NCBI GenBank assembly: GCA_030037955.1
Contig: JASHPT010000004.1
Location: 1-42,696, forward strand
Direction of reading: 5' to 3'
Length of the DNA stretch: 42,696 nucleotides
Origin: Thermoplasmata archaeon
GTDB lineage: Archaea; Thermoplasmatota; Thermoplasmata; Lutacidiplasmatales; UBA184
Part shown: positions 1 through 42,696 of the stretch, one piece after another
How the letters are laid out: every line of letters begins with the position of its first letter
Position numbering within the stretch: the first letter of the stretch is position 1
The notes under the pieces: generated by a model
What the model saw: only the letters and a program-made list of their open reading frames with translations
Databases searched by the model: none
What the model was told of the DNA's origin: nothing
Translations under genes and position numbers: made by a program

Positions 1-1
1 C

Positions 2-46
2 GAGTTGGCCCATCAACGGTCTCTCGCGAAGTCCATCGGGGCTTGA
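2..46 (+). CDS. Possible C-terminal end of an upstream gene (partial)
   Basis: An open frame enters from the left edge and reads ELAHQRSLAKSIGA before a TGA at 44-46, 12 nt before the start of the VWA gene. The spacing would suit an operon partner. CoxE-like VWA genes often follow a MoxR-type AAA+ ATPase gene, so that is one possibility, but 14 residues cannot identify a family and the frame could be chance. Confidence 0.25.
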   Translation, partial: ELAHQRSLAKSIGA

Positions 47-58
47 CGGCCGGAGCCC

Positions 59-1213
59 ATGGCCGAGCCGGTCGCGGCCGCTGACCACCTGCATCGGCGG
101 CTGGTCGAGTTTGTGGGCTTCGTCCGCGGGCGCGGAGTACCGGTGGGCATCGGGGCGGAGGTCGACCTCGCCCGGGCCGTCGAAGTCCTCCGTCGACTCG
201 ATCGAGAGAGCCTTCGGCACGCATGTGTGACGGTCCTCGCCAAGTCCCCCGAGGAGGCGCGGAGAGTCCGTGACGCCTTCGACCTCTACTTCGTGCCCGG
301 CGTCGTTCGCCCGGAGATGCCCTCGCCGGGACATCAGTCCCGGGCCGTCTCGCCCCGGGCCCCCGCCGGGAGGGCCGGCCGACCGACCGGAAAGACGGAG
401 TCGACGGAGTCGCCGGAGTCCACCCGGATCGGAACCTATAGTCCCGAGGCGCCCGGGGCCGGGCACCCGCTGCCGGACGTGAGTCCCCGGGAGCTCCTGA
501 CCCTCCGACGCGGGGCCCGGAGGTTCCGTCGGCGGGTGGCGACGCTGCCCGGTCGCCGGCGGATCCAGTCCCGACGCGGACCGGTCGACGGACCGGCCAC
601 GGTGCGACGGGCGTTGCGCCAGGGGGGAGAATCGGTCGAGCTCGTCCGTCGTGCCGCGCGCCCGGGCCGATGCGAACTCGCGGTGTTGTGGGACGTCAGC
701 GGGTCGATGCGAGAACACGAGGGGCCGTTGTTTGCCCTGGTCTACTCGCTGGAACGGGTGTCGCGCGGGGCTCGCGTCTTTGCGTTCAGCACCCGGGTGG
801 ACGAGATCACCGACGAGATCCGCCGGCACGGGTACTCCCGGGCCCGTCGGGCGGTGGCGTCTCGCCTGGCTTCCGCCGAGGGCGGCACCCAGATCGGACC
901 CTGTCTCGAGGAGTTCTCGACCCGGTTTCCCGGCGTCGTGGGGGACCGGACCACGGTGGTTGTGGTCAGTGACGGCTGGGACCGGGCCGAGTCCGCGGCC
1001 CTGGCCGCCGAGTTCCGACGGCTCCAGCGCCGGGCGCACCGGATCGTCTGGGTGAGCCCGTACGCCCGTCACCCGGGCTTCGAGCCGAGGACGACCGGGT
1101 TGCGGACGGCGCTTCCCCTCACGGACGAGCTGCTGGGACCCGAGGACTTCCAGTCGGCCTTTCCCCGGCCCCCCCTCCAAGGGCGGTCGGCGGTCGGTCG
1201 GGTCGGCTCCTAG
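59..1213 (+). CDS. CoxE-like VWA domain protein
   Basis: This 384-residue soluble protein has a helical N-terminal region (about residues 8-80, typical of CoxE-type VWA proteins), a Pro/Arg/Ser-rich linker (about 85-150) and a C-terminal von Willebrand A domain. The metal-ion-dependent adhesion site is visible: DVSGSM at 212-217, a GGT with Thr277, and SDGWD with Asp305. In known systems such proteins pair with MoxR AAA+ ATPases to mature or load metal cofactors, as in CO dehydrogenase; that role here is inferred, because no MoxR or target enzyme is inside the window. Its TAG stop overlaps the stop of the convergent membrane-protein gene by three bases within CTAG. The family call is firm, the function is not. 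Confidence 0.85.
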   Translation: MAEPVAAADHLHRRLVEFVGFVRGRGVPVGIGAEVDLARAVEVLRRLDRESLRHACVTVLAKSPEEARRVRDAFDLYFVPGVVRPEMPSPGHQSRAVSPRAPAGRAGRPTGKTESTESPESTRIGTYSPEAPGAGHPLPDVSPRELLTLRRGARRFRRRVATLPGRRRIQSRRGPVDGPATVRRALRQGGESVELVRRAARPGRCELAVLWDVSGSMREHEGPLFALVYSLERVSRGARVFAFSTRVDEITDEIRRHGYSRARRAVASRLASAEGGTQIGPCLEEFSTRFPGVVGDRTTVVVVSDGWDRAESAALAAEFRRLQRRAHRIVWVSPYARHPGFEPRTTGLRTALPLTDELLGPEDFQSAFPRPPLQGRSAVGRVGS

Positions 1214-2166
1214 GGCGGGGAGCTGGGCGCAGCCGCCGGCGTCTCGGTGCGACCCGGAGCCGTCGTCTCCGCGGAACGCTCCGCGGGGCTACCGGCCAGG
1301 CCCCACCGGGCGAGGACGAAGACCTCGACCAGCATGGCCAGCAACGATGCCAGTCCGAACGGGAACGAGGCCCACGGCGAGCTGCCGAGCATGTAGGCGG
1401 CGGCCTCGCCGGCGACCATCGCGAGGAACCCGGCGGCAACTCCGAGGCTGGCCCACAGGAGCCTCGGCCGCGGCCGGTCCGACCGCACGAGCTCCCGGGC
1501 CAGCAGGACGAACGTCACCGTCATGACCGCGGCCATTCCGACGGCCCCGACCGTGGGGTCCGGCACGACCCAGGGGCCGACCGCACTGACCGAGGCAAAC
1601 CCGTAGAGGAGCGTCCGCTCGGGCCTCGAGAACGGAAGCCAGGTGACGAAGAAGACCATCGTCGCCAGCATGGCCCAGAAGAACCAGGCGGACGAGGCCG
1701 CGTCTCCGACGAGCGTCGCGAGACCCACGTTCCCTTCCGCTGCATAGGCGGCCGGGCCCACCTGGGCCAGGACGAAGGTGAGCCCCATGAGCAGCTCGTT
1801 GCCGACGATCAGGAGCGCGAAGCCCAGGGGCCAGAGGAGCCCCCGGGTCGGGAGGTGCTTCGTGCCGGCCCGGAAGAGGAGGCTCATCGCCCAGAGGCCG
1901 ACGACGGCCATCATGCTGTTGAGTGCGATGAAGACCGAGACCGTCGAGGCCTGGCCCGGGCTCAGCACCGCGTAGATTCCCGAGAACCAGAGCGCCATCG
2001 ACATCAGCAGGATGCCCAGGAGGAGGATCGCGGTCGCCAGCGTGGGCCGCGCCCCCCGCCGGGGGAACAGCGCCGTCAGGATGTACAGGTTCCCGCCCAC
2101 CATCAGAACGGCGAGCAACAGGAACACGAGGGTCCACGGTCCGTTCGTCGGGAGTGCGGGGATCAT
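1210..2166 (-). CDS. Polytopic membrane protein, paralogue of the N-terminus of the adjacent Fe-S protein
   Basis: A 318-residue protein with about eight hydrophobic helices and a Pro/Thr/Ala-rich cytoplasmic-looking tail (about 290-318). I do not recognise a named family. It resembles the first 180 residues of the 712-residue protein encoded just upstream: NELLMG at 123-128 followed 34 residues after the Met by WF at 161-162 matches NEFLMG at 122-127 and WF at 160-161 there. A charged Asn-Glu pair inside a hydrophobic helix suggests a conserved role in ligand, proton or quinone handling, but that is inference. The gene starts 22 nt after the upstream stop, so the two are very likely co-transcribed and may form one complex. 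Confidence 0.8.
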   Translation of the reverse strand: MIPALPTNGPWTLVFLLLAVLMVGGNLYILTALFPRRGARPTLATAILLLGILLMSMALWFSGIYAVLSPGQASTVSVFIALNSMMAVVGLWAMSLLFRAGTKHLPTRGLLWPLGFALLIVGNELLMGLTFVLAQVGPAAYAAEGNVGLATLVGDAASSAWFFWAMLATMVFFVTWLPFSRPERTLLYGFASVSAVGPWVVPDPTVGAVGMAAVMTVTFVLLARELVRSDRPRPRLLWASLGVAAGFLAMVAGEAAAYMLGSSPWASFPFGLASLLAMLVEVFVLARWGLAGSPAERSAETTAPGRTETPAAAPSSPP

Positions 2167-2188
2167 GACCGGCCCCCGCGGGAGACCC

Positions 2189-4327
2189 TCATGGAGATCC
2201 CGTGGGCGAGGTGGCGGTCCGCGTCGTCACGCCGGCGGGGACGGCCGGGCTCGCTCCGACCCGCGGGCTCGGGTTCCGGAGCACCGGCAGCGAGACCTCG
2301 GACGCCGGAGGGATCGGAAGACCGAGGCGGTTGCGGAACCAGTGGCGTACATCGTAGATGTAGAGATTGCCGTACGGACAGGCACCGACGCAGTTGCCCA
2401 CGCCACAGCACTTCGTGCTCCGGAACTCGCCCTTCTGGCGGAAGTGGCCCGGCATGTCCACGAGCCCCACCGGGCAGCTCTTCGCGCAATCGAGCGTCGT
2501 GCAGTCGCGGCAGACCTGCTTGTCCCGGACCTTGAGCTTGAAGAATCCGATCTTCTGGAACGCCTGCGCGATGGTCCCCGTGTAGCACCAGCCCATCGTG
2601 ACGCAGTTGTAATTCCCCGTGTAGGGGATGGTGACGAACATCACGTACCAGAGCACGCTGAAGGAGAGCACGAACAGGAAGACGCTCGGGTCCGTGCCGC
2701 CGACGGTGATGTTCAGCCGGCCGGTCTGGTCGAAGTAGGAGAGGAAGGAGGTGCCGACCAGCGCGACCAGGACGACCGCCGTGGTGGTGGAGTAGAGAGC
2801 GGAGAACCGGCTGCTGAGGTACTTCCGGGCGAACGGCGAGCTGCGATTGAACGACTTCATGGCATCGATCGCCGTTCCCTGGTACATCAGCGGCGCTGTG
2901 CAGAACACCGAGCAGATCACGCGGCGACCGAAGAGCGCGGTGAGCGCCCCGGTCGCGACATACGTCACGAGCAGCACGACGAACACCGAGGGCACGAGCG
3001 GAGCCGACCCGATGCCCATCGACCAGCCCAGGATCGGTACCTGGGTTCCGGAGGCCCAGGTCGGGAAGACCGCCGAGTAGTAGACGCTCGGGAAGAACAC
3101 GGCGAAGAGCCCGTAGCAGGCCATCATGAGCGCCAGCCGGATCTTGGTCTCGAGATGCCGGGTCTCCCGGAACTTGAAGACGACCAAGGCGCCCATCTCG
3201 ATGCCCATCATCGCGAGGAACCAGGTCGACCCCGCGACGAGCGCGAAGAACCAGAAGCCGTTCGAGGCGGCGTTCTCGAGTACGATGAATGTCGACCCGC
3301 TCAGGGGCAAGGACGGGAAGGCGCCGGCGTAGACGCCCGGTTGGATCTGCAGGTCGAGGAGCGCGCCCATGAACAGCTCGGCGACGAAGATGAATGCCAG
3401 CAGCTGGAACGCCCAGTTCGCATTCAGCTGCCAGACCATCCGCTCAGGGGCGGAGAATCTCTCGGGCCGCACGACCGCGTCGAGATAGACGAGCATCTCG
3501 AGCACGATGGACGCCGCGAAGAGCAGCGGCTGGCCGTAGGCGGCCCAGAGGAACAGGCCCGCCATCATGAGGCCATAGACCCCGAGCAACCGGGTCAGGT
3601 ACCGGGAGAAGGCGACGTTGAGCTCCTTCTCCCGGTAGATGTGTTCCATGAGATAGACGAAGAGCGCGATCATCACCGCGCTGCCGCCGACCACGCTGAT
3701 CTCTCGCCAGCCGCTCAGGCCGAGCGCCGGTGGCGACAGGAGCATCAGCACCGCCTGGAAGCTCACGACGATCACGAACGGTCGGTCGAATCGCGAACGG
3801 AGCAGGTAGGCCGTGAGCGCCATCTCCCCGGCCATGGTGAACAGGAACCACGGCGAATCGATGACCGCCGTCACGCTCGTTGCCAGCGGTCCGAGCCCGG
3901 TAGCGAGCGGTGCGAACCGTAGCCCGGACACCAGGTCGAAGGCCCAGCCCATCAGGAACTCGTTGGCGAGGACGAGCGCGGCGATGAGGGCGCCGAAGGC
4001 CACGCCCTTGCGGAGCGGTGCCGTGGGGAGACTCTCGTTCGCGGTGAGCTGAACCTGGGCCACCCGAAGGAAGGCGAGGAACGGAACCAGAGCGCCCGCC
4101 GACATGACGCCGGCGGCCAGCCAGAGACCTTCGACGAGACCCGTGGTCCCCGGATGGAAAAAGTAGACCACGATGCCGCCGAACATCGCGGCCATCATCA
4201 GCAGCAGGAACACGATGGCGGCGGCCTGGAGGGGCATCCGAGCCTCGACCGCCCAACGGATCACGAGAGCGGTGAACACCGCCATCAAAGCGGCTAGGAT
4301 CCCCAGTACCAGGTCGACGCCGAGCAT
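2189..4327 (-). CDS. Multi-spanning membrane protein with C-terminal iron-sulfur clusters
   Basis: A 712-residue protein with many transmembrane helices over roughly residues 1-570 and a cytoplasmic-type C-terminus holding two four-cysteine sets: Cys606, 609, 614, 618 (C-x2-C-x4-C-x3-CP) and Cys640, 641, 646, 650 (CC-x4-C-x3-CP). The overall plan recalls NapH/NosR-type membrane polyferredoxins that pass electrons between the quinone pool and soluble or membrane partners, but the spacing is not the usual CxxCxxCxxxCP. The membrane part contains two copies of a module, NEFLMG (122-127) with WF (160-161) and AELFMG (316-321) with WF (359-360), also present in the next gene. The start is 37 nt after the stop of the upstream gene, preceded by a GGAGGG. 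The electron-transfer role is inferred; the substrate is unknown. Confidence 0.8.
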   Translation of the reverse strand: MLGVDLVLGILAALMAVFTALVIRWAVEARMPLQAAAIVFLLLMMAAMFGGIVVYFFHPGTTGLVEGLWLAAGVMSAGALVPFLAFLRVAQVQLTANESLPTAPLRKGVAFGALIAALVLANEFLMGWAFDLVSGLRFAPLATGLGPLATSVTAVIDSPWFLFTMAGEMALTAYLLRSRFDRPFVIVVSFQAVLMLLSPPALGLSGWREISVVGGSAVMIALFVYLMEHIYREKELNVAFSRYLTRLLGVYGLMMAGLFLWAAYGQPLLFAASIVLEMLVYLDAVVRPERFSAPERMVWQLNANWAFQLLAFIFVAELFMGALLDLQIQPGVYAGAFPSLPLSGSTFIVLENAASNGFWFFALVAGSTWFLAMMGIEMGALVVFKFRETRHLETKIRLALMMACYGLFAVFFPSVYYSAVFPTWASGTQVPILGWSMGIGSAPLVPSVFVVLLVTYVATGALTALFGRRVICSVFCTAPLMYQGTAIDAMKSFNRSSPFARKYLSSRFSALYSTTTAVVLVALVGTSFLSYFDQTGRLNITVGGTDPSVFLFVLSFSVLWYVMFVTIPYTGNYNCVTMGWCYTGTIAQAFQKIGFFKLKVRDKQVCRDCTTLDCAKSCPVGLVDMPGHFRQKGEFRSTKCCGVGNCVGACPYGNLYIYDVRHWFRNRLGLPIPPASEVSLPVLRNPSPRVGASPAVPAGVTTRTATSPTGSP

Positions 4328-4363
4328 GCTCCCGTTTACCCTCCGCCGCTCGGGGCGCCCCCT

Positions 4364-5653
4364 CTACCTCTGAGTACCCGGGCTGAGGCCCAGGGGGCTC
4401 TCGGGCACCCCTCGTACGCCGGTCGGGGACTGAGCGGAACCCGAAAGGGATGCGACAGCGTCCGCGGCGCCAACGACCGTCCAGAGAATCGGTCGAAGCG
4501 CCAGCCGGGGCCGAAGGCCCAGGACGATAGCAAAGGTTCCGAGGAGAACGTACTGGAAGCCCCAGCGTAGTACGAGCGCCGTGCCGAGCGGCAGGCTCGG
4601 CGCCACGGCGCCCCAGGCCGCCGGGGCGCCCGCCAGCCCCAGAAGCTCGTTGACCAGTCCATGCCAGCCGGACAAGGCTAACGGCGGCGGCATGCCGATT
4701 GCAAGGGATGCTCCGGCCAGGACGAGCAGGGCCCGAAACACCAGTCCGGGAGCCTCGCTGAGTCCGCGGGCGAGGGCCCGGTAGGTCGGCAGCGGTACCA
4801 GGGCCGCCACAACCGCCACCCACCCGACCAGCTGATACTGAAGGAGCCACGCCGCCCAGGTCCCAGCGGACGCCGTCGTGGGACTCACGGTGAGCCAGTC
4901 TGCGACCATGGCGAGACACCAGGTCACGCCCGCGGCGAGCAACGCGACTCGGAGAGCGGCTCCCGCGATAAACCGTCGGGTGACTGCGGGAGCTTGGATC
5001 GACACGGCGGACGAGCCGCTGCGGTCGCTCACGAGCGCCCCATAGACGGTGAGCAGCTGTTCCTGGGCGAGCAGGGCGACGTAGAGGATCACGAGCTGGA
5101 ACAGGCCCAGGTACCAGTTGTTCGCGAGGAGGGCCCCGGTGCTCGTTCCGGTCGCTTGGGCGGTGATCCCGATGCCCGCCACGGAGGCGGCGGTCGTGGA
5201 GCAGCAGGCTCCGAGGGTGACCAGCGCGATCATCGCGGGGGTGAGCCCTGCGGCCGTCCCCACGGCCGCCGCCCGACCCGCCGCGCGCCGACGACGAACG
5301 AAGGTGGCTCCGAGCACGACCGCGACGGACATGCCCAGCCCGACGCCGGCGGAGGTCAGGATCATGAACACCGTTGGAAGGAACGGGAGCTCGACAGCGA
5401 AGTACGGCGTCGCCGCGAGCAACCCCGGGTAGTCCCAGCTCGGAGTCCCGGCGAGCAGGATGACCCAGAACGACGAGAGATGCGCCGGAGGATAGAAGAT
5501 CGACAACATTCCGCCGACCAGCATGGCGATGCCGGCGTAGACTACCGCGATGAGCACCGCGAGGGCGGCGATCCGGCGGGGGCGCAACAGGGAACGGGAG
5601 TGAGCGAGCGTGAGCAGCGACCAGGATCCGGGACCCGGCCGGCGCTCGACCAT
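4364..5653 (-). CDS. Polytopic membrane protein with a vicinal Cys-Cys pair
   Basis: A 429-residue membrane protein with around ten hydrophobic segments, family not recognised. The ATG at 5653 is chosen because it gives a short N-terminus before the first helix and lies about 32 nt from a TATA-like element at 5681-5690; an in-frame extension to 5749 would run into the neighbouring IS end. A striking LGACCSTTAAS motif places two adjacent cysteines (about 150-151) within or at the edge of a helix, which could bind a metal or haem or form a redox disulfide. It is first in an apparent operon with the Fe-S membrane protein and its paralogue, so it may be part of the same complex. Function unknown. 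Confidence 0.7.
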   Translation of the reverse strand: MVERRPGPGSWSLLTLAHSRSLLRPRRIAALAVLIAVVYAGIAMLVGGMLSIFYPPAHLSSFWVILLAGTPSWDYPGLLAATPYFAVELPFLPTVFMILTSAGVGLGMSVAVVLGATFVRRRRAAGRAAAVGTAAGLTPAMIALVTLGACCSTTAASVAGIGITAQATGTSTGALLANNWYLGLFQLVILYVALLAQEQLLTVYGALVSDRSGSSAVSIQAPAVTRRFIAGAALRVALLAAGVTWCLAMVADWLTVSPTTASAGTWAAWLLQYQLVGWVAVVAALVPLPTYRALARGLSEAPGLVFRALLVLAGASLAIGMPPPLALSGWHGLVNELLGLAGAPAAWGAVAPSLPLGTALVLRWGFQYVLLGTFAIVLGLRPRLALRPILWTVVGAADAVASLSGSAQSPTGVRGVPESPLGLSPGTQR

Positions 5654-5680
5654 GGGAACGCGCGAAGAGGGAGCCAATGC

Positions 5681-5690
5681 CTGATAATGC
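5681..5690 (-). promoter_or_regulatory. Putative TATA box of the membrane-redox operon
   Basis: On the minus strand the sequence reads GCATTATCAG, centred about 32 nt before the ATG at 5653, which fits an archaeal promoter with a very short leader. It lies immediately beside the left side of the IS element, so the insertion may have altered upstream regulation. No strong purine BRE is evident, so the call is tentative. Confidence 0.4.
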
Positions 5691-5750
5691 CTACGTACAC
5701 ACTTGCTTTGGGATTTCATTCGAGTTCGTCGAGGAGACCCGGTTGTCACC

Positions 5751-5761
5751 GTTCACCTTCC
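5751..5761 (+). repeat. Left copy of 11-bp inverted repeat flanking tnpB
   Basis: GTTCACCTTCC is an exact inverted match to 7069-7079. The flank also resembles the right copy (TCAC one base before this core, TCAC three bases before it on the right), giving an imperfect arm of roughly 21-22 nt. It lies 45 nt before the tnpB start. Confidence 0.5.
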
Positions 5762-5806
5762 ATCGGGGCCGTCCGTCCCTTCTAGCCCCACTCCGACTCA
5801 TACCGG

Positions 5807-7246
5807 ATGCATGTCCTCCGGGGCCTCCTTCTTCCTCTCGCCTCCCCGCTACCTCCGTCCCTCCTTGGCCTCATGGCCGACTATCGACTCCTGACCAACG
5901 CCACCCTCCGACATCTCCTCGACACCGGCCAGACCTCCCGAGGTTCTGGCTCCAGGTTCGCCCGCAACTGGGCACTCGTCAACCGCATGACCGGCCAGCA
6001 TGCGGTCGTGGCGGCGGAGATCGCCGTTTCACTCGCTCGCGCCCATCGAACCCGGCTTCGGAAGGGGATCCCTTCCGAGACCCCCTATATCCGGAAGCGA
6101 TTCCTTCGGACCGGTCCGACGACCTTTCACTTCGACCTCGACACCGGCAAGGTCCGTGTATCCCTCAGAAGCGGAGAGTGGTGTTCCTTCCTCGTTCACG
6201 TCGCCCCCTACCATCGGGAACGACTCCAGGACCCCGATCTTCGCATCAAGCAGCTCCAGGTGTCCGAGGACCGGGTGGCGTTGTTCCTTGAACGAGAGGT
6301 TCCAGAACCCTACCATCCCTCATCCCTGGTCGCTCTCGACACCAACGAACGGTCCATGGACGGAGTCGTTGTCACCGCCTCGGGTACCCAGACCACCCGA
6401 GTCGAGTATCCGGAGATCCCTCGGATCCAGGCCGTTCATTTCCAACGGCGGCGACGGCTGGCCCGAAAGAAAGCCCATGACCGACGGGTGGGTCGGAGAC
6501 TGCTCTCCCAGGAAGGTCGTCGGGAACGACACCGGGTCCGGTCTCGGCTGCACGTCCTGAGCCGACGGTTCATCGAGATCCTGGAACGACACCATGCCGC
6601 CCTCGCCCTCGAGGACCTGTCTCGAGTATCCCAACCCCGACGAAAGGGTCTCGGTTCTCGAGGCCGGTGGATGAGTCCCCAGCTCCGTCGTCGACTTTCC
6701 AGCTGGCCCCGTCGGGAGTTGCATCGCCAGCTGGAATACAAGGCCCAGGACCACGGTGTTCCGATCTACTGGGTCAACCCGTATCGTACCAGTGTGACCT
6801 GCCCGAGATGTGGGGATGTTCACCGACCCCGAAGCAGGGTAGGACCGATGTTCACGTGCACTGCGTGTGGCTGGACGATGGACCGGCAGCTCAACGCCGG
6901 AGTGAATGTCGGACGAACCGCTCTGCGAGACATCGCAGAGCTCGAAGGTCTTCGACTGGACCTTGACGGCCTTTCCGAGGATGCGAGGAGGCCCCGCTAC
7001 CCCTTCGAAGCGTCGAGGGGGCACGGGCGGAGCGGAGGGAAAGGAAGGGAGAGAAAGCAGCGGGCATCGGAAGGTGAACCCTGTGAACAGAGTCCCAAAG
7101 CCGCAACGACCGTCGGCCGCTGCGCACAGTTGCCCCCCGGGAGCGAGCGGACACCGCCTCTCAGATCAGGTGGAGCTCTCGTCCGGCCTTCTCGAAAGCG
7201 GAGATCGCGACGTCCACGTCTTCGGGAGAGAGGGCCGCATTCATGA
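5807..7246 (+). CDS. tnpB: TnpB RNA-guided nuclease / OrfB transposase-like protein
   Basis: A 479-residue protein of the IS605 OrfB (TnpB) family, ancestors of Cas12. The RuvC-like catalytic residues appear intact: Asp178 in LDTNE, Glu269 in LED, and Asp359 in DRQLNAGVN. A zinc ribbon Cys332, Cys335, Cys351, Cys354 lies between the second and third. I take the start at 5807 because residues 3-30 resemble the N-terminal strand of the family; ATG 5873 is an alternative. The RuvC fold should end near residue 375, yet the frame stays open for about another 105 Arg/Gly/Ser-rich residues and stops 86 nt inside the antisense kbl gene. That tail is probably IS right-end and host sequence read as protein. 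No tnpA partner is present. Characterised TnpB proteins use an RNA from the element's 3' end to cut DNA and maintain the element. Confidence 0.88.
   Translation: MHVLRGLLLPLASPLPPSLLGLMADYRLLTNATLRHLLDTGQTSRGSGSRFARNWALVNRMTGQHAVVAAEIAVSLARAHRTRLRKGIPSETPYIRKRFLRTGPTTFHFDLDTGKVRVSLRSGEWCSFLVHVAPYHRERLQDPDLRIKQLQVSEDRVALFLEREVPEPYHPSSLVALDTNERSMDGVVVTASGTQTTRVEYPEIPRIQAVHFQRRRRLARKKAHDRRVGRRLLSQEGRRERHRVRSRLHVLSRRFIEILERHHAALALEDLSRVSQPRRKGLGSRGRWMSPQLRRRLSSWPRRELHRQLEYKAQDHGVPIYWVNPYRTSVTCPRCGDVHRPRSRVGPMFTCTACGWTMDRQLNAGVNVGRTALRDIAELEGLRLDLDGLSEDARRPRYPFEASRGHGRSGGKGRERKQRASEGEPCEQSPKAATTVGRCAQLPPGSERTPPLRSGGALVRPSRKRRSRRPRLRERGPHS
7069..7079 (-). repeat. Right copy of 11-bp inverted repeat flanking tnpB
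   Basis: GGAAGGTGAAC is the exact reverse complement of 5751-5761. It lies inside the 3' part of the extended tnpB frame and 82 nt before the kbl stop codon, in the zone where TnpB guide RNAs normally originate. Confidence 0.5.
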
Positions 7247-8354
7247 TCGTCCGGATGCGCGCCTTGTCCTTCGCCACCATCGGGAAGACGATGGGGAGCG
7301 CGAAGACGTTGAGCTCGAAGAGGCGCTGGCTCAATCGTTTCGCGAGGGCGCTGTCGCCGACGATGATCGGCGTGATCGGGGTCTCACTATGGCCGATGTT
7401 GAAACCGAGCTGCCGCATCGCCTTCTTGAAACGCTCGGTGTGACGCCAGAGCGTCTGGACGTGTTGGGGCTCTTTCTCCAGCACATCGATTGCCGCGATG
7501 CATGCGGCGGCGACGGGCGGTGGATGGGACCCGCTCAGGAGCCAGGTCCGGGACTTGTTGAAGGCAAAGTCGCGGAGCGCCTGCGAGCCGGAGATGTGAC
7601 CGCCGACGACTCCGAAGGCCTTGGAGAAGGTCCCCATCTCGACGTGGACCTTGTCCCGGCCCAGGTGGAAGTGGGAGACGATGCCCCGACCCCCCTCCCC
7701 GAGAACGCCCTCGCCATGGGCGTCGTCGACGTACACCATGGCTCCGTGCTTGGACGCGGTGTCGGCGATCCGGTCGAGGGGGGCGATGTCGCCGTCCATC
7801 GAGAAGACCCCATCGGTGATCACGAGGATCCGCCGGTAGGCGGGATGGTGCCCCTCCGACTCGTCGAGCACCCTCTCCAGGTCGGCCGCGTCGCCGTGGC
7901 GGTAGACCGCGCGCTCGGCCTTGGACAGACGGACCCCGTCGATGATGCTGCCGTGGTTGAGCTCGTCGCTGATGACAAGGTCGCCCTCGCCGACGAGCTG
8001 GGGAATCAGACCGGCGTTGGTGGCGAAGCCGCTCTGGTAGACCAGGGACGCCTCGGCGCCCTTGAATCGGGCGAGACGCCGCTCGAGTTCGACATGGAGG
8101 TCCATCGTGCCGGCGATGGGCCGGACCGACCCAGAGCCGACGCCGTGGGTCCGGACCGCCTCGATGGCGGCCTGCTTGAGCGCGGGATGATTGCTGAGGC
8201 CGAGGTAGTTGTTGGAGCAGAACATGAGCACCCTCTTCCCGTCCACCTCGCACCATGGGGTGCTCGGACCCTCGAGAACGTGGAGCCGCCAGTCGAGTTC
8301 GCTCTCCACCAGCTGCTGATACTCCTGCTGCAGGAACGACGTGGGATCCCGCAT
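7161..8354 (-). CDS. kbl: Glycine C-acetyltransferase (2-amino-3-ketobutyrate CoA ligase)
   Basis: A 397-residue PLP enzyme of the alpha-oxoamine synthase family, full length. It cleaves 2-amino-3-ketobutyrate with CoA to glycine and acetyl-CoA, the second step of threonine degradation. The PLP lysine is Lys245 in the FSKAFG motif; the family stretches VDDAHGEG and the N-terminal FCSNNYLG are also present. The start at 8354 is fixed by homology and by its position one base after the tdh stop, so the pair is surely one operon. The C-terminus (GRELHLI) looks natural, so the neighbouring IS did not truncate it, but the tnpB frame overlaps its last 86 nt on the other strand. Confidence 0.95.
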   Translation of the reverse strand: MRDPTSFLQQEYQQLVESELDWRLHVLEGPSTPWCEVDGKRVLMFCSNNYLGLSNHPALKQAAIEAVRTHGVGSGSVRPIAGTMDLHVELERRLARFKGAEASLVYQSGFATNAGLIPQLVGEGDLVISDELNHGSIIDGVRLSKAERAVYRHGDAADLERVLDESEGHHPAYRRILVITDGVFSMDGDIAPLDRIADTASKHGAMVYVDDAHGEGVLGEGGRGIVSHFHLGRDKVHVEMGTFSKAFGVVGGHISGSQALRDFAFNKSRTWLLSGSHPPPVAAACIAAIDVLEKEPQHVQTLWRHTERFKKAMRQLGFNIGHSETPITPIIVGDSALAKRLSQRLFELNVFALPIVFPMVAKDKARIRTIMNAALSPEDVDVAISAFEKAGRELHLI

Positions 8355-8355
8355 G

Positions 8356-9417
8356 CTACCACCGGGCCTCGAGCGACACCTTTGCCGCCTGGCCGGACTC
8401 GATGAGCTCCATCGCCTTCGGCAGGTCCCGGATCGGAATCCGGTGCGTGATGATCTGCGACATCTTCCCCCGGAACTCCGGCTTTGCCAGGAGCCCTTTG
8501 ACCTGGTACCAGGTGGAGAACATCCGACGCCCGAAGATCCCGTGGACACGCGCGGCCTTGAAAATCACCGCGTCATCGAAGTTGAGCAGAGCCGGTTTGT
8601 CGAAGAGGCCCAGGAGGGAGACCCGCCCCCCCGGCGTCAACGCGTCAAACACGAGCCGCAAAGAGGCCGGGTGGCCCGACATCTCCACCGCCACGTCGAC
8701 CCCATGACCGCCGGTCAATGAGCGGACGGTCTCGGCGAGCGAGTCCCCTTCCTCCGTCGGGTCGAGGACCTTGTCCGCGCCCATCTTGATCGCGAGCGCC
8801 TTGCGCACAGGGTTCACCTCGGTAGCGATGACGGTCTCCGCGCCGAGATGTTTCCCGACCGCGATCGCGAGCAGCCCGATCGGTCCGCACCCGGTCACGA
8901 GGAGGGCGCTGCCCGCGAGGTCCTCGATGTTGTCCTCGGGGAGGAGCGCGTGGACGGCGTTGCCGAGAGGCTCCTGGACGGACGCCAGGGCGGGATCCAG
9001 CTCGGGGTCATTCTTCCACGCGTTCTGCTCGGGCAGGACGGCGTACTCGGCATAGACCCCATTGCGGTCGACCCCGAGAACCTCGACGTGCTCGCAGATG
9101 TGCATCTTGCCGGTGCGGCACTGGAAGCACGTCCCGTCTGCGATGTGGGTCTCGGCCGAGACGTGGTCCCCGACCTGGAGGCTGCGGACCGCTCGGCCGA
9201 CCCGGATGACCTCCCCCGAGACCTCGTGTCCGAAGATGAACGGAACCCGCTTGACTCTCGCCTGAGCCCACTCGTTCCATTTCCAGATGTGTACGTCGGT
9301 GCCGCAGACCGAGGATGCCCGAACGGCGATCAGCACCTCGTCTTCGGCCGGTTCGGGGTTGGGGACGGTCTGTATCTCCCCGCCCGGAGCTCGCGAGGGC
9401 TTCACGTAAGCCTGCAC
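8356..9417 (-). CDS. tdh: L-threonine 3-dehydrogenase
   Basis: A 353-residue zinc-dependent medium-chain dehydrogenase oxidising L-threonine with NAD to 2-amino-3-ketobutyrate, the substrate of the next gene. Visible are the catalytic-zinc segment CGTDVHIWKW followed by GHEVSGEV, and the GCGPIGLLA Rossmann motif. The structural-zinc loop reads ADGTCFQCRTGKMHIC, so three of the usual four cysteines are present and the first appears replaced by Asp. The GTG start at 9417 is chosen because it begins the family's QAYVKP N-terminus; the open frame extends to 9498 without homology. A GCATAACGG stretch at 9450-9458 could be its TATA element on the minus strand. Transcribed divergently from the ribosomal cluster. 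Confidence 0.93.
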   Translation of the reverse strand: MQAYVKPSRAPGGEIQTVPNPEPAEDEVLIAVRASSVCGTDVHIWKWNEWAQARVKRVPFIFGHEVSGEVIRVGRAVRSLQVGDHVSAETHIADGTCFQCRTGKMHICEHVEVLGVDRNGVYAEYAVLPEQNAWKNDPELDPALASVQEPLGNAVHALLPEDNIEDLAGSALLVTGCGPIGLLAIAVGKHLGAETVIATEVNPVRKALAIKMGADKVLDPTEEGDSLAETVRSLTGGHGVDVAVEMSGHPASLRLVFDALTPGGRVSLLGLFDKPALLNFDDAVIFKAARVHGIFGRRMFSTWYQVKGLLAKPEFRGKMSQIITHRIPIRDLPKAMELIESGQAAKVSLEARW

Positions 9418-9658
9418 TGTCGAACCTTCGTGCCGTGGAGCCCGGTTCGGGCATAACGGTTGGCGGCTCAGACCGCCCGGGTTGCGTCGGTTCGCCATTG
9501 CTTTTCTCTACGCGCGCGTCCGAGAACACCGACGCGAGGAGCCCGTCGGTCGAGGTGGAAGCCAGGGTCCGGGCCTCGAACGAACCGGTTTCCGGTTGCG
9601 CTTATATATAGCACCCTTCTCCCCCGCCCCCACCGGAGGCGAACGACGCTCCAAATCG
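9418..9658. other. Divergent intergenic region between tdh and the ribosomal cluster
   Basis: This 241-nt spacer carries the clear TATA box for rpl3 at its right end and a weaker candidate for tdh at its left. I saw no tRNA, small ORF with family resemblance, or repeat in it. The middle is GC-rich without evident structure. Confidence 0.5.
9602..9610 (+). promoter_or_regulatory. TATA box of the ribosomal-protein cluster
   Basis: TTATATATA stands out in GC-rich surroundings, about 53 nt before the rpl3 ATG, predicting transcription start near 9631-9635 and a leader of about 25 nt. A GGAGG at 9635-9639 lies too far upstream for a standard Shine-Dalgarno. This probably drives the long run of genes to uL15. 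Confidence 0.8.
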
Positions 9659-10660
9659 ATGGCCCGCCGACACCGACCTCGCCGAGGCTCGCTCGGCTAC
9701 TCCCCTCGTTCTCGCTCGTCCCGTAGTGTACCTAGGATCCGGACCTGGCCGTCCGGCCCCAAACAGCCCACGCTAGAGGGCTTCGCCGGCTTCAAGGTCG
9801 GCATGACGCACGCCTTCATCGTGGACTACCGGAAGCGGTCGACGACGGCGGGGCAGGAGGTTTCGGTGCCGGTCACGGTCATCGAGACCCCCCCGATCCA
9901 TGTCGTCGGCGCCCGACTCTATCGGGAGGACCCGTACGGAAGCCGGGTGGTCGGGGAGGTCTGGTCGGAAGAGACCCACGACGAAGTCGACCGGGCGATT
10001 CCCCGTCATCCGGCGAGTCCGGTCGGTGCCGTCGACTCCTTCAAGTCGGCGCCGGCCGATGATGTCCGGCTGATCGTCCACACGGAGCCGTGGCTGGTGA
10101 CCGGTATCGGCTCCAAGTCCCCCGATATCTTCGAGGTCCGGGTTTCGGGGGAAGGAGTCGAGGACCGTCGGTCTTTTGCACTGAACCAGCTCGGAAAGGA
10201 AGTCACGATCGACCAGGTCGCGAAGGAAGGAGAGTTCTGGGACCTCATCGGGGTCACCAAAGGGAAGGGCTTTCAGGGCCACATCCAGCGGTGGGGCGTT
10301 CATCTTCAACCCCACAAGAACTCGAAGCATCGCCGAATGATCGGGACGCTCGGCCCGCACAATCCGAGCTTCGTGTCGTACCGGATCCCTCAGGCGGGTC
10401 AGATGGGGTACCACCGCCGGACGGTCTACAACATCCGACTGCTCAAGATCGTCCGGGACCCTAAGACCGAGGCGATCGCCCCCAAGGGCGGATACCTCCA
10501 CTACGGCTCCCCCCGGTCGAGCTGCGTCATCGTGCACGGGACCGTGCCGGGGCCCTCGAAGCGGTTGCTCCGATTCCGTCTGCCCGTCCGAAGCCGCGTC
10601 GCGACCGTCGAAAAGGTCGACGTGCGGTTCCTCAGCACCGCGTCGAAGCAGGGCGTATGA
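9659..10660 (+). CDS. rpl3: Large-subunit ribosomal protein uL3 (L3)
   Basis: A 333-residue archaeal L3 and first gene of the cluster. It has the very basic N-terminus (MARRHRPRRGS), the GFKVGMTHAF strand, and the VTKGKGFQGHIQRWG segment with the family's W-loop that reaches toward the peptidyl-transferase centre. The ATG at 9659 fits the N-terminus of the archaeal family and the TATA box at 9602-9610. The stop overlaps the rpl4 start as ATGA, implying translational coupling. Confidence 0.97.
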   Translation: MARRHRPRRGSLGYSPRSRSSRSVPRIRTWPSGPKQPTLEGFAGFKVGMTHAFIVDYRKRSTTAGQEVSVPVTVIETPPIHVVGARLYREDPYGSRVVGEVWSEETHDEVDRAIPRHPASPVGAVDSFKSAPADDVRLIVHTEPWLVTGIGSKSPDIFEVRVSGEGVEDRRSFALNQLGKEVTIDQVAKEGEFWDLIGVTKGKGFQGHIQRWGVHLQPHKNSKHRRMIGTLGPHNPSFVSYRIPQAGQMGYHRRTVYNIRLLKIVRDPKTEAIAPKGGYLHYGSPRSSCVIVHGTVPGPSKRLLRFRLPVRSRVATVEKVDVRFLSTASKQGV

Positions 10661-11481
10661 GCGGACCTTCGGCCGCCGCCCCGACGCTGCCGGCCGTCAC
10701 GCCGCTCATCCGAGCGCACCTCGTCACTCTCGAGGGAAAGGCCGGCTCCGCCGTCACGCTCCCGCGGGCCTTCTCGGTCCCGGTACGTCCGGACCTCATC
10801 CGTCGGGCGGTCGTCGCCGCCCAGTCCCATCGGATTCAGCCCCACGGGACCAGTCCGACCGCGGGCCTGCGTCACTCGGTCGAGTGGTCCGGGAAGGGCA
10901 AGGGCGTCGCCCGTACGCCCCGACTCATGGACTCCATGCGGGGCGCCCAGGCACCCAATACGGTGGGAGGCCGCCCGGCGCACCCCCCGCGGGTGAACAC
11001 GCTCTGGGGCAAGAAAATCAATGTCAAGGAACGGCGGGGAGCGTTTGCAGCCGCCCTGGCCGCCACCCGCGATACCCGTCTCGTCCGGGCTCGGGGCCAC
11101 CAGGTCAAGGAAGGAACCCACCTTCCCCTCATTGTCGAAGACCCGCTGGAGGACGTGACGTCCTCGAGCGCGGCGAGCGACTTCCTCGCGCGGGTGGGAC
11201 TCCTGGGCGACGTGGCCCGGGCCCACGACGGGACGCATATCCGGGCCGGCCGCGGGAAGCGGCGGGGCCGGCTCCGGCGCGAGCCGTCGAGCCTGCTGGT
11301 CGTCACCAGCGTCCCGGGAAAGGCACGGGGCTTCCGGAACCTCTCGGGTGTCGATGTCGTCCCGGTGGGTCGCCTCGGGACCGAGGACCTGGCGCCGGGA
11401 GGAGACCCCGGGCGTCTCACGATCTTCTCGAGTGCCGCGCTCGTCGCCCTGCGCGTTCGGCTGGAGGGGGGCGTCGAATGA
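10657..11481 (+). CDS. rpl4: Large-subunit ribosomal protein uL4 (L4/L1e)
   Basis: A 274-residue archaeal-type L4. The central loop with GKGKGVARTPRL (about residues 79-90), which lines the nascent-peptide exit tunnel, is conserved, as is the C-terminal NLSGVDVVPVG region. The N-terminus carries a short Ala/Pro extension. It overlaps rpl3 upstream and rpl23 downstream, each by four bases. Confidence 0.96.
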   Translation: MSGPSAAAPTLPAVTPLIRAHLVTLEGKAGSAVTLPRAFSVPVRPDLIRRAVVAAQSHRIQPHGTSPTAGLRHSVEWSGKGKGVARTPRLMDSMRGAQAPNTVGGRPAHPPRVNTLWGKKINVKERRGAFAAALAATRDTRLVRARGHQVKEGTHLPLIVEDPLEDVTSSSAASDFLARVGLLGDVARAHDGTHIRAGRGKRRGRLRREPSSLLVVTSVPGKARGFRNLSGVDVVPVGRLGTEDLAPGGDPGRLTIFSSAALVALRVRLEGGVE

Positions 11482-11741
11482 CCGAGCTGCGGCATCGGGT
11501 CATCCTCCACCCGTACGTGACGGAGAAGGCCATGGACGAGATGGAGCGGATGAACAAGCTCGAGTTCTCCGTCGACCGCCGGGCCAGTCGGGCCCAGGTG
11601 AAGCACGCGGTCGAGGACCTCTACCAGTGTAAGGTCGCGAAGGTCACGATCAAGATCGTCCGGACCGGCAAGATCGCCACCGTGCGGTTCAAGCCGGAAT
11701 ATTCGGCCGAGGACATCGGTGCTCGGGCCGGGGTGTTCTGA
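11478..11741 (+). CDS. rpl23: Large-subunit ribosomal protein uL23 (L23)
   Basis: An 87-residue L23 located at the tunnel exit, where SRP and the translocon dock. It shows HPYVTEKAMDEM and the NKLEFSVDRRASR strand typical of the archaeal family. The start overlaps the rpl4 stop (ATGA), and its TGA shares its last A with the rpl2 ATG. Confidence 0.96.
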   Translation: MTELRHRVILHPYVTEKAMDEMERMNKLEFSVDRRASRAQVKHAVEDLYQCKVAKVTIKIVRTGKIATVRFKPEYSAEDIGARAGVF

Positions 11742-12466
11742 TGGGAAAGCGGATCAAGTCCCGACGGCGCGGTGCCGGTACCGGCCCGTACATTTCCCCC
11801 AGCCATCGCCACCATGGCGCGATCTACCATCCGCCTCCGAGCGTCGCCGGCGAGGGCCGGGTCGTGTCGATCGACCAGGCGCCCGGCCGTACCGCCTCGG
11901 TCGTGGTGGTGAAGGGCCCGGTCGGGGAGGAGGTCCAGATGCTTGCGGCGGCAGGGATCTCGACCGGTGACACCGTGTCGCTCAACCGGGGACCGGTCGT
12001 CCGCGGCAGCCTCCTGCCGCTGCAGAGCATCCCGGACGGGATCCTCGTCTCGAACCTCGAGGTCAAGCCGTTCGACGGGGGACGGCTCGTTCGTGCCGCC
12101 GGAACCAGCGCACTCGTCGTGGCCCACGCGGGCGGCGAGGTCACGGTGCAGCTGCCGTCCGGGAAGTTCAAGCAGTTCCTCGAGACCTGTCGGGCCCAGG
12201 TCGGCAGCGTCGGAGGCGGTGGCCGACAGGAACGGCCGTTCATCAAGGCCGGCAAGAAGGTGCTCTCGTTCCGATCCATCGCGCGTCCGCCGTTCAAGGT
12301 CCGGGGTGTCGCGATGAACCCGGTGAACCACCCGCACGGGGGCGGAGCCCACCAGCACGTGGGTCGACCGAGCACGGTCGGCGCCGGGGCCTGGCCGGGT
12401 CAGAAGGTCGGACGGTTCTCGCCCAAGCGCCGTCACGCTCGACGGAAACGCGGGGGAGGGAGCTAG
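11741..12466 (+). CDS. rpl2: Large-subunit ribosomal protein uL2 (L2)
   Basis: A 241-residue L2, of normal archaeal length, that helps form the peptidyl-transferase centre and inter-subunit bridge. Conserved features include the basic N-terminus MGKRIKSRRRGAGTG, the VAMNPVNHPHGGG loop (about 188-200) with its invariant histidine, and the basic C-terminal KRRHARRKRGGGS. Followed three bases later by rps19. Confidence 0.97.
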   Translation: MGKRIKSRRRGAGTGPYISPSHRHHGAIYHPPPSVAGEGRVVSIDQAPGRTASVVVVKGPVGEEVQMLAAAGISTGDTVSLNRGPVVRGSLLPLQSIPDGILVSNLEVKPFDGGRLVRAAGTSALVVAHAGGEVTVQLPSGKFKQFLETCRAQVGSVGGGGRQERPFIKAGKKVLSFRSIARPPFKVRGVAMNPVNHPHGGGAHQHVGRPSTVGAGAWPGQKVGRFSPKRRHARRKRGGGS

Positions 12467-12469
12467 GTC

Positions 12470-12895
12470 ATGCCGAAGGCTCGGAAGGTCCGGAAGGCCG
12501 AGGTCCGGCGGAAGCGGGAGTTCACGCTCCGGGGCAAGAGCCTGCCGGAGCTGCTGCAGCTCGACCTCGCCGGCCTCGCGAAGCTGTTGCCGGCGCGGCA
12601 GCGACGCTCCATCCGCCGAGGCTTCAACGACGACCAGCGGCGGTTTCTCGAGAAGATGGCGAACGGTCCGACGACGAAGCCGATCCGGACCCACTGCCGC
12701 GACGTCATCGTGCTGCCCCAGCATGTCGGCCGGCGGGTGGCGATCCACAACGGCCGGGAGTACAAGGAGATCGAGGTTCGGCCGGAGATGATCGGGCACT
12801 ACTACGGGGAGTTCTCGCTGACCCGCAAGTTCGAGAAGCACTCGGGGCCCGGTGTGGGAGCGACCCGGTCGTCCAAGTTCATGCCGCTCAAGTGA
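12470..12895 (+). CDS. rps19: Small-subunit ribosomal protein uS19 (S19)
   Basis: A 141-residue archaeal S19 with the characteristic N-terminal extension and the core TRDVIVLPQHVGRRVAIHNG-like strands near residues 69-85, ending with the GATRSSKFMPLK tail. It sits in the head of the 30S subunit near the A-site tRNA. A GAGGGGG just after its stop may be the ribosome-binding site of rpl22. Confidence 0.96.
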   Translation: MPKARKVRKAEVRRKREFTLRGKSLPELLQLDLAGLAKLLPARQRRSIRRGFNDDQRRFLEKMANGPTTKPIRTHCRDVIVLPQHVGRRVAIHNGREYKEIEVRPEMIGHYYGEFSLTRKFEKHSGPGVGATRSSKFMPLK

Positions 12896-12905
12896 GGGGG
12901 TTCGG

Positions 12906-13367
12906 ATGACACGCGGCTACACCTATCAAACCGAATCCGGAGTCTCCGTCGCCCGGGCCCGTGGGCAGGAGCTCCCGATGTCCCCCAAGAAGACCTACGA
13001 GGTCCTCAACGCGATCCGGGGGAAGGACCTCGGGACCGCTCGTCGCATCCTCGACGATGCCGTGGCCCTCAAGCGCGCCATCCCTTTCCGACGGTACAAC
13101 CAGGAGACGGCGCACAAGCGGGGCGTCGGTCCGGGCCGGTATCCGCGAAAGGTCTGCCGGGCCCTCCTGGACATTCTGGCCAATGCCGAGGCGAACGCCG
13201 AGTTCCAGGGCCTCGACACCGACCGGCTGTTCGTGAAGGTGGCGGCGTCGTCCCGAGGCCGCATCCAGAAGGCGAACATGCCGCGCGCTCAGGGTCGGGC
13301 CACGGCCTGGAACGAACAGACGACGCATGTCGAGATCGTGCTGGGCGAGCGCAAGGAGTCGTCGTAA
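12906..13367 (+). CDS. rpl22: Large-subunit ribosomal protein uL22 (L22)
   Basis: A 153-residue archaeal L22, lining the exit tunnel. The family start is MTRGYTYQ; the body contains ARGQELPMSPKKTYEVLNAIRG and the C-terminal loop GRIQKANMPRAQGRA that extends into the tunnel. ATG 12906 is preferred over the longer open frame because it gives the normal archaeal N-terminus and follows a GGGGG stretch. Its TAA shares its last A with the rps3 ATG. Confidence 0.96.
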   Translation: MTRGYTYQTESGVSVARARGQELPMSPKKTYEVLNAIRGKDLGTARRILDDAVALKRAIPFRRYNQETAHKRGVGPGRYPRKVCRALLDILANAEANAEFQGLDTDRLFVKVAASSRGRIQKANMPRAQGRATAWNEQTTHVEIVLGERKESS

Positions 13368-14050
13368 TGTCGAGCGAGCGGAAGGTCATCGAGGAGGCTA
13401 CCCGCCGCGTCCTCCTCAAGGACTTCCTGATCCAGCAGAGCGCCCGCGCCGGTTTTGGGGGCCTCGACATCCAGCGGACCCCGATGGGCACCCGCGTCAC
13501 GCTGATCACCGAGCGGCCGGGTATCATCATCGGCCGCCGGGGCGAGCTCATCAAACAGCTGACCCAGGACATCCAGAACCGGTTCAAGCTCGACAACCCC
13601 CAGATCGAGGTGCAGGAGGAGCGGCAGCCGGCGCTCAACGCGCAGCTGATGGCCGAGAAGCTCGCCGGCACGCTCGAGCGCGGCTGGCACTTCCGTCGCG
13701 CCGGTCACTCCACGGTTCGTCGGATCATGGAGTCCGGCGCTCGCGGCTGCCAGGTGATCCTCTCCGGCAAGCTCACCGGGGAGCGGCACCGGACCGAGCG
13801 CTTCAAGGCCGGTACGATCAAGTACTGCGGCGAGGCGGCGATCCTCCTCATCGGCAAGGGATTTGCCCAGGCCCGGCTCAAACCCGGCGTCATCGGCGTC
13901 AAGGTCTGGATCATGGGCCCGGCGGCGAAGCTGCCGGACGAGATCCATGTGAAGGGTGTCGAGGAACGACCCAAGACGGCCGCGGTCGAGCTGCCCTCGG
14001 CCGAGGCTCCCCCGCTCCCGGACGTGCCTCCGGCGGAGGCGACGGAATGA
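13367..14050 (+). CDS. rps3: Small-subunit ribosomal protein uS3 (S3)
   Basis: A 227-residue S3 with an N-terminal type II KH domain (GIIIGRRGELIKQL near residues 47-60) that grips mRNA at the entry channel, then the C-terminal S3 domain with AGTIKYCGEAA. The last 20 residues are Pro/Ala/Glu-rich and probably disordered. It overlaps rpl29 by four bases. Confidence 0.97.
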   Translation: MSSERKVIEEATRRVLLKDFLIQQSARAGFGGLDIQRTPMGTRVTLITERPGIIIGRRGELIKQLTQDIQNRFKLDNPQIEVQEERQPALNAQLMAEKLAGTLERGWHFRRAGHSTVRRIMESGARGCQVILSGKLTGERHRTERFKAGTIKYCGEAAILLIGKGFAQARLKPGVIGVKVWIMGPAAKLPDEIHVKGVEERPKTAAVELPSAEAPPLPDVPPAEATE

Positions 14051-14262
14051 CGCTCCTCCGGATGAAGGAGCTCCGGGCCCTCTCGGACGAGGACCTGCAG
14101 AAGAAGATCGCCGACATCGAGAACGACCTCCTACGGGAACGCGGGACCGCCGCGATGGGCGGTGCGCCTCCGAGCCCGGGCCGGCTGCGGGCACTCCGCA
14201 CGAACGTGGCCCGAGCTCTCACCGTGCTCTCCGAACGCGCCAACGCCGGGAAGTCGGACTAA
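14047..14262 (+). CDS. rpl29: Large-subunit ribosomal protein uL29 (L29)
   Basis: A 71-residue two-helix L29 with the family start MKELRALSDEDLQKKI and the RTNVARALTVLSER C-terminal helix; the central loop holds GGAPPSPGRLR. It lies near the tunnel exit next to uL23. In many euryarchaea a SUI1/aIF1 gene follows; here the next gene is rnp1, 21 nt downstream. Confidence 0.93.
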   Translation: MTLLRMKELRALSDEDLQKKIADIENDLLRERGTAAMGGAPPSPGRLRALRTNVARALTVLSERANAGKSD

Positions 14263-14283
14263 CGGGAGGGAGTCGGGTCCAGT

Positions 14284-14598
14284 ATGTCGTCCAACGTCGG
14301 TCCGCGGCCTTCCGCATCGGTCCTGCTCGGCGAGATCATCGGTCTCCCGGTCCAGATCGGTGAGTCGCCGGGGATCCAGGGCCTTCCGTGGGAGGGCGTC
14401 ATCGCCGACGAAACGCTCCACACGCTCGTCATCCGCCGGAACGGGTCGACCCGGCGGCTACGCATCCCCAAGACGGGACTCCGGGCCCGCCTGCTCAAGG
14501 ACGGGGAAGAAGTCCCGGTCCTCGGTGAAGAGCTTCGGGTTCGGCCGGAGGACCGGACGAAGCTGCTCGCCCTCGGCGGCCGCCGGAGGTCACGATGA
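14284..14598 (+). CDS. rnp1: Ribonuclease P protein component 1 (Rpp29/POP4 family)
   Basis: A 104-residue protein matching archaeal Rnp1, the Rpp29-like Sm-fold subunit of RNase P that assists 5' maturation of pre-tRNA. Visible are LLGEIIGLPVQI near residues 14-25, the strand GVIADETLHTLVIRR (about 38-52) and IPKTG, in the expected order. Its position between uL29 and uS17 is the conserved archaeal location, which supports the call. It overlaps rps17 by four bases (ATGA). Confidence 0.92.
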   Translation: MSSNVGPRPSASVLLGEIIGLPVQIGESPGIQGLPWEGVIADETLHTLVIRRNGSTRRLRIPKTGLRARLLKDGEEVPVLGEELRVRPEDRTKLLALGGRRRSR

Positions 14599-15020
14599 GT
14601 CCCCCCGCGAAGCCGGCGGCGCGGCGGGCCCGCGACATCGGCCTCGACGTCCGTTCCCCGAAGGAGCGCTGCGAGGACCAGCACTGCCCGTTCCACGGAC
14701 ACCTCTCCGTCCGTGGCCAGATCTTCGAGGCCACCGTCGTCTCCACGGCGATGCAGCGGACCGCCGTCGTCGAGCGAACGATCCTCCGCGCGCTTCCGAA
14801 GTACGAGCGGTATGCCAAGCGCCGGCGTCGGTACCTGGTGCACGACCCTCCCTGCCTCAAGGTGCGGGTCGGCCGGCGGGTGCGGGTCGCCGAGACCCGT
14901 CCGCTCTCCAAGACCGTGACCTTCTGCATCGTTGAGGACCTGGGCGACGCGGCCGTTCGGACGGGCGGCGAAGAGGTGGCCCCCGCGCCGGCGCCCGCCC
15001 CCAAGGAGGAGGCCACATGA
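14595..15020 (+). CDS. rps17: Small-subunit ribosomal protein uS17 (S17)
   Basis: A 141-residue archaeal S17. It shows the archaeal N-terminal segment RDIGLDV...[12 protein letters not shown], the OB-fold core with [16 protein letters not shown], and the KYERYAKRR loop. The C-terminal 25 residues are Ala/Pro-rich and likely disordered. It overlaps rpl14 by four bases. Confidence 0.95.
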
Positions 15021-15415
15021 AGGGCCTCGCGGGCTCCCGCGGACGCGGACTGCCGAAGGGCGCCCGGCTCGAGTGCGTGGACAACACCGGGGCGAAGGTC
15101 GTCGAGATCATCGCGGTACGGAACTGGCACGGCACGCACCGCCGCTACCCGCGGGCGGCGGTCGCCGACCTGGTGATCGCTTCCGTCAAGAAGGGCACGC
15201 CCGAGATGCGTCGTCAGGTCGTGCATGCCGTCATCGTCCGGTCCCGGGTGCCGATCCATCGGGCCGACGGCACCCGCATCCAGTTCGAGGACAACGCCGC
15301 TGTCATCACGACCGAGACCGGCGAGATCAAGGGATCCCAGATCAAGGGACCCGTGGCGAAGGAGGCCGCCGAGCGATGGCCGCGGATCGCCGCCGCGTCC
15401 TCGATCATCGTGTAG
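15017..15415 (+). CDS. rpl14: Large-subunit ribosomal protein uL14 (L14)
   Basis: A 132-residue L14, the interface protein that binds the anti-association factor aIF6 and forms inter-subunit bridges. Diagnostic stretches are [15 protein letters not shown] near residues 16-30 and the [24 protein letters not shown] region. Standard length with no anomalies. A GGAAGGAGAGGG just downstream provides a purine-rich ribosome-binding site for rpl24. Confidence 0.97.
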
Positions 15416-15429
15416 GAAGGAGAGGGTCG

Positions 15430-15972
15430 ATGTCGAAATCCACCTCCGAACAGCCTCGGAAGCAGCGGCGGACGCAGTTCCGCGCTGCCTCCTTCGAGCG
15501 TCACCGCCAGCTCACGGTCTCGCTCTCCCGCGACCTCCGGGGCAAGTATCACCGCCGCGCCCTCCCGCTGCGGAAGGGAGACACTGTCCGCATCATCTCG
15601 GGAAGCTTCAAGGGCCGGGAGGAGCGGGTGTCGAAGGTCGACGTCGGCACGCTCCACGTGACCCTGGACAACGTGACGATCAAGAAGGTCGACCAGAAGC
15701 TCAAGCCGCTGCCGATCCGGTCGAACCACCTGATCCTGACGCGGCTCAACCTCGCCGATCCCTGGCGGCGTCGGATCCTCAACGTCAGCGCCGCGGAGGT
15801 CGCTCCGGAATCCGAGACGCCGACGACCGAGACGCCGGCACCGGCGACCGAGCCTGCCGAGACCGACACAGACTCCGACACCGAGTCCACGGCGGACGAC
15901 TCCGAGCCGGTCACCGAGACCCCGGTGCCCCGGCCCCGCACGCCGAAGGCGACGCCGACGGAGGACGAGTGA
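15430..15972 (+). CDS. rpl24: Large-subunit ribosomal protein uL24 (L24) with acidic tail
   Basis: A 180-residue L24. The core (residues about 5-118) is normal: basic N-terminus, then the KOW motif around KGDTVRIISGSFKGREERV (about 50-68). It carries an unusual C-terminal extension of about 60 residues dominated by Glu, Asp, Thr, Ser and Pro, predicted disordered and strongly acidic, unlike the rRNA-binding core. The start follows AAGGAGAGGG, a clear Shine-Dalgarno. The stop overlaps the GTG of rps4e (GTGA). Confidence 0.95.
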   Translation: MSKSTSEQPRKQRRTQFRAASFERHRQLTVSLSRDLRGKYHRRALPLRKGDTVRIISGSFKGREERVSKVDVGTLHVTLDNVTIKKVDQKLKPLPIRSNHLILTRLNLADPWRRRILNVSAAEVAPESETPTTETPAPATEPAETDTDSDTESTADDSEPVTETPVPRPRTPKATPTEDE

Positions 15973-16685
15973 CGCGTCGGCTGAAGCGCCGGGCCGCTCC
16001 CCGGAGCTGGACGATTCCCCGCAAGGGGACGAAGTGGGTCCAGCGGCCCTCGCCCGGACCGCACCCGCAGGACGAGTCCGTGCCCCTGGTCCTGGTCCTC
16101 CGCGACGTGCTCCACGTCGCCCAGAACGCCCGGGAGGCGCAGATCCTGGTCCGGGCCCGGGCCATTCACGTCGACGGCAAGGTCGTGGTGGACCTGGCGC
16201 GCGGCATCGGTCTCATGGACACGCTCACCCTGGGAGCTCCGCTCAATGCCCACTACCGGTTGTTCAAGGACCGCCGGGGCAAGCTCCGGCTCTACCCGAT
16301 CCCGGCGGACGAGGCGTCGGTCAAGATCGGCCGGATCCAGCGGAAGACGACGGTGCGGGGCGGGAAGCTCCAGGTCACGCTCCACGATGGTCGCAACCTG
16401 GTGATCCCCCCCGGGGTCGACTGGAAGGTCGGCGACTCGCTCAAGATCCACCTCCCGGACCAGAAGGTGCTGGGCCGCCTTCCGTTCGCCGCCGGGCATC
16501 TGGCCTACGTCGCCGGGGGCTCCCATGTCGGCGAGCTGGCCCGCATCGACAAGGTCGAGGTCCTGAACTCCCCGCAGGCCAATCGGGTCCACTTCAAGGA
16601 GGGCTTCTCCACCGTCAAGCCCTACGTCTTCGTCGTGGGCGAGACCACCCCCCAGATCACGCTGCCGGAGGCGTTGAACCGATGA
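15969..16685 (+). CDS. rps4e: Small-subunit ribosomal protein eS4 (S4e)
   Basis: A 238-residue protein of the archaeal/eukaryotic S4e family, absent from bacteria. It combines an S4-like RNA-binding region ([18 protein letters not shown]), the central S4e domain ([15 protein letters not shown]), and a C-terminal KOW-like region with [13 protein letters not shown]. The GTG start at 15969, overlapping the rpl24 stop, gives the expected basic N-terminus. Overlaps rpl5 by four bases. Confidence 0.95.
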
Positions 16686-17239
16686 GCGCGCCGGCGCCCG
16701 CCGCCGCTGTGCCTCCGGCGACCTCCTCCGAGAACCGGTGGCGGCAGCTTCGTGTCGTGAAGATCGTGGTGAACATCGGCGTGGGAGAGTCCGGAGATCG
16801 CCGGGCGAAGGCCGAGCGGGTCCTGTCGATGGTCACGCACCAGAAGCCGGTGGCGACCCGCTCCCATGCCACGAACCGGGACTTCGGCATTCGCGTGGGC
16901 CAGGAGATCGGCGTCAAGGTCACGCTGCGGGGCCCGACCGCGACCGAGTTCCTGCAGCGGGCCCTCGATGCCCGGGACCGGCAGTTCGACCCCGACTCCG
17001 TCGACGGCGACGGGAACTTCTCGCTGGGCGTCCGGGACTACACGGACTTTACCGGCATGAAGTACGACCCGGCGATCGGGATTTTCGGCATGGACATCTC
17101 GGTCGAGATGGGCCGAGCCGGCTGGCGGGTCCGCGACCGGAAGTCGCATCGGTCGGCCCTGCCGGCGAGTCTCCGCGTATCGGCGGACGAGACCCGGAAG
17201 TTCCTCGTCGAGAAGTTCGGCGTGACGATGCTGGAGTGA
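16682..17239 (+). CDS. rpl5: Large-subunit ribosomal protein uL5 (L5)
   Basis: A 185-residue L5, part of the central protuberance that contacts 5S rRNA and the P-site tRNA. The core begins at [18 protein letters not shown] (about residues 20-37) and includes the [17 protein letters not shown] loop and FGMDISVEM. The first 18 residues are an Ala/Pro-rich extension. Two bases separate it from rps14. Confidence 0.96.
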
Positions 17240-17241
17240 GG

Positions 17242-17388
17242 ATGAAGCCCAAGAAGATGTTCGGCCGGAAGGAAGGGTGCCTGCGCTGCGACCGAAAGCG
17301 CGGTATCGTCCGACGCTACGGCCTCCACCTCTGCCGGCAGTGCTTCCGGGAAGTGGCGATGGACCTCGGCTTCCGGAAGTACCAATAG
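17242..17388 (+). CDS. rps14: Small-subunit ribosomal protein uS14 (S14), zinc-binding type
   Basis: A 48-residue S14 with the zinc ribbon intact: Cys13-x2-Cys16 and Cys31-x2-Cys34, followed by the family ending DLGFRKYQ. Length is typical of the short archaeal zinc form. The gene starts two bases after rpl5; the ribosome-binding site GAGTGAGG lies over the rpl5 stop. Confidence 0.96.
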
Positions 17389-17397
17389 GAGGCGACG

Positions 17398-17787
17398 ATG
17401 CAGCAGGATCTTCTCAACGACGCGCTCGTGGCGCTCCGCCACGCCGACCTCCAGGGCAAGCCAGCGGTCACGCTGGCCCCGGCCTCCAAGCTGGTCGGGG
17501 AGGTGCTTCGCATCCTCCAGTCGAACCAGTACATCGACGGATTCACGTTCGTCCAGACCGGGCGCGGCGGCAGCTACGAGGTCAAGCTGTCCCGCCGGAT
17601 CAACTCGTGCGGCGTGATCAAGCCGCGGCTGGCCGTCCGGGTCCGGGACCTCGAGAAGTTCGAGAGCCGGTACCTGCCGGCCCAGGACTTCGGCCGGCTC
17701 GTGCTCTCGACCAGCCACGGTGTCATCACGCAGGTCGAGGCCCGGGAGCAGAAGGTCGGCGGGAGGTTGCTGGCGTATGTCTTCTGA
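17398..17787 (+). CDS. rps8: Small-subunit ribosomal protein uS8 (S8)
   Basis: A 129-residue archaeal S8 that binds 16S rRNA helix 21. Features include the N-terminal LLNDALVALRHAD helix, PRLAVRVRDLEKFE and the C-terminal GVITQVEAREQKVGGRLLAYVF, which matches the conserved S8 ending. A GGAGG four bases before the ATG is a good ribosome-binding site. The gene overlaps rpl6 by 11 bases. Confidence 0.96.
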   Translation: MQQDLLNDALVALRHADLQGKPAVTLAPASKLVGEVLRILQSNQYIDGFTFVQTGRGGSYEVKLSRRINSCGVIKPRLAVRVRDLEKFESRYLPAQDFGRLVLSTSHGVITQVEAREQKVGGRLLAYVF

Positions 17788-18340
17788 GCCGTCCGAACTC
17801 GACGTGCCGCTGCCCGCCGGCGTCACGGCGCGTCTCGACCACGAGAGCCTGGTCGTCCACGGGCCGCACGGAGAGGTCCGCCGAACGGTCCCCCTCGGCG
17901 CGCTCCGGGTCCGTGCCGCGGCCGGGACGGTCCACTTGGCCCTCGTCGCTCCGTCGGAGCGGAAGCAGGCCCGGGCCCTGCTCAACACGTGGGAGCGTCA
18001 CGTGGGGAACATGGTCGCCGGGGTCACGCACGGCTTCGAGGCCCGGATGAAGGTGGTCGCGGCGCACTTTCCGATGAAGGTGGCGGTCAAGGACCACAGT
18101 GTCGTGATCGAGAACTTCCTCGGCGAGAAGTATCCGCGAACGGCCTCGATCCTCTCGGGCGTCGAGGCGAAGGTCGACGGCGAGTTCCTCGTCCTCACGG
18201 GCGCCGACATCGAGCGGGTCGGCCAGAGCGCTGCGAACATCGAGCGGACGACGAAGATCCGCGACTACGACCCGCGGGTGTTCCAGGACGGCATCTACAT
18301 CATCGAGAAGGCCCGGCCTCGGGCCGGCGAGGGAGCATGA
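17777..18340 (+). CDS. rpl6: Large-subunit ribosomal protein uL6 (L6)
   Basis: A 187-residue L6 with two repeated alpha/beta domains. Recognisable are VHGPHGEVRR near residues 32-41, the VTHGFEARMKVV strand and the archaeal C-terminal part NIERTTKIRDYDPRVFQDGIY. The ATG at 17777 is chosen because it gives the usual start of the first domain; it lies inside the end of rps8, an 11-nt overlap. Its stop overlaps rpl32e (ATGA). Confidence 0.96.
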   Translation: MSSEPSELDVPLPAGVTARLDHESLVVHGPHGEVRRTVPLGALRVRAAAGTVHLALVAPSERKQARALLNTWERHVGNMVAGVTHGFEARMKVVAAHFPMKVAVKDHSVVIENFLGEKYPRTASILSGVEAKVDGEFLVLTGADIERVGQSAANIERTTKIRDYDPRVFQDGIYIIEKARPRAGEGA

Positions 18341-18924
18341 CGGCCCCTGAGGATGACGCGGTGACTCCGGAGAGCGCCCCGGCGACACCGGACGCCGCCC
18401 CGGCGGCGCCGAAGAAGCCCCGGGCCGCGGCCAAGAAACCGGCCCCGGCGGCCGACGAGGCGCCGAAGCCCAAGGCCAAGCCGGCCAAGGAGGTCCCGCC
18501 ACCGAAGCGACCGACGCTGTCCTCCGAGGTCGCCCGCCTGCTCGCCGCCCGCCGCATGCAGGACCAACGCCGTCCCCGCTTCACGCGTCAGGCCTCGTAC
18601 CGCTACTGGCGCATCGGACGGGACGAGTCCTGGCGGAAGCCCCGGGGCCTCCAGTCGAAGCAGCGACGCCACTACGGCTACCGCTCCACCATCGTCAGCA
18701 TCGGCTTCCGCTCGCCGCGCCAGGTCCGGGGACGGACGCCGAGCGGTTTCCGGCCGATCCTGGTTGAGACCGTGCCCCAGATCTCGGCGATCGACCCGGT
18801 CCACGAGGCGGCGATCATCTCCCGGACGGTGGGAACCCTGAAGCGTCTCGTCCTCGAGGAGGCCGCCCGCAAGCGCGGCGTCCACGTGCTGAACCCGATC
18901 ACGAAAGAGACGCGGGAGACCTAG
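18337..18924 (+). CDS. rpl32e: Large-subunit ribosomal protein eL32 (L32e) with Lys/Ala/Pro-rich extension
   Basis: A 195-residue protein. The eL32 domain occupies roughly residues 65-190 (RPRFTRQASYRYWRIGRDESWRKP, PSGFRPILVE, then ISRTVGTLKR). The first 62 residues are an Ala/Pro/Lys-rich low-complexity extension, beginning acidic and ending in AKKPAPAADEAPKPKAKPAK, probably disordered. N-terminal extensions on archaeal L32e occur in other lineages. Followed four bases later by rpl19e. Confidence 0.94.
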   Translation: MTAPEDDAVTPESAPATPDAAPAAPKKPRAAAKKPAPAADEAPKPKAKPAKEVPPPKRPTLSSEVARLLAARRMQDQRRPRFTRQASYRYWRIGRDESWRKPRGLQSKQRRHYGYRSTIVSIGFRSPRQVRGRTPSGFRPILVETVPQISAIDPVHEAAIISRTVGTLKRLVLEEAARKRGVHVLNPITKETRET

Positions 18925-18928
18925 ACCG

Positions 18929-19393
18929 ATGCCCGACCTGTCGAATCAGCGCCGGATGGCCGCCCAGCTGCTCAAGTGCGGAGAGGGCCGGGTCTGGATC
19001 GACCCGTCGCGGCAGGAGGACCTCGCCGACGCCGTGACCCGGAAGGATATCCGCGGGGCGATCAAGGCCGGCGTCATCCAGCGTTTGCCGGTCGGGGGCA
19101 CCTCGCGGGGCCGGGCCCGCCGGCTCGCCGAGGAGCGCCGGAAGGGCCGGCACCAGGGACCCGGCTCGCGTAAAGGCTCACCCACCTCGCGGGTGGACAA
19201 GAAGGGCCGCTGGATGCGTCGCATCCGCGCCCAGCGGAGCCTGCTGGCGGAGCTCCGGGCCCAGAAGAAGATCCCACCGGCCGTGTACCGGTCGTTCTAC
19301 CAGAAGGCCAAGGGCGGGATGTTCCGCAGCCGGGCCCACCTGCTCCTTAACCTGCGCCTGGCCGGCCACGTGCCGGAGGAGAAGGCGACATGA
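18929..19393 (+). CDS. rpl19e: Large-subunit ribosomal protein eL19 (L19e)
   Basis: A 154-residue archaeal/eukaryotic L19e. The family signatures are LSNQRRMAAQLLKCGEGRVWID at the start, the RKGRHQGPGSRKG basic loop (about 70-83) and the FYQKAKGGMFRSRAHL helix. It bridges to the small subunit. It overlaps rpl18 by four bases. Confidence 0.96.
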   Translation: MPDLSNQRRMAAQLLKCGEGRVWIDPSRQEDLADAVTRKDIRGAIKAGVIQRLPVGGTSRGRARRLAEERRKGRHQGPGSRKGSPTSRVDKKGRWMRRIRAQRSLLAELRAQKKIPPAVYRSFYQKAKGGMFRSRAHLLLNLRLAGHVPEEKAT

Positions 19394-19917
19394 GTCACGG
19401 TCCGCGCTACCGCGTACCCTTCCGGCGGCGCCGGGAGGGAACGACGGACTACCGGATCCGGCTTCGGCTGTTGCGGGGCGACAAGCCCCGGGCCGTCGTG
19501 CGGGTCACCAACCGCCGGATCCTCGTGTCGCTCACGGCCTACGACCCGGCGGGAGACCGGATCCTCGCCGCCGCCGAAAGTCCCGAGCTCACGAGCGTCG
19601 GCTTTCCGGAGTCCCACCTGCGGACGACGCCCGCCGCGTACCTGACCGGGTACCTGGCCGGCCTGCGCGCCAAGGCCGCCGGGGCCTCGTCCGCCGTCCT
19701 GGACGTCGGGCTCCGTCACCCGACTCCCGGGGGTCGCCTCATGGGCGCGCTCAAGGGACTGCTGGACGCCGGCCTGGAGATCCCCCACGGTGACACCGGC
19801 CTCCCGTCGGCCGATCGACTGAACGGACAGCACCTTCCCGCGAAGCTGCCGAAGCCGGTCGAAGCCTACAAATCCGACCTCGCGCACGCCCCGACCCCCT
19901 CGCAGGAGTCCCGATGA
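19390..19917 (+). CDS. rpl18: Large-subunit ribosomal protein uL18 (L18)
   Basis: A 175-residue archaeal L18, a 5S rRNA-binding protein of the central protuberance. The archaeal form is recognised from GPRYRVPFRRRREGTTDYRIRLRLL at the N-terminus, then ASSAVLDVGLRHPTPGGRLMGALKGLLDAGLEIPHG in two consecutive parts. Overlaps rps5 by four bases. Confidence 0.96.
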   Translation: MSHGPRYRVPFRRRREGTTDYRIRLRLLRGDKPRAVVRVTNRRILVSLTAYDPAGDRILAAAESPELTSVGFPESHLRTTPAAYLTGYLAGLRAKAAGASSAVLDVGLRHPTPGGRLMGALKGLLDAGLEIPHGDTGLPSADRLNGQHLPAKLPKPVEAYKSDLAHAPTPSQESR

Positions 19918-20777
19918 GTCCGGCCGCCGCCTCCGCACCTCCCGCCCCGCCGCCCGGACCCGCTCCGGGGGGACGCTTCGGTCCCGGCGCCCCCGCCCCG
20001 GCGCCGCCGTGGATACCGAAGACCGAGCTCGGTCGGAAGGTCCACGCCGGCGAGATCACGTCGATGTCCGGTGCCCTGCACAGCGGCCTTCCGCTCCGGG
20101 AGGCCGGCATCGTCGACGCCCTCCTGCCCGGTCTGCACGACGAGGTGCTGGACGTCAACATGGTCCAGCGGATGACCGATTCCGGCCGACGCTACAAGTT
20201 CGCCGTCACGGTCGTGGTCGGCAACGGCGACGGATTCGTCGGCCTGGGCCGGGCGAAGGGAAAGGAGGTCGGGCCGACGATCCGCCGCGCGATCGACAAG
20301 GCGAAGCTCCACATGGTGGAGGTGCTCCGCGGCTGCGGCAGCTGGGAGTGCGGCTGCGGCCGATCGCACTCGTTCCCGTTCACGATCCAAGGCCGCTCCG
20401 GCTCGGTCGTCACGACCTTCAAGCCGGCGCCGCGCGGCGTGGGACTGGCGGTCGGAGATGTCGTCAAGCCGGTGCTGCGCTTCGCCGGGCTGACCGATGC
20501 CTGGGGCTTCGCCGCCGGGCACACCAAGACGACGGTCAACTATGCCCAGGCCGCCTTCGAGGCGCTCCGGCAGCTGTCGATCCTCAAGGTCCCGCCCGAG
20601 GATGCGAGCCGGCTCAAGATCGTTCGCGGACCGATCGGTACCTCGATCCTTCCGCCGAAGGAGGACACTCCTCCCGACCGGCGCGGAGGCCGCGGTCGGG
20701 GCGGCCCCGGGGGTCGCGGCGGGCCGGGCGGTCGAGGCGGCGGTCCGCCGGGTCGGCGGAGGCCCGGCCCCCGGTGA
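19914..20777 (+). CDS. rps5: Small-subunit ribosomal protein uS5 (S5) with Arg-Gly-rich tail
   Basis: A 287-residue protein. The S5 core spans about residues 38-245, with VNMVQRMTDSGRRYKFAVTVVVGNGDGFVGLG in its double-stranded-RNA-binding fold and the archaeal GCGSWECGCGRSHS insertion. The N-terminus is Ala/Pro-rich (about 35 residues). The C-terminal 40 residues are an RGG-type tail (repeats of Gly-Gly-Arg-Gly), predicted disordered and RNA-binding. Both tails make it longer than the usual archaeal S5. Confidence 0.95.
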   Translation: MSPAAASAPPAPPPGPAPGGRFGPGAPAPAPPWIPKTELGRKVHAGEITSMSGALHSGLPLREAGIVDALLPGLHDEVLDVNMVQRMTDSGRRYKFAVTVVVGNGDGFVGLGRAKGKEVGPTIRRAIDKAKLHMVEVLRGCGSWECGCGRSHSFPFTIQGRSGSVVTTFKPAPRGVGLAVGDVVKPVLRFAGLTDAWGFAAGHTKTTVNYAQAAFEALRQLSILKVPPEDASRLKIVRGPIGTSILPPKEDTPPDRRGGRGRGGPGGRGGPGGRGGGPPGRRRPGPR

Positions 20778-20782
20778 GACCC

Positions 20783-21229
20783 ATGGCCTGGATCGTGGTC
20801 CGCGTCCGCGGAGGGATCCATTCCCGCGAGGACATTCGCGAGACGCTGGCCGAGCTGCACCTGACCCGGGCCAACCACGCCACCGTCATTCCGGAGGAGC
20901 CCTCCTACCGCGGGATGCTGATGGCCGCCCAGGGCTACCTCACGTGGGGCGAGGCGGACGCGGAGACCGTCGCCCGGCTGCTCACGGCCCGCGGCGAGAC
21001 CCGGACGGGCGCGCGGCTATCCTCCCCGGACTCCGGGGTCACCGACATCACCGAGCTGGCCCACTCCGTCCTCGGCGGGGGCCTGGCCCGTGTCAAGACG
21101 CTCAAACCGCTCCTGCGCCTCGCGCCGCCCAAGGGCGGGTGGTCCTCGACCAAGAAGCCGTACTCGCTCGGCGGAGCCCTCGGCTACCGGGGCCACGACA
21201 TCAACGACCTCGTCCAGAGGATGCTCTGA
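20783..21229 (+). CDS. rpl30: Large-subunit ribosomal protein uL30 (L30)
   Basis: A 148-residue L30 of the long archaeal/eukaryotic type. The beginning MAWIVVRVRGGIHSREDIRETL contains the conserved L30 fold; the archaeal C-terminal extension has LKPLLRLAPPKGGW and ends near residue 148. Starts five bases after rps5. Six bases separate it from rpl15. Confidence 0.94.
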   Translation: MAWIVVRVRGGIHSREDIRETLAELHLTRANHATVIPEEPSYRGMLMAAQGYLTWGEADAETVARLLTARGETRTGARLSSPDSGVTDITELAHSVLGGGLARVKTLKPLLRLAPPKGGWSSTKKPYSLGGALGYRGHDINDLVQRML

Positions 21230-21235
21230 GGAGCC

Positions 21236-21667
21236 ATGCCGTCCCGTACCCGGAAGTTCCGAGGCTCCCGCACGCACGGCCGGGGCATCAAGGCCGGCCG
21301 GGGGGCCGGCAAGCAGGGCGGCCGCGGCAACGCGGGCCTCCACAAGTACCAGTTCAAGTCGATGCTGATCTACGCACCGGACCACTTCGGTCGGCACGGC
21401 TTCAAACGCCCGGCGGAGACGGTCGCGACGCATCAGTCCATCAACGTGGGCCAGCTCGATTCCATCGTGTCCCGTCTCACGGAGGCCCAGGCCCTCCGCC
21501 AGGAGGGCGACAAGTGGGTCGCCAACCTGGAGGCCCTCGGGATCGACCGCCTCCTGGGCGGTGGCGAGGCGACCCGGAGCTGGACCGTCTACGTCGCCCA
21601 CGCCTCAAAGCATGCGCGAGAGAAGGTCGAGGTCCTGAAGGAACCGCCCGCCACCCCCTCCGCATGA
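21236..21667 (+). CDS. rpl15: Large-subunit ribosomal protein uL15 (L15)
   Basis: A 143-residue archaeal L15. The N-terminus TRKFRGSRTHGRG and the Gly/Arg-rich GRGAGKQGGRGNAG loop penetrate rRNA; FGRHGFKRP is also a family stretch. A GAGGAGCC upstream is a plausible ribosome-binding site. It is the last ribosomal-protein gene of the run; secY has its own TATA box in the 77-nt gap that follows. Confidence 0.95.
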   Translation: MPSRTRKFRGSRTHGRGIKAGRGAGKQGGRGNAGLHKYQFKSMLIYAPDHFGRHGFKRPAETVATHQSINVGQLDSIVSRLTEAQALRQEGDKWVANLEALGIDRLLGGGEATRSWTVYVAHASKHAREKVEVLKEPPATPSA

Positions 21668-21695
21668 GGGCGGGGCGCCGTGCGGGAGGCGTCAA

Positions 21696-21704
21696 TCTAT
21701 ATAT
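21696..21704 (+). promoter_or_regulatory. TATA box of the secY group
   Basis: TCTATATAT lies about 45 nt before the secY ATG at 21745, predicting a leader of roughly 15-20 nt. It gives secY, the EMC3-like gene, cmk and cbf5 a promoter independent of the ribosomal genes, and supports the upstream secY start rather than a shorter internal one. Confidence 0.75.
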
Positions 21705-21744
21705 GACGCCCGGCGGCTGGCTCGCCGGCAACGGTTAATCCCCG

Positions 21745-23514
21745 ATGGCGGACGAGGACGTACCCCGCGACTGGCGCTGGGCAATCCCCCTGTTCGTGGT
21801 CGAGGCGGTCATCCTCTTCCTGATCTGGGATGGGGCCCGGCCCACGCTGCTCGCCTTCGTCATCGCGGCCATCGGTCTCACCCTGATCTTCCTCCTGGTG
21901 CTCCTCGGCCTCTCCTACGCCGGGCCCAAGTCGAAGCTGTACGGCCTCAAGCCCGTCACGACCCGGATGCCGGCGGTCACGCAGCCGGTCGGCCACGTCC
22001 ATTTCCGGACGAAGATGCTGTGGGTCATCGCCGTCCTGTTGCTCTACTTCGTCCTGTCGAACATCTACCTGTTCGGCGTCGACCAGGCGACGGTCATCGA
22101 CCTGTTCGCCAGCTACCGGGCGATCCTCGCCGGGCAGCAGGGCACGCTCATGCACCTCGGCATCGGCCCGATCGTCACCGGGTCGATCATCATGCAGCTC
22201 TTCACCGGGGCCAAGATCATCGGCCTCGACCTCACCAAGGACGACGACAAGGCCGTCTACCAGGGGACCCAGAAGGTCGTCGTCGTCGCGATGATCTTCG
22301 TGGAGGCGATCCCGCAGGTCTTCGGCTACCTGACCCCGTCCTCCTCGATCGTCACCAGCCTCGGGAACTTCTCGCACGGGAACGGGACGCTGCTCGCCGA
22401 CCTCATCATCGTCTCCCAGCTGGTCTTCGGAAGTTACCTCGTCTTCCTGATGGACGAGGTGGTGAGTAAATGGGGGATCGGGAGCGGCATCTCCCTCTTC
22501 ATCGCGGCCGGGGTCTCGCAGCAGATCATCCAGGGAACGCTCAACTGGTTACCGGCGACGCCGGGCTCGCCGATCTCCGAGCAGAACCCTCCGTCCGGCA
22601 CGATCCCGAAGACGATCTGGTTCTTCACCCACCTGAACGCGTCCCAGATGGCCGGGGGCGGATGGGAGCTCGTGCTGCTCCATTCTCCGAATCCGATCGT
22701 TGCCCTCGCCGGCACCGGGGCGATCTTCTTCCTCGTCGCCTGGACGGAGTCGACGCGCATCGAGCTGCCGCTCTCGCATGCCGAGGCTCGCGGGGCGCGG
22801 GGCCGCTATCCCCTGCGTCTCATCTACGCGAGCAATATCCCGGTCATCCTGATGTCGGCCCTGCTGGCCAACGTCTCGATGTTCTCGATCCTGCTCTGGA
22901 GCAACTCGACGCTGGCGCGCTTCCCGCTCTTAGGGCATCAGTGGTGGATCGGCTCCTATCCCGCGTCCTCGACCGTGGCCCAGCAATTAGGGGTCTCCAC
23001 GACGACCCCTCTTACCGGAGGTGCCTACTATCTCTCGCAGGTCAACGGCCTCGAGAGCTGGTTATTGCCGCTGATCAACCCCTCCGAGTACGGGTCGCTC
23101 CTGGTCGGCCACGCTCCCTGGCAGGACCTGCTCCACGTGGCGATCTACTTCGGCGTCATGGTCTCGGGCTCGATCCTGTTCGCCAAGTTCTGGATCCAGA
23201 CGACGAACATGGGACCCGAGGCCGTCGCCCGGCAGATCGAGGCGAGCGGCATGCAGATCCCCGGCTTCCGACGGGAGCCCCGGGTGCTGCGCCGGGTCCT
23301 AGAGCGGTACATCCCGGTCATCACGGTCATCTCGGGGGCGGCGGTCGGCGCCCTCGCCGCCGGCGCGGACCTCATCGGAACCCTCGGGCAGGCCAGCGGG
23401 ACCGGGGTCCTGCTGACGGTCGGCATCCTGATCAACTTCTACGAGGCGATGGGCCGCGAGCAGCTCATGGAGATGAACCCGCTCCTGCGCCGGTTCATCG
23501 GCGGGGAGGGCTGA
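21745..23514 (+). CDS. secY: Protein translocase subunit SecY with extra N-terminal helices
   Basis: SecY is the channel of the Sec translocon. This copy has 589 residues, longer than most archaeal SecY. The canonical start (amphipathic helix, then TM1) begins near residue 63: KSKLYGLKPVTTRMP, then GHVHFRTKMLWVIAVLLLY. Before it are about 60 extra residues containing two strongly hydrophobic stretches (about 13-28 and 34-57), so the protein may have 12 rather than 10 membrane helices. The lateral-gate/plug region LGIGPIVTGSIIMQL is normal. A long external loop region (about 375-445) also adds length. The TATA box position supports the long start. Confidence 0.95.
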   Translation: MADEDVPRDWRWAIPLFVVEAVILFLIWDGARPTLLAFVIAAIGLTLIFLLVLLGLSYAGPKSKLYGLKPVTTRMPAVTQPVGHVHFRTKMLWVIAVLLLYFVLSNIYLFGVDQATVIDLFASYRAILAGQQGTLMHLGIGPIVTGSIIMQLFTGAKIIGLDLTKDDDKAVYQGTQKVVVVAMIFVEAIPQVFGYLTPSSSIVTSLGNFSHGNGTLLADLIIVSQLVFGSYLVFLMDEVVSKWGIGSGISLFIAAGVSQQIIQGTLNWLPATPGSPISEQNPPSGTIPKTIWFFTHLNASQMAGGGWELVLLHSPNPIVALAGTGAIFFLVAWTESTRIELPLSHAEARGARGRYPLRLIYASNIPVILMSALLANVSMFSILLWSNSTLARFPLLGHQWWIGSYPASSTVAQQLGVSTTTPLTGGAYYLSQVNGLESWLLPLINPSEYGSLLVGHAPWQDLLHVAIYFGVMVSGSILFAKFWIQTTNMGPEAVARQIEASGMQIPGFRREPRVLRRVLERYIPVITVISGAAVGALAAGADLIGTLGQASGTGVLLTVGILINFYEAMGREQLMEMNPLLRRFIGGEG

Positions 23515-23515
23515 C

Positions 23516-24367
23516 GTGCCCGACCCCGCGATGGACACCCCGCTGAGGTCCGAGACGGACGAGACCGAGGAGGCGGCCGAGGAGACGCCCACAGAAGCGA
23601 CCGCGGAGCCGGAGACCTCCGCCGCCCCGGCGCGTCCGCCGCCGCCCACGTTCAAGCCGAGCACGATGATTCTCACCTTCATGTTCCTCGTCGGGATCTT
23701 CATGATCTTCGACACGTCGCTCCGGAACCAGGTCGCCCTGCTGCTGGCCTACGCGCTGGTGCCGCTGTTCGGCTTCAACGGCCACTACGTGCTGCTCACG
23801 ATGTTCCTCGCCGCGGTCCTCGAGATGCTGCTCACCGCGGTCGCGTACAACTATACCACGGACTGGGTCAAGGCGGCCAAGACCGCGAAGTGGTCGGCGG
23901 CGTTCCGCAAGGTGCAGATGGAGGCGCTCCGGTCCGGGAAGAAGGACAAGATGGACGCGCTCAAGGGCCCGCAGCAGGAGCTCACGAAGCTCACGAGCGA
24001 GATGTCGATCAACCAGCTCAAGGGCATGGCGGTCACCTGGTTCCTGGTCATCGCCATCTACACCTGGGTGGGCCTGTTCATCGCCTGCGGCGTGGACGGC
24101 TCGCCGATCTTCCCGGCGCCGCTCTACTGCTCCACGACCTTCAACTCCCTCGGCAACGTCGTCAACCTGGGCGGCACGTCGGTCGACCTGATGCAGAAGC
24201 TCTGGGGCCTCATCCCGCTCTGGTTCCTGATCTTCTCCCTCTACACGATCCCGGCGTCGCTCATCCTCCGGCGGTATCTCAAGCACTACTCGCTCCGGAA
24301 GTACTCCCGCGACGGCGACGGGGTGCCCCCGCTCTCGGAAGCCCCTCCGGCCCGAGGAGCGGCGTGA
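23516..24367 (+). CDS. EMC3/TMCO1-family (DUF106) membrane insertase-like protein
   Basis: A 283-residue membrane protein of the archaeal DUF106 family, relatives of YidC/Oxa1, EMC3 and TMCO1, which insert membrane proteins. After an acidic, Pro-rich N-terminus of about 50 residues come two hydrophobic segments, a charged cytosolic coiled-coil-like hairpin (about 115-165, with KVQMEALRSGKKDKMDALKG) and two or three further helices, the expected arrangement. Its place after secY is conserved in archaea and suggests cooperation with the Sec channel. The GTG at 23516 is two bases after the secY stop; ATG 23531 is an alternative. It overlaps cmk (GTGA). Confidence 0.85.
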   Translation: MPDPAMDTPLRSETDETEEAAEETPTEATAEPETSAAPARPPPPTFKPSTMILTFMFLVGIFMIFDTSLRNQVALLLAYALVPLFGFNGHYVLLTMFLAAVLEMLLTAVAYNYTTDWVKAAKTAKWSAAFRKVQMEALRSGKKDKMDALKGPQQELTKLTSEMSINQLKGMAVTWFLVIAIYTWVGLFIACGVDGSPIFPAPLYCSTTFNSLGNVVNLGGTSVDLMQKLWGLIPLWFLIFSLYTIPASLILRRYLKHYSLRKYSRDGDGVPPLSEAPPARGAA

Positions 24368-24912
24368 TCCTCCCGCTCGTAGCGGTCGGCGGTCCTCCCG
24401 GCAGCGGCAAGACCACCGCGGCCCGACAGGCGTCCGAGATCCTCGGTCTCGAGTATCACTCCGCCGGCGCGCGCTTCCGCGCGCAGGCGGAGGAGCATGA
24501 CATGCCGCTCGACGAGTTCTCCCGGTTTGCGGCGAACCATCCCGAGGTCGACCGCGACCTGGACGAGTACATGCTCGGCCTGGCCCGTCCCGGGCGCCTG
24601 CTGGACGCGCGTCTCGCCGGCCCGCTCGCCCGGCGCGCCGGCCTCGCCGTGCTCTACGTGCTCGTGACGGCCCGGCCCGAGGTCCGGGCGAAGCGCCTCG
24701 CATCCCGGGACCACCTCCCCGTCCCGGCGGCCCGCCGTGCCATGGTCGCCCGCGAGGAGAGCGAGCGGAGCCGGTACCAGGCGCTGTACGGGATCGACCT
24801 CGCGACCGAGCCGGCGGACCTCACGCTGGACAGCTCCGACCTCCCGGCCGCCGAGGTCGTCACCCGGCTCGTTGACTTCATCCGCGGCCGCGGCACGCCA
24901 ATGCCGGCATGA
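24364..24912 (+). CDS. cmk: Cytidylate kinase (archaeal type)
   Basis: A 182-residue P-loop kinase that phosphorylates CMP or dCMP. The Walker A motif GPPGSGKT is at residues 10-17; LGLEYHSAGARFR, the DEFSRFAANHPEVDRDLD stretch and the AREESERSRYQALYGID segment match archaeal Cmk. The GTG start overlaps the preceding stop as GTGA. The cmk-cbf5 pairing is a conserved archaeal arrangement and helps separate it from adenylate kinase, which is absent from its frequent place after secY. Overlaps cbf5 by four bases. Confidence 0.88.
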   Translation: MILPLVAVGGPPGSGKTTAARQASEILGLEYHSAGARFRAQAEEHDMPLDEFSRFAANHPEVDRDLDEYMLGLARPGRLLDARLAGPLARRAGLAVLYVLVTARPEVRAKRLASRDHLPVPAARRAMVAREESERSRYQALYGIDLATEPADLTLDSSDLPAAEVVTRLVDFIRGRGTPMPA

Positions 24913-25883
24913 CCGAGGCCGGGCCGAGTGCTGCGCTGCCACCGGAGGTCGTCGCCCGGATCCACGAGGGCGCCTTCCTGCTCGTCGACAAGCCCCGGGG
25001 CCCGACCTCGCATCAGGTCACGGCCTGGGTCCGGGACCTGGTCGGCGTCGACCGGGCCGGCCACGCCGGAACCCTCGACCCCCACGTCTCCGGCCTGCTC
25101 TGGGTCGGCGTGGGCCCGGCGCTCAAGCTCCTACCGCTCCTCCTCGACTTTCCGAAGCGGTACGTTGGGGTGATCGACCTGCACGGGCCGGTCGCCGCCG
25201 CCGACCTCGCCGTCGTCCTCGAGGAGTTCCAGGGGCAGATCTACCAGACGCCCCCGGTCCGCTCGGCCGTCCGCCGGGAACGCCGGGTCCGCACCATCTA
25301 TCGCCTGGTGCTCCTCGAACGGGCGGGGCCCCACCTGCTGGTCGATGTCACCTGTGAGTCCGGCACGTACATCCGCTCGCTCGCCGTCGACCTCGGAGAA
25401 GCGCTGGGCGTGGGAGCGCATCTCGCGGAGTTGCGGCGGATCGGCACGGGGCCGTTCCGGGAGGACCGCTCGGTCTCTCTCCACGGGCTCGCGGACGCCG
25501 TGGCGGCCGCCCAGGCGGGAGACGGAGGGGCGCTCGTCGCGCTCCTCCACCCGATCGAGGAGGTCCGACGCGAGTTCCCGCAGGTCGTCCTGAAACCCGG
25601 GGCCGCCGCGGCGGTGGCTCATGGGGCGGGGGTCGCCCGCGGAGGAATCCGGTCCGTCTCCCGGCCGTTCGGGGAGGGAGCCCACGTCATCCTCGTCTCG
25701 ACGGAGGGCCGGTTCCTGGGCCTGGGGACCGCGGCCGTGGCCTCGGACCGGTTCTCGAGCCGGCCCCGCGGCTGGGTGATCGAGACCCGGCGGGTGATGG
25801 TGGACCCCTCGGACTTCGAGCGGCTGTGGGATCCCGAGCGGCCGCCCGGCCCGGCCCGCGGACCCGCTACGGCGTCCCGCTGA
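24909..25883 (+). CDS. cbf5: tRNA/rRNA pseudouridine synthase Cbf5 (dyskerin homologue)
   Basis: A 324-residue TruB-family enzyme, the catalytic subunit of archaeal H/ACA ribonucleoproteins and able to make pseudouridine 55 in tRNA. The N-terminal FLLVDKPRGPTSHQV, the catalytic motif HAGTLDPHVSGLL with Asp57, the YQTPPVRSAVRR stretch and CESGTYIRSLAVDLGE are all present. Residues from about 225 to 305 form a C-terminal PUA domain (LKPGAAAAVAHGAGV onward). Last gene of the secY group; its last 17 bases overlap the convergent RAM-domain gene. Confidence 0.95.
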   Translation: MTEAGPSAALPPEVVARIHEGAFLLVDKPRGPTSHQVTAWVRDLVGVDRAGHAGTLDPHVSGLLWVGVGPALKLLPLLLDFPKRYVGVIDLHGPVAAADLAVVLEEFQGQIYQTPPVRSAVRRERRVRTIYRLVLLERAGPHLLVDVTCESGTYIRSLAVDLGEALGVGAHLAELRRIGTGPFREDRSVSLHGLADAVAAAQAGDGGALVALLHPIEEVRREFPQVVLKPGAAAAVAHGAGVARGGIRSVSRPFGEGAHVILVSTEGRFLGLGTAAVASDRFSSRPRGWVIETRRVMVDPSDFERLWDPERPPGPARGPATASR

Positions 25884-26127
25884 CGGCGACGAGCGTCTCG
25901 GTGCTCTTGACGCCCGGGACCTTCCGGATCCGGTGGATGACCACGTCCAGGGCCTCGTTGATGTGCGGCGCCTGGATCTTCACGATCAGGTCGAAGGGAC
26001 CGGTGACGGCCTCGACCTCCGCGACATGCGGGATCGCCCGCAGTCGGCGTATGACGTCCTCGAGCTGGCTCACGTCCGTCTCGGCAAGGAGGTAGAGCGT
26101 CTCCATCGGGGCAGAGGCGTCGGCCAC
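25867..26127 (-). CDS. Stand-alone Lrp/AsnC RAM-domain protein
   Basis: An 86-residue protein made only of the Lrp/AsnC effector-binding (RAM) domain: METLYLLAETD, IPHVAEVEAVTGPFDLIVKIQA in two adjacent strands, and IRKVPGVKSTETLV. There is no helix-turn-helix. Such proteins form dimers or higher rings and may sense amino acids or modulate full-length Lrp proteins; that role is inferred. The GTG at 26127 follows a GGGGGGAG; ATG 26106 would give 79 residues starting exactly at the domain and fits a GTTACCTT element near 26145 better. It converges on cbf5 with a 17-nt overlap and is divergent from cysS. Confidence 0.82.
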   Translation of the reverse strand: MADASAPMETLYLLAETDVSQLEDVIRRLRAIPHVAEVEAVTGPFDLIVKIQAPHINEALDVVIHRIRKVPGVKSTETLVAVSGTP

Positions 26128-26179
26128 GGGGCTCCCCCCTCTTGAAGGTAACCCGCTGGCGGCGGTCGACTGGACCCCC

Positions 26180-26186
26180 TATAACC
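26180..26186 (+). promoter_or_regulatory. TATA box of cysS
   Basis: CTATAAC within CCCCTATAACCCCC lies about 40 nt before the cysS ATG at 26223, predicting a leader of about 15 nt. It supports 26223 as start over the longer open frame beginning at 26142. Confidence 0.65.
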
Positions 26187-26222
26187 CCCGCTCCCTCGGC
26201 CCCCCGGGGGCACCGCGTCGAC

Positions 26223-27461
26223 ATGCCGCTCGTCGTTCGGGACTCGCTCAGCGGTTCGGCGCGCACCCTGGGGCCGGACCCGGACGGCCGGCCGCTGACG
26301 ATCTACGTCTGCGGGCCGACGATCTACGCCCACGCGCATGTCGGCCACGGGCGGACCTACCTCTACTTCGACCTGCTCCGCCGGTACCTCCGTGACCGCG
26401 GAATTCCGGTCCGGCACGTGATGAACATCACCGACTACGAGGACAAGATCACCCAGCGTGCCGGGGAGCTGGGCCTCACCTGGCGGGCCCTGGCCCGGCG
26501 GGAGGAGAAGGACTTCCTCTCGGACTTTCGGCGCCTGGGGTTGCTGCCCCCGCACGTCACGCCTCGGGCCAGCGCGTTCGTCCACGAAATGCTCGGATAC
26601 GCCGAGGCGCTGGTCCGCACCGGCCGGACCCGCTGGGATGGGGACGAACTCTACTTCGAGCCATCCCCGGAGTCGGATGCGCACAACTTCCCCGTCGGAG
26701 AGCAGCTCTCCCAGCATGCCGTCCCCGAACCGAACCTGCCACCGCCTGGGAGCGACCCGCGGGCGCGACGGGTGCTGCTCTTCCGCCGGCAGAAGCCTCC
26801 CGCCGCCAGCTGGCCCTCTCCCTGGGGCCCCGGGGCACCCGGCTGGACGCTCGAGTGCTATGCCATGACGCAACGGTACCTCGGCCTCCCCGTCGACCTG
26901 CACGGCGGAGGCGCGGACCTGATCTTTCCCCACCACTACTCCGAGAATGCGGTCTCACTCGAACTCGACCACCGGCTCTTCGCCCGGACGTTCCTCTACA
27001 CCGGCTTCGTCACCCAGCAGGGCCGAAAGATGTCGAAGTCCAAGGGGAATCTCGTGGCTCTGAGCGACGCGCTCCGACGATACGGCGCCTCGGGACTTCG
27101 ATGGTACCTGCTCACGCCCCGGTACAATGCCCGGCTGGAGTGGAGCGAAGAGGCCGCGGGTCGCGCCCGGACGGAGTACGAGACCGTCCGCGACCGGATC
27201 GCGTCGACGATCCGGCCCGGCCGGGGAGGCTCGCTCCGGGTCACCGAGCTCTCGGAGACGCTCGACCGGATGCTGGTGCACCTGGAGGACGGCTTCGGCG
27301 TGGACGGCGTGCTCGACGAGCTCCGCCACTGGGCCGACCGCATCGGCCGAGCCGACTCCGCCCGCTTCGAACGCGGAGGAGTTCCGGCCGCCCGTCGGCA
27401 CTACCAGCGCATCGAGCGGCTGCTCGGGCTCCGGCTCATATCCCGCGCCGGTCCAGGATGA
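26223..27461 (+). CDS. cysS: Cysteinyl-tRNA synthetase (compact)
   Basis: A 412-residue class I synthetase charging tRNA-Cys. The zinc site seems complete: Cys in YVCGPT, Cys in TLECYAM, and His and Glu in FPHHYSEN. The HIGH-equivalent HAHVGH is at 37-42 and KMSKS at 269-273. SPWGPGAPGW resembles both CysRS and the related MshC ligase, but mycothiol synthesis is not expected in archaea, so CysRS is preferred. Only about 140 residues follow KMSKS, so the C-terminal anticodon-binding part is shorter than in E. coli CysRS (461 residues). The start fits the TATA box. The last 26 bases overlap the convergent thiolase. Confidence 0.9.
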   Translation: MPLVVRDSLSGSARTLGPDPDGRPLTIYVCGPTIYAHAHVGHGRTYLYFDLLRRYLRDRGIPVRHVMNITDYEDKITQRAGELGLTWRALARREEKDFLSDFRRLGLLPPHVTPRASAFVHEMLGYAEALVRTGRTRWDGDELYFEPSPESDAHNFPVGEQLSQHAVPEPNLPPPGSDPRARRVLLFRRQKPPAASWPSPWGPGAPGWTLECYAMTQRYLGLPVDLHGGGADLIFPHHYSENAVSLELDHRLFARTFLYTGFVTQQGRKMSKSKGNLVALSDALRRYGASGLRWYLLTPRYNARLEWSEEAAGRARTEYETVRDRIASTIRPGRGGSLRVTELSETLDRMLVHLEDGFGVDGVLDELRHWADRIGRADSARFERGGVPAARRHYQRIERLLGLRLISRAGPG

Positions 27462-28653
27462 GACTGAGCCCGTTCCCGCCGCCCATGCACAGCGTCGCGA
27501 GGCCGAGCTGCCCCCCGGACTCGAGGAGCCCGTAGAGCAGCGTGACCACGATGCGGGCCCCGCTGGCCCCGATCGGGTGACCGAGCGCCACCGCGCCGCC
27601 CTTCGGATTGAACTGCTGCTCCGTGAATCCGAACGTCCGCTGGACCGCGATCGACGCCGAACTGAACGCTTCGTTGTGCTCGACCCGGTCGAAGTCCGCC
27701 GGGGTAAGGCCCGTCCGGGACAGATGGAGCTTGACCGTCGGAATCGGGGACTCCATGACGTCCTCCGGCGCGACCCCGCTCACCGCATACGAGTGGATCC
27801 ACGCCAGCGGCTTGAGTCCGTGTCGCTGGATCGCGGGCTCCCCCGCGAGCACGAGGGCCGCGGCCCCGTCCGAAAGCTGGGAGGAGTTCCCGGCGGTCAG
27901 CACCCCGTCGGGCCGGAAGGCGGGCTTGAGCTTGGCCAGGGATTCGCCCGTGGAATCGGCGCGGATGCCCTCGTCGTTCTCCAGCCCCTTGCCGGTGACG
28001 GTGCGGTCGGGCGGAACGGGAACGATCTCGGGATGGAAGCGGCCCGTCCGAGTCGCCTCGGCGGCCAGACGATGGCTGCGGGCGGCGAAGGTGTCGACCT
28101 CGGTTCGAGTCAGGTGAAAATGCTGAGCCACCCGCTCACCGGTCACACCCATGTGGTCGTGGTCTCCGTACGCGTCGAGCAACGAATCTCGAAGGACCGC
28201 GTCCTCGTGCACCAGCGACCCGTATCGGTGGCCCTCCCGGATCCGACTCGGCGCAAGGAACGGAGCGGAGTCCATGCTCTCCATTCCTCCCGCCACCACC
28301 AGGTCGAAGTCGCCGGCACGAATCTCGGCGGCCCCCAGGGTGATGGCCTTCATGCCGGAACCGCAGACCTTGTTGATCGTCACCGCTCCGGAGGTCGCGG
28401 GGATCTTCGCACCGAGCAGCACCTGACGAGCCGGGTTCTGGCCGGTTCCGGCCTGGATACAGTGACCGAACAGCACCTCCGGAACGTCGGCGGGGGCCAG
28501 ATGCGCCCGCTCCAGGGCAGCTTCGACGGCGATCGTCCCCAGGGTGACGGCGGGGGTTTGCCGCAGGTTCCCGCCGAATTTTCCGATCGGCGTCCGAACG
28601 GCGCTGACGATGCCAATTCGAGGGCTCAACGGCGGCGGAGCGCCGGAGCTCAC
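27436..28653 (-). CDS. Acetyl-CoA C-acetyltransferase (thiolase)
   Basis: A 405-residue thiolase family II enzyme, which joins two acetyl-CoA or cleaves 3-ketoacyl-CoA. The nucleophilic cysteine is Cys97 in NKVCGSG; the C-terminal catalytic motifs HNEAF, GGAVALGHPIGASGAR and the second cysteine in LCMGGG are all present. The complete active site and CxGGG suggest a real thiolase rather than the SCP2-type thiolase usually coupled to HMG-CoA synthase in archaea. Whether it acts in degradation or biosynthesis is not shown. It lies two bases downstream of pcn on the same strand. Confidence 0.92.
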   Translation of the reverse strand: MSSGAPPPLSPRIGIVSAVRTPIGKFGGNLRQTPAVTLGTIAVEAALERAHLAPADVPEVLFGHCIQAGTGQNPARQVLLGAKIPATSGAVTINKVCGSGMKAITLGAAEIRAGDFDLVVAGGMESMDSAPFLAPSRIREGHRYGSLVHEDAVLRDSLLDAYGDHDHMGVTGERVAQHFHLTRTEVDTFAARSHRLAAEATRTGRFHPEIVPVPPDRTVTGKGLENDEGIRADSTGESLAKLKPAFRPDGVLTAGNSSQLSDGAAALVLAGEPAIQRHGLKPLAWIHSYAVSGVAPEDVMESPIPTVKLHLSRTGLTPADFDRVEHNEAFSSASIAVQRTFGFTEQQFNPKGGAVALGHPIGASGARIVVTLLYGLLESGGQLGLATLCMGGGNGLSLILDRRGI

Positions 28654-28655
28654 GG

Positions 28656-29393
28656 TTAGTCCTCTTCGACCCGGGGCGCGAGGAGGAAGGAACCGTCACC
28701 CTTGCCTCCGGCGACCTTGAACTCGATCTTGAGCGGATACTCGTTCCCGACGTGCAGCGTGACGACCTCGTCCGAGCTGATCGACTTCACCATGTTCGAG
28801 AAGAAATCGAGCGGATACATGCTCTTGACCGTCTCTTTGGCCGAGAGCTCCGGCAGCGCGTCCTTCGGGATCTTGAGGTCGACCCGGTCCGTCTCGCCCT
28901 CCGAGTGCATCGTGAAGTGGTCCGCGCTCAGTTCGAGCGTGACGTGGTCCGATACGCTCTCGCTGCCCCGAATGCCTTGGCGGAGTTCCTCGGTGTTGAC
29001 CTTCACGGTCCCCGGGGGGTTGACGTTCGGCACCTTGGGGTCCGTGATGCCCGCTGGGTCGACCACGCCCATGTGCCGGGTCAGTTTCCCGACGCTGACG
29101 ACGAGCTTGCTCTTCCCTCCGTCATACTGGAGGTCCAGCACATCGCCCGGCTTGCTCAGACGGAGAACCTCCTTGACCTTCTCGATGTCCAGGCCGATGT
29201 CCGTCGCTTCCCCGGTGAACTCCTCGAAGGCGGTCCGGTTGAGGTGGAGTACGAGCATCGCGACGTGCGAGGGGTCGACCGCCTTGACATCGATGCCGTC
29301 CTTGGAGACGCTCAGCTTGACCTCGGAGACGAGGGTCGAGATCACCTCGACGACCTCGCGGAGCACCTCCATCTTGACCTTCGCCTTGAACAT
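28656..29393 (-). CDS. pcn: DNA polymerase sliding clamp (PCNA)
   Basis: A 245-residue PCNA, normal length, which trimerises into the ring that tethers DNA polymerase, FEN1 and ligase. Recognisable are the start MFKAKVKMEVLREVVE, VKAVDPSHVAMLVLHL near residues 37-52, the interdomain region and the ending FLLAPRVEE. One copy is seen here. Its promoter lies just upstream; the downstream thiolase probably shares the transcript. Confidence 0.97.
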   Translation of the reverse strand: MFKAKVKMEVLREVVEVISTLVSEVKLSVSKDGIDVKAVDPSHVAMLVLHLNRTAFEEFTGEATDIGLDIEKVKEVLRLSKPGDVLDLQYDGGKSKLVVSVGKLTRHMGVVDPAGITDPKVPNVNPPGTVKVNTEELRQGIRGSESVSDHVTLELSADHFTMHSEGETDRVDLKIPKDALPELSAKETVKSMYPLDFFSNMVKSISSDEVVTLHVGNEYPLKIEFKVAGGKGDGSFLLAPRVEED

Positions 29394-29425
29394 CGGAAAC
29401 CCTGCGCGCGCCGAGAATGGGCTCG

Positions 29426-29435
29426 ATAATTAAGG
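29426..29435 (-). promoter_or_regulatory. TATA box of pcn
   Basis: On the minus strand CCTTAATTATCG gives an AT-rich TATA element centred about 37 nt before the pcn ATG at 29393, so the transcript would have a leader of roughly 10 nt. Confidence 0.65.
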
Positions 29436-29526
29436 TTGTGCCGAGGCGCGTCCTCGGCGGAGAATGGGGGGGTCTCCGGGCTCGCGGAGGAATGCTCTTG
29501 CCCTGCGCCTACTAGCCCCGGGCGAC

Positions 29527-30288
29527 ATGACCGAGCTCGCCTACCTGGCGGACGAGGCCTCCGCATACACACGGGAGTTCACGGCCACGGTGGTCGCCCT
29601 GCCCCCCGGTGGGGTCGTGCTCGATCGCACGTACTTCTACCCGGTCGGTGGGGGACAGCAGGCGGACCACGGAACTCTCGGCCGGCCCGGTGAGCCTCGC
29701 TACTCGGTGGTCGACGTGACGAAGTCCGGGAGCTCCGCCGTCCACCGTCTGCGGAAGCCGCCGGGCCCGGCGCCCCCGGTCCTTCAGGTGGGCCAGGAGG
29801 TCGCCGGCAGTCTCGACTGGGAACGACGGCATCGGCACATGCGCCTCCACACGGGCCAACACCTGTTGAGCGCCCTGGTCTTCCAGCGGACGGGCGTCCG
29901 TACGCGCGAGGCAACGATGTCCGGCAGCAGCGGGATCGTGGACCTGGAGGGCCCCTTGCCCCCCGGACTACCGGTCGACGTGCTCGCGGAGGCGACCAAC
30001 GCACTCCTCCGAGAAGACCGCCGTGTCTCGATCCGTCATGTCTCGCGGCAGGAGTGGGAGCAGCATCCCACAGCGCGGTCGGGATTGGTTCCGTTGCCCC
30101 GACACGTCGATCCGGTGCGCATTATCGACATCGAGGGCATCGACGCCTGCCCGTGTGGGGGGACCCATGTCCGCGCCACCGGCGAAGTGGGAGCGGTCGC
30201 GCTCGACCCGCCAGTCCCGTTATCGCTCGGGGCGGTCCGGCTCCCGTTCAGGCTGTCGGATGGCGCGTCGCCCAGTCGTCCCGGGTGA
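29527..30288 (+). CDS. alaX: Alanyl-tRNA editing protein AlaX
   Basis: A 253-residue stand-alone editing domain related to the AlaRS editing domain and able to hydrolyse mischarged Ser- or Gly-tRNA-Ala. Zinc ligands are visible in the two canonical motifs: HTGQH (His108, His112) and CGGTH (Cys210, His214). The N-terminal YPVGGGQQADHG is the expected strand before the editing domain. The ATG at 29527 starts the domain cleanly; the open frame extends to 29464 without homology. No strong TATA is seen. The last 41 bases overlap the convergent acetyltransferase gene. Confidence 0.9.
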   Translation: MTELAYLADEASAYTREFTATVVALPPGGVVLDRTYFYPVGGGQQADHGTLGRPGEPRYSVVDVTKSGSSAVHRLRKPPGPAPPVLQVGQEVAGSLDWERRHRHMRLHTGQHLLSALVFQRTGVRTREATMSGSSGIVDLEGPLPPGLPVDVLAEATNALLREDRRVSIRHVSRQEWEQHPTARSGLVPLPRHVDPVRIIDIEGIDACPCGGTHVRATGEVGAVALDPPVPLSLGAVRLPFRLSDGASPSRPG

Positions 30289-30817
30289 CCCCGTACACCG
30301 CGATGTCGTGCCACCGGGCGTGGTGAAAGAGGGCCGAGCGCAGCACCCCCTCGCGCTGGAACCCTACGCGCTCCAGGAGAAGCAGGGACGGTCGGTTCTC
30401 GACATCGACGGTGGCTCCGATCCGGGGGAACGGCGTGGTGGCGAAGAGATGGCGGACCAGCAGGGTCACGGCCTCGGTGGCGTACCCTTTCCGACGGGCG
30501 CGGCGGTCCCCGATGACGTACCAGACATCGACGGTCTCCAGCACGGGGTGGGGAACGTAGTGCCCCACGACACCGATCGGCGCATCGCCGTCCCGGAGGG
30601 CCACGACAAACCGCGGCGCGAGGGAGGTCGGGTCGCCGGGCGCCTCCCGAACCGACCGCTCGAACTCCTCGTACGTGTCGACGCTGAAGCGGTCGTACGG
30701 CGCCACGATCTCGGGGTCATTGTACCACGTGAACACTCGACGGGCGTCCTCCGAGGACGCCGGGCGGAGAAGGATCCGGGGGCCCTCTAGCGCAGGGCCG
30801 GTCTCGGCGACGATCAC
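30248..30817 (-). CDS. GNAT acetyltransferase, RimJ/RimL-like
   Basis: A 189-residue N-acetyltransferase. The order is typical of RimJ/RimL: RILLRPASSEDARRVFTWYNDPE at the N-terminus, the acetyl-CoA pyrophosphate loop DRRARRKGYATEA, then ENRPSLLLLERVGFQREGVLR. The acceptor is not evident; protein N-termini or small amines are both possible. The GTG at 30817 overlaps the stop of the winged-helix gene (GTGA) and is preceded by GGGGGT. Third gene of a compact minus-strand operon. Confidence 0.85.
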   Translation of the reverse strand: MIVAETGPALEGPRILLRPASSEDARRVFTWYNDPEIVAPYDRFSVDTYEEFERSVREAPGDPTSLAPRFVVALRDGDAPIGVVGHYVPHPVLETVDVWYVIGDRRARRKGYATEAVTLLVRHLFATTPFPRIGATVDVENRPSLLLLERVGFQREGVLRSALFHHARWHDIAVYGVTRDDWATRHPTA

Positions 30818-31269
30818 TCCGCAGACCCCCGAGGAGTCGACCTCTCCTTTCGTCGTCCCGTGGTCTTCCGGCCCGGGGCCGGAGTGGATCCACTCGGGGT
30901 CGCCGGTGCCGAGGACCCCGTCAGCACCGCGGCTGGCGCGGGGGGCGGCGAGGGAGGTGGGGTCGGTGGCGCGGGTCCGGAGTTGTTCCCGAACAGGTCG
31001 AGAGCCTTCCGGTAGCCGTTGGGCGTCAGCGAATAGACGAGCTTGGGCTCGCTGAACCCGATGACGTACTGGACCCGGCGGTAGATCCATCGACCGTTCT
31101 CGAGCTGCCGAAGGGCGCCCTTCAGGAGGCCGGCTTCCAGCTCGGAAAAGGACCGGTAGATCCCGAACTCCGTGGTGTGGGCGTCCGCCTCAAAACGGAC
31201 CTGATGGCCGCGGTACGTCAGAAGATGGCGGAGGAGGGATTGCTCAAGGGTGTCGAGTTCCTCCCCCAT
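30814..31269 (-). CDS. Winged-helix-like protein with Pro-rich linker and basic tail
   Basis: A 151-residue protein of unknown family. Residues 1-95 read as a winged helix-turn-helix: LEQSLLRHLLTYRGHQ, ELEAGLLKGALRQLE, and the typical wing ending LVYSLTPNGYRKAL. A Pro/Ala-rich linker (about 97-133) follows and then a basic tail GRKTTGRRKERS. It may be a DNA-binding regulator of its own operon; that is inferred. It starts 24 nt after the small upstream gene and overlaps the GNAT gene. Confidence 0.65.
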   Translation of the reverse strand: MGEELDTLEQSLLRHLLTYRGHQVRFEADAHTTEFGIYRSFSELEAGLLKGALRQLENGRWIYRRVQYVIGFSEPKLVYSLTPNGYRKALDLFGNNSGPAPPTPPPSPPPAPAAVLTGSSAPATPSGSTPAPGRKTTGRRKERSTPRGSAE

Positions 31270-31293
31270 CGGGTTCGCTCTGCCTCCGGCACA

Positions 31294-31518
31294 TCAGGCG
31301 ATGGTCGTGACCTCATAGTTGACGCCGAGCCCTTTGAGACGGCCGTGCATCGTTGTGACCAGGTCGAGCACGTCGTCGATCGTAGGTTGCTTGCTCCACT
31401 TGAACACGAAATCGTGGATGCCCATCGACTCTTCGAACTTCAGGTCCCGCATCACGCGGAGGACGTCCCGGGGCGTCGACCCCTCGGACTGGAATATCAT
31501 CCGAACGTAGGTTCGCAT
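31294..31518 (-). CDS. Small conserved-looking hypothetical protein
   Basis: A 74-residue protein with balanced charge and well-formed strands and helices (MRTYVRMIFQSEG, PRDVLRVMRDLKFEES, HDFVFKWSK, IDDVLDLVTTMHGRLKGLG, NYEVTTIA), suggesting a beta-alpha-beta-beta-alpha-beta ferredoxin-like fold. I do not recognise it. Codon use matches neighbouring genes. First gene of the operon with the winged-helix and GNAT genes, and divergent from the epimerase; the TATA at 31571-31579 is near-palindromic and could serve both directions. Confidence 0.65.
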   Translation of the reverse strand: MRTYVRMIFQSEGSTPRDVLRVMRDLKFEESMGIHDFVFKWSKQPTIDDVLDLVTTMHGRLKGLGVNYEVTTIA

Positions 31519-31570
31519 AGGCTGATTCCCCGGGAGAAAACGGGATTACGAGCGAGCTAGGCGGCTGTTC

Positions 31571-31579
31571 TGATATATA
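31571..31579 (+). promoter_or_regulatory. TATA box and Shine-Dalgarno of the epimerase gene
   Basis: TGATATATA lies 33 nt before the GTG at 31608. An AGGAGG at 31595-31600 gives an unusually perfect ribosome-binding site 7 nt before the GTG, which decides this start. ATATAT is self-complementary, so it might also serve the divergent small gene starting at 31518. Confidence 0.7.
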
Positions 31580-31607
31580 GGATTCTGTAAGTCGTAGGAG
31601 GAGCTCT

Positions 31608-32573
31608 GTGACGGCGAGCAGTGGCGCCGGGCCGCCGGTGGTGGTGACCGGCGGGGCCGGTGCCATCGGCGCCGTTCTCTCGCACGTGCTGGCGGAGGCC
31701 GGACATCCGGTCCGGGTCATCGACAACCTAAGCTCCGGCCGCCGGGATCGGCTGCGCGACCTCGAGGCGTCGGGTCGATTGACGTTCCATGCGTCGGACC
31801 TCGGGCGCGGAGGGAACATCCAAGAGGCCTTCCGCGGAGCGGATGCGGTGTGGCATCTTGCGGCGAACCCGAATATTTCCCTCGGGACGCAGAATCCGCG
31901 GATCGACCTGGAGAACGGCACGCTCGCGATGGCGCAGGTGCTGGAGGCGGCTCGAACGTCGGACGTACGCCGCGTGTTCTTCGCCTCGTCGAGCGTCGTC
32001 TATGGGATGCCACGTGAGTTCCCGACCCCGGAGTCGTACGGGCCGCTGCTTCCCGAGTCCCAGTACGGGGCCTCCAAACTCGCCTCCGAGGCGCTGATCA
32101 GCGCCTACTGTCACTCCTACGGCATGCGGGGGTGGATCTTCCGTTTCGCGAACATCGTGGGACCGGGCATGACCCATGGCGTCATTCCGGACTTTCTCCA
32201 GAAGCTCCGACGGGACCCCACGCGCCTCGAGGTCCTGGGGGACGGACGACAAGCCAAGAGCTACCTCTGGGTCACGGACTGCGTCTCGGGCATGCGTCGG
32301 GCCGAGGAAGCCTCCCACGACGTGGTCAACGTCTTCAACCTCGGGACGGAACAGCAGGTGGCGGTACGCGACATTGCCCAACGGGTGGTGGCCGCCTTCG
32401 GCGGAACGGCCCGCATCGAGTTCACCGGCGGTCGACAGGGCTGGCCCGGCGATATCCCGCTGCAACTGCTCTCGGTCTCCAAGATCCTGGCCCTGGGCTG
32501 GCGGCCCCGGTACGACTCCTCGACAGCGGTCGACATGGCGATCGCCACGGGTCGGGCCGAGCTGGGCCTCTAG
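31608..32573 (+). CDS. NAD-dependent sugar-nucleotide epimerase/dehydratase
   Basis: A 321-residue extended short-chain dehydrogenase, most like UDP-glucose 4-epimerase (GalE) proteins. The NAD-binding glycine motif TGGAGAIG is at 14-21, the SSSVVYG strand follows, and the catalytic YGASK motif appears around residue 145. IVGPGMTHGVIPDF and the YLWVTDCVSG segment fit the family. The exact substrate (UDP-hexose or other) is not determined. It starts after a strong AGGAGG and is six bases from a glycosyltransferase gene, suggesting a joint role in glycan synthesis. Confidence 0.88.
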   Translation: MTASSGAGPPVVVTGGAGAIGAVLSHVLAEAGHPVRVIDNLSSGRRDRLRDLEASGRLTFHASDLGRGGNIQEAFRGADAVWHLAANPNISLGTQNPRIDLENGTLAMAQVLEAARTSDVRRVFFASSSVVYGMPREFPTPESYGPLLPESQYGASKLASEALISAYCHSYGMRGWIFRFANIVGPGMTHGVIPDFLQKLRRDPTRLEVLGDGRQAKSYLWVTDCVSGMRRAEEASHDVVNVFNLGTEQQVAVRDIAQRVVAAFGGTARIEFTGGRQGWPGDIPLQLLSVSKILALGWRPRYDSSTAVDMAIATGRAELGL

Positions 32574-32579
32574 CCGCGG

Positions 32580-33617
32580 ATGACCGCCTCTCCGTCTCCC
32601 GCGACACCCGGGACCGTTACGGTGATCGTCACCGTGCGCGACGATCCCCGACTGGAGCGAACGCTGGAGAGCCTCCTGAACCAGCGTCGTGCCCCCGAGG
32701 AGGTCCTCATCGCCGACGGAGGAACCTCGCCGGTGATCGCATCGATTTCGGACCGGTTCGGCCAGCGAGACCCACGGGTCCGGCGTGTAGTGGCGCCCGG
32801 GACCATCGCAGAGAGCCGCAACGGGGCTCTTGCGGCGGTCCGCACCGACCTGGTCGCATTTCTCGACACCGACGAGGTCGCCCCCCCCGACTGGCTCGAG
32901 CGCCTTCTGGCTCCGTTCCAGAACCCAGCGGTCGGCTTTTCCGGGGGCCCGACTCCGGCGATCCCGGCGACGCTCCACAACATCGCGGCGCGGTACTACG
33001 ATGCGTACCTCCGGCGCTTCTACGCCCGGGTCGTTCCGGAGCGACCCCACGCCACTCCGATGGGAAACTCCGCGTGGCGGATGCGAATCTTCCACGACCT
33101 CGGCCTCCTAGACCTGTCGGTGTCCGGCTTTGGCAGCGAGGACCAGGAGATGGCCTTGAGAGCGCTCCGGGCTGGCTGGCGCGGAAGCTATGCGCCCGAC
33201 GCCGCCGTCGAGCACGACTTCTCGGACATCGGGTGGACGGGCCTCTTCCGGAAACAGCGGCGGTACGGCCGCGGGGGATACCTGATCTGGCGGCGTACGG
33301 GACAGACCTACGAGGCCTCGCCCGAGGGCGTGCTCCCGTACGTAGCCCTGCCCCTCCTTGTAGTGGTGGGGCTGGTGATGCTGGTGTTCCCGATCCTCCG
33401 CGGGGCCGGCATCATCGTGACGGTCCTCGGGCTGGGCGGGCTCGCCATCCTCGGAGCCGTCCTGACCGTCCAGGGCCGTCGCGAGGATGCGCAGTATCCC
33501 GGCTACCGATACCGGATCGTCGAGATCTGGAGACGGTGGGCCACTTTGCTCGGCGCGTTCGAAGGAGCGCTGGCACCCAAGGCCCCACCGGTGCCACCCG
33601 CCGGCGGTAAACTTTAA
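32580..33617 (+). CDS. Family 2 glycosyltransferase with C-terminal membrane helices
   Basis: A 345-residue GT-A type enzyme. The start TVIVTVRDDPRLERTLESLLNQ and the LDTDEVAPPDW metal-binding region (DxD, around residues 98-101) mark a GT2 catalytic domain; EHDF and the GGYLIW segment follow. Two hydrophobic helices near residues 258-278 and 282-303 anchor it in the membrane, and the C-terminus is basic. Together with the adjacent epimerase it may build lipid-linked or protein-linked sugars; the acceptor is unknown. Its TAA stop lies inside the TATA element of the FKBP gene. Confidence 0.88.
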   Translation: MTASPSPATPGTVTVIVTVRDDPRLERTLESLLNQRRAPEEVLIADGGTSPVIASISDRFGQRDPRVRRVVAPGTIAESRNGALAAVRTDLVAFLDTDEVAPPDWLERLLAPFQNPAVGFSGGPTPAIPATLHNIAARYYDAYLRRFYARVVPERPHATPMGNSAWRMRIFHDLGLLDLSVSGFGSEDQEMALRALRAGWRGSYAPDAAVEHDFSDIGWTGLFRKQRRYGRGGYLIWRRTGQTYEASPEGVLPYVALPLLVVVGLVMLVFPILRGAGIIVTVLGLGGLAILGAVLTVQGRREDAQYPGYRYRIVEIWRRWATLLGAFEGALAPKAPPVPPAGGKL

Positions 33618-33619
33618 AC
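33611..33619 (+). promoter_or_regulatory. TATA box of the FKBP gene
   Basis: ACTTTAAAC overlaps the glycosyltransferase stop codon and lies 24-32 nt before the ATG at 33643, which predicts an essentially leaderless transcript. Confidence 0.65.
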
Positions 33620-33642
33620 CCCACCCCGGCTGCGCGGCCCCG

Positions 33643-34518
33643 ATGGCGGAGCATGCGACGTCCGAGGCCGCCCACTCGAAGAGTGGCGACCTGATTCTCC
33701 TCGACTACGAGCTGTGGGCCGAGTCCGGTGGGAAGATGGAGCTCATCGATACGACTCGGGCCGAGCTGGCGCAGAAGGAGAACTTCACCCTCCCGGCGGG
33801 CTTCGAGTTTGGTCCGCGTCCGCACATCGTCGGCGGCGATGACTTCCCGTCGGCCCTCGAGACCGCTATCGCCGCGGCGCCGGTCGGCCACGAGGTCGAA
33901 AAGGACCTGACGCCGGCCGAAGGATTCGGCGAACGGGACCCGAAGCTCATCGAGCTCTTCTCGATGCATGAGATCGAGCGACTCCCGGAGATGCGCCGAG
34001 AGGATGCCGAGCTCAACATCGGAACCGTTCTCACAATCCGTGGCCGTCGGGGCCGGGTCGTGAGCTTCACAGCCGCTCGCGTCCGGGTCGACTTCAACCC
34101 TCCCTTCGCCGGGCGGAAGATCCGGGCAAAGTTCAAGGTCGTTGAGCCGGTATCCGAGCCGGTCGCCAAGGCCCTCGCCTTGATCGACCTCACGTACGGG
34201 CGGGCCAAGGACTTCGCCGTGACCTGGCATGAGAAGGTCCTCACGATCATGGTCCCGGACCGGGCCAAGTTCGACCTTGCCTGGCATGCCGCGTCCAAGT
34301 CCCGACTGATCGAGCGACTCCGTACGCACCTGCATCCGAAGGCGATCCATTTCGTCGAGGAGTACGTGACGCCGACGGCCAAGGAGGCCAAGGCCGAGGA
34401 GAAGGCCGGGAAGGCGCCGGACAAGGCCTCCGATACGACCAAGCCGGAGACGGGCGACGAGAAGAAGCCCCACGCCAAGGGCAGTCACCCGGCGGCCGAC
34501 GCGTCGGCCAAGGCCTAA
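33643..34518 (+). CDS. FKBP-type peptidyl-prolyl isomerase, archaeal long (SlyD-like) form
   Basis: A 291-residue chaperone-like prolyl isomerase. The FKBP domain begins with SGDLILLDYELWAESGGKMELIDTT, and the GHEVEKDLTPAEGFGERDPKLIELF stretch is the typical archaeal active-site region with an IF-domain insert following. The V-x-FNPPFAGRKIRAKFKV strand closes the domain (about 145-168). A further C-terminal domain (about 170-245) and a Lys/Ala/Glu-rich tail follow, the latter probably disordered. No signal peptide, so cytosolic. The ATG at 33643 fits a leaderless start. Confidence 0.9.
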   Translation: MAEHATSEAAHSKSGDLILLDYELWAESGGKMELIDTTRAELAQKENFTLPAGFEFGPRPHIVGGDDFPSALETAIAAAPVGHEVEKDLTPAEGFGERDPKLIELFSMHEIERLPEMRREDAELNIGTVLTIRGRRGRVVSFTAARVRVDFNPPFAGRKIRAKFKVVEPVSEPVAKALALIDLTYGRAKDFAVTWHEKVLTIMVPDRAKFDLAWHAASKSRLIERLRTHLHPKAIHFVEEYVTPTAKEAKAEEKAGKAPDKASDTTKPETGDEKKPHAKGSHPAADASAKA

Positions 34519-34558
34519 GCCTCGACCGCCTCCGGGCGGGGCCGGGTGACCGGGCCGA

Positions 34559-35302
34559 TTACGTCCCGGACTGAGGGGACAGGACCCGGTCGACGGCGGC
34601 GGCCAGCAGGCCGCCGACGATCGGTGCCAGGATGAACAACCACACCTGGTCGATCGCCCAGTGGGCGCTGGGCCAGATGAGCGAGATCAGAGCGGGCGCG
34701 AGGCTCCGGTACGGGTTGATCGACGCGTTGTCGATGGGGATTGCGACCAGTTGCGTCAGGAAGAGCGTGAACCCGATCGCGATCGGCGCGAACATCTTCG
34801 CCGGGCTCCCGTCGCGGGTGACCCGGTGGATCACGAGGACGAAGAAGAAGGTCATGACCACCTCGAGCAGGAAGACCGCCCCCCAGGAGGTATGGAACGG
34901 AGACCCGTTGCCGGCGTAGCCCTGAGACGTCAGCGCATTCGCCTGCACGAGGGAGAGCAGGGTCCCCGACGTGCCGGACGCGATGACCAGAATGATCTCC
35001 ACCGCCAGCAGCGCCCCGAGAAGCTGCGCCACGAGGTACGGGATGACCTCTCCCTTGGGCATCTTGCCGGAGACCGCCATCGACAGCGTCACGGCGGGGT
35101 TGAAGTGGGCGCCCGAAATCTCGCCGAAGGCGAACGCACCCGCCAGCACGACGATCCCGAAAGCGAAGGAGATGGCGAGGTACCGTGCGTCCGTCACGAA
35201 GGAGAGGTTCAGCGTCGCTTCTGCCGTCCCCGCCCCGAAGAGGAGCAGCCCGAAGGTTCCCAAGAACTCCGCCAGCAGTCGCTGGTAGACCGTTGTGGCC
35301 AT
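34559..35302 (-). CDS. Aquaporin / glycerol facilitator (MIP family)
   Basis: A 247-residue channel with six helices and two half-helices. The first signature is HFNPA (Asn68-Pro-Ala70). The second is INPYRS (Asn196-Pro-Tyr198-Arg199): the usual NPA is NPY, while the selectivity-filter arginine is kept. Substrate, water or small solutes, cannot be told. The ATG at 35302 is chosen since it begins the first family segment (RLLAEFLGTFGLLLFGAG); the longer open frame to 35560 is without homology. Convergent with the FKBP gene, with 40 nt between the stops. Confidence 0.9.
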   Translation of the reverse strand: MATTVYQRLLAEFLGTFGLLLFGAGTAEATLNLSFVTDARYLAISFAFGIVVLAGAFAFGEISGAHFNPAVTLSMAVSGKMPKGEVIPYLVAQLLGALLAVEIILVIASGTSGTLLSLVQANALTSQGYAGNGSPFHTSWGAVFLLEVVMTFFFVLVIHRVTRDGSPAKMFAPIAIGFTLFLTQLVAIPIDNASINPYRSLAPALISLIWPSAHWAIDQVWLFILAPIVGGLLAAAVDRVLSPQSGT

Positions 35303-35443
35303 CGGTCCAATGGAGGAAGGTGGCGGCTTGAATGTTGCGGACGGGCGCGGGTGGTCCCACGGAGGGTTGAGTAGACCTCGGGAGGGGCCTCGAAAATTCG
35401 TACACGGGGCGGAAAAAGTACCAAGGCCGTGGACAGAGCCGGC
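35303..35443. other. Divergent spacer between aquaporin and small membrane-protein genes
   Basis: A spacer of about 140 nt. A GAAAATTCG stretch at 35392-35400 is a possible TATA element for the rightward small gene, about 45-50 nt before ATG 35444. For aquaporin only a weak CAACATTCA-like element (minus strand, near 35330) is seen. No small RNA or repeat recognised. Confidence 0.35.
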
Positions 35444-35665
35444 ATGGCGGCCTCTCCTGAGCCGGCTTCGCCTCCCCTGCCCTGGCTCTTCTTTCTCGTC
35501 ACCATCGTGGTCGCCGCCGTCGTCGGTATAATCATCGCGTACCTGGGCCTGACCGGTCATCTGGGCGCGGGCATCCCAGGGTCGAAGTCCCCGGACGGCG
35601 GCCTCGTAGCCCTACCGATCCTGGGATGGGTTGCTCGCTGGAGAACCCCCGGGAGAACACCATGA
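35429..35665 (+). CDS. Small single-span membrane protein
   Basis: A 78-residue protein (GTG 35429) or 73 residues from ATG 35444. A Pro-rich N-terminus precedes one long hydrophobic helix (about 19-42, WLFFLVTIVVAAVVGIII), then a short Gly/Pro-rich and basic tail. Family not recognised; tiny helices of this kind occur as accessory subunits of respiratory complexes, but nothing nearby proves that. Its stop overlaps the start of the next small gene as ATGA, which supports both as genuine and coupled. Confidence 0.5.
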   Translation: MDRAGMAASPEPASPPLPWLFFLVTIVVAAVVGIIIAYLGLTGHLGAGIPGSKSPDGGLVALPILGWVARWRTPGRTP

Positions 35666-35808
35666 GCGCGGCCACGGTCCGGGCCGTCGGCGACCGTGGA
35701 GCCCCGGCCACGTCGTGGGACCTCTACAAGGGCTGGATCGTCGGAGGCATGATCATCCTGGTGATCCTGGTCGTTGCGACGGTGGTCTGGTTCCACTTTC
35801 ACCCGTAG
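35662..35808 (+). CDS. Very small single-span membrane protein
   Basis: A 48-residue protein: a polar N-terminus with SWDLYKGW, then one hydrophobic helix (about 26-44) ending in FHFHP. The two terminal histidines next to the membrane are noticeable as possible metal ligands. Coupled to the preceding small gene by an ATGA overlap. Its last 56 bases overlap the convergent methyltransferase gene. Function unknown. Confidence 0.5.
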   Translation: MSAATVRAVGDRGAPATSWDLYKGWIVGGMIILVILVVATVVWFHFHP

Positions 35809-36343
35809 CGGTCCGGGCGCCGGGCCACCGGTAGAGATAGACCTTCAACGCCGAGTCCGTCACCTCGGGGGTCCACTCATGGATCGGGTGCCAGTGGCTC
35901 ACCACTCGGGCCCCGTTCGGTAGTTCGCGCTCTAGGATCGGTCGGAGCCGTTCCATGGCCCCGGGCCACAGGAAGACCGCCACCACCTGGGCGGTTCGGA
36001 GGTCGGTCTCGAAGATGTTCCCCCAGACGAAGCGGACCCGGTCCCTCGGCCCGCTCCACCAAAGACGTAACCGCAGGATCAGGATGCGGAGCGGCTCGAC
36101 CTCGACACCGACGACACGGGCCCCATACCCTCGGGCGGCCGCGAACACGATCGCGCCCGTCCCGGCGCCGAGGTCAAAGAGCGTCTCTCCCGGTTGCGGG
36201 TCCGCCAGCTCGAGCATCCGGCGCACGACCCGCGGGGGCGTGGGCTGGTAGCCGGCTCCGAAGGCGAACGATGCGTAGAGGAAGTACGCGACGACCGCGA
36301 CCCCGAGCAGGCCGATGATGTAGAGCGTAGTCGCCAGCGACAT
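35753..36343 (-). CDS. Membrane-anchored class I SAM-dependent methyltransferase
   Basis: A 196-residue protein. A single N-terminal membrane helix (about 5-29) is followed by PTPPRVVRRMLELA and the SAM-binding motif LFDLGAGTGAIV (about 55-66), with the acidic GVEVEP at the end of the second strand and GNIFETDL after it. The Rossmann core looks complete; the C-terminal 20 residues are Pro/Arg-rich. The substrate is not evident; membrane lipids, quinones or proteins are possible. It starts seven bases after meaB, so it is probably co-transcribed with mcmA2 and meaB. Confidence 0.82.
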   Translation of the reverse strand: MSLATTLYIIGLLGVAVVAYFLYASFAFGAGYQPTPPRVVRRMLELADPQPGETLFDLGAGTGAIVFAAARGYGARVVGVEVEPLRILILRLRLWWSGPRDRVRFVWGNIFETDLRTAQVVAVFLWPGAMERLRPILERELPNGARVVSHWHPIHEWTPEVTDSALKVYLYRWPGARTATGESGTRPPSQRPGSPG

Positions 36344-36350
36344 GGCGGCG

Positions 36351-37319
36351 TCACGCCGTGCGGCGAATCTCCGAAAGAAGTCGGTCCGCAGCCGAGTGCG
36401 GGTCGATCTCGCGTGCGACCACGCGGTCGAGAAAGTCCTGGAGCTCGGGATCCCGAGCGAGCGCCAGAGCCAGGCGGGCGTCGACCCGCTCCCGGACGAG
36501 GCCCAGGATCTCGTCCGTCAGGCGGCGACGGTCCAGCTGTCCTCGGGAACCGCTCGCGTCCAGGAAGGCTTCGTGTCGCGCTACGGAGGCCCAGAGATCC
36601 TCAATCCCCTTCGGCCCCACCGTGGAGGTCTGCACCACGGCAGGTCTCCATCCCCCGTCTCGAACCCCGAGCTGGGTCATCTCGGCGAGGTAGCGAGCGG
36701 CAGCGTCCGCGCCGGGGAGGTCCGCCTTGTTCACGCAGAACACGTCGGCGATCTCGAACAGACCGGCCTTGAGCGACTGCACCTCGTCCCCGAGATGGGG
36801 CACTACGACGACAACGCTCGTCGACGCAACGTCATGGATCTCGACGTCGGACTGACCGCTACCGACCGTCTCGACAAGGATGACGTCCATCCCGAAGGCG
36901 TCCAGCAGCCGGACGGTCTCGCGCGTGGCCAAGGCGACTCCGCCCGCGTGCCCGCGCGAGGCCATCGACCGGATGAAGACGTCGGTGTCACCGGGAGGTC
37001 GTTCGAGTCGGATCCGGTCCCCCAGGATCGAACCGCCCGAAAAGGGACTGGAAGGATCTACCGCGACCACCCCGACCGACTTTCCCTGGCGCCGTAGATG
37101 ACCGAGCAGAAGGTTGACGAGCGAGGACTTTCCGACCCCGAGAGGCCCAGTGAGACCGACGATCGTCGCACGTCCGGAATGGGGGTAGAGCGCCCGCACC
37201 GCCGGTAGCGCGGCTGCGTCACGATTCTCGACCTGGGTGATGAGCCGGGCCAGCGCCTGCCGGTCTCCGTGAAGGATCCGACGGGCCACGGGCGAAGTCG
37301 ACGGCGCGCGTCGACTCAT
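36351..37319 (-). CDS. meaB: MeaB/ArgK-family GTPase of methylmalonyl-CoA mutase
   Basis: A 322-residue G3E-family GTPase that guards and reloads the adenosylcobalamin cofactor of methylmalonyl-CoA mutase. Walker A GPLGVGKS is at 58-65; [33 protein letters not shown] and the NKADL specificity motif are all present, ending in the family's helical dimerisation arm. It overlaps the stop of the B12-binding subunit gene by four bases, which confirms functional linkage. The mutase large subunit is not in the window. Confidence 0.95.
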
Positions 37320-37735
37320 GATCGGGCAGGACCCGCGAGCCTTCGGGCGGTGGCAACGATCTCGTCGAGCGAAGCCCCCGGTCCGAAGATCGCGCGGACT
37401 CCCATCTTCTTGAGCCGCTTGGCGTCCTCGTCCGGTATGATGCCCCCGGCGAAGACGCGGATGCGGGACGCTCGCTTCTGTTTGAGCAACGCCAGGACCC
37501 GGGGAAAAAGGGCCATGTGGGCACCCGAGAGGATGGACAGCCCGATGAGGCGCACGTCCTCCTCAATGGCGGAGTCCACGATCTCCTCCGGTGTCTGCCG
37601 GAGTCCCGCGTAGATTACCTCCATCCCGGCGTCTCGAAGGGCGCGCGCGACGACCTTCGCGCCCCGGTCGTGGCCGTCGAGTCCGGGCTTGGCGATCAGG
37701 ACCCGAATGGGTCCGGAGGACTGCTCGGGCGACAT
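37316..37735 (-). CDS. mcmA2: Methylmalonyl-CoA mutase, cobalamin-binding small subunit
   Basis: A 139-residue stand-alone B12-binding domain. The cobalamin motif is complete: DGHDRG at 20-25 with His22 as the lower ligand, then GLSILSGAH and the AGGIIPDED segment. In archaea the mutase is commonly split into a large catalytic chain and this small chain; together they interconvert methylmalonyl-CoA and succinyl-CoA, linking propionate, odd-chain or branched amino-acid breakdown to the citric acid cycle. The catalytic subunit must be elsewhere. Confidence 0.93.
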
Positions 37736-37764
37736 CGGGAACCACCGATGGAGGCGGTCGCCGA

Positions 37765-37774
37765 GACAAAAAGG
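37765..37774 (-). promoter_or_regulatory. TATA box of the mcmA2-meaB operon
   Basis: On the minus strand CCTTTTTGTC is centred about 34 nt before the ATG at 37735, predicting a leader of about 10 nt. It lies in the 57-nt gap after the prepilin peptidase gene. Confidence 0.55.
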
Positions 37775-37792
37775 TTCCGGAGCTGTCGCGGG

Positions 37793-38713
37793 TCAGATCG
37801 CCGAGAAGAGCGCGAAGACAAGGTTGCCGGCGACTAGGGCGGCCACGGCGCCCGCGAGGATCCAGAGAATGAACGGAAGCTGGGGTGTCACCCAGACCCG
37901 CTCGATCCCCTGCTTTCGGAGCTCCTCGGCCTGCCGGCGCCGGAGCTCGCGGTCCTCTTCTGTCGTCTCCGGTTCGGGCTCCGTCGACGCCGGAGCGTTG
38001 TCGAAGGTGGGGTCCTTGATCCATACGAACCGTTCCGGCAGCTCCGCTACCGGAATCGTGTAGCCGGTGAAGCCGCGGGGAAACACGAACTCGTGCCGGG
38101 CGGCGTTCCGCACCGCGATCGCGACCGGAACCGCCACCGCGAGCAGCGCGGCGTTGATCAGAACCGTCAGCGCGAACGGATAATATGCCAGCAGGGTCGC
38201 GGCTCCCGCCGGAGACCAGAGCACCGTCGTGTCGATAGGGAGGAGAAGGCCGGCCACCATGAGCGCCTTCGCGTCCGCCCCTCCGTACAGGACACCGATC
38301 TCAAACAATCCGCGGGCGAGCAGAATGGACGCAGCTACCGCCACGATCGGGACGGGGACGCCGCCCGCGCCGATCCCCCGGGACAGTGCGGCGACGATTA
38401 GGACGAGGAGGGACAGTGCGTAGACCCCAATCTCTACCCATCCGGGCAGGCGCTCAGAGTAGCTCTCGAGGGGAACGTCCCACGGGAAAAGGTGCTCCAG
38501 CGCCCAGACGCTCACGAGGAGCCAGAGGCCGAGCTGGAACAGATTCCCCCAGAACGCGAGCACACCGACAAGCGCTCCGATGAGGCCCATGACCTGCCAG
38601 AGGCCATCCCCGACCTCGCGCTCGACCCAGTCCTGATAGCCGGCGAATCCCAGTCCCGCGAGGAGCACGACGGCCCGGAGTCCGAAGAGAATGTTCGGGG
38701 ACACCGGGGTCAT
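37793..38713 (-). CDS. A24-family prepilin / preflagellin peptidase-like protein
   Basis: A 306-residue polytopic membrane aspartyl protease. The two catalytic aspartates are Asp28 in GYQDWVEREV and Asp147 in YGGADAKALM, the archaeal equivalent of GxGD. About seven helices are visible before a cytosolic segment (about 205-270, acidic and then Arg-rich) and a last helix near the C-terminus (about 282-303). Such enzymes remove the signal peptide of type IV pilins and archaellins. No pilin or archaellum gene is near, so the substrate is not shown. Confidence 0.88.
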   Translation of the reverse strand: MTPVSPNILFGLRAVVLLAGLGFAGYQDWVEREVGDGLWQVMGLIGALVGVLAFWGNLFQLGLWLLVSVWALEHLFPWDVPLESYSERLPGWVEIGVYALSLLVLIVAALSRGIGAGGVPVPIVAVAASILLARGLFEIGVLYGGADAKALMVAGLLLPIDTTVLWSPAGAATLLAYYPFALTVLINAALLAVAVPVAIAVRNAARHEFVFPRGFTGYTIPVAELPERFVWIKDPTFDNAPASTEPEPETTEEDRELRRRQAEELRKQGIERVWVTPQLPFILWILAGAVAALVAGNLVFALFSAI

Positions 38714-38743
38714 CCTGAATCGACAGAATCAGCGGTCCCCCCC

Positions 38744-38751
38744 ATCTTAAA
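38744..38751 (-). promoter_or_regulatory. TATA box of the prepilin peptidase gene
   Basis: On the minus strand TTTAAGAT is centred about 34 nt before the ATG at 38713. It is one of two back-to-back promoters in the 117-nt divergent spacer. Confidence 0.6.
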
Positions 38752-38783
38752 CCGCGACGGCGCACCGGGCGCCGCCGGTCAGC

Positions 38784-38792
38784 CTTTTAAAC
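38784..38792 (+). promoter_or_regulatory. TATA box of the eS6-aIF2-gamma operon
   Basis: CTTTTAAAC lies 39-47 nt before the rps6e ATG at 38831, giving a leader of about 15-20 nt. Confidence 0.65.
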
Positions 38793-38830
38793 CGCCCCCG
38801 GGTGGCCCGCGCCGCTCCGAACGAGAACCC

Positions 38831-39208
38831 ATGGTCGAGCTAAAAGTCGTCATCTCCGAGCAGGCCAAGTCGTACGCCCGTACCGTGACGGACGCTCAGG
38901 TCTCGTCCCTCCTGGGCCGCCGGATCGGGGAGACGGTGGGCGGCGATGCGATCGGGCTGCCCGGCTACACCCTCAAGATCACGGGCGGGACCGACAAGAG
39001 CGGGTTTCCGCTCCGCGGAGACCTGCCGGGGGCGCGGCAGGTTCGGGTCCTCGTCGGCGAGGGCGTGGGCTTCCACGCGCCACGACACGGCATGCGCAAG
39101 CGACGTACCTTCCGCGGGAATACGGTCAGCGAGGACACGGTTCAGGTGAATCTGGCCGTCGAAGCTAAGGGCTCCAAGCCTATCGCGGAGCTCCTGACGG
39201 CTTCGTAG
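38831..39208 (+). CDS. rps6e: Small-subunit ribosomal protein eS6 (S6e)
   Basis: A 125-residue archaeal S6e, usual length. The archaeal form is recognised by LLGRRIGETVGGDAIGLPGYTLKITGGTDKSGFPLRGD in consecutive strands and HGMRKRRTFRGNTVSEDTVQVN near the end. It is followed one base later by aIF2-gamma, a linkage conserved in many archaea. Confidence 0.96.
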   Translation: MVELKVVISEQAKSYARTVTDAQVSSLLGRRIGETVGGDAIGLPGYTLKITGGTDKSGFPLRGDLPGARQVRVLVGEGVGFHAPRHGMRKRRTFRGNTVSEDTVQVNLAVEAKGSKPIAELLTAS

Positions 39209-39209
39209 G

Positions 39210-40445
39210 ATGAAGGTCCCCAAGCAGCCCGAGGTGAACATCGGCCTCGTCGGCCATGTCGACCACGGAAAGACCACCCTGACTCAGACGCTGACCGGGG
39301 AGTGGACCGACCGCCACTCCGAGGAGCTCAAGCGAGGAATCTCGATCAAACTGGGCTACGCGGACTCGGCCTTCTACAAGTGTCCGAACCACGAGGCACC
39401 GACCGGATGGACGGTCGAGCCGAAATGTCCACTCTGTGGCGCGGCCACGAAGTTCGTCCGAGCGGTCTCGTTCGTAGACGCCCCGGGCCACGAGGCGCTG
39501 ATGGCGACGATGCTGTCCGGGGCCGCGCTGATGGACGGGGCCCTGCTGTTGATCGCAGCGAACGAACCGGTGCCCCAGCCGCAGACCCGCGAGCACCTCT
39601 ACGCCCTCGACATCATCGGCGTCCGCAAGGTGGTCGTGGTCCAGAACAAGATCGACCTCCTCACCCCCGAGCAGGCGGTGGAGAACTTCGAGCAGATCAT
39701 CCGGTTTCTCAAGGGAAGCCCGATCGAGAACGCCCCGATCGTGCCGATCTCGGCGAACCACAAGGTGAACATCGACGCCCTCATCGACACGGTCGAGCGG
39801 GTGATCCCCACGCCGGCCCGGGACGCGACCAAGCCGCCGCTGATGTACATCGCCCGGTCCTTCGACATCAACAAGCCGGGGACCCGGCCTGCCGACCTTC
39901 AGGGAGGGGTCCTCGGCGGCTCGCTACTCCAGGGCCGTCTGAAGGTCGGGGACGAGATCGAGCTTCGGCCGGGCCTCGCCGGCACCTCGAACGGCCACGC
40001 CTCCGAGATCCGGACCAAGATCACGTCGCTCATCTCGGGAGGAAACGACCTGGACGAGCTTCGCCCCGGCGGGCTGGCGGCCATCGGAACGTCCCTGGAC
40101 CCCTCGTATACGAAGGCCGACGCGCTCACCGGTCGGCTCGTCGGAACGGCCGAGACGCTTCCTCCGGTCACCCAGAAGGTGCGGGTCCGGGTGACGCTGC
40201 TCGACCGCGTGGTCGGGGTCCAGCGAGAGATGAAGGTCGAGAAGATCCACTCGAACGAACTCGTCTCCCTCAATGTCGGGACGACCGTAGCGCCCGGGAA
40301 GGTCACGAGCGCACGCGGGGACGAGGTGGAGATCCATCTCGCCCGCCCGGTCACAGTGTTTCCGGGGAGCCGAGTGGCGATCTCGCGGAAGTTCAACGCC
40401 TGGCGCCTCATCGGCCACGGGATCATCGAGGGGGAGAGCAAGTGA
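39210..40445 (+). CDS. eif2g: Translation initiation factor aIF2, gamma subunit
   Basis: A 411-residue GTPase that carries initiator tRNA to the ribosome. GHVDHGKT (15-22), DAPGH, and NKIDL are the GTP-binding motifs; domains II and III follow with GGVLGGSLLQGRLKVGDEIELRPG. The zinc-knuckle insertion reads KCPNHEAPTGWTVEPKCPLCG, so the first pair is C-x2-H instead of the usual C-x2-C. Length is normal. It overlaps the next small gene as GTGA. Confidence 0.97.
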   Translation: MKVPKQPEVNIGLVGHVDHGKTTLTQTLTGEWTDRHSEELKRGISIKLGYADSAFYKCPNHEAPTGWTVEPKCPLCGAATKFVRAVSFVDAPGHEALMATMLSGAALMDGALLLIAANEPVPQPQTREHLYALDIIGVRKVVVVQNKIDLLTPEQAVENFEQIIRFLKGSPIENAPIVPISANHKVNIDALIDTVERVIPTPARDATKPPLMYIARSFDINKPGTRPADLQGGVLGGSLLQGRLKVGDEIELRPGLAGTSNGHASEIRTKITSLISGGNDLDELRPGGLAAIGTSLDPSYTKADALTGRLVGTAETLPPVTQKVRVRVTLLDRVVGVQREMKVEKIHSNELVSLNVGTTVAPGKVTSARGDEVEIHLARPVTVFPGSRVAISRKFNAWRLIGHGIIEGESK

Positions 40446-40624
40446 AGCCGGACCTCCTCGACATCCTCTGCTGCCCCGTCGACCAGGCCGACCTGCGGCT
40501 GACCACCCGAAAGACCGAGGGCGGCGAGATCGTGGACGGCGTGCTGACATGCACCCGGTGCGGGACCGAGTACCCGATCGAGGACGGGATCCCGAACCTC
40601 CTCCCGCCGGACGAACGGAACTGA
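40442..40624 (+). CDS. Trm112-family zinc-ribbon protein
   Basis: A 60-residue Trm112-like protein. The order LLDILCCPVDQADL, LTCTRCGTEYPIEDGIPNLLP is the family hallmark; Cys10/11 with Cys37 and Cys40 could hold zinc. Trm112 proteins bind and activate SAM-dependent methyltransferases acting on tRNA, rRNA and release factors. The GTG start overlaps the aIF2-gamma stop, so it belongs to the same operon. No partner methyltransferase is adjacent. Confidence 0.88.
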   Translation: MKPDLLDILCCPVDQADLRLTTRKTEGGEIVDGVLTCTRCGTEYPIEDGIPNLLPPDERN

Positions 40625-40634
40625 CGGGACGGGG

Positions 40635-41111
40635 CTAGGCCGCCGGTATGCCGTAATAGTAGTAGTACGCGAAGAGCCCGGCGAAGATCGCGAGCGCGAC
40701 GATCACGGAGGGAAGCAGCCACGGAACGCCCCCTCGGGTCCGGCTGTGGACCGAGCTGCCGACGGTCACGATCGGGATCGCGAAGGTAAGCCAGTACCCA
40801 TCTAGGACGGTCCGGTACAGCGCGAACGACGACCGGTTCCCGAGCGGCTCCTGAAGATGCAGGGCCACCACCAGCAGGGTGCTGGCGGCGAGGAACACGA
40901 GGTCGACTCCGGCCGCCTCGACGTACCCGGCCAGCGCTCGCTGCCCCTGGGGATGCCAGTAGCGCAGGAGCACGAGCATGAGAACGAGCAGAGCGAGGAC
41001 GGAGAGAAGGATCGCAAAGGCGAGGGTATCGAGCGGCAGCGGATACGGACCCCTCCCGGGCCGCATCGGCCAGTCCAGGCCCGACGCGGAGCTAAACGGA
41101 TCCGAGAGCAC
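40635..41111 (-). CDS. Four-helix membrane protein, unknown
   Basis: A 158-residue protein (GTG at 41111; an in-frame ATG at 41066 would give 143 residues). Four hydrophobic helices are visible, at about 28-49, 65-83, 106-120 and 134-150, with a tyrosine-rich end (five Tyr in a row). Family not recognised. It begins nine bases after the stop of the cyclase-family gene and is probably translated from the same mRNA. Confidence 0.65.
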   Translation of the reverse strand: MLSDPFSSASGLDWPMRPGRGPYPLPLDTLAFAILLSVLALLVLMLVLLRYWHPQGQRALAGYVEAAGVDLVFLAASTLLVVALHLQEPLGNRSSFALYRTVLDGYWLTFAIPIVTVGSSVHSRTRGGVPWLLPSVIVALAIFAGLFAYYYYYGIPAA

Positions 41112-41120
41112 GCATCGACC

Positions 41121-41753
41121 TCACGGGGCGACCAACACCGCCCGGCAAGGCGCACCGTCCCCTTCTCGGATCTTCAGTGGAAGGCACCGGAGTTCGTAGT
41201 CGCCGGGCGGGACATCCGCCAACCGGAGTCCCTCCAGGATCACGCAGCCGCTTTCGAGCAGCGTGTGGTGCACCGGATACTGGTTCGTCGTGTCGCGTTC
41301 GATCGACTGGGAGTCGATGCCGACGAGCCGTAGCTGAGCCGCGGCCAGGTACTCCGCCGTCTCCGGCGCGAGCGCCACGTAGTCGGGGAAGAAGGACTCC
41401 CCATGGGCCCACCGTACCGAGTTGTGGGTGCGGAACAGCACCCGTCCGACCCCGTGGAGAAGGCCGCGGAGGTCCCCGGTGCCGATCTCACGGTGGTGGT
41501 CGGGAACCTGCACTACGCGGCAGGGCCCGTTGAGCGCCTCCAGGTCCACCTGGTCGCTCGTGATTCCGTTGGCGAGGAAGTGCCGCGGCGGGTCGATGTG
41601 ACTCCCGGCATGCGTTCCGAAGCCAAGCTCCGAGAGGTTGTACGGGTCTCCCTGGGAGATCTGGTGGGTCGGTCGGATCGTGATCGGAGGGTCTCCCGGA
41701 AACGACGGCATGCCGGGATGGATCTCGGCAGAGATGTCGAAGACCCGCGGCAT
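41121..41753 (-). CDS. Cyclase-family metal-dependent hydrolase (kynurenine formamidase-like)
   Basis: A 210-residue protein of the putative cyclase family (kynurenine formamidase fold). The metal-binding motif HxGxHxDxPxH is intact: His48, His52, Asp54, His58 in THAGSHIDPPRHF. The start FDISAEIHPGMPSFPGDP is typical. Family members hydrolyse formamides or cyclic amides; the actual substrate is unknown, and no tryptophan-degradation gene is near. ATG 41753 is chosen over 41786 because it starts the family homology and because the TATA at 41795-41803 would leave no room for the longer start. Confidence 0.85.
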   Translation of the reverse strand: MPRVFDISAEIHPGMPSFPGDPPITIRPTHQISQGDPYNLSELGFGTHAGSHIDPPRHFLANGITSDQVDLEALNGPCRVVQVPDHHREIGTGDLRGLLHGVGRVLFRTHNSVRWAHGESFFPDYVALAPETAEYLAAAQLRLVGIDSQSIERDTTNQYPVHHTLLESGCVILEGLRLADVPPGDYELRCLPLKIREGDGAPCRAVLVAP

Positions 41754-41794
41754 ACGATCCCACGCTCCGAACGCCGCCGCGAGCATCCAAGGGA

Positions 41795-41803
41795 GGTTAA
41801 AGG
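41795..41803. promoter_or_regulatory. Shared divergent TATA element
   Basis: Reads GGTTAAAGG on the plus strand and CCTTTAACC on the minus strand. It is centred 26 nt before the GTG at 41825 on the right, fitting a leaderless message, and 46 nt before the ATG at 41753 on the left. One element may therefore serve both directions, or only one may be active. Confidence 0.5.
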
Positions 41804-41824
41804 AGTGTCAGGGGTGGCAACGTC

Positions 41825-42535
41825 GTGACCCTCCTCGACGACGCGGTCTTCGTCCCCGCGTTCATCGTCACACTCCTCGAGATGACCGAGGTCGTGGCGC
41901 TGGTCTTCGCCCTCAGCGGAGGGGCCCATGGATTCCGGGACACCGTCGCGGGCGCCATCGCAGGGGTAGCGGCTGTCGCCGCCGTGGCGGTGGTCGCGGG
42001 GTCGGCCCTGGACCGCTTGCCGTCCGACCTACTCCTCGGGCCGTCGGCCATCGTTCTCGCGGCGTTCGCGGTCCTCCTGTTCCGGGGCACCGTGCGGACC
42101 TATCGCCGGTCGAGAGCTCAACGGCAGGGTGTCGCCGGGGCCTTCCCGGCCCCGCATCCGGCGGTCAGCTTTGGGGCTGGGCTATCGGTTGGTGCCGTCG
42201 AGACGACCGAGGCGGTCATCGTCCTCCTGGCCCTGGCGGCCCCGGGCTACGGCTGGACAGCCGTCGCCGGTGCACTGTCCGCCGGCGCGATCCTCGTGGT
42301 CCTCGCGCTCCTGCTCCACGGCCAGATCCGAAAGATCAAGGTCTCCACGCTGCGAGGCACGGCGACCGCGATGTTGCTGACCTACGCCGTCTACTGGGGC
42401 GGGGAGGCCCTGCATGTTCCCTGGCCCTGGGACGACCTTACCCTCATCCCCATCTTCGTGGCCGCCGCGCTCGCGGTCACGGCGGCAGTCTGGCTCCTTG
42501 GCCGGACTTCCCTGCCGGTCGAGACCAAGAGCTAA
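41825..42535 (+). CDS. Polytopic membrane protein with duplicated E-x2-E motif
   Basis: A 236-residue protein with six or seven helices. Each half carries a glutamate pair early in a helix: TLLEMTE (Glu19, Glu22) and AVETTE (Glu125, Glu128), followed by similar hydrophobic stretches (VVALVFALSGG and AVIVLLALAAPG), so the protein is an internal duplication. This recalls cation carriers such as the GDT1/UPF0016 and FTR1 groups and uncharacterised membrane proteins of the COG4280 type; it lacks the exact ExGD(K/R) and RExxE signatures. A divalent-metal transport role is possible but inferred. GTG 41825 is favoured by the TATA position. Confidence 0.7.
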   Translation: MTLLDDAVFVPAFIVTLLEMTEVVALVFALSGGAHGFRDTVAGAIAGVAAVAAVAVVAGSALDRLPSDLLLGPSAIVLAAFAVLLFRGTVRTYRRSRAQRQGVAGAFPAPHPAVSFGAGLSVGAVETTEAVIVLLALAAPGYGWTAVAGALSAGAILVVLALLLHGQIRKIKVSTLRGTATAMLLTYAVYWGGEALHVPWPWDDLTLIPIFVAAALAVTAAVWLLGRTSLPVETKS

Positions 42536-42562
42536 GAGGCCGGACCGGCCCGCCGGACCTGC

Positions 42563-42696
42563 ATGGCCCCGCGGGGAGAGCCGGACGACCTCGGGGACGG
42601 CCTCGTCGAGGACGACGACGGAGACGAACGCGTCCTCGACGAGACCGGGGGATCGGTGGAAGATGAGGAGGAGTCTCCTCCCCGTCGTCCGCCACC
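42563..42696 (+). CDS. Start of a possible acidic protein (partial)
   Basis: From the ATG at 42563 a frame stays open to the right edge (44 codons), very rich in Asp and Glu with VEDDDGDERV and VEDEEES. It follows the preceding stop by 27 nt, in the same direction. It could be the acidic N-terminus of a larger protein, or a chance open frame in GC-rich DNA. No family can be assigned. Confidence 0.35.
   Translation, partial: MAPRGEPDDLGDGLVEDDDGDERVLDETGGSVEDEEESPPRRPP

Follow-up and report, generated by a model that had tools for sequence, protein, structure and literature searches.

A duplicated methionine-rich membrane module fused to a NapH-like ferredoxin domain in an oxidase-linked family of archaeal proteins

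CcoG, which is encoded next to the cbb3 oxidase and for which two tetranuclear clusters and two Cu sites have been reported, is a cupric reductase of the superfamily to which the C-terminus of the protein described here appears to belong (PMC7558416). A 2020 review names a single archaeal cupric reductase, a CopZ of Archaeoglobus (PMC7558416). In the copper importer Ctr1, an M-x3-M motif forms the Cu+ selectivity filter (PMC6437178), and in a Ctr1 peptide at pH 3.5 only the methionine sites bind Cu(I) (PMC9117721). Here we describe an archaeal locus that encodes a NapH/CcoG-like iron-sulfur domain and recurrent membrane M-x3-M motifs on a single chain.

A repeated membrane module and its iron-sulfur domain

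The window (the whole stretch of DNA that was analysed, 42,696 nucleotides) corresponds to contig C21 in a Thermoplasmata genome of 1.88 Mb and 90% completeness. Its open reading frames include the three adjacent minus-strand membrane genes of the original prediction, here called A, B and C (Table 1), with intergenic gaps of 22 bp (A/B) and 36 bp (B/C).

Table 1. Genes and sequence features of the locus (window coordinates)
Feature	Position	Strand	Description	Basis
Gene A	1210..2166	-	318 aa; methionine/glutamate membrane module on its own	Profile against B N-terminus
Gene B	2189..4327	-	712 aa; two membrane modules and a NapH-like membrane ferredoxin domain	Orthologues, 75-sequence alignment, AlphaFold
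Gene C	4364..5653 (ATG)	-	Membrane protein of about 429 aa; an upstream GTG at 5749 would give 461 aa	
B1, module copy 1 (B residues 30-232)	3632..4240	-	M45/M48, M75, E123-M126, M165-E168-M169, M219	
B2, module copy 2 (B residues 238-466)	2930..3616	-	M254/M255, M278, E317-M320, M374-E377-M378	
First membrane-edge Cys pair of B, C472-x3-C476	2900..2914	-	NapH/CcoG-like position, GRRxxCSxxC	Kept 75/75
Second membrane-edge Cys pair of B, C575-x5-C581	2585..2605	-		Kept 75/75
Cluster I motif C-x2-C-x4-C-x3-C (B residues 606-618)	2474..2512	-		Kept 75/75; Fer4_7 E 6.6e-6
Cluster II motif C-x5-C-x3-C-P (B residues 640-650)	2378..2410	-	Three conserved Cys only	Kept 75/75
Vicinal Cys pair GACCS of C	5201..5206	-	In a predicted membrane helix	Invariant in 26 homologues

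The original prediction held that a membrane module is repeated across A and B, with a third copy further along B, and profile-profile self-comparison bears this out. The stand-alone A profile matches B 4-286 (E 1.6e-46), and hhalign, whose E-values refer to single comparisons and not to database searches, aligns A with B1 (E 1.6e-35, over B residues 1-292), A with B2 (E 1.7e-9) and B1 with B2 without overlap (94%, E 2e-7). The repeat is far beyond chance. The predicted motif positions were also right (NELLMG 123 and WF 161 in A; NEFLMG 122, WF 160, AELFMG 316 and WF 359 in B, which has a further WF at 369). Two details needed revision: the homologous WF of the second, diverged B copy is 369-370 (WFLAMMGIEMG), not 359-360, and the repeat extends over about 290 residues rather than 180.

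An AlphaFold model of B, built from a 75-sequence alignment (mean pLDDT 91.7, pTM 0.90), has, in each half, seven helices that follow one another in the same order (B1/B2 pairs 32-57/238-264, 61-95/268-286, 109-133/303-328, 145-156/346-365, 159-175/368-388, 182-196/392-411 and 205-232/446-466), with conserved residues at matching mid-helix places. Sequence and helix order in the predicted model together suggest that B1 and B2 share a fold. At E <= 0.001 the B model has no fold match in the PDB, and neither A nor C nor the membrane region of B could be placed in a Pfam or NCBIfam family, in keeping with the prediction of an undescribed redox protein of the membrane in which a module is duplicated. 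Plasmid records contain no match to B, and we found no description of the B family in the papers searched for FoxG, OdsN and DUF1404. Because no Pfam family covers it and its predicted model, a confident one, matches no solved structure, the module would be a new membrane fold.

The module is dominated by conserved methionine. Across 75 aligned B proteins, the most distant of which shares 23% identity with the window protein, 36 columns in the membrane module (B residues 1-460) are at least 90% conserved, and these comprise 15 Met, 5 Glu and 0 His. About two Met would be expected (p about 1e-10), and Met accounts for 1/43 conserved columns in the NapH-like C-terminal part of B, 2/46 in C and 0/28 in neighbouring COX1 (a comparison set of 12 sequences only). 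The 15 A proteins share six invariant columns, every one of them Met or Glu (M22, M86, E124, M127, M166 and M170). An M-x3-M spacing recurs at M165/M169 and M374/M378 of B and M166/M170 of A. The 'Asn-Glu-Met patch' of the original prediction is one element of a wider conserved Met/Glu belt; the prevalence of Met had been missed. A haem site, which had also been suggested, was rejected, since no membrane column holds a conserved His among the 75 B and 15 A sequences.

The C-terminal part of B has recognizable relatives. The stretch from about residue 440 to residue 670 can be aligned by hhalign with both E. coli NapH (96.5%, over 175 columns) and YccM (95%). Fer4_5 matches 6/22 B orthologues. 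Two further matches, both below the curated NCBIfam cut-offs, come from genomes that we label Sulfolobales-like on the assumption, here and throughout, that G636 and G822 are Sulfolobus acidocaldarius and Metallosphaera sedula: TIGR02163 (NapH/MauN) on a B paralogue (E 4e-10, 39.6 bits against a cut-off of 213) and the NapH model on full-length B (E 1e-5). To judge from these alignments, the B C-terminus appears to be a diverged membrane ferredoxin of the NapH/YccM/CcoG type.

Its motifs depart from those of NapH/MauN in two respects. We did not find the two C-x3-C-P membrane motifs, as P follows the first edge pair in 8/75 B proteins only and the window protein has C-x5-C as its second pair. 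Nor did we find two complete four-Cys ferredoxin motifs: the two iron-sulfur Cys sets of the original prediction are both present, but only three Cys of the second are conserved (75/75), and position 643 is V/I in 65/75 proteins and Cys in 2/75. Because the cluster II motif has three Cys, the cluster may be [3Fe-4S] or open-site.

Short Sulfolobales-like paralogues, which adjoin thioredoxin-like (DUF929) and VKOR genes, keep all checked Fe-S and edge Cys and have lost nearly all module Met/Glu. This pattern supports a role for the Met/Glu module separate from that of the Fe-S domain.

Distribution, partners and oxidase linkage

B is encoded in 116/300 Thermoplasmata genomes and in 24/398 genomes of the phylum containing the Marsarchaeota locus, with matches in Thermoplasmata, Thaumarchaeota/Nitrososphaerales, Marsarchaeota (including Marsarchaeota G2) and Sulfolobales-like genomes. 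Soil lineages as well as mine-drainage lineages are represented, and several complete genomes hold two or three copies. The named close relatives are 'Thermoplasmata archaeon' MAGs, including AcS/SubAcS acid-soil MAGs; acid-soil origin and the naming of relatives agree with Lutacidiplasmatales (PMC9287336).

The window's family provides 38 loci, some of them on contigs that are cut short. In 25 of these, C is the gene immediately upstream of B; 18 have A linked to B, in one orientation or the other, and all three genes are linked in 10. C was not found upstream of B where A takes that place. A adjoins B also in six Thermoplasmatales, two Nitrososphaeria and one Sulfolobales-like locus, whereas C does not occur beyond the window's family, and B commonly stands alone, with neither A nor C. 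The unit is therefore B, with A and C as optional partners. The three-gene cassette of the original prediction is local to the window's family, and a universal cassette was rejected.

The C protein has no Pfam match in the window and no recurrent family among its 26 homologues; its AlphaFold model (pLDDT 79.5) has no fold match in the PDB at E <= 0.001. One invariant Cys-Cys pair and the gene position suggest a candidate role for C in the system. Neighbouring membrane proteins of B in other lineages carry SCQCE (L042, L043, L048) or GASCC (L049, L182, L189). We rejected a relationship of C to these proteins, as hhalign detected no homology, and the likeness in motif and position is only suggestive.

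B goes with the haem-copper oxidase in most genomes and often lies beside it. Subunit I (COX1) is encoded in 107/115 B-bearing Thermoplasmata genomes, the window's own genome excluded (Fisher p about 5e-46 for co-occurrence, kinship of genomes ignored), and in 23/24 B-bearing Thermoproteota genomes of a second sample, a count that likewise ignores kinship. Among 35 same-contig B-COX1 pairs from the two samples, 33 are separated by 0.2-9.5 kb (three of them by about 200 bp) and two by 25 kb, and in one locus (L244) COX1, Rieske, cytochrome b and B are consecutive touching genes. Other neighbours of B encode DUF1404, sulfocyanin-type cupredoxin and Rieske proteins; one DUF1404 neighbour also matches Caa3_CtaG weakly. 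Linkage to oxidase genes, as described for CcoG, is found in many lineages and not on the window contig, the window genome's COX1 lying on another contig (C45).

The association has exceptions in both directions. In one genus (g38, probably Thermoplasma; we take G075 and G082 to be two Thermoplasma species), five genomes have B without COX1, and three of the five show a weak cupredoxin match. B is absent from many COX1-bearing archaea, including ammonia oxidisers and the Thermoplasmata families f25 and f26, and is therefore not generally needed for the oxidase. Strong matches to the copper chaperone SCO1 occur only in sampled genomes without B (in 6/8 sampled Thermoproteota with COX1 and without B), a pattern that is not universal, as some sampled genomes without B also have no strong SCO1 match. 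CopD is present in several B genomes in no pattern that we could see. Since f25 has neither B nor SCO1 and several B genomes have CopD, we rejected the idea that B is simply an SCO substitute.

Candidate functions of B

A Met-lined module that is fused to a CcoG-type reductase, that lies beside oxidase genes and that occurs in many acidophilic lineages seems to us best explained by Cu(II) reduction coupled to Cu(I) transfer. We tentatively favour, with somewhat less than even confidence, the view that B acts as a membrane metalloreductase, handles Cu(I) and serves haem-copper oxidase and cupredoxin maturation in acidophilic archaea. A reduced cytoplasmic carrier would deliver electrons to the C-terminal NapH/CcoG-like ferredoxin domain, whose Fe-S clusters, together with the two membrane-edge Cys pairs, could reduce Cu(II) to Cu(I) by analogy with CcoG. 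The duplicated module would then bind Cu(I) and move it through the membrane along a thioether-lined path of mid-helix Met and Glu which, if these residues bind copper as their nature suggests, would still hold Cu(I) at acid pH. A would supply a further module copy, and C, with its Cys-Cys pair in a membrane helix, might take or give metal in the window's family. This scheme starts from the observed homology, repeats, residue conservation and oxidase linkage. Copper itself, the electron flow and the association of A, B and C would be its proposed parts. Cluster II and the second Cys pair of B, which deviate from CcoG/NapH, count against this view, as do the exceptions to the oxidase association and the separate contig of the window genome's COX1. 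The more specific claim, that a single chain reduces Cu(II) via Fe-S and conducts Cu(I) through a new-fold duplicated Met-lined module as an acid-proof means of copper loading for haem-copper oxidases and cupredoxins, is possible but doubtful.

The main rival is a respiratory oxidoreductase, in which the NapH-like Fe-S domain would exchange electrons of reduced ferredoxin (or quinol) with the quinone pool while module Glu carry protons; in acidophiles, B would then stand in for the electron-input arm of complex I. Proteins of the NapH type are quinol dehydrogenases, five Glu are conserved in the module, L244 places B in an operon with Rieske and cytochrome b, and the C-x5-C-x3-CP motif of cluster II resembles a [3Fe-4S] site near quinone, as found next to the quinone in succinate dehydrogenase. 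We nevertheless regard this role as rather unlikely, as the most conserved membrane residues are Met, where quinone sites usually have His/Arg/Tyr, A keeps one invariant Glu only, and B is not, to our knowledge, a reported subunit of the purified SoxM/SoxABCD complexes. A B paralogue in the window's own genome does adjoin an oxoacid:ferredoxin oxidoreductase (POR) subunit, but in three related genomes this neighbour is not kept around the paralogue, whereas a PBP-type gene is, and we rejected POR as a clue to function.

B could also be an oxidase assembly factor whose Fe-S domain serves the chemistry of haem (haem a/o maturation) or of thiols (reduction of Cu-site Cys) and not copper transport. 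A CtaB-like gene, recognized by sequence inspection, lies near B in two loci (L190/L191), and thioredoxin-like and VKOR genes adjoin the short paralogues. However, these thiol-linked paralogues are the ones that lost the Met/Glu set, the module has no conserved His, and a CtaA reading of a 261-aa neighbour of B (L042/L048) was rejected for want of Pfam or NCBIfam support, which together make such a role improbable. Least probable of all, in our estimation, is that the Met/Glu module handles another soft metal (in silver or mercury defence) or iron, with oxidase linkage reflecting shared regulation in metal-rich acid habitats. The membrane Cys-Cys motif of C recalls that of mercury-transfer proteins. 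Methionine thioethers do bind Ag(I) too (PMC9117721), but B is tightly adjacent to, or in an operon with, oxidase subunits in several lineages, and its lineages come from soil and not just from mine drainage.

If B does reduce and transfer copper, it would bear on the copper loading of terminal oxidases in archaea without a detectable SCO copper chaperone. As a conserved, oxidase-linked and unannotated membrane Fe-S family that is probably present in cultivable model organisms (the genome that we take to be S. acidocaldarius carries two copies), B makes this question directly testable.

Comparison with known systems

NapH/MauN and YccM (Fer4_5) share with B a membrane helix, the GRxxC-x3-C edge motif, further helices, a second Cys pair followed by G and two Fe-S motifs. 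B differs from them in about 440 extra N-terminal residues that hold the duplicated Met/Glu module, in its C-x5-C second pair (theirs is C-x3-CP), in the three-Cys cluster II and in the rarity of P after the first pair.

CusA-type proteins move Cu(I)/Ag(I) by a methionine relay in which Met is combined with buried carboxylates. B resembles them in this combination and differs in fold and size, with no relation detected. B and A share with Ctr1 an M-x3-M in mid membrane helix, while no Pfam match and no PDB sequence or fold match connects B to a copper transporter. Ctr1 is a trimer of three-helix subunits, whereas B has about 17 predicted helices and carries Glu and a putative Fe-S reductase on the same chain.

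Like B, CcoG is an Fe-S protein of the membrane whose gene neighbours those of a haem-copper oxidase. Its C-terminal Ig-like domain, which YccM-type members do not have, was not found in B, where a low-confidence tail follows the ferredoxin domain in the AlphaFold model. B deviates from CcoG in a cluster motif and in the second Cys pair, and carries a candidate metal-binding module of its own.

Genes flanking the cassette

On the far side of gene A lies a CoxE-like VWA gene (see table), which sits at the contig end, is convergent with gene A and overlaps its stop by a few bases. The TnpB-like gene and gene C lie on opposite strands, and the TnpB-like start is 58 bp from the upstream GTG of gene C and about 150 bp from its ATG.

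Features discussed in this section
Feature	Location	Coordinates	Strand	Domain match
CoxE-like VWA protein	window	59-1213	+	E 1e-41
TnpB-like protein, 479 aa	window	5807-7246	+	Cas12f1-like TNB domain, E 7e-18
Shorter B paralogue, G000 (the window's genome)	contig C85, L039	5299-7083		
B as two overlapping ORFs, G082	L053	7662-9583		

Paralogues of B and COX1 distribution

Next after the shorter paralogue in the window's own genome comes an oxoacid:ferredoxin oxidoreductase (POR) subunit that includes a dicluster ferredoxin. In related genomes the paralogue and an upstream PBP-type gene are retained, but the POR gene is not.

Paralogues of B in Sulfolobales-like genomes (L232, L235, L238, L240 and L243) are short (~460-490 aa). 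Their neighbours are DUF929, a conserved secreted protein that belongs to no known family and, at some of the loci, VKOR. Nearly all of the module Met/Glu residues have been lost from them, which suggests a thiol-related role.

G082, whose B is split, is a complete 1.56 Mb genome; in its genus, five genomes including this one carry B and lack COX1. About 23 genomes of Thermoplasmata families f25 and f26 are COX1-positive and B-negative; a strong SCO1 match is mostly absent among those sampled.

A Cys-Cys membrane protein following B

At five other loci (L049, L182, L189, L196 and L198), B is followed by a membrane protein of 262-293 aa with the motif G(G/A)(A/S)CC(I/L)S(L/I)P, after which DUF1404 comes next in some. 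Although this protein has no detectable homology to gene C, the Cys-Cys theme is common to both.
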